Assembly (NCBI GenBank): GCA_018657625.1 | Contig: JABHWU010000142.1 | Coordinates: 62,001 to 126,000, forward strand | Source: Deltaproteobacteria bacterium | GTDB lineage: Bacteria; SAR324; XYD2-FULL-50-16 | Direction of reading: 5' to 3' | DNA: 64,000 nt | Shown: positions 1 to 64,000 of the stretch, piece after piece | Numbering within the stretch: the stretch's first letter is position 1 | How the letters are laid out: every line of letters starts with the position of its first letter | Notes under the pieces: model-generated | The model's database searches: none | Told to the model about the DNA's origin: nothing | What the model saw: the letters and a program-made list of their open reading frames with translations, nothing else | Made by a program: the position numbers and the translations under genes

Positions 1-385
1 TATTCTTACCCTGTCGTTGGTCCCAGTAAACCGTCGAGTTGGCGAGTCGGGCATACCAATTTGAACGGGCAAGTAATTTATGCGAATAGCGGATCATTCC
101 TTTCATTCGCTGACAAACCGCTTCCGGATACCAACTCCACTCTTCATCGTCCTCGATCGAGTCTTCAAGTTCCTCTGAAATTTCTTCCTGATCTTCCAGC
201 ATCGCTTCCATTTTTATTCTTCTTAATCGCCCTCCAAATCTTATTAGATTCTGAACGGAAATCCACGTACCCATTAAACACTGAAATTCCACCCTGAATA
301 AACCTAATCCCTCCTCAAAAACTTCCAATTCAGGCAGGTCTTCCTGATTAGATCCAAAAACAGAAAAAGCGCTTAAATCATCCAT
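1..385 (-). CDS. Partial hypothetical acidic protein, running off the left edge
   Basis: An open frame reads on the minus strand from ATG at 385 to the left edge (128 codons) with no stop. The product begins M-D-D-L-S-A-F-S and has an acidic stretch (E-D-S-I-E-D-D-E-E) at about residues 75-85. A basic, aromatic segment rich in Trp, Tyr and Arg follows. I recognise no family. The ATG has no good Shine-Dalgarno sequence. A plus-strand frame at 61-297 overlaps it and looks like a shadow. The mix of conserved-looking W/Y/R residues and a long open frame supports a real gene, but the C-terminus is outside the window. Confidence 0.5.
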   Translation of the reverse strand, partial: MDDLSAFSVFGSNQEDLPELEVFEEGLGLFRVEFQCLMGTWISVQNLIRFGGRLRRIKMEAMLEDQEEISEELEDSIEDDEEWSWYPEAVCQRMKGMIRYSHKLLARSNWYARLANSTVYWDQRQGKN

Positions 386-448
386 TTTCAACTTGAAATA
401 ATTCCAGAGTATCTAAATGACAATAACTTAAGCGAACGGTAATGGAAC

Positions 449-688
449 TTAGATTGTTTTGATAACTATTCTGCCTCTGATTTTTAAATCAAAATCACCG
501 CCTTCAACCAGATAACTCAAAAAAACTTCACTCTGATAATTGTCTTCTTTCCTGGAATCTTGTATTTTTTGGTGGGCCTTAATAGCCTTCACCAGGTCAG
601 GAACACTACCCACACTCAGTTCCAGATTACCGGACCGGAGTGTAAACTCTACCAAAGATTTAACTGAGATATTAATAACAGGTTTCAA
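449..688 (-). pseudogene. Remnant of the N-terminus of a DinG/Rad3-like helicase with nuclease-type N-domain
   Basis: This 79-codon frame reads I-S-V-K-S-L-V-E-F-T-L-R-S-G-N-L, then K-A-H-Q-K-I-Q and S-Y-L-V-E-G-G-D-F-D-L-K-I-R-G-R-I. From memory this matches the extreme N-terminus of large Rad3/DinG-type helicases that carry a PD-(D/E)XK-like N-domain (ISVR-LVEF-LRSGDL, RAHQKIQ, GRIDG). The frame stops right after the G-R-I motif, and neither the rest of the nuclease domain nor any helicase motif follows. I therefore read it as a decayed 5-prime fragment. It could instead be an unrelated small protein. Confidence 0.45.
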
Positions 689-806
689 TTGACTATAAAA
701 TCCAAGATATTGACAAGAACAATAACGAACAAATGTTCAATATTTACATATTACATAATAATTGTAAACCCGGATTAGAATAAAATTAACTGTATTGCCT
801 CTTGCT

Positions 807-880
807 GTCTTTCTGAGCCTGCGAAGAATCTCTATCTAAGAGCGATAAGATCCTTCCTCGTACCTCGTCAGGATGACAGG
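807..880. repeat. Dispersed intergenic repeat (TTCTGAGCCTGCGAAGAATCTC type)
   Basis: The core CTGAGC(C/T)TGCGAAGAATCTCT recurs at 13311-13361 with the same order of sub-blocks: GCGAAGAATCTCT, then an AGAG block, then AAGATCCTT. It lies in non-coding DNA in both places. Short repeats of this kind are common between genes; no function is evident. Confidence 0.6.
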
Positions 881-887
881 ACAAATC

Positions 888-1174
888 AAGTTCATAGCCA
901 ACATTTCACAGATTAATCTGTGTAAAAACTGTTAATGAACTTGAATTATTAGCATATAATTACAATGGATTACAAAAACCGTAGGATGGGCCTGCACTGA
1001 ATTGCGAGACTCGCAGCAAGAACACGCCCATCTTTTTCAGCGTGGGTAAAAAAAACTGCCCACCCTACAGATTCAGACAAGTTCATTGCTAACATCTTAT
1101 CGGGCACCGATTTGGGTAACTATTAATGAACTTGAATTTATAAATAATAATTACAATAAGTTACGAAAATCCGT
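888..1174. repeat. Tandem pair of a ~95-bp diverged direct repeat
   Basis: Copy one spans 888-982 and copy two 1079-1174. Both run AAGTTCAT-GC-AACAT, then TTAATGAACTTGAATT, then AATTACAAT, then TTAC-AAAA-CCGT. Between them, 979-1070 is an imperfect palindrome whose arms are CCGTAGGATGGGC and its near-complement ending GCCCACCCTACAG. The whole 689-1357 interval holds only these repeats and the palindrome at 1171-1255; I see no gene in it. Confidence 0.6.
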
Positions 1175-1255
1175 GTGGTCTGTGTGGTCCGTGGTCGCCT
1201 TTCTTTTCTGCTTTGAGAAAAAACTTCTTAACCACGGACCACACGGTCCACACTG
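1171..1255. repeat. Inverted repeat of the GTGTGGTC(C/T)GTGGT family
   Basis: The left arm (1171-1195, CCGTGTGGTCTGTGTGGTCC) is nearly complementary to the right arm (1230-1255, ACCACGGACCACACGG). The same sequence, again as an inverted pair, is found at 7498-7645. Both pairs are intergenic. They could form large hairpins in RNA or be remains of a small mobile element. Confidence 0.65.
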
Positions 1256-1357
1256 AAAAGGCGTGATTCATGATTTTTTGTGAACGCTGTGTTCTCTGCG
1301 ACTTGTTTTAATGCAGATAAACCGTAGGTAGGGTCAGCAATTGTAGTTCTATCCTTA

Positions 1358-1753
1358 ATGATGTCGAATATTTTAAGGTTACGGTGGATTAATATGGTCG
1401 GGGGGATTATTTTCACCTTTTATGGTTATCTGATAGGAGCCATTCCGGTTTTTGTCTTAAATGGGATGATTGTGCTTATTGATATTTATTATATTGTGGA
1501 AATCTATCGGGCACAGGATACATTTAGCCTGATGGAAACTAAACCAGCGGATTGGTTTTTATATATTTCGCCCTCTTACCGGGATTATAAAAATGCCTAT
1601 TATTTGATAACAACCCGTAAACAAAAATTTTCCTTAGAAGGAATTCGTCACCTGGAAACTGAAAGTTCGATCATTAGGCACCAAAGGTATTTAAAGAAAA
1701 TTGGATTCAAACAAAATGTTAAGCAACCTACAAAATTTAATAAATCCCTTTAA
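1358..1753 (+). CDS. YgjV-like inner-membrane protein, possibly 5-prime truncated
   Basis: The product has two hydrophobic helices near the N-terminus (G-G-I-I-F-T-F-Y-G-Y-L-I-G-A and V-L-N-G-M-I-V-L-I-D-I-Y-Y). The L-R-W-I-N motif, the Y-G-(L/Y)-L-I-G-A-I-P motif and the following I-Y-Y are typical of YgjV-family membrane proteins of unknown role. A Lys-rich C-terminal tail follows. Family members usually have one or two more helices before this point. Here the frame is open upstream for only about nine codons (A-I-V-V-L-S-L before the ATG) before a TAG at about 1328, and no ribosome site is seen. The gene may therefore have lost its start. Its end overlaps the convergent helicase gene by 4 bp. 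Confidence 0.55.
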   Translation: MMSNILRLRWINMVGGIIFTFYGYLIGAIPVFVLNGMIVLIDIYYIVEIYRAQDTFSLMETKPADWFLYISPSYRDYKNAYYLITTRKQKFSLEGIRHLETESSIIRHQRYLKKIGFKQNVKQPTKFNKSL

Positions 1754-2886
1754 TTTTCAAAAATGATTTTACCGTCTTTTAAATTTGCCTTTTTAATTTT
1801 TACTTTCAGTGATTTTTGGTAAAGCTGTATTAAACGCACTTCAGCTTTATTTATCAAAGTGATTGCTGTTCCCTGTGCACCTGCCCGACCTGTTCTGCCA
1901 ACCCGATGAACATAAGCAAATCCTTGTGAAGGTGGATCAAGATTAATCACATGGGTCACGCCTTCAATGTCCAATCCTCTGGCTGAAGCATCTGAAGAAA
2001 CTAAAACCTGAGCCTTCCCTGATTTAAACGAGGACATGGCTATTTGCCGCTCTTTTTTTGAACAATCCCGATGGATTTCGACGGCCTCGATATGATGATA
2101 TTTCAACTTTTTGGTTAATATCTCTGCCGAATCGATAAGATGGGTAAAAACGATCACCCTTTCAGACCCTGTGGCATGAATGATTTTACGGAGCAGGTCA
2201 CTTTTTTTACGATCTTCAACCTCAAAATATAGATGCGTAATATTGGCACTAACTTGTTTCTGAAAGGCAGATACTTTTTCTAAATCAGGCGCCATTTCAT
2301 TGGCTTTTTCCAGAGCCTTTTTTCCGGAAGCAGCCGAGACAAAAATCTGAAAAATATCCCGGGGAAGCGTATGGATCAGGGCCTGAATGGATTCCGCCAT
2401 TGCACCATCCAGCAAGCGATCCATCTCATCCATAACTAAGATCTCAGTGTGATGAACCTTCAATTTTTTGATTTTTATCAATTCAAGCAAACGTCCGGGA
2501 GACCCCACCACGATATGAGGCTTCTTCTTAAGTTTTTCCTTTTGACGGTTGATAGAAACCGATCCGATTAAGGCCAGTGAGCGAAATCCCAATCCGGAAT
2601 TTTGGGATAGATCCACGATCTGCTGATGAATCTGTAACACCAGTTCATGAGTGGGAGCTACAATAATAATCTGTAAAGAATCACCGCTGATATCAAGTTT
2701 ATTCAAAATCGGTAATAAATAAGCCAGTGTTTTTCCTGATCCGGTTTCTGAACCGACATAGGCATTAATATTCCCTGATAATAATTTTGGAATCGCCTCA
2801 GATTGAACCGGCATTGGGATTGTAATATTGACCTTCGCAAGCGCCTTTTCCAGCTCGGGTTTAATTCCCAAATCATTAAAAGTCAT
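1750..2886 (-). CDS. DEAD-box-type ATP-dependent RNA helicase
   Basis: This 378-residue superfamily-2 RNA helicase core has both RecA-like domains. Visible motifs are the Q-motif region (P-M-P-V-Q-S-E-A-I), Walker A G-S-E-T-G-S-G-K-T at residues 45-53, P-T-H-E-L-V, G-S-P-G-R, motif II D-E-M-D, motif III S-A-A, and in domain 2 V-S-S-D-A-S-A-R-G-L-D-I and H-R-V-G-R-T-G-R-A-G. Such proteins unwind short RNA duplexes in ribosome assembly or RNA decay. Motif II reads DEMD rather than DEAD and motif III has S-A-A for S-A-T; both deviations are mild. The start is an ATG preceded by GGAG at 4-nt spacing. It is short, with only a brief basic C-terminal tail. Confidence 0.88.
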   Translation of the reverse strand: MTFNDLGIKPELEKALAKVNITIPMPVQSEAIPKLLSGNINAYVGSETGSGKTLAYLLPILNKLDISGDSLQIIIVAPTHELVLQIHQQIVDLSQNSGLGFRSLALIGSVSINRQKEKLKKKPHIVVGSPGRLLELIKIKKLKVHHTEILVMDEMDRLLDGAMAESIQALIHTLPRDIFQIFVSAASGKKALEKANEMAPDLEKVSAFQKQVSANITHLYFEVEDRKKSDLLRKIIHATGSERVIVFTHLIDSAEILTKKLKYHHIEAVEIHRDCSKKERQIAMSSFKSGKAQVLVSSDASARGLDIEGVTHVINLDPPSQGFAYVHRVGRTGRAGAQGTAITLINKAEVRLIQLYQKSLKVKIKKANLKDGKIIFEN

Positions 2887-3161
2887 GGTACTCCATTAGG
2901 TTTTGAATCGTTAATTTAATAAATAAAGTTCTTCTGGCATTTATCAGTTTACTATAAATCGTTTTGAGAATCCTGACCAGAGCCATCCATATCTCTTTTT
3001 AAGACTGGCCTGGCACTATAGTGAAAACATTCAGAAATGATTAGGACAATAACACTTCAGGCCAACCAATTCGGGAAAATTATCAGGCTGAGGGCATATA
3101 ACCAAACCAGGACAGTGGAAGTAGCCGAATTCAAAATTACAGCACTGTTCAAAGAGCTCAG

Positions 3162-4454
3162 TCAATCCAATTTAACACGTGATACAAAGACAAAACTAAT
3201 CAATACAATAACAGACATAATCAGGAATACCAACCGGTAAGAATCTGCCTGCAGATATGCGTAATAATCCAGTAATTTACCACTCATTAATGAAATTCCG
3301 GTACTGAAAGGTAAAGTAATTAAGGCAGATACCGCAAAATAAGGTGTTATATCATCCAATCCCGATATTTTTTTAACAGCCGGGGGGAAAATTAAAATCC
3401 GTAGATTACGAGTGGCTCCCATTAAAAAACTACTGATCAGAAAACTCATTAAGGTTGGATAAAAAATCAAAAGCAGGAAAGCTATTAATGTTAACAATTT
3501 AGAAAATAAGAATTTGGTTTTTAACGAAAAATAGTTAAAATACCCAAAAATAATACCAACTACAATACTACCGATAAAATTGAGTCCGACAAATATCCCC
3601 GCAGCAATCGATGGTGCGATACCACAAAATTCAGTAGCATATAAGGCATAAAAAGCCAAAACTCCAGTAACGGCGAAAAACTCCAGGTCATTCGTCAAAA
3701 ATAATAAAAAATTTTTATCAGATAAGACCAATTTCAACGATTCAATGGTATGTTGAAAAAAATTTCCCCGATGTTGTTGAACCTCATCTGGTGATTCGAT
3801 CGTCAGCAGAAAACCAAAGGAACCTAACAAAAAGGTACCACCGGTGAGAAGGAAAATAATGGCGCTCATATCCATATCAAAAGCATACTTTTCCACTGCC
3901 ACTAAAATTCCAAAAGCAGCTATTATTTTGGCAATATTCTGGAAAATCATCATCACAGAAAGCGCCTTTACATTCTGCTCCACCGAAAAAATCTTAACAA
4001 TATAATTTAACCAGACCGGCATACAAAGGCCAATCCCCATGGACAAAAAACAATAGCAAACTAAAAAAACAGCCACAATATCGATCATCTCACGCATATA
4101 CAAAAGCAATAATCCGAATATAATGATCGAAATAGAAGCAAAGACGTGGAGCCATACAACAGCATTTCTTTTATAGGCCGATTGAGAGGTAAAAAAACCA
4201 GCAATCAAGGGAAAGACGGAAATACCAATAAACATGATGGTAGGAATTAAGCCAATAGTGAAAATACTGGCCCCGGCGCGCTTTAAAAAAATTTGTAAAA
4301 AAGCCGAATCTATGACTACCGGAAGTCCAAATCCCCATAAAGTCTCCGGAATGGTGATACCAGCTGTATTTCTCACAAAATACTTTTCAAGATTTTCCTT
4401 CACAGATGGTCCCCGGATATTGTTACTAATTTTACATCCAAAAGAATCATACAT
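3162..4454 (-). CDS. Major facilitator superfamily (MFS) transporter
   Basis: The product is about 430 residues with some 11-12 hydrophobic segments and short charged loops (for example F-T-S-Q-S-A-Y-K-R-N between helices 2 and 3), the pattern of an MFS carrier. No motif shows the substrate. The first 17 residues look soluble and unusual. An in-frame GTG codon just after them (V-K-E-N-L-E-K-Y) is preceded by GGGGA and could be the true start. It stands alone, between the helicase and a sulfatase-like gene on the same strand. A 67-codon plus-strand frame overlapping its 3-prime end is treated as a shadow. Confidence 0.8.
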   Translation of the reverse strand: MYDSFGCKISNNIRGPSVKENLEKYFVRNTAGITIPETLWGFGLPVVIDSAFLQIFLKRAGASIFTIGLIPTIMFIGISVFPLIAGFFTSQSAYKRNAVVWLHVFASISIIIFGLLLLYMREMIDIVAVFLVCYCFLSMGIGLCMPVWLNYIVKIFSVEQNVKALSVMMIFQNIAKIIAAFGILVAVEKYAFDMDMSAIIFLLTGGTFLLGSFGFLLTIESPDEVQQHRGNFFQHTIESLKLVLSDKNFLLFLTNDLEFFAVTGVLAFYALYATEFCGIAPSIAAGIFVGLNFIGSIVVGIIFGYFNYFSLKTKFLFSKLLTLIAFLLLIFYPTLMSFLISSFLMGATRNLRILIFPPAVKKISGLDDITPYFAVSALITLPFSTGISLMSGKLLDYYAYLQADSYRLVFLIMSVIVLISFVFVSRVKLD

Positions 4455-4575
4455 CTACTAATCAGAAAATCTATGCAAGTTATTTTAATATCTTTTTAAA
4501 CCCTCCATCCCGTAACACATTAACTTGCTATTGAGGATACACCCATTCATTGAAGAAACGATGTTTATAATTGTT

Positions 4576-6399
4576 TCAATTTGCAACCCATCCTTTCTCT
4601 TTTAATTTAGCATAGATCTCGTTTGAATTTTTCTTTTGAATCATCCAATCCTGGACATCATCAATTTCACCGATAAGTTGAAACCACTTTTCATCCTCCG
4701 ATTCGATTTTTTGCTGTTTGCCTTGCATTGATAAAAGTTTCCTGGATGGTCTCGTAATGTAAATTTTATCATTGGTTAAAAACCAACTTTCCCCCCCCAG
4801 AATACCCTTGGAAAACCGATAACGATAGTTCCTTGCCAGGCTTTTACCAAAAATCGGAAATGTTTCAGGAATTTCTAATATATCCATTAAGGTGGGCATT
4901 AGGTCTGCTTGACCACCTAGTATTTTAATTTTCTTCGTCATAATCGGTTGATCCTGAGGATATAATATCAATAAAGGAATTTGATATTTAGACAAAGTAG
5001 GATATTTTTTATTTCTCTCACTCTCTGCCAGATCTCTGCCCGTTCCATGATCGGCAGCGATTATAATTAAGCTGTTTTTACCTTTAGGTGACTCAAGAAA
5101 TTGGTCTAAGAAGTGGCCCAATGCGTAATCGGTGTAGCGAAATGCATTTAGGTTTTTTGTTATCGACGCCGGATACCCACGATCAACATCAAATTCCGGT
5201 GGTACTTCATAAGGATGATGATTGCTTTGTGTTTGAATAATCCAAAAAAAAGGCTCTTTTGCCGCTTCAAGATGATTCAAACTGTGATCTATTAAATCCT
5301 TATCTGCCAACCCCCAACCCATTGGTTTGGCACTACTCGGAAACGTCAATCGGTCTTTAATATGAGTGATCTGGTGACGTTTCATAAAATAACCTTGAAA
5401 ATCATAGGTGGCACTTTGACCATGAAACCACCAATTGTCATATCCTTCTTCTGATAAAATATCAGGCAAACATTTAACCCCATGATCCCTAAATCCCCTT
5501 AAAACAGATTTGGATGCTGATTTATGCGCGCCACAGAGGTAAGACCATTGACCGGTTTTCGTCAAATGGTCAGAAGAATAAAGGTTCGTGAACAAGAATC
5601 CTTTCTCGGCATACCGGTCAAACACCGGTGTCAAACCTAACTGACTACCAAAAACACCAATATCAAAAGCCCGAAAGCTTTCTAATAGAATAAACACAAT
5701 ATTCGGCTTTTTCCGGTTAACTTTTGGTAGTAAAAAGGTATTCGAGGGGTCTTCTTCTAATACAACCTGTTTGAAGTGCCCGGAAAAAGTTGGCAGTGGG
5801 CGGGTGCGTTTGTCTGGAAACGGGGTGGGTTGAGCACGATAATACCAGTATTTCACTAAATGACTGTGGATGGGGGAATCCCACATAGGTTGGATTTCAG
5901 GCTGCAAAGTTCCTGATTGGCATGATACACCAATAACAAAAACATATATAAAATGCCTGATTTTTTTTAATTTAAATAAATGATAAGGTATCAAGTATAT
6001 TATGAAACCGCTGACAACCAGTGGAAGAATTACCAGTGCAAAAGAAAACCAATTGATGTAGCTGAATAACAAGTCACTGAATGGTCCCATGCTGCCAACA
6101 TTTAATAACTCCGGAAACCAGGATAAAGGGAGCAGTTTATTAAATGTTTCAACGTATTCATAATTGGCAAAATTGATAAAGGTCCAAATAAAAACAAAAC
6201 TAAAAAAAATGATTTGTTTCAATTTAATCGGGCGAATCAATATCCACAATATGCGAAACACCAGGTAAAAAAAACTAGCAGCCACGACTTCCTGTAAGAT
6301 CCCTTGTAACACTAATCGCCAATGCCACAAGTTATTAGGATTAATTAAAAAAACAAATATTCTGAAATAGATATTGAGAGTGGCAAAATAGAGAAACAT
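4576..6399 (-). CDS. LTA-synthase-like sulfatase/phosphoglycerol transferase family membrane protein
   Basis: This 607-residue protein has about five N-terminal transmembrane helices (residues 1-190) and an extracytoplasmic alkaline-phosphatase-superfamily domain from about residue 225. The metal and nucleophile motifs are visible: N-I-V-F-I-L-L-E-S (metal), H-L-T-K-T-G-Q-W (Thr nucleophile), Q-S-N-H-H-P-Y, and A-A-D-H-G-T-G (distal metal site). Relatives transfer phosphoglycerol or phosphoethanolamine to envelope polymers such as LTA, OPG or lipid A. Which acceptor is used here cannot be told. The start ATG has no clear ribosome site. A lone gene on the minus strand. Confidence 0.82.
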   Translation of the reverse strand: MFLYFATLNIYFRIFVFLINPNNLWHWRLVLQGILQEVVAASFFYLVFRILWILIRPIKLKQIIFFSFVFIWTFINFANYEYVETFNKLLPLSWFPELLNVGSMGPFSDLLFSYINWFSFALVILPLVVSGFIIYLIPYHLFKLKKIRHFIYVFVIGVSCQSGTLQPEIQPMWDSPIHSHLVKYWYYRAQPTPFPDKRTRPLPTFSGHFKQVVLEEDPSNTFLLPKVNRKKPNIVFILLESFRAFDIGVFGSQLGLTPVFDRYAEKGFLFTNLYSSDHLTKTGQWSYLCGAHKSASKSVLRGFRDHGVKCLPDILSEEGYDNWWFHGQSATYDFQGYFMKRHQITHIKDRLTFPSSAKPMGWGLADKDLIDHSLNHLEAAKEPFFWIIQTQSNHHPYEVPPEFDVDRGYPASITKNLNAFRYTDYALGHFLDQFLESPKGKNSLIIIAADHGTGRDLAESERNKKYPTLSKYQIPLLILYPQDQPIMTKKIKILGGQADLMPTLMDILEIPETFPIFGKSLARNYRYRFSKGILGGESWFLTNDKIYITRPSRKLLSMQGKQQKIESEDEKWFQLIGEIDDVQDWMIQKKNSNEIYAKLKEKGWVAN

Positions 6400-6779
6400 A
6401 GGAAGAATGGGTTAACAAATTGGTTAAATTTGCAAGCAATGCTTTTGTTAGTTGATATATCTTAAGTACTCAAGCCGTCAAACGATACCACAAATTGAGC
6501 AATTCAGAAACAATGAGATAAATGATAGGAAATTTCTTTTTCAAAGTCAAAACATTTACCCGGCAGATTAAGACAATTAAGCATTGCTGCATGAATCGAC
6601 AAATTTTGATAAATCAGCTATATTACCCTTTATATCGTCAAACGGAAATAAATGGATGTACCACAATACCATATATATGTATCCAGGACCGAAGCCCGGA
6701 TTTAATAGAGCTCGCTGTAAGGCAAAGAACTGCTCTGGGTATGATCAAGCTTTGAAAACCGTTTTAGTAAGAGTATAAA
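6400..6779. other. Intergenic region, no supported gene
   Basis: This is the divergent spacer between the sulfatase-like gene (minus) and the DUF2459 gene (plus). Two overlapping plus-strand frames of 64-77 codons are present, but neither has a convincing start or coding character. Promoters for both flanking genes should lie here; I see no site strong enough to name. Confidence 0.5.
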
Positions 6780-7403
6780 TTGAAATCTATTTTATCTCTA
6801 TTATTTTTTTTACTCTCCAGCTGTGTCGGCCCCGTGGAAGGATTGTACCCACCTTTAACGAAAGATAAACGCTATACCATTCACATTGTTAATCATGGCT
6901 GGCATACCGGGATTATCGTCAAGCGCTCCCAAGTAAAACCCTACCTGACTGCCCTGAAAAATGAATTTTTAAACGATCATTATTTGGAAATTGGCTGGGG
7001 AGACGCAAATTTTTACCAGAGCGGCGGAAATAACTATAGTCATGGGTTAACAGCCTTGTTTTGGCCAACAGATTCTGTCTTACACATCGTTGGTTTTTCA
7101 GAAAATCCAGTAGAAAAATTTTTATTTAGTGAATTGGTTGAACTGAAGATATCAGAAAAAGGTTTTCAGAATTTATTAAAATTTATCAATAGCAGTTTCT
7201 TTTTAGCCGCTGCTAGTACTTCTGAAAGGTTGTCCCTGGGGTTGTACGGCAAAAGTTGGTTTTTTAAAAGTAAGCTTTCCTATCATATGTTTAACACCTG
7301 TAATCATTGGACTGCCGAAGCGATTCGTGAAACAGGATTTCCCATCTCCACCTTTTACACAATAACAGCGGGTAATGTTATTTACCAATTAAAAAAGCAA
7401 TAA
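6780..7403 (+). CDS. DUF2459 / TIGR02117-type lipoprotein
   Basis: The 207-residue product begins with a lipoprotein signal (L-F-F-L-L-S-S-C at about residues 8-15) and continues with I-H-I-V-N-H-G-W-H-T-G-I and E-I-G-W-G-D-A-N-F-Y. It later has C-N-H-W-T-A-E-A. These are the hallmarks of DUF2459 proteins, which I recall as a family of unknown function that often lies near urease or PHA genes. The conserved His, Asp and Cys-Asn-His resemble a papain-like or permuted hydrolase active site, but that is inference. The start is TTG at 6780 after a weak AAGAG. It is the only plus-strand gene in its neighbourhood. Confidence 0.75.
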   Translation: MKSILSLLFFLLSSCVGPVEGLYPPLTKDKRYTIHIVNHGWHTGIIVKRSQVKPYLTALKNEFLNDHYLEIGWGDANFYQSGGNNYSHGLTALFWPTDSVLHIVGFSENPVEKFLFSELVELKISEKGFQNLLKFINSSFFLAAASTSERLSLGLYGKSWFFKSKLSYHMFNTCNHWTAEAIRETGFPISTFYTITAGNVIYQLKKQ

Positions 7404-7497
7404 AAGTGGTTCCTTGTCATATTGAGTGGGGTAGTTCTATTTATCAAATTGGCTTACACTGACGATTAATTTTTATCAGCATTACGTATAAAAAATC

Positions 7498-7645
7498 TTT
7501 AACCACGGACCACACGAACCACACAGAAAAATACTAAAAACGGTTTTGTGTATTAAAACTAATTAATCACTGATATAGAATACATAAAATATTTATCTTC
7601 GTTATGCAAAATACTTTCTGTGTATTCAGTGTGGTCTGTGGTTGT
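7498..7645. repeat. Inverted repeat element, second copy of the ACCACGGACCACAC family
   Basis: The left arm TTAACCACGGACCACACG (from 7498) pairs with the right arm CAGTGTGGTCTGTGGTTG (7627-7644) around about 100 bp of AT-rich DNA. The arms match those at 1171-1255. The rest of the 7404-7820 interval shows no gene. Confidence 0.65.
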
Positions 7646-7820
7646 TTACTCAACTGGTATTTCAAAAAATTGTTGAGCTTAGAATTAATATTACCCATAC
7701 AAAATGACGAAGAACCATAAAAGTATTTATGGAAAACAGTTCAATAAACACCTTTTCGATGGGGAGAAAATGCAATAGACCATGTCAATAAAGACAATTT
7801 ATAGATAGATCAGGATTTGT

Positions 7821-8891
7821 TTATGATTCTTTTAGAAAGATATAAGCACCTTCTTTGTAATAAAAATAAGGTTTTAGTAAAACATTTTTTTTAAGATCCC
7901 CCAAATACTTTCGACCTTCAGCCACAACTCTTCTAAAATACCAAAACCCCCCCATTTTGGGCTGATAAACTTCTATTTCTCCAAAATCCAGAAACATACG
8001 ATTGGTAATTTTATTCATATAAAGCATTTGAGGCAGGAAATGGATATAGTTTGAAGTACTTTTTACATAAACCTCTTTATTTTTCAAGCTTAATGAATAG
8101 CGAATTTCACGATTAGAGAAATTAAATTGTTCACTGTTGGCTGCGGCAATCTGATCAGCGGGGAATCCCTCTTCGATAGAAACCGGGGTTTGTCCGTCAG
8201 TGGATAAATGGCCATCTATTTTGACAAGCGCCGGCGTTCGAAGATCAATAAATTTCATAAATCGTCTGGAATTGAAAGCTGATACCCTAGCTTGTGCATT
8301 AGGGTCCCCACTAACAACTGCCTTGCTGATCAAATTAACACCAATGGCGTTAATGGTATAAAACATTAATAAATTTTGTGGTGGGTCAAAAAGAACATCT
8401 TCAATAAAAAAGCTCTGGGTTTGATTATCAATTTTACCAATTAGTTTTCTCCCCTGATTAGGCGTATTAAAATGAATCTGTAGTTCCATTTCATCTGACA
8501 AGGGAACCTGATTTTTAAGTGACTTAAAGATAAAATTGACTTTCCCTGCCAATAAAATCCGATACCATCTAGGATATTCCGCAACAACTTTTTCATTTTG
8601 TGGCGATAATCCCTGTGCTTTTAAAAGCAGCTCATAAGCCAGATTATAGTTTTTATTTTTGACATGCATATCATAGCGTTCCATCAGGTCAATAGCAACT
8701 TTGTCTGCCGTCCGAAGGTAGGCTACTTTAAAATCATCATCTGTCGGTGTTTGTGTAAAGGCTCGATGATATTCAATATTTGCTTCTTCAAATCGTCCCT
8801 GACTTTCTAATTTTTGGCCCTGGTAATAGTGATAATTGCACCCTTGCAATGTTAACACAGAAACCAATAGTAAAAATAAAACCTGTCTCAT
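7821..8891 (-). CDS. Lipoprotein with TPR-like N-terminus, unknown function
   Basis: This 356-residue product has a lipoprotein signal ending L-T-L-Q-G-C (Cys18). Helical, TPR-like segments follow (G-R-F-E-E-A-N-I-E-Y-H-R-A-F and N-Y-N-L-A-Y-E-L-L-L-K-A-Q) to about residue 115. The remaining 240 residues are probably beta-rich and I do not recognise them. It is probably an outer-membrane or periplasmic lipoprotein. It is transcribed in the same direction as mtnP upstream but is separated from it by a terminator, so it probably has its own promoter. Confidence 0.7.
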   Translation of the reverse strand: MRQVLFLLLVSVLTLQGCNYHYYQGQKLESQGRFEEANIEYHRAFTQTPTDDDFKVAYLRTADKVAIDLMERYDMHVKNKNYNLAYELLLKAQGLSPQNEKVVAEYPRWYRILLAGKVNFIFKSLKNQVPLSDEMELQIHFNTPNQGRKLIGKIDNQTQSFFIEDVLFDPPQNLLMFYTINAIGVNLISKAVVSGDPNAQARVSAFNSRRFMKFIDLRTPALVKIDGHLSTDGQTPVSIEEGFPADQIAAANSEQFNFSNREIRYSLSLKNKEVYVKSTSNYIHFLPQMLYMNKITNRMFLDFGEIEVYQPKMGGFWYFRRVVAEGRKYLGDLKKNVLLKPYFYYKEGAYIFLKES

Positions 8892-8957
8892 TCACGCAAC
8901 CCGTTTAATTAATAATCTTTTAGTCTGTAAAAATGAAGGATTGTAGGAGTTTAAAAT

Positions 8958-9001
8958 AAAATTGTCGAAGGTTAAATGGGATTTTAAGCTTCGACAATTT
9001 T
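8958..9001 (-). terminator. Rho-independent terminator of mtnP
   Basis: A perfect 13-bp inverted repeat (AAAATTGTCGAAG / CTTCGACAATTTT) with an 18-nt loop lies immediately after the mtnP stop codon. On the minus strand it is followed by an A/T-rich run (ATTTTATTTT). Confidence 0.8.
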
Positions 9002-9002
9002 A

Positions 9003-9752
9003 TCAATTTTTAAATGATGATATTGCTGAAATTAAAAGTGCTTTAACGTGTTCAGCGTTTTGATTAAAAACTTTTAATATTTCATCCCAGGAAACAGCTA
9101 CTTCGTCCTCTTTCCAACAATCATAGTCGGTAGACATGGCAATCGCAGCATATGGAATCCCAGCTTCAACAGCCAGCATAGCTTCAGGAGCTGTAGACAT
9201 ATTAACCACATCAGCACCCCAGGTGATAAACATTTTTGATTCCGCTTTCGTCGAAAATCGGGGTCCTTCAATCGTAATAACAGTCCCCTTTTTATACATT
9301 TTTAATTCCAGCTGTTTTGAATTTTCATAAATTATTTTTCTAAGATCGTCATTAAAGGGTTCTGCCATAGGTGTGTGAACCGGTCCATTTTCAAAGGAAT
9401 CGGCAAAAGTATTTTTTCGAAATCTGGTAAAATCAATAAACTGATCTAACAGCACAAAATCACCTCTTCCAATCTCCTGTTTCAAGCTTCCACAAGCAGT
9501 GGTGGCTATAATATGGGTAACACCAACATCTTTAAGTGCCTGAATATTCGCCCGATTATTTACCTGAGTGGGACTATACTGATGTTTCTTGCCATGTCGG
9601 GCAACCACAACAACTTTTACACCGCCAATTCGACCAGAAGTCAAAACAGAGGAAGGCATACCATAAACAGTTTCCTGATTGATTTCCTGGATTTCCTGCA
9701 TTAATTTCGGGTCATCCAGACCTGACCCGCCAATGATTCCGATTTTAGTCAT
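9003..9752 (-). CDS. mtnP: S-methyl-5-prime-thioadenosine phosphorylase
   Basis: The 249-residue product is full length for the purine nucleoside phosphorylase (PNP/MTAP) superfamily. Motifs are I-G-I-I-G-G-S-G-L-D (phosphate site), A-R-H-G-K-K-H-Q-Y-S-P-T-Q-V-N-N-R-A-N, T-T-A-C-G-S-L, I-E-G-P-R-F-S-T-K-A-E, and A-M-S-T-D-Y-D-C-W. The last motif, with Asp at the purine site, favours 6-amino purines, that is MTA. It cleaves MTA with phosphate to adenine and methylthioribose-1-phosphate in methionine salvage. The start is an ATG after AAAGGAA. fxsA lies 48 bp upstream on the same strand, so the two may share a transcript. A terminator follows. Confidence 0.9.
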   Translation of the reverse strand: MTKIGIIGGSGLDDPKLMQEIQEINQETVYGMPSSVLTSGRIGGVKVVVVARHGKKHQYSPTQVNNRANIQALKDVGVTHIIATTACGSLKQEIGRGDFVLLDQFIDFTRFRKNTFADSFENGPVHTPMAEPFNDDLRKIIYENSKQLELKMYKKGTVITIEGPRFSTKAESKMFITWGADVVNMSTAPEAMLAVEAGIPYAAIAMSTDYDCWKEDEVAVSWDEILKVFNQNAEHVKALLISAISSFKN

Positions 9753-9800
9753 TTATTCCTTTGAAAATAATTCAAATTATTTCTGAAATGATTGATGAAT

Positions 9801-10217
9801 TCAACGTTCATCATCGGGTTTTATTTCAATGATGTTATTTGTATTGCTGTGAGTGGAAACATAAGCTTCCAGTTTTGTCTTCAAAACCGAAAACATTATA
9901 TTTCGGATCATGGGAATCAACAGCAAAAACCCGATAGTATCAGTAATAAATCCAGGTGTAACTAAAACAATCCCCGCAAAAATTATTAAAAGACCGTGTA
10001 ATAGTTCTTCAGCCGGAGCATATCCCATCCGAATTTCCTGCAAAGCTTTTTGCATCGTTAATAACCCTTGCTTTTTAGCCAGAAAAGCCCCCAGTACGCC
10101 GGTTAAAATAATGATAGAAATGGTAGCTGGTGCGCCCACAATTGATCCAACTGAGATTAATAAATACAACTCCAGCGCAGGAATAATTGTAAATAACAGT
10201 ATCAGTCTAAATAACAT
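9801..10217 (-). CDS. fxsA: FxsA family membrane protein
   Basis: This 138-residue protein has the FxsA pattern: P-A-L-E-L-Y-L-L-I near the N-terminus, T-G-V-L-G-A-F-L-A-K-K-Q-G in the cytoplasmic loop, and L-V-T-P-G-F-I-T-D-T-I-G-F-L-L-L-I-P in the last helices. It has three to four hydrophobic segments and a soluble tail. E. coli FxsA lessens phage T7 exclusion by the F plasmid; its general role is unknown. Probably co-transcribed with mtnP. Confidence 0.88.
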   Translation of the reverse strand: MLFRLILLFTIIPALELYLLISVGSIVGAPATISIIILTGVLGAFLAKKQGLLTMQKALQEIRMGYAPAEELLHGLLIIFAGIVLVTPGFITDTIGFLLLIPMIRNIMFSVLKTKLEAYVSTHSNTNNIIEIKPDDER

Positions 10218-10492
10218 AGTCTTTTAAATAAAATGGTTTTAAAGATTTCCTATACCAAAGAAATTAATGTTATTTTCAATGGCCAATCTTTTATTGTCAA
10301 AGTAATTTATTGCTAATGCCAATTATCCGGTTTTACAAAATGAAAATAAATATACTGATCTGAATCAAATCATTTTTGGAAATAGGGAAAAATACTAATG
10401 AAGGTTGATTCTTGCTTTATCATTCATTACCCGATATACAAATTGGAACATACTTAAGCGAAATTCACTTGATAATAACCAAATTATTCTCC

Positions 10493-13222
10493 ATGAATCA
10501 ATATTTCAGGGTTTTCAGCTCAATACTGCTAATACTGCTATCTCTTTCAAATGTGTTGCAGGCTCAACCACAAGTTTTCCAAATTTTACCACAAGACTCC
10601 CAAACGCCAGTACAAGAGCCCTGGGAGGCTCTACAAGATCCTTTGGCAGTTCCACAAAAGTCTCAGAAGCTGGCACAAGAACCCCAAATACTACCGCAAG
10701 ATACCCGGGCGATACCGCAAGAGCCCCAAACACTAACAAAAAAGTCCCAGACTGAAATTGATGTTTTTTGCCGGAAACCGAAACAACTGAAAACCTGGCC
10801 ATGGAGGCTAATTTCAAGAAGAACCGGCATAGTAATTGATATAAATAAATGTCCGGTTTTCCTCAAAAAACTAGAACACATAAAATATCTGGACTTAAGT
10901 AATAGCGGTATTGAAGATCTGTCCCTCCTGAAACATTTAAAGAACCTGCAAGGGCTAAATATTAAAAACACCCATACAAAATCAGTTGCGCCACTGACAA
11001 AACTAGCGAAATTAAAATATCTGAACATGAATCATGTTCAGGTTTCTGACCTTACACCGTTAAAAGAAATTTCCCAATTAGAGCGCCTTGATATCAGTCA
11101 GTCACCAGTTAGCAATGCAGATATCCTTGAATATTTACCTACCTTGCAGGTACTGAATCTCAGTCACACACAAATTACCAATTTCAACTTTCTTAAAAAA
11201 CTAAAAAATTTAACGCATCTTCATTTAAACCATTCGTTAATTGACAGTCTTTCAAGCCTGAGACGCCTGATAAATCTGAAAGTACTAAATCTAATCAACT
11301 CTCCTGTAATATCCGTTATACCTTTATATAATTTAACTAAACTGACCCACTTAAATCTGGAATCTACCCATATCAGTAATATTAGTATTTTAAAAGATCA
11401 CGAACAATTATTAATTCTTAACCTCAGTAATACAGATGTCGCAGACTTAAAACCCTTAAAGAAACTAACTAATTTACGGTACTTGAATCTTAAAAGTACA
11501 CGCATTAAAAACCTGGAAGGTGTTAAAAACTTCAAGAAACTGCATTACCTGAATGTTAGTAATACTGCTTTATCTGATATTACTCCCTTAAAATCCCTTT
11601 TAAATCTAAGGTACCTCTACTTAAACAACAGTGAAATAACTGATATTAAAGTTATTCAAAGAATGATTAATTTGGAAGATCTCTTTTTAAATTATACTCA
11701 GATCAGTGACCTGTCTCCCATTCGTTATTTAACCAATCTCCAATACCTGGATTTAAGTCATACCAAGATTAATCGTATTAATTACTTAAAAAGGCTGACT
11801 AAGCTGGATCATCTGGATGTTTCCTATACTTCTGTCACTGACATTAAAGCTATTAGTAATTTATCCGAATTAAGGCATATAAACTTAAACGGAACCGATG
11901 TTTTGGATATTACATCCCTGCAAAAGATGACCCGATTAAGATTTTTAGGACTCGGGCGAACACGAATTAACAACATCGAAATCGTGGCCCTGTTCCCAAA
12001 ACTCAGTCATTTGGATGTGGCAGAAACGATGGTTGCGGATATCGATAGTCTTAATAGCTTAACCCAATTAAGTGAATTGGATCTATTTAAAACGCCTATT
12101 AACAACATCGCATCATTAAAAAATAAAGTAAAAATCAGAGAATTGAATCTTGGTTTTACTAAAATTAAGAATATTTCGGTTTTGAAACAAATGGCCAAAC
12201 TTCAAAAACTGGATTTAAGGCGAGTGAATATCAATAATATTAATGATCTGAAATATCTGAAAATGATTAAGCATTTAAATCTGTCAGGGGTTTCAATCAA
12301 TGATATTGAAGCTCTGCGAGGAATGACACAGTTAGAATACTTGAATTTAAACGCCACCCGAATATCAGACGTTGAGCCTTTGAATGCATTCAGAAATTTA
12401 AAAGAATTACTGCTAAATGGAACCCGTGTCACAAACGTTCAGGTATTGAAAGATCAAACCGGATTAAAAAAACTAGGACTACGGCATACAACCTTTCATG
12501 ACAAAAATATGCTGAAAGACTTGAAAAATTTGGAATTTTTGGATCTGAGTTTTACACCGATAGATGATATCAGTACTATTTCTCATTTAACAAATTTAAA
12601 AACTTTGTATTTAAATAATACCGGAATCACAAGTTTAAATCATCTGGAAAACCTTCAGAATCTCACTGTTTTAAGCGTTAGTCGGACGGGTATCGGAGAT
12701 GTTAATGGACTGGAGAAAATGTCCCAATTAAAAGTTCTTAATCTGAGTTATACACCGGTTCGAGATATCACTCCTTTAACAGGATCCATTAATCTGGAAT
12801 CACTCTTGTTAAGCAGAACGGCTGTTGAGGAAGTTACAGCTTTATCTGATCTCATAAATCTGGAAACACTTGATTTGAGCGGATGTGCCGTAAAAAACAT
12901 TGATACCATTCAGGAACTTATGTCTTTAAAATACCTGAATCTAAGCCATACTAACGTTAATAATATTGAAGGCTTATTCCATTTATATCAACTAAAAGAA
13001 TTGTACCTGAGTCTGACAAACATCAGTCAGGTCGAATCATTGAGCAAATTGAAACAACTGGAAGTATTAGATATCAGCCTGACAGGAATAGATGATGTTT
13101 TTGCTCTCAAAAGTTTAAAAAATCTAAAGCGCTTAAATCTCAAAGGAACCAATATTTCCGATCAGACAGTGTTAAAAGATATGCCCTATTATAAAAATTT
13201 CAACCTACCGAATACTCAATAA
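10493..13222 (+). CDS. Secreted protein with 35 SDS22/internalin-type leucine-rich repeats
   Basis: From the ATG at 10493 the product is 909 residues. The frame is open to 10412, but the internal ATG begins a signal peptide (Y-F-R-V-F-S-S-I-L-L-I-L-L-S-L). A Pro/Gln-rich linker follows, with imperfect L-P-Q-D-(S/T)-(Q/R) and Q-E-P-Q units. After a region with two Cys come 35 consecutive 22-residue repeats of the form L-x-x-L-x-x-L-x-L-x-x-T-x-I-x-D-I-x-x-L, by my count of the L-x-L cores. They run almost to the C-terminus. Repeats of this type bind proteins. No cell-wall anchor, transmembrane helix or catalytic domain is visible. A lone gene; partner unknown. Confidence 0.85.
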   Translation: MNQYFRVFSSILLILLSLSNVLQAQPQVFQILPQDSQTPVQEPWEALQDPLAVPQKSQKLAQEPQILPQDTRAIPQEPQTLTKKSQTEIDVFCRKPKQLKTWPWRLISRRTGIVIDINKCPVFLKKLEHIKYLDLSNSGIEDLSLLKHLKNLQGLNIKNTHTKSVAPLTKLAKLKYLNMNHVQVSDLTPLKEISQLERLDISQSPVSNADILEYLPTLQVLNLSHTQITNFNFLKKLKNLTHLHLNHSLIDSLSSLRRLINLKVLNLINSPVISVIPLYNLTKLTHLNLESTHISNISILKDHEQLLILNLSNTDVADLKPLKKLTNLRYLNLKSTRIKNLEGVKNFKKLHYLNVSNTALSDITPLKSLLNLRYLYLNNSEITDIKVIQRMINLEDLFLNYTQISDLSPIRYLTNLQYLDLSHTKINRINYLKRLTKLDHLDVSYTSVTDIKAISNLSELRHINLNGTDVLDITSLQKMTRLRFLGLGRTRINNIEIVALFPKLSHLDVAETMVADIDSLNSLTQLSELDLFKTPINNIASLKNKVKIRELNLGFTKIKNISVLKQMAKLQKLDLRRVNINNINDLKYLKMIKHLNLSGVSINDIEALRGMTQLEYLNLNATRISDVEPLNAFRNLKELLLNGTRVTNVQVLKDQTGLKKLGLRHTTFHDKNMLKDLKNLEFLDLSFTPIDDISTISHLTNLKTLYLNNTGITSLNHLENLQNLTVLSVSRTGIGDVNGLEKMSQLKVLNLSYTPVRDITPLTGSINLESLLLSRTAVEEVTALSDLINLETLDLSGCAVKNIDTIQELMSLKYLNLSHTNVNNIEGLFHLYQLKELYLSLTNISQVESLSKLKQLEVLDISLTGIDDVFALKSLKNLKRLNLKGTNISDQTVLKDMPYYKNFNLPNTQ

Positions 13223-13310
13223 ATACTCATCCCCAAAGGAACGGTATTGATTTCACCACAGAGGGGTATTTCTTGTTCCTGGACGCAATTGAAATCAAGC
13301 CAGTATGCTA

Positions 13311-13361
13311 TCATTCTGAGCTTGCGAAGAATCTCTTTCGTAGAGTGACAAGATCCTTTGG
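13311..13361. repeat. Dispersed intergenic repeat, copy of 807-880
   Basis: It carries TTCTGAGCTTGCGAAGAATC and downstream AGAGTGACAAGATCCTTT, matching the copy near 807. The surrounding 13223-13619 interval has otherwise only the doubtful 24-codon frame at 13532. Confidence 0.55.
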
Positions 13362-13531
13362 TTCTTTCCTAAGAGCATCGGAAATCCAATAGAACTTTAA
13401 ATCTTTTTTATTTTTATTTGACCGGAGTAAATCATTTAAACAAAAAAGTGAATATTACTTTATTTCAAAATAATCCTATTGTAGTCTCGAACCAAAAGCA
13501 GCTATTTTAATAATTGATCAGGGGTGGAATA

Positions 13532-13606
13532 ATGGAAATTCAAAAGAACAACCTGGATGCATTAATACCATTGGAAATGGCAACTAAAGCTTCTGCACTA
13601 TTTTAA
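13532..13606 (+). CDS. Possible 24-residue peptide or transporter fragment
   Basis: A short frame starts at ATG 13532 behind GGGGTGG and reads M-E-I-Q-K-N-N-L-D-A-L-I-P-L-E-M-A-T-K-A before ending soon after. The P-x-E-M-A-x-K-A pattern is reminiscent of the cytoplasmic N-terminus of formate/nitrite-channel proteins, but no membrane part follows. It may be a leader peptide, a gene fragment or chance. Confidence 0.2.
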   Translation: MEIQKNNLDALIPLEMATKASALF

Positions 13607-13619
13607 CGAATAAAATCTT

Positions 13620-14972
13620 ATGATACTGATAAAAAATTGCTTAGCAATCAGCACCACCATTGATCAGACGGTATTGAAAAATCATGATATCTTGATTACC
13701 GGTAACATCATTGAAAAAATTGCTAAAAATATCGAACCACCGACTAATTGTCACTTAATTGATGCCTGTGATTGTGTGGTTGTTCCCGGTTTTGTGAATA
13801 CTCATCATCATTTTTATCAAACCTTAACTCGGAATATTCCCGCGGTTCAAAACGCCAAACTCTTTGATTGGTTAATATATCTTTACGAAATATGGAAAAA
13901 TATTGACGAAGAAGCCGTTTTCTATTCCTCACTGCTAGCCATGGGAGAGCTACTAAAAACTGGTTGTACAACATCCACAGACCATCACTACCTTTACCCA
14001 AAACATTTTAAGGGTGATTTGATGTCGATTCAATTTGAAGCTGCTGAAAAGCTGGGAATGCGCTTTTCACCAACCCGGGGATCCATGTCTTTAAGTAAAA
14101 AAGATGGTGGTTTACCACCGGACTCAGTCGTTCAAACAGAAGAAGAAATTTTAGAGAATTCAGAAGCCGTGATTTTACGACATCACGATAGTTCCGATTT
14201 TTCCATGAAAAAAATTATACTGGCACCCTGTAGTCCATTTTCTGTGAGTAAGCAACTGATGAAAGAGTCGGCACTACTGGCACGGAAGCACGGTGTCAGA
14301 CTGCATACCCATTTAGCGGAAACTGAAGATGAAAACAGCTTTTGCGAAAAAATATATGGTGTTCGACCCTTAAAATTAATGGAAGAGTGTGATTTTATTG
14401 GGGCTGATGTATCATATGCCCATGGCATTCATTTTAACGAGGCAGAATTAGAATTATTAAAGGAAACTCAAACCCACATTGCGCATTGCCCGACATCCAA
14501 TATGAGACTTGGTTCAGGCATTTGCAAAGTCAAAGAAATGCTGGCTATGGATATCAATGTGGCCTTAGCAGTTGATGGCTCTGCTTCCAATGACTCATCT
14601 GATTTTTTGGGAGAAATGAGAAATGCCCTATTTTTACAACGGGTATTAAAGGGAGCAGACGCTTTGCAAGTTAAAAATATATTTAAAATGGCAACCGTGA
14701 ATGGCGCTAAATTGTTAAATTTCAATAAAATCGGAAAAATTCAGGAAGGATGGGCCGCGGATTTAGCACTGTTTAACATTAATAAACTGGAGTATTCCGG
14801 TTCTTTATCAGACCCTATCGCAGCCTTGCTGTTTTGCGGATATAATCACGGGACTGAATATACCATTGTCAACGGGAAGGTGGTGGTTGAAAAGGGAAAA
14901 TTGACCGGATTTAATGAACAAGAAATTATAAAGCATGCCAACCAGATTTCAAAAAAAATTACCCATTGTTAA
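13620..14972 (+). CDS. Amidohydrolase, 8-oxoguanine deaminase-like
   Basis: This 450-residue metallo-dependent amidohydrolase belongs to the ATZ/TRZ subtype. Metal ligands are visible in N-T-H-H-H-F-Y-Q-T-L, H-T-H-L-A-E-T and A-H-G-I-H-F, and the conserved Asp in A-V-D-G-S-A-S-N-D-S-S. The N-T-H-H-H-F-Y-Q-T-L-T-R and D-G-S-A-S-N-D-S-S signatures are those I associate with 8-oxoguanine deaminases, which hydrolyse 8-oxoguanine to urate. Hydroxyatrazine-type deaminases are the alternative. It is cytoplasmic. It stands alone, so no pathway neighbours help. Confidence 0.8.
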   Translation: MILIKNCLAISTTIDQTVLKNHDILITGNIIEKIAKNIEPPTNCHLIDACDCVVVPGFVNTHHHFYQTLTRNIPAVQNAKLFDWLIYLYEIWKNIDEEAVFYSSLLAMGELLKTGCTTSTDHHYLYPKHFKGDLMSIQFEAAEKLGMRFSPTRGSMSLSKKDGGLPPDSVVQTEEEILENSEAVILRHHDSSDFSMKKIILAPCSPFSVSKQLMKESALLARKHGVRLHTHLAETEDENSFCEKIYGVRPLKLMEECDFIGADVSYAHGIHFNEAELELLKETQTHIAHCPTSNMRLGSGICKVKEMLAMDINVALAVDGSASNDSSDFLGEMRNALFLQRVLKGADALQVKNIFKMATVNGAKLLNFNKIGKIQEGWAADLALFNINKLEYSGSLSDPIAALLFCGYNHGTEYTIVNGKVVVEKGKLTGFNEQEIIKHANQISKKITHC

Positions 14973-15316
14973 CCGGATTTCAGTAGCTCAATAGTGGCTT
15001 TCTTCATATTTTCTGATCTACAAAATATGGCTATAAGAATATTGTCGCTCTAAATAGCCTCCATCAAAGGATGCTCAGAGCTTGTCGAAAGGGTTCAAGA
15101 CAACAGTCACTTTATTTTAGAATAAGAAGCTTCAACACAATTGCAATGTGCTATAGATCTTTCAAAAAATAAATAATCGATATAAAAAAGATACCAAAAA
15201 AGAAGATATTTCAAGAAATGATAGGCTTTATACGAATCAAAGTTTATATTAATATAATGATTCAAAACGAATAGCAAACTGTTGTTCCGGATAAAATATC
15301 TCAAAAGCAGCCTAAC
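14973..15316. other. Intergenic region upstream of the PAS-type EBP gene
   Basis: It holds no supported gene. The GGATGCTCAGAGCTTGTCGA at 15070-15089 looks like a fragment of a dispersed repeat. A 77-codon minus-strand frame overlapping the next gene start lacks coding character. Confidence 0.45.
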
Positions 15317-16747
15317 ATGACGAAAAAGGATATCTATCAATATTATGAGAAAATCATCAATACGATGGCTGAAGCGCTAATGGTCATTAGCTCAGAAGGG
15401 GTAATATTGATGATCAACCGATCATTTGAACAAATGTTTGGATATAGTTCTGCAGAAATTGTGGGCCAACCATGTACATTATTGGAATGTGATGTATGTG
15501 AGTTAAGGGGGAGGGGTGTTAATGCGCCTTGGTGTAAGTTATTTGATTTGAATCAGGATATTAAAAAAAGATGTATGATTAAGGGTAAAAACGGCTCTTA
15601 TCTACCCGTCCTTAAAAATGCATCCATTCTAAAAGATGATTCAGGACAACCGATTGCTGCTGTTGAAATTCTGACTGATATTTCAAAAATTGATCAATTG
15701 GATCAAAAAGTAGACCTGCTTTCCAAACAACTGTCCGAAGATGGTCAGTTTTTTGGTATTATTGGTAAATCCCCATCCCTGAAAAAAGTTTTTGATATCA
15801 TGATTAAAGCTGCCCAGAGTGATGCTCCCATTATTATTTACGGTGAAAGTGGTACAGGTAAAGAACTGGTTGCGCAAGCGATCCATCAACTTGGCATCCG
15901 AAAAGACAAACCTTTTGTTCAATTAAATTGTGCGGCTTTAAACGAATCCCTTTTGGAAAGTGAACTATTTGGACATATGAAGGGGGCATTTACAGGTGCT
16001 TATCGCCATCGAATCGGCCGATTCGAAGCTGCCAATGGTGGGGATATTTTTCTGGATGAAATTGGTGATATCCCTTTATCAATACAGGTTAAATTGCTCC
16101 GGGTTCTGGAAGTTAATACTATCGAACGTGTTGGGGATCATCAGTCCATCTCCGTTGATGTTAGATTAATTACTGCCACCAATCGGGATTTAAGTAAATT
16201 GATTGACGAAAACTTATTTCGTGAGGATTTCTTTTTCCGCATCAATGTCATACCCATAAGAATTCCACCCTTACGTGAAAGGACTGAAGATATTCCTCTT
16301 TTAATCAATAGTTTTGTCAGACGACTAAGGGCAAGAACAGGAAAACCGATATCAGGGTTGGATCACAATGCTTTAGAATTATTTATGGATTATCAATGGC
16401 CGGGAAATGTCAGAGAACTTAAAAGTGCTTTGGAATATGCTTTTGTTATTGCAGAATCAGGTCTGATAAAACTGAGCCATTTACCAACTTCAATGACAGA
16501 AGAAAAACAACTAAGAGAAAAAGTTAATCAAATATCAATTGAACATAATTCCCCAGCTGAAAAAGGGAATCAAAAATTTATTGAAAACAATCCTACATCT
16601 GAAAAGGATTGTTTAATTCGGGCTTTGCGTCAAAGCAAGGGTAATCAGTCAAAAGCGGCACGAATATTGGGAATCGCCAGAGTAACCGTTTGGAACCGGA
16701 TGAAAAAATATGGTATTGAACTAAATAAGGTCATTGAAAATGAATAA
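15317..16747 (+). CDS. PAS-domain sigma-54-dependent transcriptional activator (EBP)
   Basis: This 476-residue cytoplasmic regulator has a PAS domain (about residues 8-130), a sigma-54 AAA+ domain (about 145-380) and a Fis-type helix-turn-helix near the C-terminus ([15 protein letters not shown]). Walker A is G-E-S-G-T-G-K-E, the sigma-54 contact loop is G-A-F-T-G-A, and Walker B is I-F-L-D-E-I-G-D. The PAS domain carries a five-cysteine insertion (Cys 53, 58, 61, 73 and 86) that could hold a metal or act as a redox or thiol switch. It is convergent with the Sec-rhodanese gene, sharing its terminator. That gene has a sigma-54 promoter, so this EBP is the natural candidate activator. Confidence 0.88.
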
Positions 16748-16763
16748 TCAGGTAGGAGAAATG

Positions 16764-16801
16764 AAATAACAACGATTTCAATTGAGAAATCGTTGTTATT
16801 T
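16764..16801. terminator. Bidirectional rho-independent terminator
   Basis: A perfect 16-bp inverted repeat (AAATAACAACGATTTC / GAAATCGTTGTTATTT) with a 6-nt loop sits between the convergent EBP and Sec-rhodanese genes. T-rich DNA follows on both strands. Confidence 0.85.
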
Positions 16802-16816
16802 TAATTCAATATTACA

Positions 16817-18163
16817 TTAAAGTTTGATCTGATAACTACCATCCGCCATAATTTTAATTTTCGCATTTAAGAACTTAACATTATAGCCATTTTCTTTTAG
16901 CGTTTGATAAGCCATTGATGCTCTCACTCCGGACTTGCAGTGGATAACAATTTCTTTTCCCTTAGGAATTTTACTCAAGTTGGTGGCCACATCCTGAGTT
17001 GGAATATGTAAAGACCCTTTAATAACACCGGTCTTAATTTCATCATAGTCCCGGACATCCAAAATCAGTCCATTGGAAGATTGATTTTTGGCAACTTTAT
17101 CGAAATCCTGAACTTTAATTGCACCAGCTACCGGTTTCGGGATATATACAATTCGACTTGCCAGAGCGCCTTTTACCAGGCCACTGCCCATTTTCTTCCA
17201 GGATGCCAATCCACCTTTTAAGATAGAAGTGTTTTTGTATCCCCAACCTCTAACAATTTTAAATGCCTGAATAGCCTCTTGACTACTATCAGCATATAAT
17301 ACGATTGGAGCCTTTTTCTTTTTGGGCATTTTTGATTTAGCTGCTTTAAGCTCACCTAAAGGAAGCGTATAAGCGCCTTTTATATGGCCTTTTTGAGCAC
17401 TGGCTTTAGATCTTAAGTCCATAACAACGACTGATTTTGGTGACTTTGCAAACGACTTGATAAATTTAGCAGTGGTATAAACTGGCTGCTTAGCTTTTTT
17501 CCATGCGGGTAACCCGCCTCTGAACACTTTAATGTTCGTGTAACCTAACGTTTCTGCCTTACTGGCAGAAGATGGACTGAGACGTCAGGTAGGCCCTCCG
17601 CAATAGAACACAACGAGTTGGTCCTTGTCTTTTGGTAACTTGGCAATATTCTTATCAAACATTGCGTCATAATTGGAAACCGCACCTTCAATATGACCTT
17701 GAGGAAAGAATTTTCCAGGTCTGGCATCATACAAAGCTAATTTTCCTTTATTTTTGGAAATTAAATCCGCCATTCCTTTCGCGTCAATTATCCATTCTAC
17801 CGGAATGTCTGCAGCTTGTTTTACGCCTACTTCCGTAGCAACGTATATATTTCCTCTTTTGGCATAAGAAACAGCTACTTCCTTATCTTTACCAATTTTA
17901 TTAAATGCCTTGGCACCATCTAATTCAGTAGCAGCATCATAAGTAACCTGCCAGGTGGCACTACCCATAAAAATCTGCATGGTTTTCGCTTTTCGGGAAA
18001 CGGACTGCAGCTTTCCACGCAGCAAACCAGGCTCAGCTTCATGACACTGAGTACAGGGCTTTAAAATGATTGGTTTTTTACTAGCCCCGATTGCTATCGG
18101 ACTATAAATAAAACCCACCATTATAAATACAACGAAACTTCGTTGTAACAAATGTTTAAACAT
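16817..18163 (-). CDS. Exported triple-rhodanese cytochrome with in-frame UGA (selenoprotein)
   Basis: Two frames (18163-17585 and the one restarting at a GTG at 17527) are in the same phase, interrupted only by TGA at 17585-17587. Read through, the product is 448 residues. It has a signal peptide (1-27), a c-haem motif C37-T-Q-C-H41, and a small beta-rich segment (about 50-115). Rhodanese domain 1 (about 118-222) has active loop C188-G-G-P-T-U193. Domain 2 (about 230-325) has Ala291 where the catalytic Cys should be. Domain 3 (about 345-448) has I-H-C409-K-S-G-V-R. After the TGA the translation R-L-S-P-S-S-A-S-K-A-E-T-L-G-Y-T-N continues the rhodanese fold without a gap. Cys-containing relatives that I recall have C-G-G-x-x-C in this loop. 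Together with the SECIS-like hairpin this argues for selenocysteine rather than a broken gene. Likely role: periplasmic sulfur (or selenium) transfer serving the nearby respiratory enzyme; this is inference. It has its own sigma-54 promoter and is monocistronic. Confidence 0.85.
17552..17587 (-). promoter_or_regulatory. UGA selenocysteine codon with bacterial SECIS hairpin
   Basis: Reading the minus strand, TGA (17587-17585) is followed after 14 nt by TTCTGCC-AGTAA-GGCAGAA (17570-17552), a perfect 7-bp stem with a 5-nt loop. The loop starts 22 nt after the TGA and its second base is G. Published bacterial SECIS models ask for a loop about 16-37 nt from the UGA with G in the first two loop positions, so this fits. 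The hairpin lies inside the coding sequence, as bacterial SECIS elements must. Confidence 0.8.
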
Positions 18164-18326
18164 GTTGGATCTCTCTGTTAGTTATCAGGTCCAGTCACCG
18201 TTGAAACTTAATTAACGCTTCTCAGTCCTTAATAAATGATTTGATTATTCGCTTAAAACAACTATCTGAGGTTTCCGAAACCCCGGAAACAGATTATGTA
18301 AATAAATTTCAGATAATGCTTAGATC

Positions 18327-18340
18327 GCAAGTGGTATGCC
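18327..18340 (-). promoter_or_regulatory. Sigma-54 (-24/-12) promoter of the Sec-rhodanese gene
   Basis: The minus strand reads TTGGCATACCACTTGC: GG (18340-18339), ten bases, then GC (18328-18327), within TGGCAT-N5-TTGC. This is close to the consensus TGGCAC-N5-TTGCA. Transcription would start near 18315, leaving a leader of about 150 nt before the ATG at 18163. Confidence 0.75.
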
Positions 18341-18436
18341 AAATCATTACGTTTATAAAAATAACTTAAAGTATTGTTATTACGTCTTTTTTTCAAATAT
18401 TTATCTAAATAAAAACAGAATAAATTGAGATTGAAC

Positions 18437-18487
18437 AACAGGTGCTTAAATAGCTTTAACACCTGTTAAAATACTTTAACACATGTT
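18437..18487. promoter_or_regulatory. Putative EBP upstream activating sequence
   Basis: Two direct copies, CTTTAACACCTGTT (18454-18467) and CTTTAACACATGTT (18474-18487), lie exactly 20 bp (two helical turns) apart. An inverted half-site AACAGGTG at 18437-18444 pairs with the first to make AACAGGTG-N15-CACCTGTT. The array is about 100-150 bp upstream of the -24 element, the usual place for EBP binding sites. Confidence 0.6.
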
Positions 18488-18579
18488 TTTATTAAGGAGC
18501 GGATTTAAAATAATAATATTTGAGATTTCAGGTGAAACTGAGATAAAAATACTTCTGTTTTTTTGCCAGAGATTGAAAA

Positions 18580-19126
18580 TTATCCTGAAAAAATTTGTCT
18601 TAAACCGGAAAGTTTCGATTTAACAAACCAATCAGCTCCTTCTCCGATATGGCATTCTACGCATTTAACCCGAGCATGCGTCGAGTTATGGTATGTCACC
18701 CATTCAGGATTCATGACGCTGTGACACAATTGCCCACAAAACTCAATCGATTCGGTGACGTGGTATACTTTATAAGAGCCAACACCAGTGATAATGGTTA
18801 CCGCTGCGACTAAAACAATGGCAGAAGAGACGACTAACAGGGAGATAGAGTAGAAGTGATTGTTCTGAAAAACTGAGTTCTTTTCCCGATTTTCGGCGTT
18901 GTTTTTCTAACCAATATCCAAATCCGATTAAAATTAGCCCTAAGATAATCAGCATGAAAAATAACATGACAAAAATACCCTGATAGGCTCCGAACTCCGT
19001 TGAAAAAACACTGATTAAAAACAGAAAAATTTCTCCCAGGACACCAAATAATGTCAGGAAAAAGCCGATTATACTCAGTAAATTGAAGATTGTCCGGGGA
19101 GCAATTTTCTTTGTATTATCTGGCAT
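18580..19126 (-). pseudogene. NapC/NirT-family cytochrome c, frameshifted and short
   Basis: Frame one (from ATG 19126) gives two hydrophobic helices and [12 protein letters not shown], a typical NapC/NirT-type N-terminus. It then becomes nonsense. Shifting by one base near the T5 tract on the minus strand (18872-18868) restores a third helix and the haem region: [22 protein letters not shown], then [22 protein letters not shown], ending at TAA 18582-18580. Only two CxxCH motifs are present; family members usually carry four. It is therefore either a decaying gene or a short variant with a sequence error. An intact protein would pass electrons from menaquinol to the periplasmic cytochromes encoded beside it. 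Confidence 0.75.
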
Positions 19127-19280
19127 TTGAAACTCATCAGATGAAGTTAGATTGAAATATGGATATTTAATCCCTATTTATTAACAAGCTACTGAGATGA
19201 ATCTGTTTTAAGCAATAATGCTGGTGAATACTATACAAAGTATTTACAAATCAGAAACTCCTTACCCAACTGATATGGAT

Positions 19281-22181
19281 TCAGCCCCTATAGGCAAATA
19301 ATACTGAATAAAGAATAGCTGCTACAATCACAATTCCAGTGGTCAGAAAAATAAATCCAAATAATTTGGAATAAAACAAATGTCCCTTGGACGGTGGATT
19401 TTCAAGTTTGTTTTCAAGTTCACCACTGGCTAATACTTGTTCATATTCTCTGGATCGTTCTTCTTTGAACACAGATAGTGGGATTTTTTGAGTAAAGATA
19501 ACAGTATCCATAGGGAATTTACCAGGTCGTAAATGGGTATTGAAAAAGTGAATGGTAAAAATAAATCCCGTAGCTAATAAAGCTTCATCACTATGAATAA
19601 TAGCTGCTACATTGATCGCCCAACCAGGTAATACAATAGTTGCTGCTTCAGGAAACCAGAGAACCAGACCTGTTAAGCCGATTACCGTTACTCCCCAAAA
19701 GACTGCCATATAATCAAATTTTTCCCAATAGGTCCAGCGTCCAAGTTTAGGAGCTTCACCCTTTCCAAAAAAATATTTTAAATTTTGGACCAACTCTTTT
19801 AAATCACGAGGTAAAGGAATCATTGAATACTCTTCAGTTAGTAACCCTTTAAGTGTAATTTCCCGTTTGCTAAACAGTGTAAATAAGCGAAATAGGTGGA
19901 AACTGAAGTAAAAAAACGTGATAACAGCAGCGAAACGATGTAAATAACCGGTTATAATTGGCCCACCCAAAATTTGGGACACAGCCATAAAAAATTCATT
20001 TTCAGTGAATTTTAGTGTCATACCGGTGAGAGCCAGGGTCAGAAAACTGACAATGATCATTAAGTGTAAAACAGTGTGGGTGACATCAAATCGCCGATAG
20101 TGTTTTTCCTGTGCATGTAATTGCTTATTGCCGTTACTTCCATTTTTTGCATGGTCGATGATAAGCCTAATAAACCAGAGTAGAGTGTGAAGCCCAAATA
20201 GAGCAAATGTCCCAATCAATAACCCTGTCATTGACCAGAAGGCATAAAATAGTAAAGGATAATTCTCCCTGTCATTATGCGATGCATGAGGTAAATAATC
20301 TGTAAAGGCTTCATTGACACCAACATGACATTTTGAACAGGTTTGGATTTTATTATCTTTGTGAAGCGTTGAACTTGGTTGATCTGCCTTGTGAATATCA
20401 TGAGAACCATGACAATCGGCACAATTCGCAACGGCTCCTTCACCTAATTTGGAGGCCTTTCCATGATAGGTTTCAAAATAGGACGGCAACAGTTTTTCGT
20501 GACATTTACCGCACTGATCGACAGTATTTAAGCGAAATTGGCTGGTATCATGGCGTTGAATCGTGTGTGAGGTATGACAATCATTACAAGCAGGTAACAG
20601 TTGGTCCGTTTTGGTAACCAAAGGACTATGCACGCTATTTTTAAAAACTTCGAAAATTCCGAGATGGCAATTGGCACAAGTAGCCGGAAGATTTTCATGA
20701 AATATTGAAGATTCAATATCATTGCCAGGCAATATTTTATGGGGCATGTGGCAACTGACACAGGTAGCTGAAACCAATAATCCACTGTCAAGCAAAGCTC
20801 TTCCGTGGGTACTATTGGTGTAATTGATCATAATTTCAGTTTCTTTTGTGTTTCCCCGAATGGCTGATTTTCCACCGTCTTTATGACACTCCCCACATAG
20901 ATCAGGTACATTTTTGGGAAAAGTGGACGATTGCACATTTTTCTTTGATAGCGTGTTATGTTTTCCGTGACAATCGACACAGCTAGGGACGTCTCCATCT
21001 TTTTCCGCCATCAATTTTCCATGAGTGCTGGCATCATAAGCAGTTACTTCACCTTCATGACAAGCTGCGCATTTAACAGGTTCCAGATCTTTACAGGCCA
21101 AATCTTTATTGGTCCCGTCTGCGGCTAGATATTGATTGAAAGCATCAATCTCTTTACAAGCTTTATCCGACTCCGAATGAATATCATAATGGCATTTGAC
21201 ACAGGGCACTTCTGCATGGACCGAATCCTCATGTTCCGTTCTACTCATGTAAAGCGATTTGGACAATTTTTCTTCGATGGGCTTTAATTTCGGATTGGTA
21301 TGGCATTCCAAGCACATACGATCGGTTATGGTCTTGTCGTAAATTGCTTGACGCAAGGTGTGCGGTGAATGACATTCCACGCAAGGAGGAAGTTGTCCCG
21401 GTATTTTCTCCCATAATCGCCCTTTGACGATTTTTTGATGGGTTTCTTCAATTAAACTATGGCATTGCGTACAAGTGGTTGCCACGTTGGCTTCATTGAT
21501 CTTTGATTCAGCATCTTCATGCCTGAAAATATCGTGTTCTCCATGGCAGGTGGTACAGGTAGGAGCAACGGTTAATCCTTGTTTGAAAAGCGCTTTACCA
21601 TGAATAGACATGGAGTAATTTTCAACGACTGCAACTTGGCTGATTTCATGGGTTTCTGTCATTGCCGTCCCTTCTTTATGGCAACGGCCGCAAGTTTCGG
21701 GGATGTTCAGCACATAAACCGATGAGTTTTTATCGGAAGCCGGGTAAATATAATGATGGCCGTGGCATGAGGTACAATCAGGAGCAAAACGGTCCTTACG
21801 TTTAAACATGGCCTCACCATGAACTGTCTTTTGATACTCTTTATATTCCTCCTTATGACACGATTTACATTCAACTTTCTTAATAACTATTTCATCCTCA
21901 TCATGGGTTTCTGTAGCATTCGTGTGGCATTCTGTACATTGGAGTTTCCCATGAGCTGCCTTTTCAAAGGAAACAATATCAATTTCGGCAGGATCAGCTT
22001 CAGGATCATGTCGGTAATCCCAGCCAATGGTATCAGGTTCAAAAATATGGGTTGGAACTTCGTCACCTTCATGGCAATCTAAACACACTTCATTTTCTTC
22101 AGCCCATAATCGAGAACCAAAAGTAACAGATAGTATAACTAAAAAAAAGGCCAATAACACATTCGTTAATATCTTTTTCAT
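19281..22181 (-). CDS. 19-haem cytochrome c fused to membrane cytochrome b
   Basis: This 966-residue protein has a signal peptide (1-27), then 19 CxxCH motifs between about residues 33 and 630. Many are in C-x-x-C-H-G-x-H or C-H-x-x-H contexts that give bis-His haems. The last third has about six transmembrane helices with His residues (H-T-V-L-H-L-M, Y-L-H-R-F, F-H-L-F-R-L-F, F-I-F-T-I-H-F-F-N-T-H-L) typical of the cytochrome b561/formate-dehydrogenase-gamma fold. It probably oxidises or reduces quinone in the membrane and conducts electrons along a periplasmic haem wire. The start ATG follows GAGGTGA. It lies between the tetrahaem cytochrome and the NapC remnant, all on the minus strand. 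Confidence 0.9.
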   Translation of the reverse strand: MKKILTNVLLAFFLVILSVTFGSRLWAEENEVCLDCHEGDEVPTHIFEPDTIGWDYRHDPEADPAEIDIVSFEKAAHGKLQCTECHTNATETHDEDEIVIKKVECKSCHKEEYKEYQKTVHGEAMFKRKDRFAPDCTSCHGHHYIYPASDKNSSVYVLNIPETCGRCHKEGTAMTETHEISQVAVVENYSMSIHGKALFKQGLTVAPTCTTCHGEHDIFRHEDAESKINEANVATTCTQCHSLIEETHQKIVKGRLWEKIPGQLPPCVECHSPHTLRQAIYDKTITDRMCLECHTNPKLKPIEEKLSKSLYMSRTEHEDSVHAEVPCVKCHYDIHSESDKACKEIDAFNQYLAADGTNKDLACKDLEPVKCAACHEGEVTAYDASTHGKLMAEKDGDVPSCVDCHGKHNTLSKKNVQSSTFPKNVPDLCGECHKDGGKSAIRGNTKETEIMINYTNSTHGRALLDSGLLVSATCVSCHMPHKILPGNDIESSIFHENLPATCANCHLGIFEVFKNSVHSPLVTKTDQLLPACNDCHTSHTIQRHDTSQFRLNTVDQCGKCHEKLLPSYFETYHGKASKLGEGAVANCADCHGSHDIHKADQPSSTLHKDNKIQTCSKCHVGVNEAFTDYLPHASHNDRENYPLLFYAFWSMTGLLIGTFALFGLHTLLWFIRLIIDHAKNGSNGNKQLHAQEKHYRRFDVTHTVLHLMIIVSFLTLALTGMTLKFTENEFFMAVSQILGGPIITGYLHRFAAVITFFYFSFHLFRLFTLFSKREITLKGLLTEEYSMIPLPRDLKELVQNLKYFFGKGEAPKLGRWTYWEKFDYMAVFWGVTVIGLTGLVLWFPEAATIVLPGWAINVAAIIHSDEALLATGFIFTIHFFNTHLRPGKFPMDTVIFTQKIPLSVFKEERSREYEQVLASGELENKLENPPSKGHLFYSKLFGFIFLTTGIVIVAAILYSVLFAYRG

Positions 22182-22316
22182 TTTATAGTCACCTCATAAT
22201 CACGAGGATGTTCTTTCCAATACTGGCTTTGTTGGGATAGTTCCTATCAGCCAGTAAGGATTCATGGGATATATTGTCAGACTAAAAATCGTTAAATAGT
22301 GTCTGAACGAAAAATA

Positions 22317-22360
22317 GTTAATCCAGGAACATGTACTTGTTATGTGTCCCCTGAATTAAC
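22317..22360. repeat. Imperfect palindrome (GTTAATCCAGG ... CCTGAATTAAC)
   Basis: The 44-bp element has arms GTTAAT(C/T)CAGG and a central ACATGTAC-like core. Its layout (outer arms, then GGGACA or ACATGTAC-like inner arms) resembles the palindrome at 35816-35896. It lies in the 253-bp leader between the tetrahaem cytochrome and the 19-haem cytochrome genes, so it might also act in RNA. Confidence 0.5.
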
Positions 22361-22434
22361 GGTTCCAGGATAATAAAAACTATTTTGATAGATTTTCGTT
22401 TAAGCACTAAATAGAAATGCCAGTAATAAAAATA

Positions 22435-23040
22435 TTACTTTTTTGGAATCGGATGCTTTATTTCTTCAAACCGTTTGGCAAAATCAAAATCTTTATAGGT
22501 TGGGTTTTTATATACCACTCCACCTAATTTTATTTCCGGTGTGTGACACGCTTTGCAGACTTTCTCATTAGGTACCCAAAGACCCATTTTCTTGGCAGTG
22601 GCTGATTTTGCAGCTCCACCTTCTTTATATTTGATTTTTTTCATTATTTTTTTCTTTACATATTTTTGACCAGGACCATGACAGTCTTCACACTGAACGC
22701 CATCCTCAATTTTATATTTTTTACCAAAAAATGATGCAGGATGTGCTTTCCCCTTTTCATCGTACTGAGATTTAACATGGCAGACCAAACAAGCTTTTTC
22801 TTTTTGAGGGTCTGTACTGAAGCCAAGTTTTTGAGCAAATTTCTTAGCTTTTGGGCTGCTCAATGCCTCAAATGCTTGTGCATGTTTGCCTTTTGACCAT
22901 ATGCCATATTGAGCACCTACTTTATCTTTCCGGTGACACGATTTACATTTTAAAGCCCCAACATATGTATTAGCAGCTACCGCAACAGAAACACCATATA
23001 AACAAATAAATACCAACATCAAAACAGTCTTCTTTTTCAT
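22435..23040 (-). CDS. Periplasmic tetrahaem cytochrome c (c-554-like)
   Basis: The 201-residue product has a signal peptide (to about residue 22) and four CxxCH motifs: C-K-S-C-H, C-L-V-C-H, C-E-D-C-H-G-P-G and C-K-A-C-H. The spacing and the Y-V-G-A-x-x-C-K-S-C-H start, with S-K-G-K-H-A-Q-A-F and D-G-V-Q-C-E-D-C-H-G-P-G, are those of the cytochrome c-554 family. It is Lys-rich. It probably shuttles electrons between the 19-haem cytochrome and the molybdoenzyme. It lies 103 bp after the TorD-type chaperone gene, probably in one transcript with it. Confidence 0.88.
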   Translation of the reverse strand: MKKKTVLMLVFICLYGVSVAVAANTYVGALKCKSCHRKDKVGAQYGIWSKGKHAQAFEALSSPKAKKFAQKLGFSTDPQKEKACLVCHVKSQYDEKGKAHPASFFGKKYKIEDGVQCEDCHGPGQKYVKKKIMKKIKYKEGGAAKSATAKKMGLWVPNEKVCKACHTPEIKLGGVVYKNPTYKDFDFAKRFEEIKHPIPKK

Positions 23041-23143
23041 TTTTTTTCTCTTTTTTTATTTGGTAAATTGATGATAAAATACTTAAACCAGCCTAATCAT
23101 TTTATTTTAAATATCTTTTTCTAAAAATGAGATTTTTTTATTT

Positions 23144-23761
23144 TTAAATTTTTCCTACCATTTCTTTTGAAAATAGTCTCAGAATGGATGCCAGGTATTT
23201 ATAAAAATCAGTTTTAGCATTGTCTTCAATTTTTTTACATAGTTCCGGAACCCAGGGATAAAGGATCGTTTGAAAAAAAGTTTCTTGTAGTCGTATTATT
23301 TTTTTTTGTTCTTTATTGTCTCGTTTTTGAATTGCCTCAATTTCCAATCTGAATAAATAGGACATGAATTCAAGTTCAATAGCAATATGATCCGGTGGTT
23401 CTTTTTGATTCACTTGAAGGCCAGCATCTTGATAAAACTGTTTCACTTTGAAGGTTGATTCTCCCATAACTTGTTGTTCCTGATCCAAATAAATCGAACC
23501 ATAGGGAGAGGCACCCATTTCAAACGGGCCAATAAATAGTGCTGCGTGATCTATTTTTAAGGCCTCTTCATCTGTCTCCAAAAGGGCATTTTGCATTTTT
23601 TGAGAGGTTTCAGATGCCGTTAAATCAAATGGTTTAAGCAGGTCTGAGAGATTAAGATAAAGATTCTCCTCCAAAAACATCTGTTTATCAGGTTCATAAA
23701 AACTGGCCGATAATAAACGAAAACAACCTTCAATCAGTTGTGAATTTTCTTCCAATCGCAT
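23144..23761 (-). CDS. TorD/DmsD-family molybdoenzyme chaperone
   Basis: This 205-residue all-helical cytoplasmic protein belongs to the TorD/NarJ chaperone superfamily. The core motif is D-H-A-A-L-F-I-G-P-F, then A-S-P-Y-G-S-I-Y-L-D, with P-P-D-H-I-A-I-E-L-E-F-M later. Such chaperones bind the Tat signal of the catalytic subunit and hold it until the molybdopterin cofactor is inserted. The start ATG follows GGAG. It is third in the operon after the catalytic and ferredoxin subunit genes, as expected for its role. Confidence 0.9.
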   Translation of the reverse strand: MRLEENSQLIEGCFRLLSASFYEPDKQMFLEENLYLNLSDLLKPFDLTASETSQKMQNALLETDEEALKIDHAALFIGPFEMGASPYGSIYLDQEQQVMGESTFKVKQFYQDAGLQVNQKEPPDHIAIELEFMSYLFRLEIEAIQKRDNKEQKKIIRLQETFFQTILYPWVPELCKKIEDNAKTDFYKYLASILRLFSKEMVGKI

Positions 23762-23828
23762 TTAATAATTCTCCAATTCAAATCACAATCCGGGACTGAA
23801 AAAATCCAGCCCCGGGTTTAAAAATCAA

Positions 23829-24596
23829 TTAATCTTTAATACTATATGATCGAACATAATGGACATTTGGTTTGGTTCCTGCCTCGGGTTTTAATACAAA
23901 ACTTTTGTATTTTTTCAGAGTTTGAGAAGCCAGACTACTTTTATTGTCAGTATCTCCAAAAACCCTGGCCCCGGAAGGACATGCTTCCACGCAAGCCGGT
24001 AATACACCTAATTTCAGGCGGTGATCACAAAATGTACATTTTTCAACAATCGTATCTCTTCGAACATCTTCATAATCAGGATGACTATACTTCGTCCGAT
24101 GAGGAGGCGTTGCTCTCACAGCCCGCGCAGTATCAATCCCAGATGAGGTACAACCAGGGATCACTACTTCACTATCCTTAAAAAAGGATTGAACCGGAAT
24201 TTCATCACTGTTATAGCTGATGACACTATACTCGCCGTAAGCAGGATCTTTTTTGACCTCCTCCATGCTATAAGGGCAATTGTCCTGGCATTGGCGACAC
24301 CCGATGCATCTTTCATTATTAATCATCGTCAATCCGTCAGCTGTTTTAAAAATAGCCGCAGGTTCTGCAGGGCAATCTTTAACACAAGCAGGATCCGAAC
24401 AATGATTGCAAAGCACAGGTAAGGTCCGGTAACCAGTATCCGGAAATTTCCCTGTTGTTTCATGAACAAAGTCTGCCCAATTATGGGTTTGGCCATTGTT
24501 CCTTAACTCAGTGTTGTTTTCTGTTTTGCAAGCGATAGCGCATGTTCCACAGCCAACACATTTTTGTAAATCAATAATCATGGAATATTGAGTCAT
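23829..24596 (-). CDS. Four-cluster ferredoxin subunit of molybdopterin oxidoreductase (DmsB/PsrB/TtrB type)
   Basis: This 255-residue protein has four cysteine groups: C-V-G-C-G-T-C-A-I-A-C, C-N-H-C-S-D-P-A-C-V-K-D-C-P, C-I-G-C-R-Q-C-Q-D-N-C-P and C-T-F-C-D followed by C-V-E-A-C-P. These bind four [4Fe-4S] clusters that carry electrons to the catalytic subunit. No Tat signal is present, so it is probably exported piggyback with the catalytic subunit. A 35-residue insertion between clusters 2 and 4, holding V-V-I-P-G-C-T-S-S-G, is longer than in E. coli DmsB. The start follows AGGAG. Confidence 0.9.
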   Translation of the reverse strand: MTQYSMIIDLQKCVGCGTCAIACKTENNTELRNNGQTHNWADFVHETTGKFPDTGYRTLPVLCNHCSDPACVKDCPAEPAAIFKTADGLTMINNERCIGCRQCQDNCPYSMEEVKKDPAYGEYSVISYNSDEIPVQSFFKDSEVVIPGCTSSGIDTARAVRATPPHRTKYSHPDYEDVRRDTIVEKCTFCDHRLKLGVLPACVEACPSGARVFGDTDNKSSLASQTLKKYKSFVLKPEAGTKPNVHYVRSYSIKD

Positions 24597-24619
24597 GGTT
24601 TTTTTCTCCTGTCAGCTGT

Positions 24620-27166
24620 TTATATTTTTTCAATTTTAACCAGAGCATGCCCACCATTACGTGCACTGGAACCGGATAATCGTTCCAATTCAAATGGGAT
24701 GATCGTGTTATTATTACCACCACGCGGCAACGCTTTTGAATAATCCTTGGCAGCCGTTTTCCCGTATGCCCAGTGACCTTGTCCGAATGCTTTGGCTACT
24801 GTTCCGGGACGCATCCCTTCCCAAAGTCGTGCTGTACATTCAACACTACCACCAATCGAGCTAACCCGGATATTGTCACCATCCTTCAAACCCAGCTTTT
24901 TGCCGTCAATAGGATTCAACTTCAGCGCATCATGCCAACCGACATCCCCTGGATCCACATGCTTAAATTCATAAAACCAGGGACTGTTGGCACTACGACC
25001 TTCACGATTCAAGCGGGATTTGTAGTCAATGAATGAATATGGATATTTTTTCCTGTCTCCATTGAGAAGTGGTGGTTCATAGTGAGGAACAAACGCCATT
25101 TCTCCCCGGGCTGTATAATTCGTCTCTTGCATGACACGATCAACATCCACATGATGTTTTTTTGCATGACCCTCAAGCGCTTTTTTCAAAGTCTCGCTGT
25201 AAAACTCAAATTTATGGGTTTTGGTTTTAAATTTTCCACCCCATTGCTTTTTATATTGATAGGGTTTGGAATTCCACATACCTTTGTCCAGCATATCTTT
25301 CCAGCCATGAATTTTATCACCGCCCACATCTTTTTTGCCATCCCAAAGTGGAGCCGTATAATACTTCAACGCAAATTCGGTGAACTCTTTTGAGTTTTTG
25401 GCCTTTCTACCAGTCTCCGGATCGACATACATAGTTGTTAAAGCATCATAAAGATTAGGAAAATCCCGCTCTTTCAGCTTTTCAGCGATTAAAAATGGGA
25501 ATTCAGTCTCGTCTGTTATCACATCCCAGATCGGATCAACCACAGGCTGAAGCAAAGTGCAGGTGGCATAACGATTTCCTTTGGTCTTAGTAAAGGCCAG
25601 TTTCTCAAACATGCTGGTTGTACATGGCAACACAATATCTGCATATTGTGAGAATTCCGAAGCATGAGTCGAGAGGTGCACTATGAATGGAACCTTTTCC
25701 AGTGCTTTTTCCCAAAGTGTTGTACCATTATTAGCATAAACCGGGTTGTTCATATAACCCACCATCATCTTAAGCTCATAAGGATCTTTCTCCAATATTC
25801 CATTGGCAACGTTGTTGGTGGAAACACCTCCACCTGATTTACCTTTGGATATAGCTGGCAAATTCAGATAACCCCTTTGATCGATCTTCTGCATTTTGGA
25901 GTGCTTTTTTGCCAAATCGTCCTGGAATTTCGCCATCAATTTCTTGTTAAGCTTATTCACTGGAATTTTAGCTGTTTGAAGAGATCCACCTTTGTTATCA
26001 ACGCCACCAATCAATCCGGCCAAGGCATGAACTGCCATGGAGGAATAGCCCCCTCTTGGATGCATTGCAGCGCCGGGGCCCATCCAGACACAAACGTTCG
26101 GTGCCGCTTTGGCCATACCTTTTGCAACCCGAATGATTTGATCTGCAGGTACACCTGAAATATCAGCTGCTTTTTCAGGAGTCATATCTTTAACTGCCAA
26201 ATTCCACCATTTCACCAGACCGTGGGATTCTATTTCGTTAAACAAGGATTCGTCTACTGAAATACCGCTCTTAAAACGGTTTTTACCATCTTTGAAATCA
26301 CCTACAAACCCTTTGTACCAGCCACCTTCTGTCAATAAAACATGTGCCACAGCCAAAGCCAAAGCCCCATCTGTTCCCGGTTTAACCGGTAACCATTCAT
26401 GACCTTTAGCGGCAGTATTGTTCAACTTTGGATCTACTACAGCTACTGTGGCTTTATCCAGCACTTCTCCCAATCGTTTGATAGATGCCGGAATTAATCG
26501 ATTGCTACTGACCGGATCACAACCCCAGACCAGTAGGTATTTTGTATTATCGAGATCATAATCTCGGTATGCCCATTTCCCTTCGGTGTAATATACTCCG
26601 AATTTTTCGGCTTCTGCACACATTGAACTATGTGAAATACTATTTGGAGAACCGAATACCTTGGTCGTCACATCATAAATGACATCTCTCATGTAGGCAT
26701 AACGACCCCGAAGTAAAGCATACTTTTCCGGCTCACCGGCATTTCGTAATTCCATCATTTTATCAGCGATGGTATTAAGTGCTTCATCCCAGGAAATAGG
26801 AACGAATTTAGGATCTACGCCACGACCTTTTTTTGAATTCGTTCGCTTCATCGGCACTTTCACTCGATCCGGATCATATAGTTGTTGCAGGGACAGGTGT
26901 CCACGTGGACAAACGATGCCATCATTTTGTTTGGAATATTGATTCCCCCGAACTTTAACAGCTCTACCATCCTGGACCAGTACTTCAACCGGACACCAGG
27001 TTGTACACCCCTGGCAGGTAGATGGTTTCCAGGTACCACCAAGTGCACCGACACGGTTCTTTTTACCGGTCTCAGCAGCGAAGGCGCTCATACCCGGAAC
27101 TGCCACTGCAGCACCAGCTCCAGCAGCAAAAGTTGCTTTTAAAAAATCTCTACGCTTAAACTTCAT
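24620..27166 (-). CDS. Tat-exported molybdopterin oxidoreductase, catalytic subunit
   Basis: From the ATG at 27166 (GGAGG 5 nt upstream; the frame is open to 27238) the product is 848 residues. It starts with a Tat signal K-R-R-D-F-L-K-A and Ala-rich stretch. A [4Fe-4S] site C-Q-G-C-T-T-W-C-P ... C-P-R-G-H follows at about residues 50-90. The molybdenum ligand is probably Cys in S-H-S-S-M-C-A-E-A-E-K-F-G. Cofactor-binding regions include W-G-C-D-P-V-S-S-N-R and V-D-P-K. A Cys ligand puts it with the polysulfide/thiosulfate, tetrathionate, arsenate and selenate reductase group rather than the Ser-type DMSO reductases. The substrate is not determined. No NrfD/PsrC anchor gene is nearby, so quinone contact probably runs through the cytochromes. 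It is first in the operon. Confidence 0.88.
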   Translation of the reverse strand: MKFKRRDFLKATFAAGAGAAVAVPGMSAFAAETGKKNRVGALGGTWKPSTCQGCTTWCPVEVLVQDGRAVKVRGNQYSKQNDGIVCPRGHLSLQQLYDPDRVKVPMKRTNSKKGRGVDPKFVPISWDEALNTIADKMMELRNAGEPEKYALLRGRYAYMRDVIYDVTTKVFGSPNSISHSSMCAEAEKFGVYYTEGKWAYRDYDLDNTKYLLVWGCDPVSSNRLIPASIKRLGEVLDKATVAVVDPKLNNTAAKGHEWLPVKPGTDGALALAVAHVLLTEGGWYKGFVGDFKDGKNRFKSGISVDESLFNEIESHGLVKWWNLAVKDMTPEKAADISGVPADQIIRVAKGMAKAAPNVCVWMGPGAAMHPRGGYSSMAVHALAGLIGGVDNKGGSLQTAKIPVNKLNKKLMAKFQDDLAKKHSKMQKIDQRGYLNLPAISKGKSGGGVSTNNVANGILEKDPYELKMMVGYMNNPVYANNGTTLWEKALEKVPFIVHLSTHASEFSQYADIVLPCTTSMFEKLAFTKTKGNRYATCTLLQPVVDPIWDVITDETEFPFLIAEKLKERDFPNLYDALTTMYVDPETGRKAKNSKEFTEFALKYYTAPLWDGKKDVGGDKIHGWKDMLDKGMWNSKPYQYKKQWGGKFKTKTHKFEFYSETLKKALEGHAKKHHVDVDRVMQETNYTARGEMAFVPHYEPPLLNGDRKKYPYSFIDYKSRLNREGRSANSPWFYEFKHVDPGDVGWHDALKLNPIDGKKLGLKDGDNIRVSSIGGSVECTARLWEGMRPGTVAKAFGQGHWAYGKTAAKDYSKALPRGGNNNTIIPFELERLSGSSARNGGHALVKIEKI

Positions 27167-27423
27167 TATTCCCTCCTTTTTTGGAGTTTTTGTTAAATGA
27201 TCATTAACACCAGGGAACTTCATACTTAATGAAAACAATAAACTTCTACCCTTTAAACCCTACTTCAAGTAAGTAAAATGGATTTTTCAAGTTGAAGTTT
27301 TCATTCGCTTTCATCGAAAACTTTCCTCAGCGATCCAAGATTAAACTTGTTTTTTTTATCTTACCTCTTCCTTCAAAACCTTCATCAGTTCATTAAATCA
27401 TTCTTTAGACTGAACTCTTTTCT

Positions 27424-27780
27424 TTATTTAATATGTTTACTAAATAATAATTTGATCTCATCCTTATCGAATGGTTTATGAATACATGCATACACATACT
27501 GGCTAATTGACTCTTTCAAATCCGGATGAAGGCGATCTTTGGAAGTAAAAATCAGATTAATCTTTGTATGCTTCTTTGAAATTTGACGAATCAATCGATT
27601 ATCTAATTCTAGTGCATCAATATCAATAATAGCTGTCTGATAAATTTCATCATTTAAAGCTTCCACTAATTCACTAAATGAATTCATTGGTTTCGATAAA
27701 TACCCTAATTCATCAAGAATCTGACTCAAACCAAGATTTTCTTTTTCGTTCGGATTTAAAACAATGATTGGATGTTTCAT
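27424..27780 (-). CDS. Single-domain response-regulator receiver
   Basis: This 118-residue protein has a CheY-like fold with the phospho-acceptor Asp in A-I-I-D-I-D-A-L-E-L, the conserved switch Ser/Thr in L-I-F-T-S-K and Lys in C-I-H-K-P-F-D. The usual acidic pair after strand 1 is replaced by N-P-N-E, so metal binding may be altered. There is no output domain. It lies between the membrane EBP gene and the molybdoenzyme operon, on the same strand. It may modulate one of the regulators here; the partner is unknown. Confidence 0.75.
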   Translation of the reverse strand: MKHPIIVLNPNEKENLGLSQILDELGYLSKPMNSFSELVEALNDEIYQTAIIDIDALELDNRLIRQISKKHTKINLIFTSKDRLHPDLKESISQYVYACIHKPFDKDEIKLLFSKHIK

Positions 27781-28189
27781 TATTTCTGTTTGATTGCCCG
27801 ATTTTACAATGTATACACACGATACTAAAAAATAAAAGATACCTGTTCAGCAAAATACATTCCTCTTTTATAAAAAAAGATTTTGGTTAACCGGAACAGT
27901 GGCTAATTAGAGGCTGATAAAACTTTTAATTAGTTGGTATTATAGGGGAAGCATTGATAGAAAAAATGGAGGCAATATGCTGAGAAAAAGCAATTGGAAT
28001 TCAAAGTCAATATCTTAAATACAATTTGAAGAGAAAGAATTGTTTATAAATTGAACAACATTAACCGTTAGAAAATAATTAGCTTAATATTTCAATCATA
28101 TCAACTGTTCAAAATATGCACAAAGTGTAAAATAATTGAAGACATTCTTGAAAAAAGCAAACCCATCGTTACTAGATTAGAAAGGGAGC
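27781..28189. promoter_or_regulatory. Intergenic region with a possible sigma-54 promoter at 27850-27863
   Basis: No gene is seen. On the minus strand AGGAATGTATTTTGCT has GG and GC exactly ten bases apart and a good TTGC -12 box, about 70 bp upstream of the receiver gene start. The -24 half (AGGAAT) is weak. If real, the receiver gene would also be under EBP control. Confidence 0.35.
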
Positions 28190-30412
28190 TTAATTAATTG
28201 AACTCCGATTTGGTAATATGTTGTGTTTTTTGATCTTTTTGTATAGTGTACCGCGGCTTATAGCAAGATTCTCGGCAGCTTTGGTTTTATTCCAGCTGAA
28301 TTTTTCCAAAGCATTTCTGACCAATTGTTCTTCATTTTCAGACAAAGTACTATCAGAATTACGATTGTGATCAATAGAATTATCTGAAATTAAAACAGGT
28401 AAGTCCAGTACATCAATCTCACGACCTTTTGTTAATACGGCTGCATGCTCAATCGTGTTTTCCAGCTCGCGAACATTACCTGGCCAGAGATATTCTTTTA
28501 AAACATACATTGCCTCCGGTGTAATACCAGTGATATTTTTATTCAGTTCGGACGCATAGCGTTTAAGAAAAAACTTTACCAGTAAAAAAATATCATTTCG
28601 ACGTTCACGTAGTGTTGGCATATTAACTGGAATAACATTTAAACGGTAAAACAGATCCTCTCGAAATAATCCTGTTTTAACTTCATTTGAAAGATTTTTA
28701 TTAGTGGCTGCTAAAATTCTAATATCAACGGATAGAGTTTTTTCACCTCCTAAACGCTCAAATTTTCGACTTTGTAACACTCTTAATAACTTAATCTGAG
28801 CAGATTGGGATATTTCCCCAATTTCATCCAGAAAAACAGTCCCTCCATTTGCTTGTTCAAAACGCCCTGCTTTGAGACGTGCTGCTCCCGTAAAAGCTCC
28901 TTTCTCATGACCAAAGAGTTCACTTTCCAGCAAAGTTGCAGGATAGGCAGCACAGTTGATTATGGTGAAAGATTTATTTTTTCGGTGACTCATATCATGA
29001 ATTGCTTTGGCCACAAGTTCTTTCCCTGTACCGCTTTCTCCCTGAATCAACACACTGGCTTCTGTCGTAGCGACAGTTTCTATTAATCTGAAAATAGCTT
29101 GCATTTTAGGATCTTTTCCAATCAATCCACAAAATTCTTTTTTCTCGGTAATCGTAAGATTTAATTTTCCTAACTCATCTTCCAAAGATAGTGCTCTATT
29201 AAAAGCGCTGACTGATTGACCAAGAATTGGGTCGATGACTGCCAGTTCCTCCTTTTCACAACTACAATTTGCCTTGCATCCTACAACTAAAACACCAAGT
29301 AAATCGCTATCCTGTCTTATTGGAAAAATAGCATATTTGGCTAATGACATTAAATTTGAAGGTAAAACAACAGAAGATAGGACGTCCTGCTCAAAGTATT
29401 GAAATTGATTTATATTCTGTAATATCGAATAGATGGTATTGAATTCTGACTGACCATATTCTTTCATTTCAAAATCAGTAATCAAAAAAAGTTTTTTCCG
29501 AGGATCAAAAACCAAAAAAGCCATTTGTTGACAGGTTAATATATTTCTAAAAGTTTTAAGTAAAAACAGACAAATATCATGAAGTTTTGGTAAACCAGCG
29601 ATACCTTTACTGATAGTGAACGAAGTATTCAACTGCCTGTGTGCACGTTCCAAAGCTTGGTTTTTATTTACTAACTCCTGGTTTGACCTGTTTAGTTGTT
29701 GGGTATATTCCTTTATTCTGACCCGCATGGAATTGAACGCTGTGATTAATTTTGTTACTTCACGTCGACCTTTAATTACTATCGGCTGATCCAGACTCTC
29801 TTCGTCCATTATTTCCACTTGTTTAGCCAGGTTTGACAAAGGACGGGTTAAATAGATCAGCAGCACATGGATCCCCCCTAATGCCAAAACAATGATAGAT
29901 GCAGCTAATAAACTTACCTGAATCCAAAGATCCTTCATTTTTTCACGATAAGGCGCTTCCGAAATACCAAGACGAACACTCCCGGCATGGCCATCAAAAA
30001 TCGGCCAGGCAATATCCAAAAACCTCTCACCGTTTTCAGACTGAATCTTCTTTAAGCTGCTGTGTTTCCTGTCGGGTGGTTGGTTAAAACCGATCAAGGC
30101 ACTTGGGATGCCTTCTTTAAAAGTATGGGCGATCACCTGCCCTTCTCTTTCAATGAAGATATAAGCGACGCTGGGGGTTGCAATTACCTGGTTGTCAATT
30201 TCTTTTTGAAGTGTAACCAGATCATTGATTAATATAAGATCGGCACTGTCTACAGCGAGCTTGTGGGCAATGTTTTCCGCTTTTGCTTTGGCACTATCTA
30301 AAAGTGCTTTGTTATATTGACGGGTAACTAGCTGAGAAACTGAAAACCCGATTAAAATCACTAAAATCGTTATAACAAGTTGCAGTGATCCTCTTAGACT
30401 ACTATTTTTCAT
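28190..30412 (-). CDS. Membrane-anchored sensor/sigma-54 activator (HAMP-GAF-AAA+-Fis)
   Basis: This protein of about 740 residues combines sensor and activator. A transmembrane helix lies at about residues 8-30, a periplasmic sensor loop to about 160, and a second helix at about 165-190. Then come HAMP (R-P-L-S-N-L-A-K-Q), a coiled coil and a GAF-like region (about 265-410) with a Cys cluster G-C-K-A-N-C-S-C. The sigma-54 AAA+ domain (about 435-665) has [14 protein letters not shown] and V-F-L-D-E-I-G-E. A Fis helix-turn-helix (N-K-T-K-A-A-E-N-L-A-I-S-R-G-T) ends it. It has no kinase domain, so the periplasmic signal would act directly on the AAA+ ring. The start is ATG 30412 or TTG 30415, behind GGGAG. 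It lies a few bases after the PhnD-like lipoprotein gene, in one operon. Confidence 0.85.
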   Translation of the reverse strand: MKNSSLRGSLQLVITILVILIGFSVSQLVTRQYNKALLDSAKAKAENIAHKLAVDSADLILINDLVTLQKEIDNQVIATPSVAYIFIEREGQVIAHTFKEGIPSALIGFNQPPDRKHSSLKKIQSENGERFLDIAWPIFDGHAGSVRLGISEAPYREKMKDLWIQVSLLAASIIVLALGGIHVLLIYLTRPLSNLAKQVEIMDEESLDQPIVIKGRREVTKLITAFNSMRVRIKEYTQQLNRSNQELVNKNQALERAHRQLNTSFTISKGIAGLPKLHDICLFLLKTFRNILTCQQMAFLVFDPRKKLFLITDFEMKEYGQSEFNTIYSILQNINQFQYFEQDVLSSVVLPSNLMSLAKYAIFPIRQDSDLLGVLVVGCKANCSCEKEELAVIDPILGQSVSAFNRALSLEDELGKLNLTITEKKEFCGLIGKDPKMQAIFRLIETVATTEASVLIQGESGTGKELVAKAIHDMSHRKNKSFTIINCAAYPATLLESELFGHEKGAFTGAARLKAGRFEQANGGTVFLDEIGEISQSAQIKLLRVLQSRKFERLGGEKTLSVDIRILAATNKNLSNEVKTGLFREDLFYRLNVIPVNMPTLRERRNDIFLLVKFFLKRYASELNKNITGITPEAMYVLKEYLWPGNVRELENTIEHAAVLTKGREIDVLDLPVLISDNSIDHNRNSDSTLSENEEQLVRNALEKFSWNKTKAAENLAISRGTLYKKIKKHNILPNRSSIN

Positions 30413-30421
30413 CAATTAAAT

Positions 30422-31336
30422 TTAAGCTCCCTTCATAACTTGTTGCATCTTCCAAATGGGTTGATACCATTCTTCTTTGGGTTTTAAAAATCGGTCAATT
30501 AACAGATTATTAAGAATTTCCCGTCCTTTTGGGTCTTCATGCATTAAAAGGATGATATCCTGGATTTTCTTTTTTAAATCGTCTGACAAACTTAAGGCGG
30601 CAACCAGAGGAGGACTTCCAAAATCTTCTGATTTCTTGATCACACGAGTTTGAGAAGTATATACATTTTTTTTTGATTGAAAGTACTCCCATTTATGTCC
30701 ATCCACTGCAGCTCCGTCAACCAGGGATTTGGCAACTGAAAGAATCGAGTTATCATGACTATATGTATAGTTCGTGCTACGAAAAAAGGATTTGGAGCTT
30801 TCCCCCATCTGATGTAACCAATATTTAGGAACCAAGGATCCGGTGTTGGAATTTGGATCTGAGTAAGCAAATGAATGCTGTCGTAAATCAGATAAGGTTT
30901 GAAATTTACTATTCTTATTCACGATTAAATAAGATTGGTAGTATTGACTTCCTCTAACGACCGGAGTTGCCAAGGCTTGAAAAGTATATTTTTTCCGTTC
31001 TAATGCATAAGGTCCACTGCAAATAAATGCCAGATCAATTTCATTTTTAGGGAATAGTTCATTAATTTCTTTATAGGTTTTACGTTGCACTAATATAGTA
31101 TCCCTGTCTAATTTGGTTCCGATATAGCTTAAAAGCTTACGATAATAGGCAAATGTCTCTTTCGGTGAAATCATCGCAGCAACGGCGACCCGCAATATCT
31201 CTTTGTTCTTATTTTGAACAGCTTTAGGAACGGTAACCGTATCAGAAAAATTGATAGATGAATATTGATCATCTTTCATACAGGAAATAAGAGACAATAG
31301 CATGATTGCTGATATGAATACTTTTAAGAATTTCAT
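30422..31336 (-). CDS. PhnD-like periplasmic binding lipoprotein, probable oxyanion sensor component
   Basis: This 304-residue product has a lipoprotein signal ending L-I-S-C (Cys19). The PhnD/phosphate-phosphonate-binding fold follows: R-V-A-V-A-A-M-I-S-P, D-L-A-F-I-C-S-G-P-Y, then G-S-Q-Y-Y-Q-S-Y-L-I-V, F-A-Y-S-D-P-N-S-N-T-G-S and V-D-G-A-A-V-D-G-H-K-W-E. No permease or ATPase gene accompanies it. Instead it is the first gene of a two-gene operon with a membrane-bound EBP. PhnD-like proteins such as AioX (arsenite), and the PhnD-like sensor domain of TtrS (tetrathionate), control respiratory molybdoenzyme genes, so a signalling role fits. The ligand is unknown; the Cys in F-I-C-S-G may matter. 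Confidence 0.82.
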   Translation of the reverse strand: MKFLKVFISAIMLLSLISCMKDDQYSSINFSDTVTVPKAVQNKNKEILRVAVAAMISPKETFAYYRKLLSYIGTKLDRDTILVQRKTYKEINELFPKNEIDLAFICSGPYALERKKYTFQALATPVVRGSQYYQSYLIVNKNSKFQTLSDLRQHSFAYSDPNSNTGSLVPKYWLHQMGESSKSFFRSTNYTYSHDNSILSVAKSLVDGAAVDGHKWEYFQSKKNVYTSQTRVIKKSEDFGSPPLVAALSLSDDLKKKIQDIILLMHEDPKGREILNNLLIDRFLKPKEEWYQPIWKMQQVMKGA

Positions 31337-31981
31337 ATTTTTATTTAATTAAGTTGAGTTTCAGATTTATTATGTAGCGAATGTATTTACTATTGACATT
31401 ATCTCCAGTTAATAGAAATAACAAAATTAAAGGATGGGTTGTATTTATATGCTGTATCGCGAGACTCGTAGCACTGAATTTGCGAAACTTTGAGCAAAGA
31501 ACCCCGATTTTGCGGGGCTATTAGAATGTCGTTTGCTACATTTATCATCAAAGTTAAAGTAAAGAGGTATCAAGTACTAAAAAGTTATTTTAACACTATT
31601 CTTTCAATTGTTTCCAGTACTTAGTGATGGATTCTTATATTTTCTAAATTTATGGATATTTGGGAAAGATAAGGCCTTATAATATTGAAATTCTAAATTC
31701 AAATAATAGTGTGAAACCACTATTCCATGTTCTTTTGATTTTAGTGATTTAATTCAAATGAATTGAATTATTTTTCAATAATTTCATACTATCCTTCTTC
31801 ACATCAGCCGTTCATTTATCCCTTGGAAAAACAGACAGAATTAAACGATCAGAATTACACTGGATTTCATTGGTTGCGTTTGGTACGATTCAAAACATAA
31901 AATCACCGAAAATCACCTTATCCCTTTTTAGATCAATTAAATACTATTCATTGGTCAAAAATATTTTTTAGAGAGGAAAAT
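31337..31981. other. Divergent intergenic region with dispersed repeat (31450-31520)
   Basis: No gene is seen. 31453-31505 carries GCGAGACTCGTAGCACTGAA, then TTGCGAAACTTTGAGCAAAG. This matches repeat cores at about 994-1021 and 56265-56295. CCCCG-ATTTT-GCGGGG at 31502-31517 is a small hairpin. The remainder, upstream of the CheA-like gene, is AT-rich. Confidence 0.5.
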
Positions 31982-34324
31982 ATGGCTTCCCAGAAACATG
32001 GCGTACCTACCTTTTGGTTTATTTTACTGCCAATAACCATTGCCGTTATCCTGCTTTTCTCCTTTCTAACCTATTATGTTCGGTCTAATTCGGATGAGAT
32101 CACTACCAATGAAGTAAACCGATCTTTGCTGGAAGTTGCCAAGGACGTGGAACTAACGCTTAGAACCATGATGATTAATGATCCCAGAAGAGTACTGGGA
32201 TTTTACCGTTTAATCGACGGTTTGCGAGGGAATCCAAATGTTCTGGAACGGTTAAATGAAGACACTGATTATATGCTTAGGAACATTAAACCGGCTTTAA
32301 AAAGAGCCATGAATTCAAAGGAGATGGCTGTTGCCGGCACCGAAGAAATCGCTCGACTTCAAAAACGTTTTCACCAGCAACTGTTTCAGGTTCAAAAACT
32401 TCCCAAAGATCTTGATATAAAAACAACGATTTTCCCCGCGCCTGTGGTCCGTATCGAGAAGTTGCAGGATGTTGTCAAACTTTTTCCGGATCGTTACCCA
32501 ATACCGGAAGCCATAGAAAAGCTGGTTATTGCTACGGGAGTCCGCTTTCAGGGCAAAGTAGCAATGAAAGGTAAACCTTATTTTCAGGTCACGGCACCAA
32601 TCCTGGCAGGGGCGGTATGTATTAGTTGTCATACCATGGCTGTTGAGGGGCAACCACTAGCCGCTATTTCGATTATTGCCGATATGAAAAAACCTCAATC
32701 AGCCATTATGCTTTTAACCAGAAGAGTGATAATCTTTGGTGCCGGTATCATTTTCATTATATTATTAATTGTGTTCTTAATATCTAAAATGATGTCAGGA
32801 TCACTGGCAGATTTAAGTCAACAAGCGCTAACATTCGGTGAAGGAAATTATGATTCAAGCATCCATTCAAAAGGGACAAAGGAAATAGCCAGCCTGGCTA
32901 ACAGCTTTGAAGGGGCTCGATTAAAAATCCATGATTTTATCTATGATGTTTTACAGAGTATGCCAGGCCTTTTATTGATCGTAGATCAAAATGGAAAAGC
33001 TTCTCCCAACTATTCCAAATCGACTAGAGACTTGTTTGGAGAAATACAGGATAAGGATGTCGACAATATCATGTTTCAACCGGCAGGACAAAATTTCAAA
33101 GAAATACTAGATACGCTTTTTTCTAAAAACCTAAAAATTCCGTTTGATGATTTAATCGTGGTAGCCCCCAAAGAGATTGAAATTTTTAACCAGATTATAA
33201 AATTAAACTATTATCCCATTTATGATAAAGATAAAAACCTTCTTAAAGTTCTGTTAATTGGGGAAAATATCACAGCCTTAAGAAAATCTGAAAAAGCCAG
33301 GGCTTTGGAACAAAAGGAAAATGAAAAGATTTTAGAAATTGTTAAAAACCCCATGGGGTTTTCAGAGTTTTATAAAGAAAGTGAAAGTATGCTGCAAAAT
33401 GGTGTCTTGATACTACGTCAAACCAAAGGCCAATTAAGTCAAAACCAATTAACTGATATTCAAAGATTATTGCATACACTGAAAGGATCTGCCTCCATCT
33501 TTCAGTTACATGATATGGTTGCTAATGCGCACCAGGCAGAAGATAAACTGATTGATCTCATCCAACAGAATAAGAAAATCGATGCTGATATTCTCCATCC
33601 AATGCTGACTTCTTTAATCCATGAACTGAACCAGGCGCAAGCCATCTATGAAAAATTTATTGGCTATGAAGAGCAGACCAATGATATGATTGTATCCCCG
33701 GATGAAATTAAAGCCGTCTTAAAGCAGTACCCGGCTTTAGAGCAATTGACGGTTTCCTGGTCAAAGAAACGACAACTTGATTTCATCAAACGTAAAGCCA
33801 AAGGTATCGTCAACGCCAGTAGTCGTTATCTTCAAAAAACAATTAAACTTAAAGTGAATGGTCATGAAGGTCGCGTATCCAGACAAAGTTCAGAAATCAT
33901 TAGCCTGACATTAACCCATATTCTGAGAAATGCCGTTAGTCATGGTATTGAGGAACCCATGATCCGAAAAGAATCAGGAAAAGCAGAAGTGGGTCTGATC
34001 CGTATTTTTGTTGATAACAAGGATAAAATGATAGATATTAAAATTCAGGATGATGGAAAAGGAATTAATCCGGAAAAGCTATTGGAAAGCGCCATTGGCA
34101 AAGGTGTCATCAAAGATGCCACAGCAGTAAAACCGAATGAAGTTCTAAATCTCATTTTTGCCCCGGGATTTTCCACCTCTGAATCTGTCACAGATATTTC
34201 AGGAAGAGGGGTTGGGTTAGATGCTGTTAAACACCAGATTGAACAGCATCAAGGTTCCATTAAGGTAAGATCTAAGGAAGGCTTTGGTACAGAATTCTCG
34301 ATTTTAATCCATCGGGATATCTAA
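31982..34324 (+). CDS. CheA-like kinase with periplasmic c-haem DUF3365 sensor
   Basis: The product is 780 residues. A first transmembrane helix lies at about residues 11-32. The periplasmic Tll0287/DUF3365-type domain follows (about 40-245) with c-haem motif C213-I-S-C-H217. Then come a second helix (about 250-270), HAMP, a PAS-like segment (about 325-440), a histidine phosphotransfer domain with L-H-T-L-K-G-S-A-S, and a CheA-type ATPase (L-R-N-A-V-S-H-G-I-E, D-D-G-K-G-I, G-R-G-V-G-L-D-A-V). The CheW-binding P5 domain is absent and no receptor genes lie nearby, so it is probably a redox or ligand sensor feeding a response regulator rather than a chemotaxis kinase. The upstream A-G-A-G-G-A-A-A-A-T-A-T-G context gives a good start. 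Confidence 0.85.
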   Translation: MASQKHGVPTFWFILLPITIAVILLFSFLTYYVRSNSDEITTNEVNRSLLEVAKDVELTLRTMMINDPRRVLGFYRLIDGLRGNPNVLERLNEDTDYMLRNIKPALKRAMNSKEMAVAGTEEIARLQKRFHQQLFQVQKLPKDLDIKTTIFPAPVVRIEKLQDVVKLFPDRYPIPEAIEKLVIATGVRFQGKVAMKGKPYFQVTAPILAGAVCISCHTMAVEGQPLAAISIIADMKKPQSAIMLLTRRVIIFGAGIIFIILLIVFLISKMMSGSLADLSQQALTFGEGNYDSSIHSKGTKEIASLANSFEGARLKIHDFIYDVLQSMPGLLLIVDQNGKASPNYSKSTRDLFGEIQDKDVDNIMFQPAGQNFKEILDTLFSKNLKIPFDDLIVVAPKEIEIFNQIIKLNYYPIYDKDKNLLKVLLIGENITALRKSEKARALEQKENEKILEIVKNPMGFSEFYKESESMLQNGVLILRQTKGQLSQNQLTDIQRLLHTLKGSASIFQLHDMVANAHQAEDKLIDLIQQNKKIDADILHPMLTSLIHELNQAQAIYEKFIGYEEQTNDMIVSPDEIKAVLKQYPALEQLTVSWSKKRQLDFIKRKAKGIVNASSRYLQKTIKLKVNGHEGRVSRQSSEIISLTLTHILRNAVSHGIEEPMIRKESGKAEVGLIRIFVDNKDKMIDIKIQDDGKGINPEKLLESAIGKGVIKDATAVKPNEVLNLIFAPGFSTSESVTDISGRGVGLDAVKHQIEQHQGSIKVRSKEGFGTEFSILIHRDI

Positions 34325-34421
34325 CACGTTTTATCACGCCACTGTAACTTGTGTTATGTCAACATCCCAAGGTCGCTAAATTTTGTCATCTCGATGAGTC
34401 TTATCTCATCCTACCGCCATA

Positions 34422-34898
34422 TTAAAAATCATGAACCAGCACAAAGTCATTTCTTTCTCGGGTACCATGACATCCAATGCAACCCCTGACTTTTCCAAAA
34501 GGACGGGCTTTTCCGTTTAAAGTAAACTTTGCCCAAAGCCAGTCGCCATCACGGGGATTATAATTTTTTATTTTATACATCACTGTAATAGATTTCAACT
34601 CTTCAGCCCGGTTATAATTCTCTTTAACCTGCATAGATCCATATTTCAACGGGGGTCGTTTTGAATTTAAGGCCAAATCATTAACAAATACTTTATGTTT
34701 GGGACCATGGGGTGCTCTCCCAGGTTGAATCCCTTGATGTTCTGGCCAATGGGACCATTTTTGATAAGGAGAGGCTTTCGTAATATAATTCCAAATTTCA
34801 CTAGCGTCGGGTCCCGGCATCTCTCCAAAAACAGGGGAAACTATAAAAGTAGCTGCTAGTGTTAAAAAGAAATATTGCCAGATAGTTTTCATCTTCAT
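34422..34898 (-). CDS. Cytochrome P460-like periplasmic haem protein
   Basis: This 158-residue product has a signal peptide (to about residue 25) and one C-I-G-C-H motif near the C-terminus. Its body, with I-W-N-Y-I-T, W-P-E-H-Q-G, G-P-K-H-K-V-F-V-N and M-Y-K-I-K-N-Y-N, resembles the cytochrome P460/cytochrome c-prime-beta family, which binds small molecules such as NO or hydroxylamine. The exact role is unknown. It is convergent with the haem-kinase gene, separated by about 100 bp that includes a repeat-like GTCATCTCGATGAGTC. Confidence 0.75.
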   Translation of the reverse strand: MKMKTIWQYFFLTLAATFIVSPVFGEMPGPDASEIWNYITKASPYQKWSHWPEHQGIQPGRAPHGPKHKVFVNDLALNSKRPPLKYGSMQVKENYNRAEELKSITVMYKIKNYNPRDGDWLWAKFTLNGKARPFGKVRGCIGCHGTRERNDFVLVHDF

Positions 34899-34994
34899 TT
34901 TTGCCTCTGAGTAATAGAACGATTATGTGATTCGCTTAAATCATTTCACAATCTATTAAAAACTTAAAGAACAATGTGAGACAGAAGATGGTTA

Positions 34995-35654
34995 CTAAAC
35001 CCACTCTGTGACTTGATCAATCGTTTGACGGGTTTTAACTTTGGGTGGATTCACCCGATAGCCGAAACAAAGCATATAAGCCAATCCATAATGACTGAGA
35101 TTAACATTAAAATCACCGTCCAGAATTTGTTCCAGTTCTTTTCTTTGAAACCCCTCAATGGGGCAACTGTCAATACCGATCATTGCCGCGGCTGTCATCA
35201 TATTGCCCAAGGCAATATAACACTGCTTGCAAGCCCAATCAAACATTGCCCGGTCATTATTTAATAAATCAAATCCAGTTTCCTGAAAATTTTTATAAAA
35301 CTGGCTTCGTTTTACAAGCATATCCTCCGGAGTCTTTTGAATGTTTTTCATAAAATTTGTCACATAATCAGAACCATTTTTCATAAAATGTTCTTTTTTT
35401 GCCAGACAGACCACAAAATGACTGCAGGTTGGTATTTGTTTCTGCCCACCCCAGGTATTTGGTAGAAACTTCTTTCTATCTGCCTGATCCTGAATGATTA
35501 AAAATTTCCAGGGTTCCAAACCAAACGAACTGGGGGAGAGTCTCATGGTTTCTAGGATAAAATCAAAATCTTCAGGTGATATTGTTTTTTCCGGATCAAA
35601 TTCTTTGCAGGCATGTCGATACATAAATGCATCCAGAATCTCTTTTTTATTCAT
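34995..35654 (-). CDS. Nitroreductase-family NAD(P)H:FMN oxidoreductase
   Basis: The 219-residue product is full length for the NfsB/DrgA-type nitroreductases. FMN and fold motifs include R-H-A-C-K-E-F-D, R-L-S-P-S-S-F-G-L-E-P-W-K, W-A-C-K-Q-C-Y-I-A-L-G-N-M-M, and C-P-I-E-G-F near the C-terminal part. Such enzymes reduce nitro compounds, quinones or other acceptors. The physiological substrate is unknown. It is cytoplasmic and stands alone. Confidence 0.87.
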   Translation of the reverse strand: MNKKEILDAFMYRHACKEFDPEKTISPEDFDFILETMRLSPSSFGLEPWKFLIIQDQADRKKFLPNTWGGQKQIPTCSHFVVCLAKKEHFMKNGSDYVTNFMKNIQKTPEDMLVKRSQFYKNFQETGFDLLNNDRAMFDWACKQCYIALGNMMTAAAMIGIDSCPIEGFQRKELEQILDGDFNVNLSHYGLAYMLCFGYRVNPPKVKTRQTIDQVTEWV

Positions 35655-36349
35655 ACTGCTTCTCCATCAATATAGGTTTTAACAATATTTCAGCTTTTTA
35701 GTTTTTTTTTGGTATCTTCGTATATTGAAATTACTAATCCATGATGATCTTTCAGGCTGGTTACATGTAAAACAGTGATCCTAGTGTCATTTCAACTTAG
35801 CAAGGTTACAATCTAGCTGAAATTGGGGGACATGTACACTCTGGTTCATCCCATAAAATAACAGTATCGAATTGTTACGTGTACCCTGATTTCAGCGGGT
35901 CTACTCCGACAACTTTGATATGGCACACCATAGAAAGTTCACAATCAATTTATTGTTATCAAAGAGAACTAACAAATACCAGCCGATATTCCAATCCCTT
36001 TTTCTCTATAATCTACTAGACGCCTGACCATTAGAGGTTGATCTGATAAATTTTTAAATATTATTGTTGATTGATATATTCACCCATCTTTTTACGAAGA
36101 AGATTTAAAAATTAAAAAGCTGTTATCAGCAACCGGAAATATGCCTGAACCTGAATTCACTGTTAATTTATTTGATTTCAGAGAAAACGGTTGTAATATC
36201 TAACGCATAGTAGATATTATTTTATGAAAAAAACCCAATTGAATTTTTGATTTTAAGACCTAAACCTACTACAAAGCCAATGGCGAAGATTGGAGTTCCA
36301 GATATTTTAAGTGAACAAAAAAATCATTGGAGAATATACTCAAAGATAA
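35655..36349. other. Intergenic region, no gene, with a palindrome
   Basis: Apart from the palindrome at 35816-35896 I see only AT-rich DNA without a supported frame. Promoters for the nitroreductase (minus) and the YkgJ-type gene (plus) should be here. Confidence 0.45.
35816..35896. repeat. Imperfect 81-bp palindrome (GCTGAAAT ... ATTTCAGC)
   Basis: The arms are GCTGAAATTGGGGGACATGT and the near-complement of GCTGAAATCAGGGTACACGT, around a 35-nt loop. The left flank ACAATCTAGCTGA recurs at about 48944-48957. The layout recalls the 44-bp palindrome at 22317-22360. It could be a REP-like or small non-autonomous mobile element. Confidence 0.55.
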
Positions 36350-37042
36350 ATGTATCAAAATAAAAATTCTGAAAAGTTATCAAATGAGATTTTTGAAACC
36401 ATCGAAAGGCAAATCATTCCAAAAGCATTTCAACACACAGTAGTAAGTCTTCTTAAGAATAACAAAACTTTTAATTCCGATTTCCTCCAGAAAATTACAA
36501 GTTTTTATGAAGAAGCGAAGGTGATTAGTCAAATATCTATCAATTCTTTTTCTAAAAATAATAAAAACGATATTGCTATAGCTTGCCAAAGAGGGTGTTC
36601 TTTTTGCTGCCATTTAAAAGTGATGGTTACCGCTCCTGAATTCCACATCATTTCAAATTACATCCAAGAAACATTTCCAAAGGAAAAAATCAAGGCTTTG
36701 AAGACAACTTTGCGTAAAACTGTTTCAGAAAAGAACAGGTGTGCAGATTTAGCAGAAAGGCTGGCAATTCAGTGTAGTTTTCTAGAGAATAATGCCTGCA
36801 GTATTTATGAAGCCAGACCATTCACTTGCCGTGCTTATTACAGTAAAGATAGTAAAGTTTGTCAAAAATATTTAAAAAATCAGAATTTAGATATCCCCAT
36901 TAGCATGTGTCATTATACACCCTATAATGCTTTCAAAAGAGGAGTCATTCAAGCGCTGGAAGTTACAGATTTTGAACTTCCTGCAGAAGAGTTAAATTCT
37001 GGAATGTTGCGTTTCTACAATCTCATAGACCAGTTTCTTTAA
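36350..37042 (+). CDS. YkgJ-family cysteine-cluster protein
   Basis: This 230-residue protein has the YkgJ (UPF0153) cysteine pattern: C-Q-R-G-C-S-F-C-C, then C-S-F-L-E-N-N-A-C-S-I-Y-E-A-R-P-F-T-C-R and a later C-x-x-Y and M-C-H-Y. The family is thought to bind Zn or an Fe-S cluster; function is unknown. The Y-E-A-R-P-x-x-C-R signature makes the family call firm. It is cytoplasmic, and upstream of the two CBS genes on the same strand but 190 bp away. Confidence 0.85.
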   Translation: MYQNKNSEKLSNEIFETIERQIIPKAFQHTVVSLLKNNKTFNSDFLQKITSFYEEAKVISQISINSFSKNNKNDIAIACQRGCSFCCHLKVMVTAPEFHIISNYIQETFPKEKIKALKTTLRKTVSEKNRCADLAERLAIQCSFLENNACSIYEARPFTCRAYYSKDSKVCQKYLKNQNLDIPISMCHYTPYNAFKRGVIQALEVTDFELPAEELNSGMLRFYNLIDQFL

Positions 37043-37230
37043 TTCTGGAAATAGTAAACTTTAGTATTTAAATAATAAGACTTTAATCATAAATCTGTGA
37101 AGTTTATTTACCTAATAGGAAAAAACTGATTGAATAATGATATGTATTCAAGTAAAAGGAATAACGCTAAAAAAAGTATTGTTACTCCATATTAGGGCTT
37201 TCAATTAACTGACAGAAATATAAAAATATT

Positions 37231-37641
37231 ATGAAAAAATTACAGATTATTGGTGAAATCATGGAAACACATTTTCTAAAATTCACACCAGATACAACAG
37301 TTAAGGAAGCGATTGACACCTTAATTAAACAAAATCTTTTTGGTGCCTGTATTGTGGGTGAAGAAGGAAAATTATTAGGGATCTTATCTGAAAAACAGTG
37401 TATCAATTTGTATAGCAAAGAAATTCAGGGAAAGCTTTCAAAAGATATTGCTGCTGTTCCGGTCTCTGAAATTATGTATCCTGAATACCAAACCATGTCT
37501 AGTAATACGAATGTAGTAGATGCCGCCCAGGTTTTTTTAAATAGTGAATTCAGACGAATTCCTGTCGTAGATGGGGGTAAATTGGTCGGACAAATCACCA
37601 GAAGAGATATTATGAAATCGATTCAAAAGTTTGCATTTTAA
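37231..37641 (+). CDS. CBS-domain-pair protein 1
   Basis: This 136-residue protein consists of two CBS domains (I-M-E-T-H-F-L-K-F-T-P-D-T-T-V and I-M-Y-P-E-Y-Q-T-M-S-S-N-T-N-V) and nothing else. It ends G-Q-I-T-R-R-D-I-M-K. CBS pairs bind adenine nucleotides and act as energy or ion sensors. The next gene encodes a clear paralogue, so this is a tandem duplication. The partner protein is unknown. Confidence 0.87.
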   Translation: MKKLQIIGEIMETHFLKFTPDTTVKEAIDTLIKQNLFGACIVGEEGKLLGILSEKQCINLYSKEIQGKLSKDIAAVPVSEIMYPEYQTMSSNTNVVDAAQVFLNSEFRRIPVVDGGKLVGQITRRDIMKSIQKFAF

Positions 37642-37707
37642 TATGACATTCAAACCTGTTTAAAATTAATCATGAATTGATCACAATACACCATGCAGGA
37701 GAAAAAA

Positions 37708-38115
37708 ATGAGCCAGGCACCAATTGTCGCCGACTACATGGATACAAAATTCTTTACTCTAAACCCTAATAATTCAGTAAACGAAGCCATTAATTTATTG
37801 AAGAAAAATCACTTAATTGCCGTTATGGTGCTTGATGACGAAGATAAAAATAAAGTGATTGGATTGTTATCAGAGCGAGACTGTTTAAAGTTAATTCTGG
37901 ATCAAACCTACAATCAACTACCAAAAGATAATGTCAGTAATTTAATGCAAAAATGTCCGGAACCAGTGTCCAGTTCAATGTTGATTACAGAAGTTGTTGA
38001 GATCTTTTTTAACAACAGTTTTAGACGAATGCCCGTAATTGATAATGGTATTTTGGTCGGACAAATTACCCGAAGAGATGTTTTAAGAGGGTTACATCAT
38101 CTGATTTTTAAATGA
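37708..38115 (+). CDS. CBS-domain-pair protein 2
   Basis: Its ATG at 37708 follows AGGAG; the frame is open to 37693. The 135-residue product has two CBS domains (Y-M-D-T-K-F-F-T-L-N-P-N-N-S-V and P-V-S-S-S-M-L-I-T-E-V-V) and ends G-Q-I-T-R-R-D-V-L-R-G, almost the same as the end of CBS protein 1. The two lie 66 bp apart and are probably co-transcribed. They could form a hetero-dimeric nucleotide sensor. Confidence 0.87.
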   Translation: MSQAPIVADYMDTKFFTLNPNNSVNEAINLLKKNHLIAVMVLDDEDKNKVIGLLSERDCLKLILDQTYNQLPKDNVSNLMQKCPEPVSSSMLITEVVEIFFNNSFRRMPVIDNGILVGQITRRDVLRGLHHLIFK

Positions 38116-38164
38116 TAAAACCGTGTTAAAGCAACTGAACTGATATTATTATAGTCGCCTAAAA

Positions 38165-38848
38165 TCAGGGCGAAGTGAATTTATATCCCATTCCCCAAAT
38201 ATTGATCAAATATATGGGGTTTGAAGCATCAGGTTCCAGTTTTTTTCTTAAACGACGGATATTTACTTTCACCAATTCATTACCACCCTCTCCAGGTTCT
38301 CTTCCCCATATTTCTTTTAGTAATAATTGCCATGAAAGTACCCGATTTTCATTAACCGCCAGATAATGCAATAAATTAAATTCATTTCCGGTTAATTTAA
38401 TTTCCTGATCACCCACCGATACCGTTTTCAATTCCGGATTAATACAGATATTTCCAATAAATATTTGATCCGTATTTTTTTTCTGATTAATACGCTGGAG
38501 CAGTTTGTTAATCCGTAATATCAATTCCCTATGATTAAATGGTTTGGTAACATAATCATCGGCACCCAGCTCAAGTCCTTTAATGATAAATTCATCATTG
38601 ATTTTTGCACTCAGAATAATCACCGGAATAGATGTTTCTCTTCTGATGATATTACAAAGATCAAATCCATCAATTTTTGGCAACATTATATCAAGTAATA
38701 TCAAGTCCGGTTTATTTTTATTAATTTCAATCAAAGCCTGTTCACCATCAAAAGCTACCTCGGTATCATAGCCCTCATCTTTTAAAAGAAAAGTCAAAAT
38801 ACCAACCAGTTCCGGCTCATCTTCGACAATCAGGATTTTATATTTCAC
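38165..38848 (-). CDS. OmpR-family response regulator
   Basis: The 227-residue product has a receiver domain (E-D-E-P acidic pocket, phospho-acceptor in L-I-L-L-D-I-M-L-P, Lys in Y-V-T-K-P-F) and a winged-helix DNA-binding domain (L-T-G-N-E-F-N-L-L, V-N-I-R-R-L-R-K-K-L, G-M-G-Y-K-F). Its start overlaps the end of the upstream kinase gene by 4 bp (ATGA), so it is the cognate regulator. The target genes are unknown; the adjacent ABC transporter operon on the same strand is one candidate. Confidence 0.92.
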   Translation of the reverse strand: MKYKILIVEDEPELVGILTFLLKDEGYDTEVAFDGEQALIEINKNKPDLILLDIMLPKIDGFDLCNIIRRETSIPVIILSAKINDEFIIKGLELGADDYVTKPFNHRELILRINKLLQRINQKKNTDQIFIGNICINPELKTVSVGDQEIKLTGNEFNLLHYLAVNENRVLSWQLLLKEIWGREPGEGGNELVKVNIRRLRKKLEPDASNPIYLINIWGMGYKFTSP

Positions 38849-40077
38849 TGATGACTCCTAATTTTAGGCAGTGTAAATGAAAATGTCGTTCCCAGTCCTG
38901 CGATGGATCCCATATAAATTTTTCCACCATGCTTTTCAATGACGAACTTCACAATGGCTAATCCCATCCCTATTCCTTCAACAGCAACATTCGAATGCTT
39001 ATTTTCGCTATAAAATTCATCATAGACTAAAGATTTATTTTTATCATCAACACCTGTACCATTATCACTCACTGAAACAACTATAAATTGTTCATTTTCC
39101 TTAACATGAATAAATATTTTGCCACCAATGTCGATGTTCTTTTTAGCATTATGGATTAAATTAATCATTACTTGTGACAACCAGTTATAATCGCCATTGA
39201 TAGATGGCAATAATTTTGGATGGGTAAAATCAATAGATTTATCTTCCTGGTGAATAACGGGATCGACCTGATTGATGACATCCCGAATCACCGTCTGAAT
39301 ATCGATTTTTTGGGAATTCAACTTTAGCCAAGTTGTTTCGATTTTGATTCGTGTTAATATACTTTCTGTTAAATCAATCAGACGAGTGGTGTTTCGATCA
39401 ACGGTTTGCAAGAAAGTTCTCTGCATTTCATTGATTTTTCCAGGACGTTCTTCAATTAAAAGACTGGCTGCCGATTGAATCATTGTCAGTGGTGTCCGTA
39501 ACTCATGCGACATGGTGGAAAACAATAAGTTTTTTGAACGAATTTGACGGTTCAGTGCTTTTATATTTTTTAGATCGTCTGCTCGTAGCTTTTTAATATA
39601 ACGATTGATCAACAAACCAATGGTTAAAAACAATATCATCATCAGGATTTGACGAATAACCAGGGTAGGAGCTGTACTATTCGCATAATACCAGACACAT
39701 GCTGAAGAAGCCGTAAGTAAATAATATATAACCAGTTTACCAACCTGATATTTTAGACGCCAGACAGTATCGTCTAATACCAAATGAACCATTGGGAAAA
39801 AAACCAGCAAGGGTTCCTGGAAAATTAAAAGATACCAAAAATAAAAAATAGCTTCAACCTCATCAAAGTGAACTAAAAACGGATGGATTTTTAATCCCTG
39901 GGATGAAATATAAATCAGGATTAGAATATATAGAAATAATATCAGAAATGGTAGATAAAAAACCGGAGAAAAAAGCAAGTGATGAATAACAGCTAGGGAC
40001 AATGTAATCAGAAAGAAAAGGCAAGAGGTGAAGATTGAAAGATTTAGGAAATTTTCGTTAAGCTTTTTTTTCATCAA
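38845..40077 (-). CDS. Membrane sensor histidine kinase
   Basis: This 410-residue protein has five to six transmembrane helices in its first 165 residues with hardly any periplasmic loop, so it senses something in or at the membrane. The kinase core has H-box M-S-H-E-L-R-T-P-L, N-box N-L-I-H-N-A-K-K-N, G-boxes S-D-N-G-T-G-V and G-I-G-M-G-L-A-I-V and G-L-G-T-T-F. It is co-transcribed with the OmpR-type regulator, with a 4-bp overlap. The signal is unknown. Confidence 0.9.
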   Translation of the reverse strand: MMKKKLNENFLNLSIFTSCLFFLITLSLAVIHHLLFSPVFYLPFLILFLYILILIYISSQGLKIHPFLVHFDEVEAIFYFWYLLIFQEPLLVFFPMVHLVLDDTVWRLKYQVGKLVIYYLLTASSACVWYYANSTAPTLVIRQILMMILFLTIGLLINRYIKKLRADDLKNIKALNRQIRSKNLLFSTMSHELRTPLTMIQSAASLLIEERPGKINEMQRTFLQTVDRNTTRLIDLTESILTRIKIETTWLKLNSQKIDIQTVIRDVINQVDPVIHQEDKSIDFTHPKLLPSINGDYNWLSQVMINLIHNAKKNIDIGGKIFIHVKENEQFIVVSVSDNGTGVDDKNKSLVYDEFYSENKHSNVAVEGIGMGLAIVKFVIEKHGGKIYMGSIAGLGTTFSFTLPKIRSHQ

Positions 40078-40206
40078 TTTTAAGCACAGAGAAGAAATAG
40101 ATGAAAATCATTTTATTAAGAAGAAAGGAGCAATACTCGAAGTTGAATCTAAAATAAATATCAAAATACTGCAATGCGTATTAAAGAAGATGCTATAAAA
40201 TTTTGT

Positions 40207-40255
40207 AGCTGTAGAATAAATCCGTAGGGATTATTTAATATTTTGATCTACAGCT
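40207..40255 (-). terminator. Terminator-like hairpin after ABC transporter operon 1
   Basis: A 9-bp inverted repeat (AGCTGTAGA 40207-40215 / TCTACAGCT 40247-40255) lies just after the ATPase stop codon. An inner weak stem sits between its arms. It is followed on the minus strand by ACAAAATTTTA. Confidence 0.5.
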
Positions 40256-40272
40256 GATTTCAGTCACTACTT

Positions 40273-41346
40273 TTAACTGGGTTCAAGAACAGCAACACCA
40301 ATATTATTCACAGAAATATAGATGGTATCTCCTGTTTCAAATTGATCTCCTGTTGATGTGACAACAATAAATAGCTCACCGGCAGAAGTTTCAATGGTAT
40401 ACTCAAAAGCTGACCCGACAAATGAGCGCCAGTTTACTTTTCCTTCCATTCGATTCGTACCTTTATCGGCATGCATGGTAACAACTTCCGGGCGGATAGC
40501 CACCTGTACTTTACCCACATGGGCATTATCCGGAACAGTTTCAGCGGAAATCGTCATTTCTCCCAATTGAATATCATTTCTACCGTCAACTTGAATCAGC
40601 TCTCCTTCCAATATATTCGCATCACCTATAAAAGTAGCTACAAAAGCATTTTTTGGATGTCGATACAATTGTTCCGGTCCCCCCATTTGTTCAATCTTAC
40701 CAACATTCATTACGATAACATCGTCTGAGACAGCCAAGGCTTCCGATTGATCATGGGTGACATATATCGAAGTAATGCCAGTTTCCTGTTGGAGTTTCCG
40801 AATATCTTCCCGCATGGAACGTCGTAATTTACTGTCTATATTACTGAGTGGTTCATCGAATAATAGTACCTTTGGTTCCAAAATCAGGGAACGCGCTACT
40901 GCGACACGTTGTTGCTGACCACCGGACATTTCATCAGCATAACGACTTTCATAACCGGATAAACCAACTGTTTTTAGTACATCCGCGACACGTTCTTTGA
41001 TCTCATTTTGTGGCGTTCCTTTTATTTTCAGCCCATACCCAATATTCTGGCCGACATTCATATGTGGGAAAAGCGCATATGATTGAAAAACCATACCGAC
41101 ATCCCGGTTAGTGGCTGAAAGATGGGAAACATCTTCATCACCAAACAGAATTTTGCCTGACGTTGGTATTTCTAATCCGCCGATTATTCTGAGAATAGTC
41201 GTTTTCCCGCAACCGGAGGGTCCAAGTACTGTTGTTAACGTCCCTGGAGCAAATTCAAGATTTATTTTTTGCACCGCAATCGTATCACCAAACTTTTTAG
41301 TAATATTCTGCAAAGATACACCAACTGATTGATTTGCTACTGTCAT
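40273..41346 (-). CDS. ABC transporter ATPase, ferric iron/2-aminoethylphosphonate type (operon 1)
   Basis: The 357-residue ATPase has Walker A G-P-S-G-C-G-K-T-T, Q-loop V-F-Q-S-Y-A-L-F-P-H, signature M-S-G-G-Q-Q-Q-R-V-A-V-A-R, Walker B V-L-L-F-D-E-P-L-S-N and switch H-D-Q-S-E-A-L. A TOBE-type regulatory domain fills residues about 240-357. The sequence class is that of FbpC/PotA/PhnT transporters. It lies 12 bp after the permease gene; together with the binding protein gene it makes a complete importer. Confidence 0.9.
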   Translation of the reverse strand: MTVANQSVGVSLQNITKKFGDTIAVQKINLEFAPGTLTTVLGPSGCGKTTILRIIGGLEIPTSGKILFGDEDVSHLSATNRDVGMVFQSYALFPHMNVGQNIGYGLKIKGTPQNEIKERVADVLKTVGLSGYESRYADEMSGGQQQRVAVARSLILEPKVLLFDEPLSNIDSKLRRSMREDIRKLQQETGITSIYVTHDQSEALAVSDDVIVMNVGKIEQMGGPEQLYRHPKNAFVATFIGDANILEGELIQVDGRNDIQLGEMTISAETVPDNAHVGKVQVAIRPEVVTMHADKGTNRMEGKVNWRSFVGSAFEYTIETSAGELFIVVTSTGDQFETGDTIYISVNNIGVAVLEPS

Positions 41347-41358
41347 AGTCTGTTTTTA

Positions 41359-43470
41359 TCATTTGGTTGAAACGGAGCGTTCTGTTCTGGATCGCCCGAT
41401 CAATTTTTGAACAAGTAGAGTGAAAAATAACATTGAAAGAATCAATACAGAGCCATAAGCAATGGAGATACCATAATCACCATCTTCCACACGTCCCAAA
41501 ATATAAGTCGTTGATACGCTGGTTCCGGCCGTTGCTAAAAAAATGACCGCGCTAACCGTGGTCATTGCCCTAATAAAACTATATGCGATTGAAGATATTA
41601 TGGCAGGCTTTAACAGGGGTAAAACCACTGACCTGATTGTTTGGAAACTGTTGGCACGCTGCATCAAAGAAGCTTCCTCCAGGGACTTATCAATTTGTGA
41701 AAGCGCCGATATTCCGCCACGAATTCCTACCGGCATTGACCGAATAACCATGGTAACAATTAATATTAAGGCAGTTCCTGTCAATTCAATAGGGGCTGTA
41801 TTAAATGCAAAAATATAAGCCACACCGACTACTGTACCCGGTATGGCAAATATTAAGGTGGTACCAAAGTTAATCACACCCCGGCCTTTAAATTGCTTTC
41901 GGGTAATTACATAGGCGATTAGAACACCGGTAAGACCTGTTATGGGTGCTGCAATGAGTGAATAGGACAATGAATTAAAGAATGACGGCCAACCACCTGA
42001 ATTAAAACCCTTACCCCAGAGTTCAATATGATGTTCCAGGGTGAAAGTATAATCCGCGCCCCATTTTGCCACTAATCCACCCATGATAATACTGGTATAA
42101 AGTACACCAACAACAGTAATCCAGAGCAACACAATGCTACTCATTATTTTTTGTAACCAGCCCGGTAATGAAATTACATTTCCCGCTGTTTGCATACCAG
42201 TGACGGTGACATACGAATACTTTCCAATCCATTTTTTCTGTAGATAATACACTAATAAGGATATTCCAAACAATAATGAACCCAGTGTAGCAGCCCTGGC
42301 AAAGTCTAATTGCGACCCCGCGATTGAAAAATAAATTTCTGTGGAGAGCACATCATATTCACCACCAAGTACCAGTGGATTACCGAAATCTGCGGCCGAA
42401 GAGATCACACCTAATAAAAAAGAGTTGGCAATACCCGGACGGATCAATGGCAGTGTCACTCGTTTAAAAGTTTGCCATCTGGTGGCCCGCATCGTCAGTG
42501 AGGCTTCTTCCAGGGCCGGACTAATCGCGGAAACCATACCCACCAGCATCATATAGCTAACGGGTGTTAAGGCCAGTGTTTGTGCCAGGAAAATTCCCGG
42601 AAATCCGTAAATATAAGATGATCGTTTAAAAATACCCTGCCCACCTTCAGGAGTGAAAATTCCTTCAGGACCAATAAAAAAAAGCAAAATATCATTGATA
42701 GATCCTGACCGCCCAAATATCAATATTAATGACAATCCAACCACGAACGGTGGAGTAATAATAGGTAATATATAAAATACCTTTATCAGACTTCTCAGTC
42801 GGGAAGTTGAGCGTACAGAATATATCGCAAATACCAGGCCAAAAAAGGTGGTGGAAAGACCAACACTAAATGCCATTACCAATGTATTCCACAATACCCG
42901 CCCCACCCCAAAAGAGGTAATTATCTCAAAGAATTGAAAAGGAATAAACTCCCCTGTTCGGGCATAAAACACCTGAAGAAAGATTCGTCCCAATGGATAA
43001 ATTATAAAAAGCAGCACCATCAAAACAATCAATATAATGGCACCGGCTAAAAATCCATCGCCCCTCAAAAATCCCAACTTTGAACAAACAGACGAAACAA
43101 TCAGACATAAAATTATCAATTGAATTCCGGCACCCAGTCCGAGCGATTGTTTTAGAATCATACCTGCAATAATGATAAAAAATACCGTTCCGATTGCCAA
43201 AGAAATATCAATAACTAAACCTTTAATTTCTGGCAGAAAACGCCAGGGATGAAGCAAGAAAAGAAAGCAGGTAATCAAAGGTATGATGGCAATGTTTACG
43301 CTGTGCCAGGCAAAACCCTCTGATATTTCTTCTAAGGAGGAGTCAGTTAATCCATATTCCAGTCCAAACCATGGTAGTCCCAGATAGGCGATAATTCCAA
43401 TGAGGGGCAGGAATATGTAAATTAATTTGTTTGTCTTTTTAACCAATGATTTGTCTTGAATTACATCCAT
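41359..43470 (-). CDS. ABC transporter double permease, FbpB/PhnU type (operon 1)
   Basis: This 703-residue membrane protein fuses two permease halves, each with an EAA loop (E-E-A-S-L-T-M-R-A-T in the first, E-E-A-S-L-M-Q-R-A-N in the second). About four extra N-terminal helices (residues 15-150) are absent from the shorter paralogue at 46010. It forms the membrane channel for the ATPase and binding protein next to it. Substrate class: ferric iron or phosphonates, from family resemblance only. Confidence 0.9.
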   Translation of the reverse strand: MDVIQDKSLVKKTNKLIYIFLPLIGIIAYLGLPWFGLEYGLTDSSLEEISEGFAWHSVNIAIIPLITCFLFLLHPWRFLPEIKGLVIDISLAIGTVFFIIIAGMILKQSLGLGAGIQLIILCLIVSSVCSKLGFLRGDGFLAGAIILIVLMVLLFIIYPLGRIFLQVFYARTGEFIPFQFFEIITSFGVGRVLWNTLVMAFSVGLSTTFFGLVFAIYSVRSTSRLRSLIKVFYILPIITPPFVVGLSLILIFGRSGSINDILLFFIGPEGIFTPEGGQGIFKRSSYIYGFPGIFLAQTLALTPVSYMMLVGMVSAISPALEEASLTMRATRWQTFKRVTLPLIRPGIANSFLLGVISSAADFGNPLVLGGEYDVLSTEIYFSIAGSQLDFARAATLGSLLFGISLLVYYLQKKWIGKYSYVTVTGMQTAGNVISLPGWLQKIMSSIVLLWITVVGVLYTSIIMGGLVAKWGADYTFTLEHHIELWGKGFNSGGWPSFFNSLSYSLIAAPITGLTGVLIAYVITRKQFKGRGVINFGTTLIFAIPGTVVGVAYIFAFNTAPIELTGTALILIVTMVIRSMPVGIRGGISALSQIDKSLEEASLMQRANSFQTIRSVVLPLLKPAIISSIAYSFIRAMTTVSAVIFLATAGTSVSTTYILGRVEDGDYGISIAYGSVLILSMLFFTLLVQKLIGRSRTERSVSTK

Positions 43471-43547
43471 TCCTAAAAGCAGGTAAAAAGTTGTATTTGC
43501 GTTTGCTTTCCGATATTAATTTCAATCAGAAAACAAGGCTTGGATCA

Positions 43548-43579
43548 AATTCAGGCTACTATCATCAGCAGCCTGAATT
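43548..43579 (-). terminator. Intercistronic stem-loop between binding-protein and permease genes
   Basis: A perfect 10-bp inverted repeat, AATTCAGGCT / AGCCTGAATT, with a 12-nt loop and further pairing of GATC on both sides sits in the 147-bp gap. Such hairpins commonly stabilise the upstream binding-protein mRNA or act as partial terminators so that the binding protein outnumbers the permease. Confidence 0.6.
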
Positions 43580-43617
43580 AAAGATCAAGTATGAATCAGA
43601 AGACTACCTATCACTAA

Positions 43618-44643
43618 TTATCTTTCCAATGGCTTAACTTCACTGGCCCACCGTGCAATCAGATGACTTCGCATCTTGTCGGTGCCGAATTTAACGAAAT
43701 CATAGTCAATTAAATTAACCTCTTCCAATCGAATTGCTTCTTTAGGAACATCTGCCTTCATATTGGTTGGAACCTGGAACGCCTTTACAGAACCACCGAC
43801 TTCCTGACCAGATTTTGACAAAGCCCAATCTACAAAAAGCTTTGCATTTTCAGTATTTCGGGCATTTTTAATAATACTCATTCCACCAATTTCAAAACCG
43901 GTTCCTTCAGAAGGAACGATCAGTTTGATTGGAAAACCATTGGCCAGTTGAAGGGCATGATCATGTAAAAAACCAATACCAATCAATGTCTCACCTCGTG
44001 CCGCGGCTTTTCCAGGTGCAGAACCTGATTTTGTATATTGTCCAACATTTTTATGCAATTTCTCCAAATAGGCAAACGCAACTTCTTCACCCCAAATTTG
44101 GGTAATTGTCGCTAATACAGTATAAGCAGTCCCTGAACTCTGTGGACTGGCTACCTGGATATGACCTTTATAAATCGGTTTTATTAAATCATTCCAGCTG
44201 GTTGGCATCGGTAAATTATATGATCTCAGTAATTCGGTATTAACACTATAGCCTAACACACCGGCATAAATACCGACCGAATGATTCTTCTGGCTAGCAG
44301 CCGGATTTTTAAATCGATCACCAATTTCATTCAATTTCGGAGATGCATAGGATAATAAAAGATCATTCACACCAGCTTGTGAATGTGGATCCAGCGTTCC
44401 ACCATACCAGACATCACCTTTGGGATTACCTTTTTCAGCCAGAATTTTTGCGTATGTACTACCAGAACCGGACCTTGTCATAGCCACCTTAACACTGTAC
44501 TTTTTAGCAAATGTATCCGCAGCAGCTTGACACCAGAATGGTTGCATACTGCAATAGATCGTCAGTCTACCTTTTGCAAAAGCAGCTGTTGAAAACACTA
44601 TTAAGGCCAAAACCAGCATTGTTTTTTTAAAATTTGTTCCCAT
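43618..44643 (-). CDS. ABC transporter substrate-binding protein, FbpA/PhnS type (operon 1)
   Basis: The 341-residue product has a signal peptide cleaved near A-F-A (residue 23). The start follows AAAGGAG. The ferric-binding-protein-like fold shows as R-L-T-I-Y-C-S-M-Q, G-D-V-W-Y-G-G-T-L-D, I-Y-A-G-V-L-G-Y-S-V-N, and G-H-I-Q-V-A-S-P-Q-S-S-G-T-A-Y. The paired Tyr that bind iron in FbpA are not evident, so phosphonate or another anion is possible. It is first in operon 1. Confidence 0.88.
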   Translation of the reverse strand: MGTNFKKTMLVLALIVFSTAAFAKGRLTIYCSMQPFWCQAAADTFAKKYSVKVAMTRSGSGSTYAKILAEKGNPKGDVWYGGTLDPHSQAGVNDLLLSYASPKLNEIGDRFKNPAASQKNHSVGIYAGVLGYSVNTELLRSYNLPMPTSWNDLIKPIYKGHIQVASPQSSGTAYTVLATITQIWGEEVAFAYLEKLHKNVGQYTKSGSAPGKAAARGETLIGIGFLHDHALQLANGFPIKLIVPSEGTGFEIGGMSIIKNARNTENAKLFVDWALSKSGQEVGGSVKAFQVPTNMKADVPKEAIRLEEVNLIDYDFVKFGTDKMRSHLIARWASEVKPLER

Positions 44644-44965
44644 TTTAACTCCTTTGATTAAATGCTTGTATCAAAATTAATCGGGTCCGTTGATAACCGG
44701 TTCTTCAATTTTAACACTGTTCAAACAAGAAACGTAACAATCATCAACTATCTCCTTTTACTTATCTGCAAAAGAAGATACCTTTATTAAAAAATATAGT
44801 TAAAAATATAATAATCCAGGCGAAGAAACAAGAAACAATTCAGGGTGATATTAGTTACAAAATAGTAACACTGGATGAGGAGACACTTTTCAGCGAAGTA
44901 ATACATTCCAATTAAAAAGCGCTATAGCGTTTAACGGTAACAGATATTATATAAATCTAAAACTG
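44644..44965. promoter_or_regulatory. Divergent control region between two paralogous ABC operons
   Basis: This 322-bp spacer holds promoters for both binding-protein genes. A short palindrome GTTAC-AAAATA-GTAAC (44854-44869) could be an operator. I see no other clear site. Confidence 0.4.
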
Positions 44966-45988
44966 ATGCGTCTTAAACATACTATTTTTTTCATTACCCT
45001 CAGTTTAGTATTTTTATTGTTAATGTTTGATTCCGTCTTGGCACGAAGCAAGCGCGTCACAGCTTACACCTCACTCCATGAACCTGTAGCCAGAGCTGTT
45101 TTCAACCAATTTGAGAAAGAAAGTGGACTCAAAGTTTTTTTTGTTCGTCTATCAACCGGGGAAGCTGTTTCCAAACTGGACGCAGAACGATTAAATCCAC
45201 AAGTAAGTATCTGGTTTGGTGGAGTTGGGATCGGACATATTCGAGCTAAAAATAAAGGGCTTTCCGTTGCCAACCCCACCACTGCCACAAAGCACCTGGA
45301 ACCAAAATATAAAGATAAAGACCATCATTGGGCAGGAATATACGCGGCACCTTTGGTATTTGAATACAATACGATCATGTTAAAAAGATATGCCTTACCC
45401 ATACCGGTTTCCTGGCGGGATCTGACAAAATCAGAGTACAAAGGACATATTCAGATGGCAAATCCTGGATTCTCAGGCACAGCCTATAATATTCTTACCA
45501 CAATTGTAGAAATATTCGGGGAAACTTCCGCATTTAAGTATATTCAAGCACTTAACCGGAACATTCCCATGTACAGTCGATCCGGATCTGCTCCTGGAAA
45601 ACGAGCCGCCATTGGAGAAGTGACCATTGCTATCGGATATGCCCATGATGCGGTGAAATTTATTTCAGACGGTTTTCCACTGGCCATTCAATTTCCTGCA
45701 GAAGGTACCGGATACGAAATTGCCGCTGTTTCGTTGATAAAAAATGGGCCTAAAGATGAAACAGAAAATGCAAAAAAGCTTTATAACTGGGCATTTGGAA
45801 AAAGTGCCGCCAAAGTTTATGTCTCACAAAGCTTTGCCGTCCCTTTTGTCAATGTGCCACTTGCAAAGGGCGCAATTCCGATTTCTGAAGTAAAAACAGT
45901 GGAACAGGATGATGAGTGGGCAGCTAAAAACAGATCACGTTTGGTAGAAAAGTGGCATAATGTCGTTACAAGCAGCCAAAGTGAATAA
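44966..45988 (+). CDS. ABC transporter substrate-binding protein (operon 2)
   Basis: The 340-residue product has a signal peptide (to about residue 26). It is a paralogue of the protein encoded divergently at 43618: V-T-A-Y-T-S-L-H-E, V-S-I-W-F-G-G-V-G, I-Y-A-A-P-L-V-F-E-Y-N, G-H-I-Q-M-A-N-P-G-F-S-G-T-A-Y, S-R-S-G-S-A-P-G-K. The G-S-G-S/S-G-S-A-P-G-K region is shared by both copies. The ligand is unknown. Confidence 0.87.
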   Translation: MRLKHTIFFITLSLVFLLLMFDSVLARSKRVTAYTSLHEPVARAVFNQFEKESGLKVFFVRLSTGEAVSKLDAERLNPQVSIWFGGVGIGHIRAKNKGLSVANPTTATKHLEPKYKDKDHHWAGIYAAPLVFEYNTIMLKRYALPIPVSWRDLTKSEYKGHIQMANPGFSGTAYNILTTIVEIFGETSAFKYIQALNRNIPMYSRSGSAPGKRAAIGEVTIAIGYAHDAVKFISDGFPLAIQFPAEGTGYEIAAVSLIKNGPKDETENAKKLYNWAFGKSAAKVYVSQSFAVPFVNVPLAKGAIPISEVKTVEQDDEWAAKNRSRLVEKWHNVVTSSQSE

Positions 45989-46009
45989 TTACTACTATTT
46001 TATTGAACA

Positions 46010-47710
46010 ATGACAACACTCTCTTTTTCAAATTATTTTAAAAATCAAAAAATAACGCTGAAACGTCTATTAAATGAACCACTGCAATTGATTCTGGTAC
46101 TATCTATTATTTTTTGTTTAGGACTTTTTGTTCTTTATCCGCTTTATAGTACAATCAAAGTCAGCTTGATGCCCAATGGTCATTTTGATCTGATTGTTTA
46201 TAAAACCATTCTTAACCAACAGAGATTCAAAATCGCTATTTCCAATAGTATATTACTGGGAATTGTGGTTGCGACACTTGGAACAATTATCGCTTTTTTA
46301 TTTGCTTACACCCTCACCCGAATACAATTTCCAGGGAAACATTTTTTTAAAGGTATGGTTATCTTACCGATTATTTCACCACCTTTTATATTCGCATTGT
46401 CAGCCGTTTTATTACTGGGCAGAAATGGGCTACTCACCCAACAACTTTTAGGCATTGAAAATTTTAATATTTATGGCTTTAAAGGATTAGTGATTGTACA
46501 AACCCTCAGCATGTTTCCCATCGGTTTTTTAATATTATCCGGCATTTTACAAGCGATTGATCCCGACCTCGAAACCTGTGCGATGAATTTAGGCGCTAAA
46601 CGCTGGAAAACCTTTACTACCGTAACATTTCCATTGGCCTTACCCGGATTATGGGCTTCATGGTTATTAATATTTGTCCAGTCACTTACTGATTTCGGTA
46701 ATCCGCTGATTTTAGGGGGCGATTTTCCGGTGTTATCCGTCCAAACATATTTAGAATTTGTCGGAATGGGGAATTTGCCCAGGGGAGCAGGACTGGCCGT
46801 TTTATTACTGGTACCCACCGTCAGTCTCTTTATCTTACAGCGCTATATTCTCAGAAAAAAGTCGTTTATAACGGTTACCGGTAAATCAACGCGTCGGTCT
46901 ATTGTTTCCGTCTCCCAGTTAATACACGTTTTACTGATTTTTTTCTCTATTCTGATTTCAGCGATTATTTCAATATTCTACATTTCAATCTTTGCCGGCA
47001 GTTTTATCAAACTATGGGGCATCAATTGGACATTGACATTCTCACATTATATCTATGCATTTGATGTTGGCTTGCAAACCATAAAAGATACTGTTTTACT
47101 GGCGACCATTGCAACACCAATAACAGTTATATTCGGTATGGTTATCGCTTTTTTGGTGGTGAGAAAATCATTTCCAGGCAAAAACCTGATGGCCATTGCC
47201 GCGGTTTTAATGTTTTCCATCCCGGGGACGGCAGTCGGTTTTGGTTATATGATATCTTTTAATCAGGAACCTTTGTTATTAACCGGAACCATGTATATTT
47301 TACTGGCTTGTTATGTTTTCCGTTATGTACCAATAGGTATTGAATCCGGAATGGCAGCACTCAGTCAGGTTTCGAAAGATATCGGGGAATCATCTACCAA
47401 TTTGGGAGCTTCCAGTGCCATAACTTTTCGGTCAATTACACTACCCTTGATCACACCCTCTTTTATTTCAGCAGCAACATTCACATTTGTAAAATGTATG
47501 ACAGGCCTTAGTGCTGTCATTTTTCTGGTATCTGCCAGTTGGAAACATATGACGACCCTCATTCTGGCTCAAACAGAAAACATGTTACTGGGGCAAGCCT
47601 ATGCAATGTCAGTGGTTTTAACCCTAATCATACTTATTAGTTTTGCCGTGTTTAAAAACTTTATGACCCTGGGGCAGACAAGCGTATTTGGGGGAATCAG
47701 CCATGATTAA
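46010..47710 (+). CDS. ABC transporter double permease (operon 2)
   Basis: This 566-residue protein has about 12 transmembrane helices in two halves. EAA-like loops read C-A-M-N-L-G-A-K-R-W and G-E-S-S-T-N-L-G-A-S. It lacks the N-terminal helical extension of its paralogue in operon 1. It begins 21 bp after the binding-protein stop and overlaps the ATPase start by 8 bp, so the three genes form one operon. Confidence 0.9.
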   Translation: MTTLSFSNYFKNQKITLKRLLNEPLQLILVLSIIFCLGLFVLYPLYSTIKVSLMPNGHFDLIVYKTILNQQRFKIAISNSILLGIVVATLGTIIAFLFAYTLTRIQFPGKHFFKGMVILPIISPPFIFALSAVLLLGRNGLLTQQLLGIENFNIYGFKGLVIVQTLSMFPIGFLILSGILQAIDPDLETCAMNLGAKRWKTFTTVTFPLALPGLWASWLLIFVQSLTDFGNPLILGGDFPVLSVQTYLEFVGMGNLPRGAGLAVLLLVPTVSLFILQRYILRKKSFITVTGKSTRRSIVSVSQLIHVLLIFFSILISAIISIFYISIFAGSFIKLWGINWTLTFSHYIYAFDVGLQTIKDTVLLATIATPITVIFGMVIAFLVVRKSFPGKNLMAIAAVLMFSIPGTAVGFGYMISFNQEPLLLTGTMYILLACYVFRYVPIGIESGMAALSQVSKDIGESSTNLGASSAITFRSITLPLITPSFISAATFTFVKCMTGLSAVIFLVSASWKHMTTLILAQTENMLLGQAYAMSVVLTLIILISFAVFKNFMTLGQTSVFGGISHD

Positions 47711-48860
47711 ACTATTTAGAAATCCGTCCCCGATGCCCACTCAAAAATCAGATGATTGGGAAGTAGCAGATCTCGATTTAAAAAATGTCGTTAAAACCTA
47801 TCATGACAGACGTGGAAACTTGATTCATGCTGTTAATAATTTTTCACTTAAAATTGGTAAAGGAGAATTTACCACCCTGGTTGGACCATCCGGATGTGGT
47901 AAAACAACCGTACTTCGTGTCATCGCCGGTTTTGAAATTCCGGATTCAGGAGAAGTATTGATGGGTGGTAAATCCATCAATAGTATTCCGGCCTTCAACC
48001 GAAATATGCCAATGGTATTTCAGAGTTATGCGCTTTTTCCACACCTTTCGATTTACGATAATATCGCCTATGGACTAAAAATAAGAAAAGTACCCGGAAA
48101 TATTATTAAAAATGACGTAGAGATGATGCTCCAACTGGTTAATCTGGTCGGCATGGAAAATCGTTACCCCAAAGAAATATCAGGAGGACAACAACAAAGA
48201 GTAGCTCTCGCACGAGCTCTGGTTATAAAACCCAAAATAATTCTTTTCGATGAGCCACTTTCCAATTTGGATGTTAAGTTGCGCCTACAAACGCGAATGG
48301 AAATTAAACGCCTACAGAATTTACTAGGAATTACCACCTTGTACGTCACTCACGATCAGGAAGAAGCTTTGAGTATGTCGGATTCAATTGTGGTTATGAA
48401 AAAGGGGAAGATTGAACAGATCGGTTCACCTGAAACCATCTATCACCATCCCAAAAGTGTTTTCGTGGCGGATTTTATAGGAAATACAAATTTTGTGGAA
48501 GGAACGATTGAATCACTACTAGATAATCATATTAATATTCAGGTCAAAGACAAAATATTAAAAATACCCAAGCAACAGGCCACAGGTGATATTAACCAAG
48601 GCGACACAGTCTTGCTTGGTATTAAACCGGAAGCAATCAGTATTTTGAAACCCGGAGAAAGAAATCCGAACAATTTTTCAGGGACAGTTAGGCATACCTA
48701 TTTTCGAGGCACCATTACAGAGTTTGAAGTTGAATTCAATAACACTCTTATCAATGTGATATTGCCTAAAGATGTTGATTTTCAACAATCCTTTGCCAGA
48801 AATGAACGCATTTGTCTCAGTGTAAACCCCAGGGCCATCAATATTTTTAAAAAACATTAA
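47703..48860 (+). CDS. ABC transporter ATPase (operon 2)
   Basis: The ATG at 47703 follows GGGGGAA and overlaps the permease gene; a TTG at 47688 is a less likely start. The 385-residue product has Walker A G-P-S-G-C-G-K-T-T, Q-loop V-F-Q-S-Y-A-L-F-P-H, signature I-S-G-G-Q-Q-Q-R-V-A-L-A-R, Walker B I-I-L-F-D-E-P-L-S-N and a TOBE-type C-terminal domain. A 22-residue polar N-terminal extension precedes the usual start of the domain. Confidence 0.9.
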   Translation: MIKLFRNPSPMPTQKSDDWEVADLDLKNVVKTYHDRRGNLIHAVNNFSLKIGKGEFTTLVGPSGCGKTTVLRVIAGFEIPDSGEVLMGGKSINSIPAFNRNMPMVFQSYALFPHLSIYDNIAYGLKIRKVPGNIIKNDVEMMLQLVNLVGMENRYPKEISGGQQQRVALARALVIKPKIILFDEPLSNLDVKLRLQTRMEIKRLQNLLGITTLYVTHDQEEALSMSDSIVVMKKGKIEQIGSPETIYHHPKSVFVADFIGNTNFVEGTIESLLDNHINIQVKDKILKIPKQQATGDINQGDTVLLGIKPEAISILKPGERNPNNFSGTVRHTYFRGTITEFEVEFNNTLINVILPKDVDFQQSFARNERICLSVNPRAINIFKKH

Positions 48861-49196
48861 AAGCGCTTCTTTTCAGATATCTTTTTCAAACTTCCTTAAT
48901 TTCAGCACCATATTGAATTAATAAATCAATAAATAGACGCAAAACTGACAATCTAGCTGATAATGAGTTTACCCTTAATAAAAGACTTTATATAGGTAAA
49001 ATAAAAATCCGTCCCCAAAGGAGCATAAGCGTTGAAAGCGGATGATTTTCAATATTAGGTTAAAAATAATTATGAGGCTGGAAATAAAATCTTCAAGTTA
49101 GCAATCTTTTCAAATAGATAATAAGTTTTTATATAATTGTATTTATTATTCAATAAAAATAAATATACACTTAGCCACAATTATAAGTTATTGTCC
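48861..49196. other. Intergenic region, no supported gene
   Basis: AT-rich DNA between the ABC operon and the MocR-like remnant. 48944-48957 (ACAATCTAGCTGA) repeats the left flank of the palindrome at 35816. No terminator with a strong stem is seen after the ABC operon. Confidence 0.4.
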
Positions 49197-49689
49197 CTGT
49201 CAGGCCGCTGAAAACTGGTTAAGATCAGATGGTGTAGCAGCTGATGCAGAGCGTATTGTTATTTGCGCAGGTGGGCAACATGCCATTAATTTAGCTGTTC
49301 AGGCAACTACCAAGCCAGGAGATATTATTTTATCTGAGTCAATTACCTATCCTGGTTTTAATATTGTGGCCAAACAGCGCTTTTTAAAACAACAAGGTCT
49401 ACCAATGGACAGTGATGGTATTATTCCCGATAAATTGGATGAGTATTGTCAGCGTTTTCAGGCAAAGGTATTATATGCCATACCAACCTTGCAAAACCCC
49501 AGTGTTATTATTAGTTCCGAATCCCGACGTCAGGAATTGGTAGAAGTGATTAAAAAACACCAACTGCTGGTCATTGAGGATGAAGCACAATCCAGTTTAA
49601 TGGCCAACAGACCGACACCCCTGGTGAATTTAATCCCGGAACAGGTTATTCACATCAGCAGTTGTTCCAAATCATTTCTGAAACCTTAA
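49197..49689 (+). pseudogene. Fragment of a MocR/PLP aminotransferase-type protein
   Basis: The frame reads A-E-N-W-L-R-S-D-G-V, I-V-I-C-A-G-G-Q-H-A-I-N-L-A, then S-I-T-Y-P-G-F, Y-A-I-P-T-L-Q-N-P-S, V-I-E-D-E-A-Q and S-S-C-S-K-S-F, then stops. This is the middle of a fold-type I aminotransferase as in GntR/MocR regulators (G-A-Q-H-A, Y-P-x-F, P-x-x-Q-N-P, E-D-D, S-F-S-K). The Lys in S-K-S-F would bind PLP. The N-terminal DNA-binding domain and the C-terminal third are missing, so it is a remnant. The EAM transporter gene starts 17 bp further on. Confidence 0.8.
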
Positions 49690-49705
49690 AAGAACCCCCG
49701 ATTTC

Positions 49706-50653
49706 ATGGCAACCTGTGATATGATTAATTATTTAAGAAAATGGAAACTTCGGCAGAGTAATGGTAATCTCAATGAAATTATACCGATTTTAAGCATGAT
49801 GCTCGGTGCTATCACCATTAGCTTTTCAGCTGTATATGTGAAACTGGTTGATGTCACGCCTTCAGTATCAGCCTTTTACCGCATGTTTTTTGGGGCAATA
49901 ATGTTATTATTTATTGTTGTCATCCAGAAAAAACGATATTGGCATAGTGGTCTTTATTTTACATTTACATTTATTGGCGGTTTAGCCATCGCACTAAATA
50001 TGGTTATGTGGCATATGAGTATACTCTATATTGGTCCGGGTTTAGCAACGATATTGGGAAATTTCCAGGTTTTTATGATGGCTTTATTTGGCTTTTTTAT
50101 ATTTAAAGAAAAACTAAAAATTAGATTCATATTTTCAATTTTTTTAGCCTTTTTCGGACTATTTTTAATGATTGGTACCAACTGGGACCAGGCTTCAGAA
50201 TATTATCAACTTGGTATATACCTTGGATTTGTAGTTGCTGTATGTTATGCCACATATCTACTATTTTTAAGAGTTGTTCAAACGATGAACAGTCCTTTGT
50301 CATCGGTAACCAATTTATTTATTATGACTGCGATTTCGGCCCTTATTTTGTTTATCATCGCGGTTTTTAGACAAGAATCTTTGTCAATCCCCAACTTCCG
50401 CAATTTTGTGTATTTGATGTGTTATGGTTTTTTTAGCCAGGTTATTGGTTGGGTAATTATCGCCTGGTCTATGCCTCGTATCAAGGCTTCTTTAGCCGGG
50501 TTTATTCTATTAATGCAACCGGCATTAACTTTTGTATGGGATGTTCTATTTTTTGATCGATTGCTAAACTGGGTGATTGCCTCAGGAATATTCATCACTT
50601 TAGCAGCCATTTATATGGGAACCTCCGGAGGTTCTCACAGCAGCAAACATTAA
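49706..50653 (+). CDS. EamA/DMT-family transporter
   Basis: This product of about 315 residues has ten hydrophobic helices in two five-helix EamA repeats (S-A-V-Y-V-K-L-V-D-V-T-P-S-V-S-A-F-Y-R and later Q-V-I-G-W-V-I-I-A-W-S). Family members export metabolites or amino acids. Residues 1-30 are polar and may be leftover from the adjacent aminotransferase; an alternative start is the ATG at 49796 (M-M-L-G-A-I-T). The gene is 17 bp from the MFS gene that follows, so the two are probably co-transcribed. Confidence 0.8.
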   Translation: MATCDMINYLRKWKLRQSNGNLNEIIPILSMMLGAITISFSAVYVKLVDVTPSVSAFYRMFFGAIMLLFIVVIQKKRYWHSGLYFTFTFIGGLAIALNMVMWHMSILYIGPGLATILGNFQVFMMALFGFFIFKEKLKIRFIFSIFLAFFGLFLMIGTNWDQASEYYQLGIYLGFVVAVCYATYLLFLRVVQTMNSPLSSVTNLFIMTAISALILFIIAVFRQESLSIPNFRNFVYLMCYGFFSQVIGWVIIAWSMPRIKASLAGFILLMQPALTFVWDVLFFDRLLNWVIASGIFITLAAIYMGTSGGSHSSKH

Positions 50654-50669
50654 TTTTTTTATTAAAACC

Positions 50670-51878
50670 ATGGATAAAGCTATCCCTCTACCTCAAAAAA
50701 ATATTAGTACCGTTCGAATTCTCACAGTAGTATTACCCCTTTGGTTTGGTCATTTCATGGTAGATTCTTTTACCGGTATCTGGCCGATTTATAAAACCAT
50801 GGCAAACCTGGATCTGGTAAAAGCTGGCCTGATCGTTTCAATTGGGAGTCTAATTGGAAACAGTTTACAGATATTTTTTGGAATTCTGGGGGACAAAGGT
50901 TGGAGCCGTTTTTTAATCTGCTTCGGTGTTTTAATGGCAGGTTCAGTTTCGATGATATCTTATATCGATACCAGCAATTATTGGTTAATGGGTATTGTAG
51001 TGTTAGCTACCTATATTGGTTCCTCATCCTTTCACCCAGTGGCTACAGGAACCTCTGGTACTGTATCTACCAAAAACAATGGTATCATTGTCGCCTTATT
51101 TTTATCAGGGGGGTTTGTTGGATATGCCTTTTCTCAACTTCTGTTTACACAAATATATGAATATACAGATGGGCATACTGCCATCATGTATCTTTTCCCA
51201 GTCATCACCGCTTTTTTGCTGGCGAAATTTGCTCCTATACCTGAAAAAAAAACCAATTCCTTAAATCAAATCTGGAATGAAACAAAGCCACTCAGAAAGC
51301 CACTATTTTTACTATTCTTCACTATGGTAATGTCAGCATCGATCCATGCCAGTCTTATTTTTCTGCTACCGGATTTATTAACCAGTATGGCTTCAACGAC
51401 CTGGATGATCATGGGTGGTGGTCATTTAGTTTATGTTATGGGTGGTTGCTCCGGTTTGGCACCTGCAGGTATTTTAGCTGATAAATTTGGCCCCAGACAG
51501 GTTATGTTGGCAGGGCTTTTTGCCTCCGGTGGGTTATTAATAACCCTGGTTATGATGAACTCCGGAAATCCGGTTTTTATCATTCCTAATTTGTTGTTAT
51601 TGGGGGCTTCAACCAGTACTTGCAGTGTCGTAGGGGTTGCCTATGGCAGCAAGATGTTCCCTAATCAGGCGGGGACAATATGTGGTTTACTAATGGGATG
51701 TGTTTGGTGCTTAGCCGGTTTATCAATTTCTATATTTAGTTGGCTGGCCGACCCGAAAAGTGGTGGCAAGGTACCTGATGCAATTTCCTGGATGACTTTA
51801 TTGGTAATATTAGGTTTAATCCTTTGCTATTTCTTACCACGCGCTAAGGATATTCATTCCCCATTAATTGAAGATTAA
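50670..51878 (+). CDS. MFS transporter, fosmidomycin-resistance (Fsr)-like
   Basis: This 402-residue protein has 12 hydrophobic segments. It contains G-H-F-M-V-D-S-F near the N-terminus, G-S-S-S-F-H-P-V-A-T-G in helix 4 and G-D-K-G-W-S-R in the loop between helices 2 and 3. The S-F-H-P-x-A motif is typical of Fsr-like MFS exporters. The substrate is unknown. It is convergent with the PAS kinase gene, with only 3 bp between stops. Confidence 0.82.
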   Translation: MDKAIPLPQKNISTVRILTVVLPLWFGHFMVDSFTGIWPIYKTMANLDLVKAGLIVSIGSLIGNSLQIFFGILGDKGWSRFLICFGVLMAGSVSMISYIDTSNYWLMGIVVLATYIGSSSFHPVATGTSGTVSTKNNGIIVALFLSGGFVGYAFSQLLFTQIYEYTDGHTAIMYLFPVITAFLLAKFAPIPEKKTNSLNQIWNETKPLRKPLFLLFFTMVMSASIHASLIFLLPDLLTSMASTTWMIMGGGHLVYVMGGCSGLAPAGILADKFGPRQVMLAGLFASGGLLITLVMMNSGNPVFIIPNLLLLGASTSTCSVVGVAYGSKMFPNQAGTICGLLMGCVWCLAGLSISIFSWLADPKSGGKVPDAISWMTLLVILGLILCYFLPRAKDIHSPLIED

Positions 51879-51881
51879 AGG

Positions 51882-53474
51882 TTAACGATGGTGTGGAATT
51901 TGAAATTGGACAATCGTTCCACCCTCTGGATTTTGTTCCGCCCAAATTTTACCATTATGATCACTAGCTATTTTTTGCGAGATAGCTAATCCGAATCCGG
52001 AACTATCAGAATTAGACGCATTGGCATTTTTACCTGAAAAAGTATCAAAGAAATTCAACAGGTCCTCTTTAGAGGGATCCTTCCCCTTATCCTTAAAAGT
52101 AATTATAAACCAATCATTATCCCTGGTTAATATAATAGCTACCTGATCTTTCTGATCTGAATTATTGATTGCATTTGCAATAAGATAATGAATCACCCGG
52201 AGTGTTTTATGAGTATCGATAACAGCTGTATCGTTAAATTCCGGTTCCTGATATAATATTTGAACGGCTCTTTCTTTAATCAGGTCACTTAAACCATTAA
52301 TTGCTTTAGTGATCAGTACCGATAGCTTTTCCTGTTTATACTGATAAATGATTTTTCCAGCTTCAAATTTTGATAAGTCTAAAAGATCATTCAGTAGAAG
52401 TTGTAAGCGTTGACCACTGGTGTGTATATCGTTAAAAAACTCATTTAATTTTTTTGTATTTCTCCTTTGAGATTTTATGATGCCTAGCTTCGCAAACCCT
52501 AGTATACTCTGCATCGGCGTACGTAATTCATGACTCATATTGGCAATAAATTCTGATTTTGAATGATTGGCAATTTCTGCTTGCCTTGTAGCTTGTTTCA
52601 ATTGAATCGTCCTTTTTTCTATTTCTTCTTCTAAATTAATCCGATATTCAGTCAGTTTTTTTTCAACGTTTTTTTCATTCGTAATATCTCTGAAACTCCC
52701 AATGTACTCGTTAATATTACCGTTTTGATCTTTAATAACAGAGGCAGATAAAAGACTTGGAAAGACTTCCCCATTTTTCCGAATCAGCAGTATTTCCCCG
52801 ATAAATTTTTCATGGGCAGCTATTTGTTTAATAATCCGATCAACTTCAGTTTTATCTGCGCATATTTCATAAACCAATTTCCCCATAATCTCTGACTTTG
52901 AATAACCAAGGGAAGCTTGTGCAGCCTTATTAAACCAGATAATTCTACGGTTTTTATCGGTACTGACAATTATATTTAAAGAACTTTCAATGATATTTTG
53001 TGAAAATTCTTTCTCCTCGATTAACTCTTGCTGCTTGGTTATATCTTTAAAAACAATACAATATAGATTTCTTTCTGGTGTCTGAATTAAATTCTGATGG
53101 CATAAAAATAGTCTAAAACTACCATTTTTACATTTCACTTTTATTTCATATTGAGCAACCGGAACTGTTTTATTTTTCTCCCACAAAGTCAGATTTTTTT
53201 TGAGATCGCTGGCATAAAAAAATGAAGTGACTCGACTATTGACAACATCTCTGATGCTGTAACCCGTATTATCTAAAATTGTCTGATTAGCATATACAAT
53301 CTTACCGGTATAATGAAAAACAGCTATACCATCAAAGGAATGATCAATAATGTTATGGATACAGTTGGGAGGCAACAATTCTGCAATTGATTGAAAACAT
53401 TCCATCTGATTATTTTTTTGAGATTTTTCATGGTCTTTGATCTCTTGTTTTTTAATTTTGTTTTGTTTTTTCAT
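51882..53474 (-). CDS. Soluble PAS-PAS histidine kinase
   Basis: Taken from the ATG at 53474 (the frame is open to 53540) the product is 530 residues with no transmembrane helix. A Lys/Gln-rich N-terminus is followed by two PAS domains (about residues 35-145 and 150-265) and a coiled coil. The HisKA box is M-S-H-E-L-R-T-P-M and the ATPase domain has N-box A-N-A-I-N-N and G-box G-F-G-L-A-I-S-Q-K. The second G-box (F-K-D-K-G-K-D) departs from D-x-G-x-G. It faces away from two tandem receiver proteins, which are its likely partners. Confidence 0.87.
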   Translation of the reverse strand: MKKQNKIKKQEIKDHEKSQKNNQMECFQSIAELLPPNCIHNIIDHSFDGIAVFHYTGKIVYANQTILDNTGYSIRDVVNSRVTSFFYASDLKKNLTLWEKNKTVPVAQYEIKVKCKNGSFRLFLCHQNLIQTPERNLYCIVFKDITKQQELIEEKEFSQNIIESSLNIIVSTDKNRRIIWFNKAAQASLGYSKSEIMGKLVYEICADKTEVDRIIKQIAAHEKFIGEILLIRKNGEVFPSLLSASVIKDQNGNINEYIGSFRDITNEKNVEKKLTEYRINLEEEIEKRTIQLKQATRQAEIANHSKSEFIANMSHELRTPMQSILGFAKLGIIKSQRRNTKKLNEFFNDIHTSGQRLQLLLNDLLDLSKFEAGKIIYQYKQEKLSVLITKAINGLSDLIKERAVQILYQEPEFNDTAVIDTHKTLRVIHYLIANAINNSDQKDQVAIILTRDNDWFIITFKDKGKDPSKEDLLNFFDTFSGKNANASNSDSSGFGLAISQKIASDHNGKIWAEQNPEGGTIVQFQIPHHR

Positions 53475-53730
53475 ATGTTTATTATATATTGGACTATAAT
53501 TTTTTCTTGAAAAATAAGATTGTAAGGAGCAGACTAACATAAAATGATATTAACCCATCTTTAGTTTTTTTATTTTTCGATTGATTGTGAGTCACATCAT
53601 TAGTACTCTAAATCATAAATTATAAATATTTTCGTTTCCAGAATTGGTTTTTGAATAGTCGAATGATAGCGCTACTACTTGATATTTAGTATAAATCTAA
53701 AGCGATTCACATTTTATTACAACATTTAAT

Positions 53731-54180
53731 ATGGAAACTAACGATAATGCCAACCAGCGAGTTCAAAAAATACTGGTTGTTGAGGACAATAAGCAGACAC
53801 GAGAATTAATGCAGCTTTTTTTTAAAAAAGCTCAGGAGCGTAGAGACCTTAATTGTATTGTTGTCGAGTCAGAAGATGGCGAAGAGGCAATGATTATGCT
53901 GGAATCGGAGCAACCAGATATCATATTATGCGATATTGGATTACCCAAAAAAGATGGTTTTGAAGTATTGGATTATTTCAGAAATATCCGTAACCCCGCA
54001 ACACCATATTGTTTTTTTACCTTTATTACAGCCTCTCCCGAAGAAAGGAGTAAAGCTTTTAAAGAGCGAGTGGATGGCTTTATTAGTAAAGGTGATCTGA
54101 ATTATTTTAATTTCACACTGCAAATACGCTCGTGGTTAAAATTAGCAGAGTTAGAAAGAGAAAGAGAAAACTTTTATTAA
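53731..54180 (+). CDS. Response-regulator receiver protein 1 of tandem pair
   Basis: The 149-residue product is a single CheY-like receiver. It has V-V-E-D-N at strand 1, acceptor Asp in I-L-C-D-I-G-L-P-K-K, Thr/Ser in F-I-T-A-S-P and Lys in F-I-S-K-G-D. A charged C-terminal helix (L-E-R-E-R-E-N-F-Y) follows. It is paralogous to the next gene product. It is divergent from the PAS kinase at 51882. No output domain. Confidence 0.87.
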   Translation: METNDNANQRVQKILVVEDNKQTRELMQLFFKKAQERRDLNCIVVESEDGEEAMIMLESEQPDIILCDIGLPKKDGFEVLDYFRNIRNPATPYCFFTFITASPEERSKAFKERVDGFISKGDLNYFNFTLQIRSWLKLAELERERENFY

Positions 54181-54190
54181 AAAAATACTT

Positions 54191-54652
54191 ATGTCACAAG
54201 CGGAAGAAAAAAAAGAAAAACCAGTTCAAAAGGTGCCTAAAATACTAATCGTAGATGATAATCAACCTACGCTTAATCTAATGAAGAAATATTTTGCTAA
54301 AGCGCAGCAAAGAAAGGATCTAAACTGCGAGATCATCGAGGCACATGATGGTGATGAGGCGATCCAAATGATCAACGTGGCACAACCGAATATTATCATG
54401 TGCGATATTGATATGCCTAAAAAAAATGGTTTTGAAGTATTGGATTACTTTAAAAATGAAAGAGAAGCGTCAGACCCCTATGGTTTTTTTGTTTTTTTAT
54501 CGGCAGCACCGGAACAACGAAAAAAAGCTTTTATGGATGGCGCTGATGCTTTTGTCTCTAAAAATGAAATAAACTACTACATTCTAACTTTGCAACTCAA
54601 AGCCTGGCTTAGGTTAGTATATTTGCAAAGGGATCGATCGAACTTTTTTTAA
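54191..54652 (+). CDS. Response-regulator receiver protein 2 of tandem pair
   Basis: The 153-residue paralogue of the preceding gene product has I-V-D-D-N, acceptor Asp in I-M-C-D-I-D-M-P-K-K, F-L-S-A-A-P and F-V-S-K-N-E. It ends Y-L-Q-R-D-R-S-N-F-F. Both share K-(N/D)-G-F-E-V-L-D-Y-F. The 10-bp spacing shows co-transcription. Two near-identical receivers beside one kinase could form a branched phosphorelay or a phosphate sink. Confidence 0.87.
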   Translation: MSQAEEKKEKPVQKVPKILIVDDNQPTLNLMKKYFAKAQQRKDLNCEIIEAHDGDEAIQMINVAQPNIIMCDIDMPKKNGFEVLDYFKNEREASDPYGFFVFLSAAPEQRKKAFMDGADAFVSKNEINYYILTLQLKAWLRLVYLQRDRSNFF

Positions 54653-54672
54653 TTATCTTCCAGGAGTCAAAA

Positions 54673-55026
54673 TTGTCTTTTGATATTGTAAAAGTAATCT
54701 CAGAAAAACGAGAATTGGAACAGTATACAGACCCTGATCGCTTGCAAAAAGAAGCGGTTCCTTATATTGGGCAGGCAAAGCAAGTGAGTTCTTCACCGGG
54801 TAAAGTTTTTCTCAGACTGGACTCAATTTCAAGCCATGGACAGATGCTTGAATTCAATTCCAGCGATATCGTGTTTGCGGAAGATGTCAATACATTGACC
54901 CAAAAAGATGGTACTGCTATCCAAATAATCAGATTATGGGTTCGAAAAGGCAGTGTGGGTATTCGACTGGAGCCTTTTTCGGTTAACGATTATGCAGGGA
55001 TATTTTCAGATCGATTTAACCGCTAA
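54673..55026 (+). CDS. Unknown small protein downstream of the receiver pair
   Basis: This 117-residue soluble protein starts at TTG 54673 behind AGGAG. It has a beta-rich middle (V-F-L-R-L-D-S-I-S-S, I-V-F-A-E-D-V-N-T-L and I-I-R-L-W-V-R-K-G) and no membrane segment. I do not recognise the family. It lies 20 bp after the second receiver gene and before a terminator, so it is the last gene of a three-gene unit and may be the output of that signalling module. Confidence 0.65.
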   Translation: MSFDIVKVISEKRELEQYTDPDRLQKEAVPYIGQAKQVSSSPGKVFLRLDSISSHGQMLEFNSSDIVFAEDVNTLTQKDGTAIQIIRLWVRKGSVGIRLEPFSVNDYAGIFSDRFNR

Positions 55027-55043
55027 TCTATTAAAATGCTACT

Positions 55044-55070
55044 AAGCCGATTTTACCGCATCGGCTTTTT
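55044..55070 (+). terminator. Rho-independent terminator of the receiver operon
   Basis: An 8-bp stem AAGCCGAT / ATCGGCTT with an 8-nt loop is followed directly by a T run (TTTT), just after the 117-residue gene. Confidence 0.85.
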
Positions 55071-55085
55071 CACACCATTTTATAT

Positions 55086-55244
55086 TCAATCACTTCCAAT
55101 CAATGCCGTGTAACCTGCCAGAATCTCTCTCCCAGATGTAAAATCACCCCTAAAACTCCGGTTGATTAACGGTACTGGGACATGAACACCCCGAACGATT
55201 TCCTGATCAGAAGTCTGCTCAAATTCAAAATATTCGATTTCCAT
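55086..55244 (-). CDS. Possible 52-residue protein
   Basis: A short frame on the minus strand starts at ATG 55244, with AAGGA five bases upstream. It reads M-E-I-E-Y-F-E-F-E-Q-T-S-D-Q, then G-V-H-V-P-V-P-L-I-N-R-S-F-R-G-D-F, ending L-I-G-S-D. The composition is that of a real soluble protein: acidic start and few rare residues. I recognise no family. It faces the receiver operon terminator. Confidence 0.45.
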   Translation of the reverse strand: MEIEYFEFEQTSDQEIVRGVHVPVPLINRSFRGDFTSGREILAGYTALIGSD

Positions 55245-55357
55245 GATTCCTTAGTATTTTAACTGGATTGACATCTTACACTTGTTATTTTGTCGATCTA
55301 TGAATAATATATCAGCGATTCTTGAAATTTTCTTTTTTTGATTCTTTCTGATGTTCT

Positions 55358-56101
55358 ATGAAAATAAATCTCCCGATTGCCCTATTTATTAGTTTTTCTT
55401 TATTAGTATGTCCGACAATCCGGGCGAACGATTTTCAACGGCAGTATGACTATTCCTTAAAACTGTATCGGGATAAAGATTATTATCGTTCCAATTCAGA
55501 AATTTTAAAACTTGAATTTCAATATCCTAGGCAAACACGCTTATCTGATATTAAAATTTATAACTTGAGGAACCTGTTATACCTCAAACATTATATTGAA
55601 TTGGAGAATCAGGCTTTTTCAATCTTACAAACACCAGATAACTATTCTCCAATAACTATTCAGGAGATACTAAAGATTCTCACCCTCAGCTACTTAAAGC
55701 AGAACAAAGCCAAGGATGCATTTCAGGTTTGGTCAAACTCTTTTCAGGGTGACAGTGTCAAGAATTTCCCGCAGGAAGAAAACATTGAAGGATTAATTGA
55801 TCCACAAAAAGCAGGATGGTATTCAACCATCTTACCTGGTTCCGGTTTTCTACTCAGTGAAAACTATGGAAAAGCAGGCACTTCTTTTTTACTAAATGCC
55901 CTGTTTATTGCCGGTTGTATCAACTACTATCATCAAAAAAAGTGGGGAATTACAGCCTTACTACTTTTTTTTGAAATCGGATGGTATCAGGGGGGTATCA
56001 AGGCTTCTATCGAATATGCTGATATTTATAATCAGAATATTATAAAAATATACCAAAATCAATGGATCGACCAATATATCAATAAAACGGTCCAACCTTG
56101 A
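55358..56101 (+). CDS. Exported TPR-like protein with hydrophobic C-terminus
   Basis: This 247-residue product has a signal peptide (to about residue 24), a helical TPR-like region (D-Y-S-L-K-L-Y-R-D-K-D-Y-Y and following, to about residue 150) and a hydrophobic end. The end has the pattern I-L-P-G-S-G-F-L-L, A-G-T-S-F-L-L-N-A-L-F-I-A-G and F-F-E-I-G-W-Y-Q-G-G. This P-G-x-G-x-x-Y/L and F-x-x-E-x-G-W-Y-x-G combination occurs in proteins of unknown function in diderm bacteria, from memory. It stands alone. Confidence 0.7.
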   Translation: MKINLPIALFISFSLLVCPTIRANDFQRQYDYSLKLYRDKDYYRSNSEILKLEFQYPRQTRLSDIKIYNLRNLLYLKHYIELENQAFSILQTPDNYSPITIQEILKILTLSYLKQNKAKDAFQVWSNSFQGDSVKNFPQEENIEGLIDPQKAGWYSTILPGSGFLLSENYGKAGTSFLLNALFIAGCINYYHQKKWGITALLLFFEIGWYQGGIKASIEYADIYNQNIIKIYQNQWIDQYINKTVQP

Positions 56102-56200
56102 AGCAAATCATCAACAGGCGCCAGCTATTATAGCAATAGTCGTTGATTTAGTTCTGTTAATAAACTTGAATTTTTTACCTTTAAAATCAAAGTGTTATAA

Positions 56201-56310
56201 ATTGTCATCTCGACGAAAAATAAGGAGAGATCCTTTTTTATCTCAATTGATAAGATTTCTCCTCACTGAATTTGCGAAACCTGCAGCAAAGAACTCATCG
56301 AAATGACAAC
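56201..56310. repeat. Palindromic dispersed repeat (TTGTCATCTCGACGA ... TCATCGAAATGACAA)
   Basis: The outer arms are imperfectly complementary over about 15 bp. An inner pair AAGGAGAGATC / GATTTCTCCT is nested within. CACTGAATTTGCGAAACCTG (56265 onward) matches cores near 994 and 31475. 34384-34400 (GTCATCTCGATGAGTC) is a further partial copy. Confidence 0.6.
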
Positions 56311-56336
56311 TACAATATCGGTCGCGATAAATTAAA

Positions 56337-57425
56337 TCAGGATAAAATACCTGATAATTCCTGAATTAAAGATTCCATTTGGTCAGGAGTCCCTACTGAT
56401 ATCCTAATATAGTTCCGAAGTAAATCCACATCAAAATATCGAATTAAGATCCCTTTTAATTCAAGATCCAATTTAATTTTTTGGGCAGGAATCCCGTCCA
56501 CTTTACACAATATAAAATTAGATTTTGAGGGATAAACAGTAAGCTCCTTAAATTTCTGTAAAGAAGCAATGGTCTGATCCCGGGTTTCTATGATCTGATT
56601 CACCTGTTTTTCAAAATAGCTAAAATGTTTGATACAGGTTTTTAAAGCAATTTCAGCGGCTACATTGACACTAAAAGGGGGTTTAATCTTTAGGAGCATT
56701 TTGGAAATTTTTGATGAGGTCACAGCATAACCAACTCTTAATCCTGCCAAAGCAAAACATTTTGAAAAAGTTCTTAAAACAACTAAATTATCATTTTGTT
56801 TTAACTGATTAACATAAGAAACACCTGAAAATTCAAAATAGGCTTCGTCAACTATCACAACAACATTTTGTTTAAGGAAATGGTCTAATATAGACTCATC
56901 TAACATATTTCCAGATGGATTATTCGGGGAACACAGCATCACCATTTTTACCTGGTCCAGATTTTGTTTTTGGGCCTGATCCGAATCGATGGAAAAATCT
57001 TCATTTCTGTTTAGTTTGATATAGCGTCCCCGATTCAATGTAATGACGTGTTCATAATAAGTAAAGGTCGGTACAAATCCCAATACACAGTCATCCGGGT
57101 TAATAAACAGACGACACAACAAATCGATCAGCTCATCTGCGCCCGTTCCCAACACAATATTTTCTGATTCCAAGCCGACATACTTTGCGATAGATTCCCT
57201 TAATTGGATCTGGGCCGGGTCCGGATAGATATGGTAATATTTTCCTTTGGCCAATGCATCTAAAACAATCTGAGGTGTTCCATAGGGATTTTCATTGGCG
57301 TCCAGTTTTATAATATCAACTTCATTCAAATTTAATCGTTTCGCCACCTGGTCGGGAGGCTCTATAGGTGAATAAGGTTTCATTTTCTCAGCAAAACTAC
57401 AAAATAATTCTTCTATCTTTTTCAT
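56337..57425 (-). CDS. hisC: Histidinol-phosphate aminotransferase
   Basis: This fold-type I PLP enzyme of about 362 residues, from ATG 57425, has AAGGA five bases upstream (the frame is open to 57461). Motifs are L-D-A-N-E-N-P-Y-G, the phosphate-binding G-T-G-A-D-E-L-I-D, S-P-N-N-P-S-G-N, V-V-D-E-A-Y-F-E-F and the PLP-lysine motif T-F-S-K-C-F-A-L-A-G-L-R-V-G-Y. It transaminates imidazole-acetol phosphate with glutamate in histidine synthesis. No other his gene is here, and related enzymes also serve tyrosine or phenylalanine synthesis. Confidence 0.88.
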   Translation of the reverse strand: MKKIEELFCSFAEKMKPYSPIEPPDQVAKRLNLNEVDIIKLDANENPYGTPQIVLDALAKGKYYHIYPDPAQIQLRESIAKYVGLESENIVLGTGADELIDLLCRLFINPDDCVLGFVPTFTYYEHVITLNRGRYIKLNRNEDFSIDSDQAQKQNLDQVKMVMLCSPNNPSGNMLDESILDHFLKQNVVVIVDEAYFEFSGVSYVNQLKQNDNLVVLRTFSKCFALAGLRVGYAVTSSKISKMLLKIKPPFSVNVAAEIALKTCIKHFSYFEKQVNQIIETRDQTIASLQKFKELTVYPSKSNFILCKVDGIPAQKIKLDLELKGILIRYFDVDLLRNYIRISVGTPDQMESLIQELSGILS

Positions 57426-57754
57426 CTTTTCCTTCTGGTATTGAAAAGCATCATCGATCATTCAAACTTCGTTCGATCTGTATTGAACCACACTTATTAA
57501 TTTAATTATACCAAGAATACTTAGGCATACGATTGTGATAATTGAGATTTATTTTTAAAAATATTAATAAAAAAATGGTCTTTTTTGTTTTTTTTTGATA
57601 TTTAATTATAAAAATATAGCATCACGCCGTATTGTGTCTGAGTTAAAATACATAACAGCTCAGAACATGACAATATGTTTTCTTTTTCACAGTTGTTTTA
57701 CTTTTAAATAAAGTGAAACAAACTTTTAGGCAAATTATAAATGAAGGATTGATT

Positions 57755-58060
57755 GTGAGCGAAAGAATTTATGTCGGCAATTTGCCTTTTAAAACTACGG
57801 ATGATGAGCTGAAGCAAATTTTCGATCCTTTCGGAAATGTTGAGGAAGCAAATGTGATCCGTTATAAACAGTCCGGTCGTTCTAAAGGTTATGCTTTCGT
57901 AATGATGGGAAAGGATGATGCTTTAAAAGCAGTTGAAGAACTCAACGAAAGCGAATATCAAAAAAGAATACTAAAAGTCCGAATAGCAAAACCCCGAAAT
58001 AATTTTCCAAAACGGAAAGAAAACGTTCAGCCACAATCCATTAGAATCGGCATTGACTAA
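57755..58060 (+). CDS. RRM-type RNA-binding protein
   Basis: The start is GTG 57755 behind AGGA; an upstream frame to 57713 is open but lacks RRM character. The 101-residue product is a single RNA-recognition motif with RNP2 I-Y-V-G-N-L-P and RNP1 S-K-G-Y-A-F-V, followed by a basic tail (A-K-P-R-N-N-F-P-K-R-K). Small RRM proteins like this in bacteria bind RNA and are often cold-inducible. The long AT-rich leader upstream would fit such control. Confidence 0.9.
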   Translation: MSERIYVGNLPFKTTDDELKQIFDPFGNVEEANVIRYKQSGRSKGYAFVMMGKDDALKAVEELNESEYQKRILKVRIAKPRNNFPKRKENVQPQSIRIGID

Positions 58061-58109
58061 ACATATGAACCAGTAAAAACTTCGATAGTTCATGCGCTTC
58101 TTATCCGGA

Positions 58110-61100
58110 CTACTCTTTTAATTTTTGGAATAGCACTTCAACCGGATGAGACGGTCTGAAATTCCCAAACCGTTTAACCTGACATCTACAGGAATAGCCT
58201 GTTGTCATAATACTGGCTGGCTTTGTTTGTAATTCAGATATTTTTCTTCCCCAACTCAATTCATAAATTTTACGACTTTCACTGACATTTTCTTTTTCAT
58301 GACCATAGGTGCCCCCCATACCACAACAGCCCACCTGTACAATTTCAATCGGAATATTAAATTGATTAAAAATTTTCTCCCAATTAGATTGTGAATTAAA
58401 AACAGCCGTTTTTTCCGTACAATGCCCAAATAAAAATACTTTTTCGGCATCAGCTTTTTTGCTTATTAAATCTGGAGTTGTTTTTTGAATATCTTCTAAG
58501 TGATCACATAACCAATCCTGTATTAGGTTAATTCGATAATCACTCTTCTTTATTCCCAGAGTTTGCAGATACTCGTCCCGATAAGTTAAGGTAATGGCCG
58601 GATCAATCCCTATCATCGGAATACCCGAAGCCGCCAATTGATTTAAATGAATATGATTGCGTTTTACCGTTTTTTCGAACCGTTTTAAAAATCCCTGGAT
58701 ATGAAAAGGTTTCCCGTTCAGAAAAAAGGGATGAACAATCACATTAAACCCTAATAAGCGCAAAAGATCTATACAGGTTACCAGAACCGATACATCATAA
58801 AAAGAGGTGAAAGCATCCTGCAAAATGACAACAGATTTCTTAAGTACAGATGAATCAATTGATTCTATAGGGTTTGAAAAGGTTAATGATTTAATATCAG
58901 TTTTTTGGGTGTCGTTTAACTCACCTAATTCAGGAAGATCAACCATGCCAACAGAATATTTTACAAGTATATGTGTTAGCTTTCTTCTCAGGAAAAAATT
59001 GAAAAAATGTGGAAAACAGGATTGATATTTCGCCATTGTTTCAATATTCCCCACCAGATGATCTCTCAGGGGTCTTAGATACCGGGTATGATATAGTTCC
59101 ATAAACCGGGATTTTATCTCAGAGATATCAACCTTTACCGGACATTGAACGGCACAAGCTTTACAGGACAAGCACCCTTTCATAGCTTTATAGACTTCAT
59201 GGCTATAATCATATATTCCAATTTTTTTGAACAAGGTATTAATGGGTTTACACAAGGCAGATAAGTAAGTTTTCATTGAATGATCAGGACTGTATTCACT
59301 GATACTCAGCCGTCTGATCCATTCCCTTAACAAACCAGCACGACCCTTAGGAGAGTGAACCCGGTCCCGCGTTGATTTTGATGAAGGGCACATAACATCG
59401 TCTACCTGATAATTAAAACAGGCACCATTACCATTACAGGTAATACTGGTTTCGAATTTCTTTTGCCATTCCTGATCAATCCTCCGATCCAATTGGCCAC
59501 GTGTTTGGGAACGTATAGAGCTAATGCGATCATTGGATTGTATAGGAGTAGCAATTTTCCCGGGATTTAATTGGTTATGTGGATCAAATAATCCTTTAAT
59601 TTTTCGAAGATCCAGATAGAGTTCTTCACCAAAAAACAGCGCCGAATATTCACTTCTTAAACCTTTTCCATGTTCCCCCCAGATCACGCCTCCGTATTTT
59701 TTCACTAAATGGGCAATCTGATCTGATATTTCAAAGAGCAGGGATTCATCTTTGGGATCTTGCATATCCAAAGCCGGTCTGACATGAAGACATCCCACAT
59801 CGACATGCCCAAACATACCATAACTTAATCCATGTTTTTCCAAGATTGCTCTGAACTCTTTAATATAAGCTGACAAATTGTGTGGTGGTACAGCAGTATC
59901 TTCAACAAAAGGAATCGGCCTGCGGCACCCTTTAGTATTCCCTAATAACCCGACACCTTTTTTACGAAACGACCAGAGCGCATCGATATCTTTTTGTGAT
60001 TCAGGCTTGAAATAACCAATTGCCTTTGAGCCGCTATCATCTTGTTGCAGAAACAGCTCTAAATCATCAATTTGCTGATTCAACGCATTTAAGTCATTGG
60101 CTGAAAACTCAATTAAATTGATGGCGGTAGTTTTTTGATCACCAACATCCCCAATCATGTGTTTGACAAGAAAATAGATTTCATCCTCTTTGGCCAATTC
60201 CAATATTTTATCATCGATGGTTTCAATGGCAGAGGGATTCTTCCCAATCAGGATTTCGGCGTCCTGGAGCGCCTGTTCAAACTTTTGGTATTTGGCAACA
60301 AATACCTTTTTATGTTTCGGTATAGGTGATATTTTAAGTTTAGCCTCAGAAACAAACCCTAAAGTTCCTTCAGAACCCGCTAACATGTAATTGAGGTTGA
60401 ACGCATTGTTCTTTCCATCAACGATTTTTTCCAGGTTGTAACCGGTAATAAATCGTTTCATTTTTGGCATTTTAACTTTAATCAGCTCTTTTTTTTCTGT
60501 AACGATTTGATCAACCAGGCTAACTATTTCACCAACAATATTTTTCTTTTGCTTATAATCCTGTAGTTTATCTAAGGCTATCGGTTTGGAGTTGTATACT
60601 GTACCATCCAAAAGCACCGATTCAAGTTCTAAAATATGTTGACTGGTCTTTCCATAAATTCTGGAGCCCTTTCCGGAAGCGTCGGTGCTAATCATTCCGC
60701 CTAATGTCGCCCGATTACTGGTTGAAACCGTTGGCGGGAAAAATACACCGTGAGGTAATAAAAAATCATTTAGCTGATCAAGAATAACTCCCGGTTGCAC
60801 TCTTACCCAACCAGCTTCAAGATTTAATTCTAAAATTTCAGTTAAATACCGGGATAAATCGACAATAATTCCGTCACATAAAGACTGCCCATTGGTGCCG
60901 GTACCACCACCACGAGGTGCGACTTTAATGGATTGAAAATCAGGAAGTTTTAAAAGTGATACCAGTATTAACAAGTCATCTTTATTTTTAGGCGCTATCA
61001 CGGCCTGGGGCATAATTTGATAGACACTGTTATCTGTTGCGGTAACCAATCTTGTTCCCAGGTCAGATTTTATGTCACCACTAAAATCTGAAAAATGCAG

Positions 61101-61163
61101 TTTTGAAATAAATTGATCGTATAATGGAATCGAAGGTTGGTGATTTGGTAAACTGGGAATCAT
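58110..61163 (-). CDS. ydiJ: FAD-linked oxidase with Fe-S/CCG domains (YdiJ type, D-2-hydroxyglutarate dehydrogenase)
   Basis: This 1017-residue protein has the YdiJ layout: FAD-binding domain at about residues 45-270 (A-P-R-G-G-G-T-G-T-N-G-Q and G-A-T-L-G-G-M-I-S-T type motifs), FAD-oxidase C-domain to about 540, and Fe-S region with C-N-G-N-G-A-C-F and C-L-S-C-K-A-C-A-V-Q-C-P-V. A C-terminal CCG-type domain has F-G-H-C-T-E-K and V-G-C-C-G-M-G-G-T-Y-G-H. E. coli YdiJ, of nearly equal length, oxidises D-2-hydroxyglutarate. By homology this enzyme does the same or acts on a similar 2-hydroxyacid. It stands alone. Confidence 0.87.
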   Translation of the reverse strand: MIPSLPNHQPSIPLYDQFISKLHFSDFSGDIKSDLGTRLVTATDNSVYQIMPQAVIAPKNKDDLLILVSLLKLPDFQSIKVAPRGGGTGTNGQSLCDGIIVDLSRYLTEILELNLEAGWVRVQPGVILDQLNDFLLPHGVFFPPTVSTSNRATLGGMISTDASGKGSRIYGKTSQHILELESVLLDGTVYNSKPIALDKLQDYKQKKNIVGEIVSLVDQIVTEKKELIKVKMPKMKRFITGYNLEKIVDGKNNAFNLNYMLAGSEGTLGFVSEAKLKISPIPKHKKVFVAKYQKFEQALQDAEILIGKNPSAIETIDDKILELAKEDEIYFLVKHMIGDVGDQKTTAINLIEFSANDLNALNQQIDDLELFLQQDDSGSKAIGYFKPESQKDIDALWSFRKKGVGLLGNTKGCRRPIPFVEDTAVPPHNLSAYIKEFRAILEKHGLSYGMFGHVDVGCLHVRPALDMQDPKDESLLFEISDQIAHLVKKYGGVIWGEHGKGLRSEYSALFFGEELYLDLRKIKGLFDPHNQLNPGKIATPIQSNDRISSIRSQTRGQLDRRIDQEWQKKFETSITCNGNGACFNYQVDDVMCPSSKSTRDRVHSPKGRAGLLREWIRRLSISEYSPDHSMKTYLSALCKPINTLFKKIGIYDYSHEVYKAMKGCLSCKACAVQCPVKVDISEIKSRFMELYHTRYLRPLRDHLVGNIETMAKYQSCFPHFFNFFLRRKLTHILVKYSVGMVDLPELGELNDTQKTDIKSLTFSNPIESIDSSVLKKSVVILQDAFTSFYDVSVLVTCIDLLRLLGFNVIVHPFFLNGKPFHIQGFLKRFEKTVKRNHIHLNQLAASGIPMIGIDPAITLTYRDEYLQTLGIKKSDYRINLIQDWLCDHLEDIQKTTPDLISKKADAEKVFLFGHCTEKTAVFNSQSNWEKIFNQFNIPIEIVQVGCCGMGGTYGHEKENVSESRKIYELSWGRKISELQTKPASIMTTGYSCRCQVKRFGNFRPSHPVEVLFQKLKE

Positions 61164-61175
61164 GAGCTCAGTAAA

Positions 61176-61220
61176 ATTAGAGTAATATTGTTTTTTTTAA
61201 AAACAGTATTTCACTCTAAT
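61176..61220 (-). terminator. Hairpin terminator after the outer-membrane-like gene
   Basis: ATTAGAGT / ACTCTAAT arms plus an inner AATATTGTTTTT / AAAAACAGTATT pairing give a stem of about 20 bp between the 61243 stop and the ydiJ start. On the minus strand T-rich DNA follows. Confidence 0.5.
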
Positions 61221-61242
61221 CTCGTTAAACAGTCAATTGGTC

Positions 61243-62121
61243 TTAGAAATAGTAATGAATTTGGAATGAGGGAAAGTTACTGGTAGACATATCTGTGACT
61301 TCATAATCCCCAATTTTTTTCATACCGATTCCAATTTCCCCGGCAAATCCAAAATTGGGTAAAGCATTAAAAAATATTTCAGCACCTACCATTGCTCTCA
61401 GACTGATTCCAATGCCAGAAACGTCATTAGCGGTGTCATTAATTTCCAGATAACCAAAAGATCCACCATAATACAATAAAGTGTTCTGGAAATGTTTAAA
61501 GATAAATCCCATTTTATATTCCAGTGAGGCTATCTGCAATTTTTCCCCATTATAGCGGGCATCCCCATAAGCTCCCAGAAAATTTCCAAAAGAATCATTG
61601 GACATAAAAAACTTATAACTCAGTTGATCAGCATTATAGTGATACGGGCCATTACTGGAATTCAGGGTAGATTTATTTTGGACATAACCGATTCCTTCTC
61701 TTCCTTCAAGGAACATTGATGATTTTTTGGAGGTTATCAACTGGATATGCCTGGTTGGAATTTGCAATACGCCATCTCCCACTAAAGATTCAATGGTTAA
61801 AAAATCGCTGGTAAACTGAGTAATATTCGCTTCAATAACCTCACCAGTGCGCAAATAGATTATCCATTCCGGTTGAGTTCCCTCTACCCCACCTTCTCCT
61901 TTAACCAGTAATTGGAACATTTTTATCTCAGTTCTTGGTACTATTTCAGGTGGTCCTCCATTTAAGGGTTGAATGGTAATTGTTTCTTCACCTTCTGTTA
62001 TTAACTCTGCTGTCTGCACTTTACCATCATTAAAATTGATATATATAATTTCGGCAAAAAGTGAATGACCGTATATGGCCATAATAAGAATTACGGCAAT
62101 AAAAGGTTTTATAAAAAGCAT
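61243..62121 (-). CDS. Exported protein, probable outer-membrane beta-barrel
   Basis: This 292-residue product has a signal peptide (to about residue 24). A beta-rich N-terminal half has two short repeats (V-Q-T-A-E-L-I-T and V-I-E-A-N-I-T-Q-F, each with a G-E/D-G turn). The C-terminal half has alternating aromatic strands, ending F-P-S-F-Q-I-H-Y-Y-F. A final Phe is the signature of BAM-inserted barrels. I do not recognise a named family. Confidence 0.7.
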   Translation of the reverse strand: MLFIKPFIAVILIMAIYGHSLFAEIIYINFNDGKVQTAELITEGEETITIQPLNGGPPEIVPRTEIKMFQLLVKGEGGVEGTQPEWIIYLRTGEVIEANITQFTSDFLTIESLVGDGVLQIPTRHIQLITSKKSSMFLEGREGIGYVQNKSTLNSSNGPYHYNADQLSYKFFMSNDSFGNFLGAYGDARYNGEKLQIASLEYKMGFIFKHFQNTLLYYGGSFGYLEINDTANDVSGIGISLRAMVGAEIFFNALPNFGFAGEIGIGMKKIGDYEVTDMSTSNFPSFQIHYYF

Positions 62122-62337
62122 TACTTTTCCTGTAATAATAAGTGATTTAATCGTTTTATGAATTTGTTATTTTTAGGTCTACTGATTAAAATGCAAATAA
62201 AGCACCATGCTGGTTTCTATGTGATTATTTTATGCTCAGCTATGGAATCAGACCTTTATTTATTGATTGACGATTCACACCTCATGTTTCATTTATTGAT
62301 TAAACACTTTAAAATAAATGATAAAAATACATTGACT

Positions 62338-63036
62338 ATGGAATCATTACATCAAAAACTGGATTTATTTGTTATCGCCTTAGACGGCCCAGCAGGTTCA
62401 GGGAAAAGCACCATTGCCAGACAATTGTCTCAAATGCTTAAAATTGAATACATCGATTCCGGAGCTATATACAGGACCTTTACCCTATTTGGGATCAAAA
62501 CGTTCAATGGTCAATGTCAGGGAAATGAACAAAAAATAGCTAAACATTTCAAATTTCATTCTGATGTACTTAAAATCGAATATAAAGATCATACCCAAAA
62601 AATGATATTAATGGGTGATGATGTTTCAGCAAAAATACGAACTCCGGAAGTTACGCTTCAGATAAAACACATTGCCAATAATATTGAATGCAGAGAACTG
62701 GTAAATCAAACCATTAGGGAGACAGCACGGAAATATTCAGTAGTCATTGATGGCAGAGATATCGGTACCATCGTCTTCCCGGATACTCCTTTTAAGTTTT
62801 ACTTGGATGCAAAAACTGAAGTCAGAGCTACCAGAAGAGCACTTGAAATGAAAATTCCAACTGTAGGCGAACAATTTAATGGTTTATTAACAGATATTAA
62901 AAGACGAGATCAGGAAGACATAACACGTACGATTGGACCTCTGGCAATTGCCAAAGATGCAACAATAATTGACACTTCTGAATTAAGCATCGAGCAGGTA
63001 CTGTTGGAAATCAAGCAACATTTAAGTAAGCTTTAA
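62338..63036 (+). CDS. cmk: Cytidylate kinase
   Basis: From ATG 62338 the product is 232 residues; the frame is open to 62158 but the extra 60 residues are unlike Cmk. Motifs are I-A-L-D-G-P-A-G-S-G-K-S-T (P-loop), Y-I-D-S-G-A-I-Y-R, V-V-I-D-G-R-D-I-G-T-I-V-F-P and R-R-D-Q-E-D-I-T-R-T. It phosphorylates CMP and dCMP with ATP. No Shine-Dalgarno sequence is evident. It overlaps the convergent gene by 4 bp. Confidence 0.88.
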   Translation: MESLHQKLDLFVIALDGPAGSGKSTIARQLSQMLKIEYIDSGAIYRTFTLFGIKTFNGQCQGNEQKIAKHFKFHSDVLKIEYKDHTQKMILMGDDVSAKIRTPEVTLQIKHIANNIECRELVNQTIRETARKYSVVIDGRDIGTIVFPDTPFKFYLDAKTEVRATRRALEMKIPTVGEQFNGLLTDIKRRDQEDITRTIGPLAIAKDATIIDTSELSIEQVLLEIKQHLSKL

Positions 63037-63494
63037 TTCTGTATATGCAGTTTAAAAAAAGTTTCGGGATCGATAACAAATACATTTTTTCGTTTATATT
63101 TTATCACTTTTGAATAAGAAATTATATTGATATTATCGGGGTGCTTTTTAACACTCTCAATATCAACAATTCTTTTATCTCTTTCTTCAATGATGATCTG
63201 TGCGATTACCTGGTTACAGAAAAAACCGAAAATCGAATCTGAAGATCCGGCAATACTTTTAGTAAAGACGTTCCCATTAAAATCAAACGTAGCACTGGCC
63301 GGGTTTATAAATTGATTCAAGTTGACAAGAATTCCACACTGGGAATTGTCTTTTTTTTCAAAATTCCAAATTTTACTATTCTGTTTATCCTGGGAAAGCC
63401 AAATTTCATTCAATGGGTAATGTTCATCAAAAATTTCAGGAGAAAATCCAAAAAGATAATTTCCTTCTGAAATAACAATAATTGAATGTTTCAT
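63033..63494 (-). CDS. Hypothetical protein
   Basis: This 153-residue soluble protein is of mixed beta/alpha type (I-I-V-I-S-E-G-N-Y-L-F-G-F-S, then I-L-V-N-L-N-Q-F and V-I-K-Y-K-R-K-N-V-F-V-I-D-P). The start G-N-Y-L-F-G-F and end F-V-I-D-P-E-T-F-F faintly recall CheW-like domains, but I would not name it. It is convergent with cmk. Confidence 0.6.
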   Translation of the reverse strand: MKHSIIVISEGNYLFGFSPEIFDEHYPLNEIWLSQDKQNSKIWNFEKKDNSQCGILVNLNQFINPASATFDFNGNVFTKSIAGSSDSIFGFFCNQVIAQIIIEERDKRIVDIESVKKHPDNINIISYSKVIKYKRKNVFVIDPETFFKLHIQN

Positions 63495-63713
63495 AGTACT
63501 AATCCAAATCTAAAATTAAATTCAGGCAACCAGGCTTTAATTAATATCTCTAACTTTAAGATAAAAGTTCTTTATAGACAAAGTAGCAAGCAACCCATTA
63601 AAAATGGGTTGGGTGCATAAAGTTTTCAAGATAGATTGATCATTGTGAAGGGGCTGCAATTCAAAGTCAAACGCAATTGATATAAATTTAAATTCATTTT
63701 CAAGGTACTAAAA

Positions 63714-64000
63714 ATGCTCCAGGAAGAACAACTCCAATTATTAGATCAATTAAGATTTGGACAGTCCTTTTCCGAAAGAAAAGATGCACTTATCGGCTTG
63801 AAAGCACTTGAAGATAGTGGTTTAACAAAACCACTTGACATAAAAACACTTCTGAATGATGACGATTCAGTAACCAGAAATTATGCCATTGGTGCCGTGG
63901 GTCGGATGAAAATTGAGGAACTGAAGTCTAAATTAATTAATGATTTTGCTCAATCATTTGATCCGATCATCCTAATATCATATATTGAAGCATTTATCAG
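63714..64000 (+). CDS. Partial HEAT-repeat-like protein, running off the right edge
   Basis: An open frame of 95 codons begins at ATG 63714 and leaves the window. The sequence is helical with HEAT/armadillo-like units (L-N-D-D-D-S-V-T-R-N-Y-A-I-G-A-V-G-R-M). The family cannot be fixed without the rest. Confidence 0.6.
   Translation, partial: MLQEEQLQLLDQLRFGQSFSERKDALIGLKALEDSGLTKPLDIKTLLNDDDSVTRNYAIGAVGRMKIEELKSKLINDFAQSFDPIILISYIEAFI

Follow-up and report, generated by a model that had tools for sequence, protein, structure and literature searches.

The window analysed here is a stretch of 64,000 nucleotides from a draft genome (79.8% complete) of a Deltaproteobacteria bacterium, carrying on its minus strand a gene that reads as a single frame of 448 amino acids, from ATG at 18163 to TAA at 16817-16819, once an in-frame TGA is taken as selenocysteine (Sec), residue 193 being the only Sec of the product. 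No other long frame in the window is interrupted by a TGA well within the gene. The preliminary description had placed the gene correctly at 16817-18163, with its strand left out, and its claim that the frames on either side of TGA 17585-17587 are in phase is borne out by the one frame so obtained. The gene, its parts and the genes upstream of it are as follows.

16817-18163, minus strand: predicted selenoprotein gene of 448 codons plus TAA, with a c-type haem motif, a beta domain and three rhodanese domains
18083-18163, minus strand: signal-peptide-like N-terminus, residues 1-27, from reading of the sequence, with low pLDDT
18041-18055, minus strand: CTQCH motif for c-type haem, residues 37-41, also kept in the nearest homologues
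17822-18025, minus strand: small all-beta domain, residues 47-114, from AF2 secondary structure, with a weak DUF5666 match (E 0.16, below cut-off)
17477-17791, minus strand: rhodanese domain 1 with Cys188/Sec193, approximately residues 125-229, from the model and a PF00581 stretch at 138-224
17600-17602, minus strand: Cys188, paired with Sec193 in the CGGPTU loop of domain 1, conserved to at least 90% among 44 aligned members and replaced by Sec in TsoB-like matches
17585-17587, minus strand: in-frame TGA read as Sec193, the column compared among homologues
17552-17570, minus strand: SECIS-type hairpin of 7 bp with loop AGTAA and G in loop position 2, nucleotides 15-33 after the TGA
17177-17470, minus strand: rhodanese domain 2 without catalytic Cys, approximately residues 232-329, from sequence, PF00581 and model
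16853-17131, minus strand: rhodanese domain 3 with HCKSGVR loop and Cys409, approximately residues 345-437, from sequence, PF00581, conservation and model
19281-22181, minus strand: cytochrome of 966 aa carrying 19 CxxCH motifs, its C-terminal part b-type and formate-dehydrogenase-gamma-like
22435-23040, minus strand: tetrahaem cytochrome c, 201 aa
23144-23761, minus strand: TorD/DmsD-like molybdoenzyme chaperone
23829-24596, minus strand: ArrB-like iron-sulfur subunit, 239.7 bits to ArrB (cut-off 450)
24620-27238, minus strand: ArrA-like molybdoenzyme, probable respiratory reductase, 1138.8 bits to ArrA (NF041714, cut-off 1600)

The architecture is supported by both sequence and structural models. 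PF00581 matches the protein in three stretches (153.4 bits against a cut-off of 22.2; 2.8e-45) and an AF2 model built from 44 sequences (mean pLDDT 91, pTM 0.83) shows the beta domain followed by three rhodanese folds, in keeping with the three rhodanese domains of the preliminary description; the signal-peptide-like N-terminus and the c-haem motif are likewise present in the sequence. In domain 1 a strand (183-187) leads to Cys188 and the loop GGPTU, with a helix starting at 195. The CxxGxR rhodanese loop is present only in domain 3 (HCKSGVR), domain 1 having CGGPTU in its place and domain 2 no Cys. Top Foldseek matches were rhodanese domains, identifying the fold as rhodanese and not thioredoxin, and no whole-chain match was returned, only individual rhodanese domains. 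These matches included the multi-rhodanese sulfurtransferases 1yt8, EanB and YnjE, which share tandem rhodanese domains with the window protein but whose whole-chain TM-scores of 0.19-0.27 indicate that single domains only are matched and whose descriptions mention neither haem nor Sec. From its sequence the product is probably exported with one c-type haem, a beta domain and three rhodaneses. Only part of the family carries the haem motif, such that haem coupling cannot be general; another large part lacks it, and several of the haem-less members have a lipobox.

Homologues were drawn from the genome's own family and class and from named GTDB genomes; a single-protein profile found no relative in a scan of the genome contigs and a Sec-masked alignment found 80 loci. 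At the column of residue 193 exactly one TGA was present in each of 43 distinct homologues, with TGC or TGT in a further 27, and at this column a second, independent group of Geobacter class members had TGA in eight cases and TGC or TGT in 22. The Cys-containing homologues that the preliminary description had proposed looking for therefore exist, and relatives in several bacterial phyla keep either Sec or plain Cys at this position. In an alignment of 44 members Cys188 and Cys/Sec193 are each at least 90% conserved. The suggested pairing of these two residues gains from the conserved CxxxxC/CxxxxU motif and from five TsoB-like matches (L123, L125, L128, L129 and L130) with Sec at both loop positions (FYUAGLAUVRS), equivalent to Cys188 and Sec193, which supports a working pair. 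The tree of the family requires five changes between Sec and Cys, at least four of them forced by well-supported branches. Some members depart from this pattern. One (L035, G008:C308), adjoining molybdoenzyme genes, has neither reactive residue (FYSHGVTSEQ) and is probably a degenerate paralogue. The source genome encodes two more multi-rhodanese paralogues without Sec (L017 and L018, G000:C84), one with the loop FYCDGKNC and the other with no Cys in that loop. A single contig (G031:C47; L069 and L043) has one molybdoenzyme operon with a Sec copy on one side and a Cys copy with a short loop (FYCVGGCLSP) on the other.

The hairpin noticed in the preliminary description is present as claimed, with a perfect 7-bp stem and 5-nt loop (TTCTGCC AGTAA GGCAGAA) starting 15 nt after the TGA and G at loop position 2. 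Folding the region, the check then suggested, gave only modest evidence on its own (z -1.65, with 10 of 200 shuffles folding as well) and a search of the region against Rfam returned chance matches only, with no SECIS among them. As the single-sequence fold is weak proof the case was put to comparison of homologues. The four core pairs together with the G at loop position 2 were found in 41 of the 43 Sec genes compared with one of the 27 Cys genes, and in the independent Geobacter class set in 8/8 Sec genes against 0/22 Cys genes. The sole Cys gene with a complete SECIS-like hairpin (L106, 10001-10573) comes from a Nitrospirae MAG and has a Sec gene as its sister; it probably changed from Sec to Cys recently, its hairpin being a fossil SECIS. 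Codon 8 after the TGA encodes S, R or G with a middle base that is always G, and codon 9 has a final G in 42/43 across the residues K, L, E, V, Q, R, M and F; such constancy of bases despite varied residues points to selection on the RNA rather than on the protein. Pair 18-30 switches among CG, UA, UG, AU and GU and remains standard in each of the 28 aligned sequences. The covariation score of 0.262 was reached neither in any of 500 shuffles nor by a slid version.

The source genome encodes SelA, SelB, tRNA-Sec (selC, anticodon TCA) and a SelD that itself contains Sec. The preliminary description had called for selA, selB, selC and selD in the same genome, with the lack of selB and selC counting against Sec, and all four were found. 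SelB was identified with TIGR00475 (372.8 bits); a search for it with PF09106 gave no match in the genome, a false negative of this short wing domain. Among the genomes with Sec homologues that were tested, 24 of 25 have SelB, with none detected at the threshold used in the genome of L067, possibly through genome incompleteness. The closer Cys homologues L064, L066, L068, L075, L079, L083, L090 and L100 come from eight genomes, and SelB was found in none of them. It is present in many genomes with more distant Cys homologues, indicating that the Cys form does not imply loss of the machinery.

Under table 11 the region yields two ORFs, of 192 and 236 aa, and this, with the draft state of the genome, would favour reading the TGA as a true stop arising from a pseudogene, a sequencing error or two separate genes. 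Such a reading would have to accommodate the same single TGA in the same column of 43 distinct homologues, which excludes a local sequencing error, the Cys found there in others, the covarying hairpin and the complete Sec machinery. The conserved TGA column and the hairpin rule out all three forms of it, leaving a true stop only a negligible probability. On the sequence evidence the UGA at 17585-17587 is almost certainly decoded as Sec193 by the genome's own SelA, SelB, tRNA-Sec and SelD, directed by the SECIS hairpin 15 nt downstream.

Reading on the same strand towards the selenoprotein gene, its upstream neighbours are the ArrA-like, ArrB-like and TorD-like genes, the tetrahaem and 19-haem cytochrome genes and a small membrane ORF. 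The ArrA-like protein matches the solved ArrA 6cz7 with 971.6 bits and falls short of the NF041714 cut-off of 1600, such that it is not assigned to ArrA itself. A sigma-54 regulator whose sensor part is HAMP-like and, next to it, a PhnD-family binding protein adjoin this operon (28190-31336, minus strand), an arrangement that may recall the AioX oxyanion sensor. Downstream of the selenoprotein gene a near-perfect inverted repeat (16764-16801), probably a two-way terminator, lies between it and a convergent plus-strand gene (15317-16747). A further plus-strand gene of the window (10412-13222) encodes a 936-aa leucine-rich-repeat-like protein.

Relatives of the gene are found in varied surroundings. 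A molybdoenzyme and an iron-sulfur subunit were encoded in the stretch examined at 19 of 65 named-genome loci, a raw count. The type of molybdoenzyme beside the gene differs between genomes, being ArrA-like in the window and PhsA-like elsewhere, with all four of those tested in relatives PhsA-like. No molybdoenzyme lies close to many Sec members of the Desulfobulbales and the Geobacter class. In Mesobacillus selenatarsenatis SF-1 genes for catalytic, iron-sulfur, NrfD-like and TorD-like proteins are followed by that for a Cys-containing rhodanese of 441 aa, an order that resembles srrABCDEF. Three close relatives from the window's own family adjoin Ext-like Rieske, cytochrome b and multihaem genes, among them ExtP-like and ExtM-like ones that score below the model cut-offs. 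Cys members of the Geobacter class adjoin PhsA-like operons or Ext-like genes, with both contexts at one locus (L196), and Sec members of this class (L188-L191) lie near MATE-type-transporter-like and cysD/cysN-like genes. In Vibrio hannami a Cys form is encoded near a cytochrome of the octahaem tetrathionate reductase family.

Selenoproteins with rhodanese domains have been predicted before in five forms (PMC13188914), with an earlier list (PMC9312934) and a rhodanese-like sulfurtransferase selenoprotein listed elsewhere (PMC5029168). Form 1, a rhodanese-like domain selenoprotein with the motif UxxS, is represented by WP_010941598 from Geobacter (PMC9312934; PMC13188914). The family described here likewise has a rhodanese in which Sec is followed by xxS, as U-A-L-S in the Geobacter class homologues and U-R-L-S in the window protein, and since UALS fits UxxS the family may be form 1 and already predicted as a selenoprotein, a comparison that was made by the listed motif. 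Neither source mentions haem or three rhodanese domains for form 1 (PMC9312934; PMC13188914). TsoB (NF045694; UxxxxU) has a homologous rhodanese with its reactive positions at Cys188 and Sec193, but with two Sec and a DsbD-like fusion against the CxxxxU of the window protein, which scored 69.1 bits against a cut-off of 805 and is not a TsoB. The best match among models named as selenoproteins was NF041203, a rhodanese-related (seleno)protein (form 3), at 84.7 bits to domain 1, below the cut-off of 115; this is a single-domain model of 126 positions with CxU as its listed motif in contrast to CxxxxU, and membership was rejected.

Rhodanese proteins also accompany enzymes of selenite reduction. 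SrrE and SrrF belong to the selenite reductase operon srrABCDEF of Bacillus selenitireducens (PMC12481199), and the M. selenatarsenatis homologue is similar in gene order and size. These Bacillus-type homologues differ from the window protein in being Cys lipoproteins with no CxxCH upstream of the loop, and the srr-like order is that of this distant Cys homologue while the context in the window is ArrA-like. ExtH (NF040901), the rhodanese of the Geobacter selenite/tellurite cluster ext (PMC5877670), is of similar size and the relatives have similar neighbours (Rieske, ExtP-like and ExtM-like), but the window protein reached only 20.1 bits against a cut-off of 200 and was rejected as an ExtH. 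No NCBIfam cut-off was reached by the window protein, and none of the 44 members had an NCBIfam match specific to the haem and triple-rhodanese architecture. The preliminary description had held that no such protein was described, and this needs to be narrowed, with rhodanese selenoproteins already predicted (PMC9312934; PMC13188914) and full-length haem-bearing Sec homologues present in the Geobacter class, while the combination of haem and three rhodaneses does appear to be undescribed. In the literature consulted what appears to be new is this architecture, the conserved SECIS with its contrast between Sec and Cys genes, and the link to Phs-, Srr-, Ext- and Arr-type clusters.

The protein may function as a periplasmic chalcogen relay for a respiratory molybdoenzyme, a role to which its sequence and genomic context give a slightly better than even probability. 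Cys188 and Sec193, lying in one active-site loop of domain 1, would form a Cys/Sec redox pair, with domain 1 accepting sulfane-type sulfur or selenium that a respiratory molybdoenzyme of the PhsA/PsrA/SrrA/ArrA clade either produces or is to receive. Bound as a persulfide or selenylsulfide, the atom would reside at Cys188/Sec193, and electrons from the haem or from neighbouring cytochromes would reset the loop, with domain 3 (CxxGxR) carrying out ordinary rhodanese transfer and domain 2 playing a structural part. The low pKa of Sec and the lability of its selenylsulfides would fit a fast reversible carrier. The suggestion of a relay derives from the molybdoenzyme operons, Srr-like gene order and Ext-like genes near relatives together with the ArrA-like cluster of the window, and is weakened by the many Sec members without a nearby molybdoenzyme and by the differing types of molybdoenzyme between genomes.

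Many of the Sec members are stand-alone genes, which would also suit a protein in which Sec is real and serves general periplasmic thiol or peroxide-type redox chemistry or repair, with no tie to a reductase as chalcogen carrier. Most predicted selenoproteins resemble thiol oxidoreductases (PMC9312934) and a Cys/Sec pair within one loop is suited to disulfide chemistry, but the fold is that of a rhodanese and not a thioredoxin, the rhodanese CxxGxR site has been kept in domain 3 and many homologues lie inside molybdoenzyme operons, such that this explanation is considered rather unlikely. A selenium-specific role, in which the protein captures selenium from the reduction of selenite or selenate to detoxify it, to deposit it as Se(0) or to feed selenium metabolism, would be in keeping with the Srr-like cluster of M. 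selenatarsenatis and the Ext-like genes near relatives (PMC5877670), and the dependence of Sec on selenium supply could make such a protein self-tuning. Set against this, the enzyme in the window is ArrA-like and not SrrA-like, thiosulfate or polysulfide may be the substrate of PhsA-like enzymes, and it is Cys forms that occur in selenite-type clusters with Sec forms often outside them; a role confined to selenium is judged improbable. Beyond the relay proposed for the window protein, it is tentatively suggested, as a possibility held with more doubt than belief, that this widespread family of exported Sec/Cys multi-rhodaneses, part of it with haem, may be an accessory to the respiration of sulfur, selenium and arsenic oxyanions in general, in which a genetically encoded Cys/Sec pair handles reactive chalcogen and this is coupled to haem electron transfer. 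We know of no described rhodanese in which Cys/Sec handling of chalcogen is coupled to electron transfer by haem.

With two ORFs predicted under table 11 and no NCBIfam cut-off reached, automatic annotation is expected to split or miss the gene. On the tree Sec and Cys have been exchanged four to five times, and the hairpin has been retained or lost together with these changes, a clean natural experiment in SECIS evolution. No clear function has been assigned to the rhodaneses found in clusters for selenite and thiosulfate reduction, and the occurrence of Sec, swappable with Cys, in more than 40 homologues marks residue 193 and its partner 188 as the working residues, making the part that these accessory proteins play directly testable.
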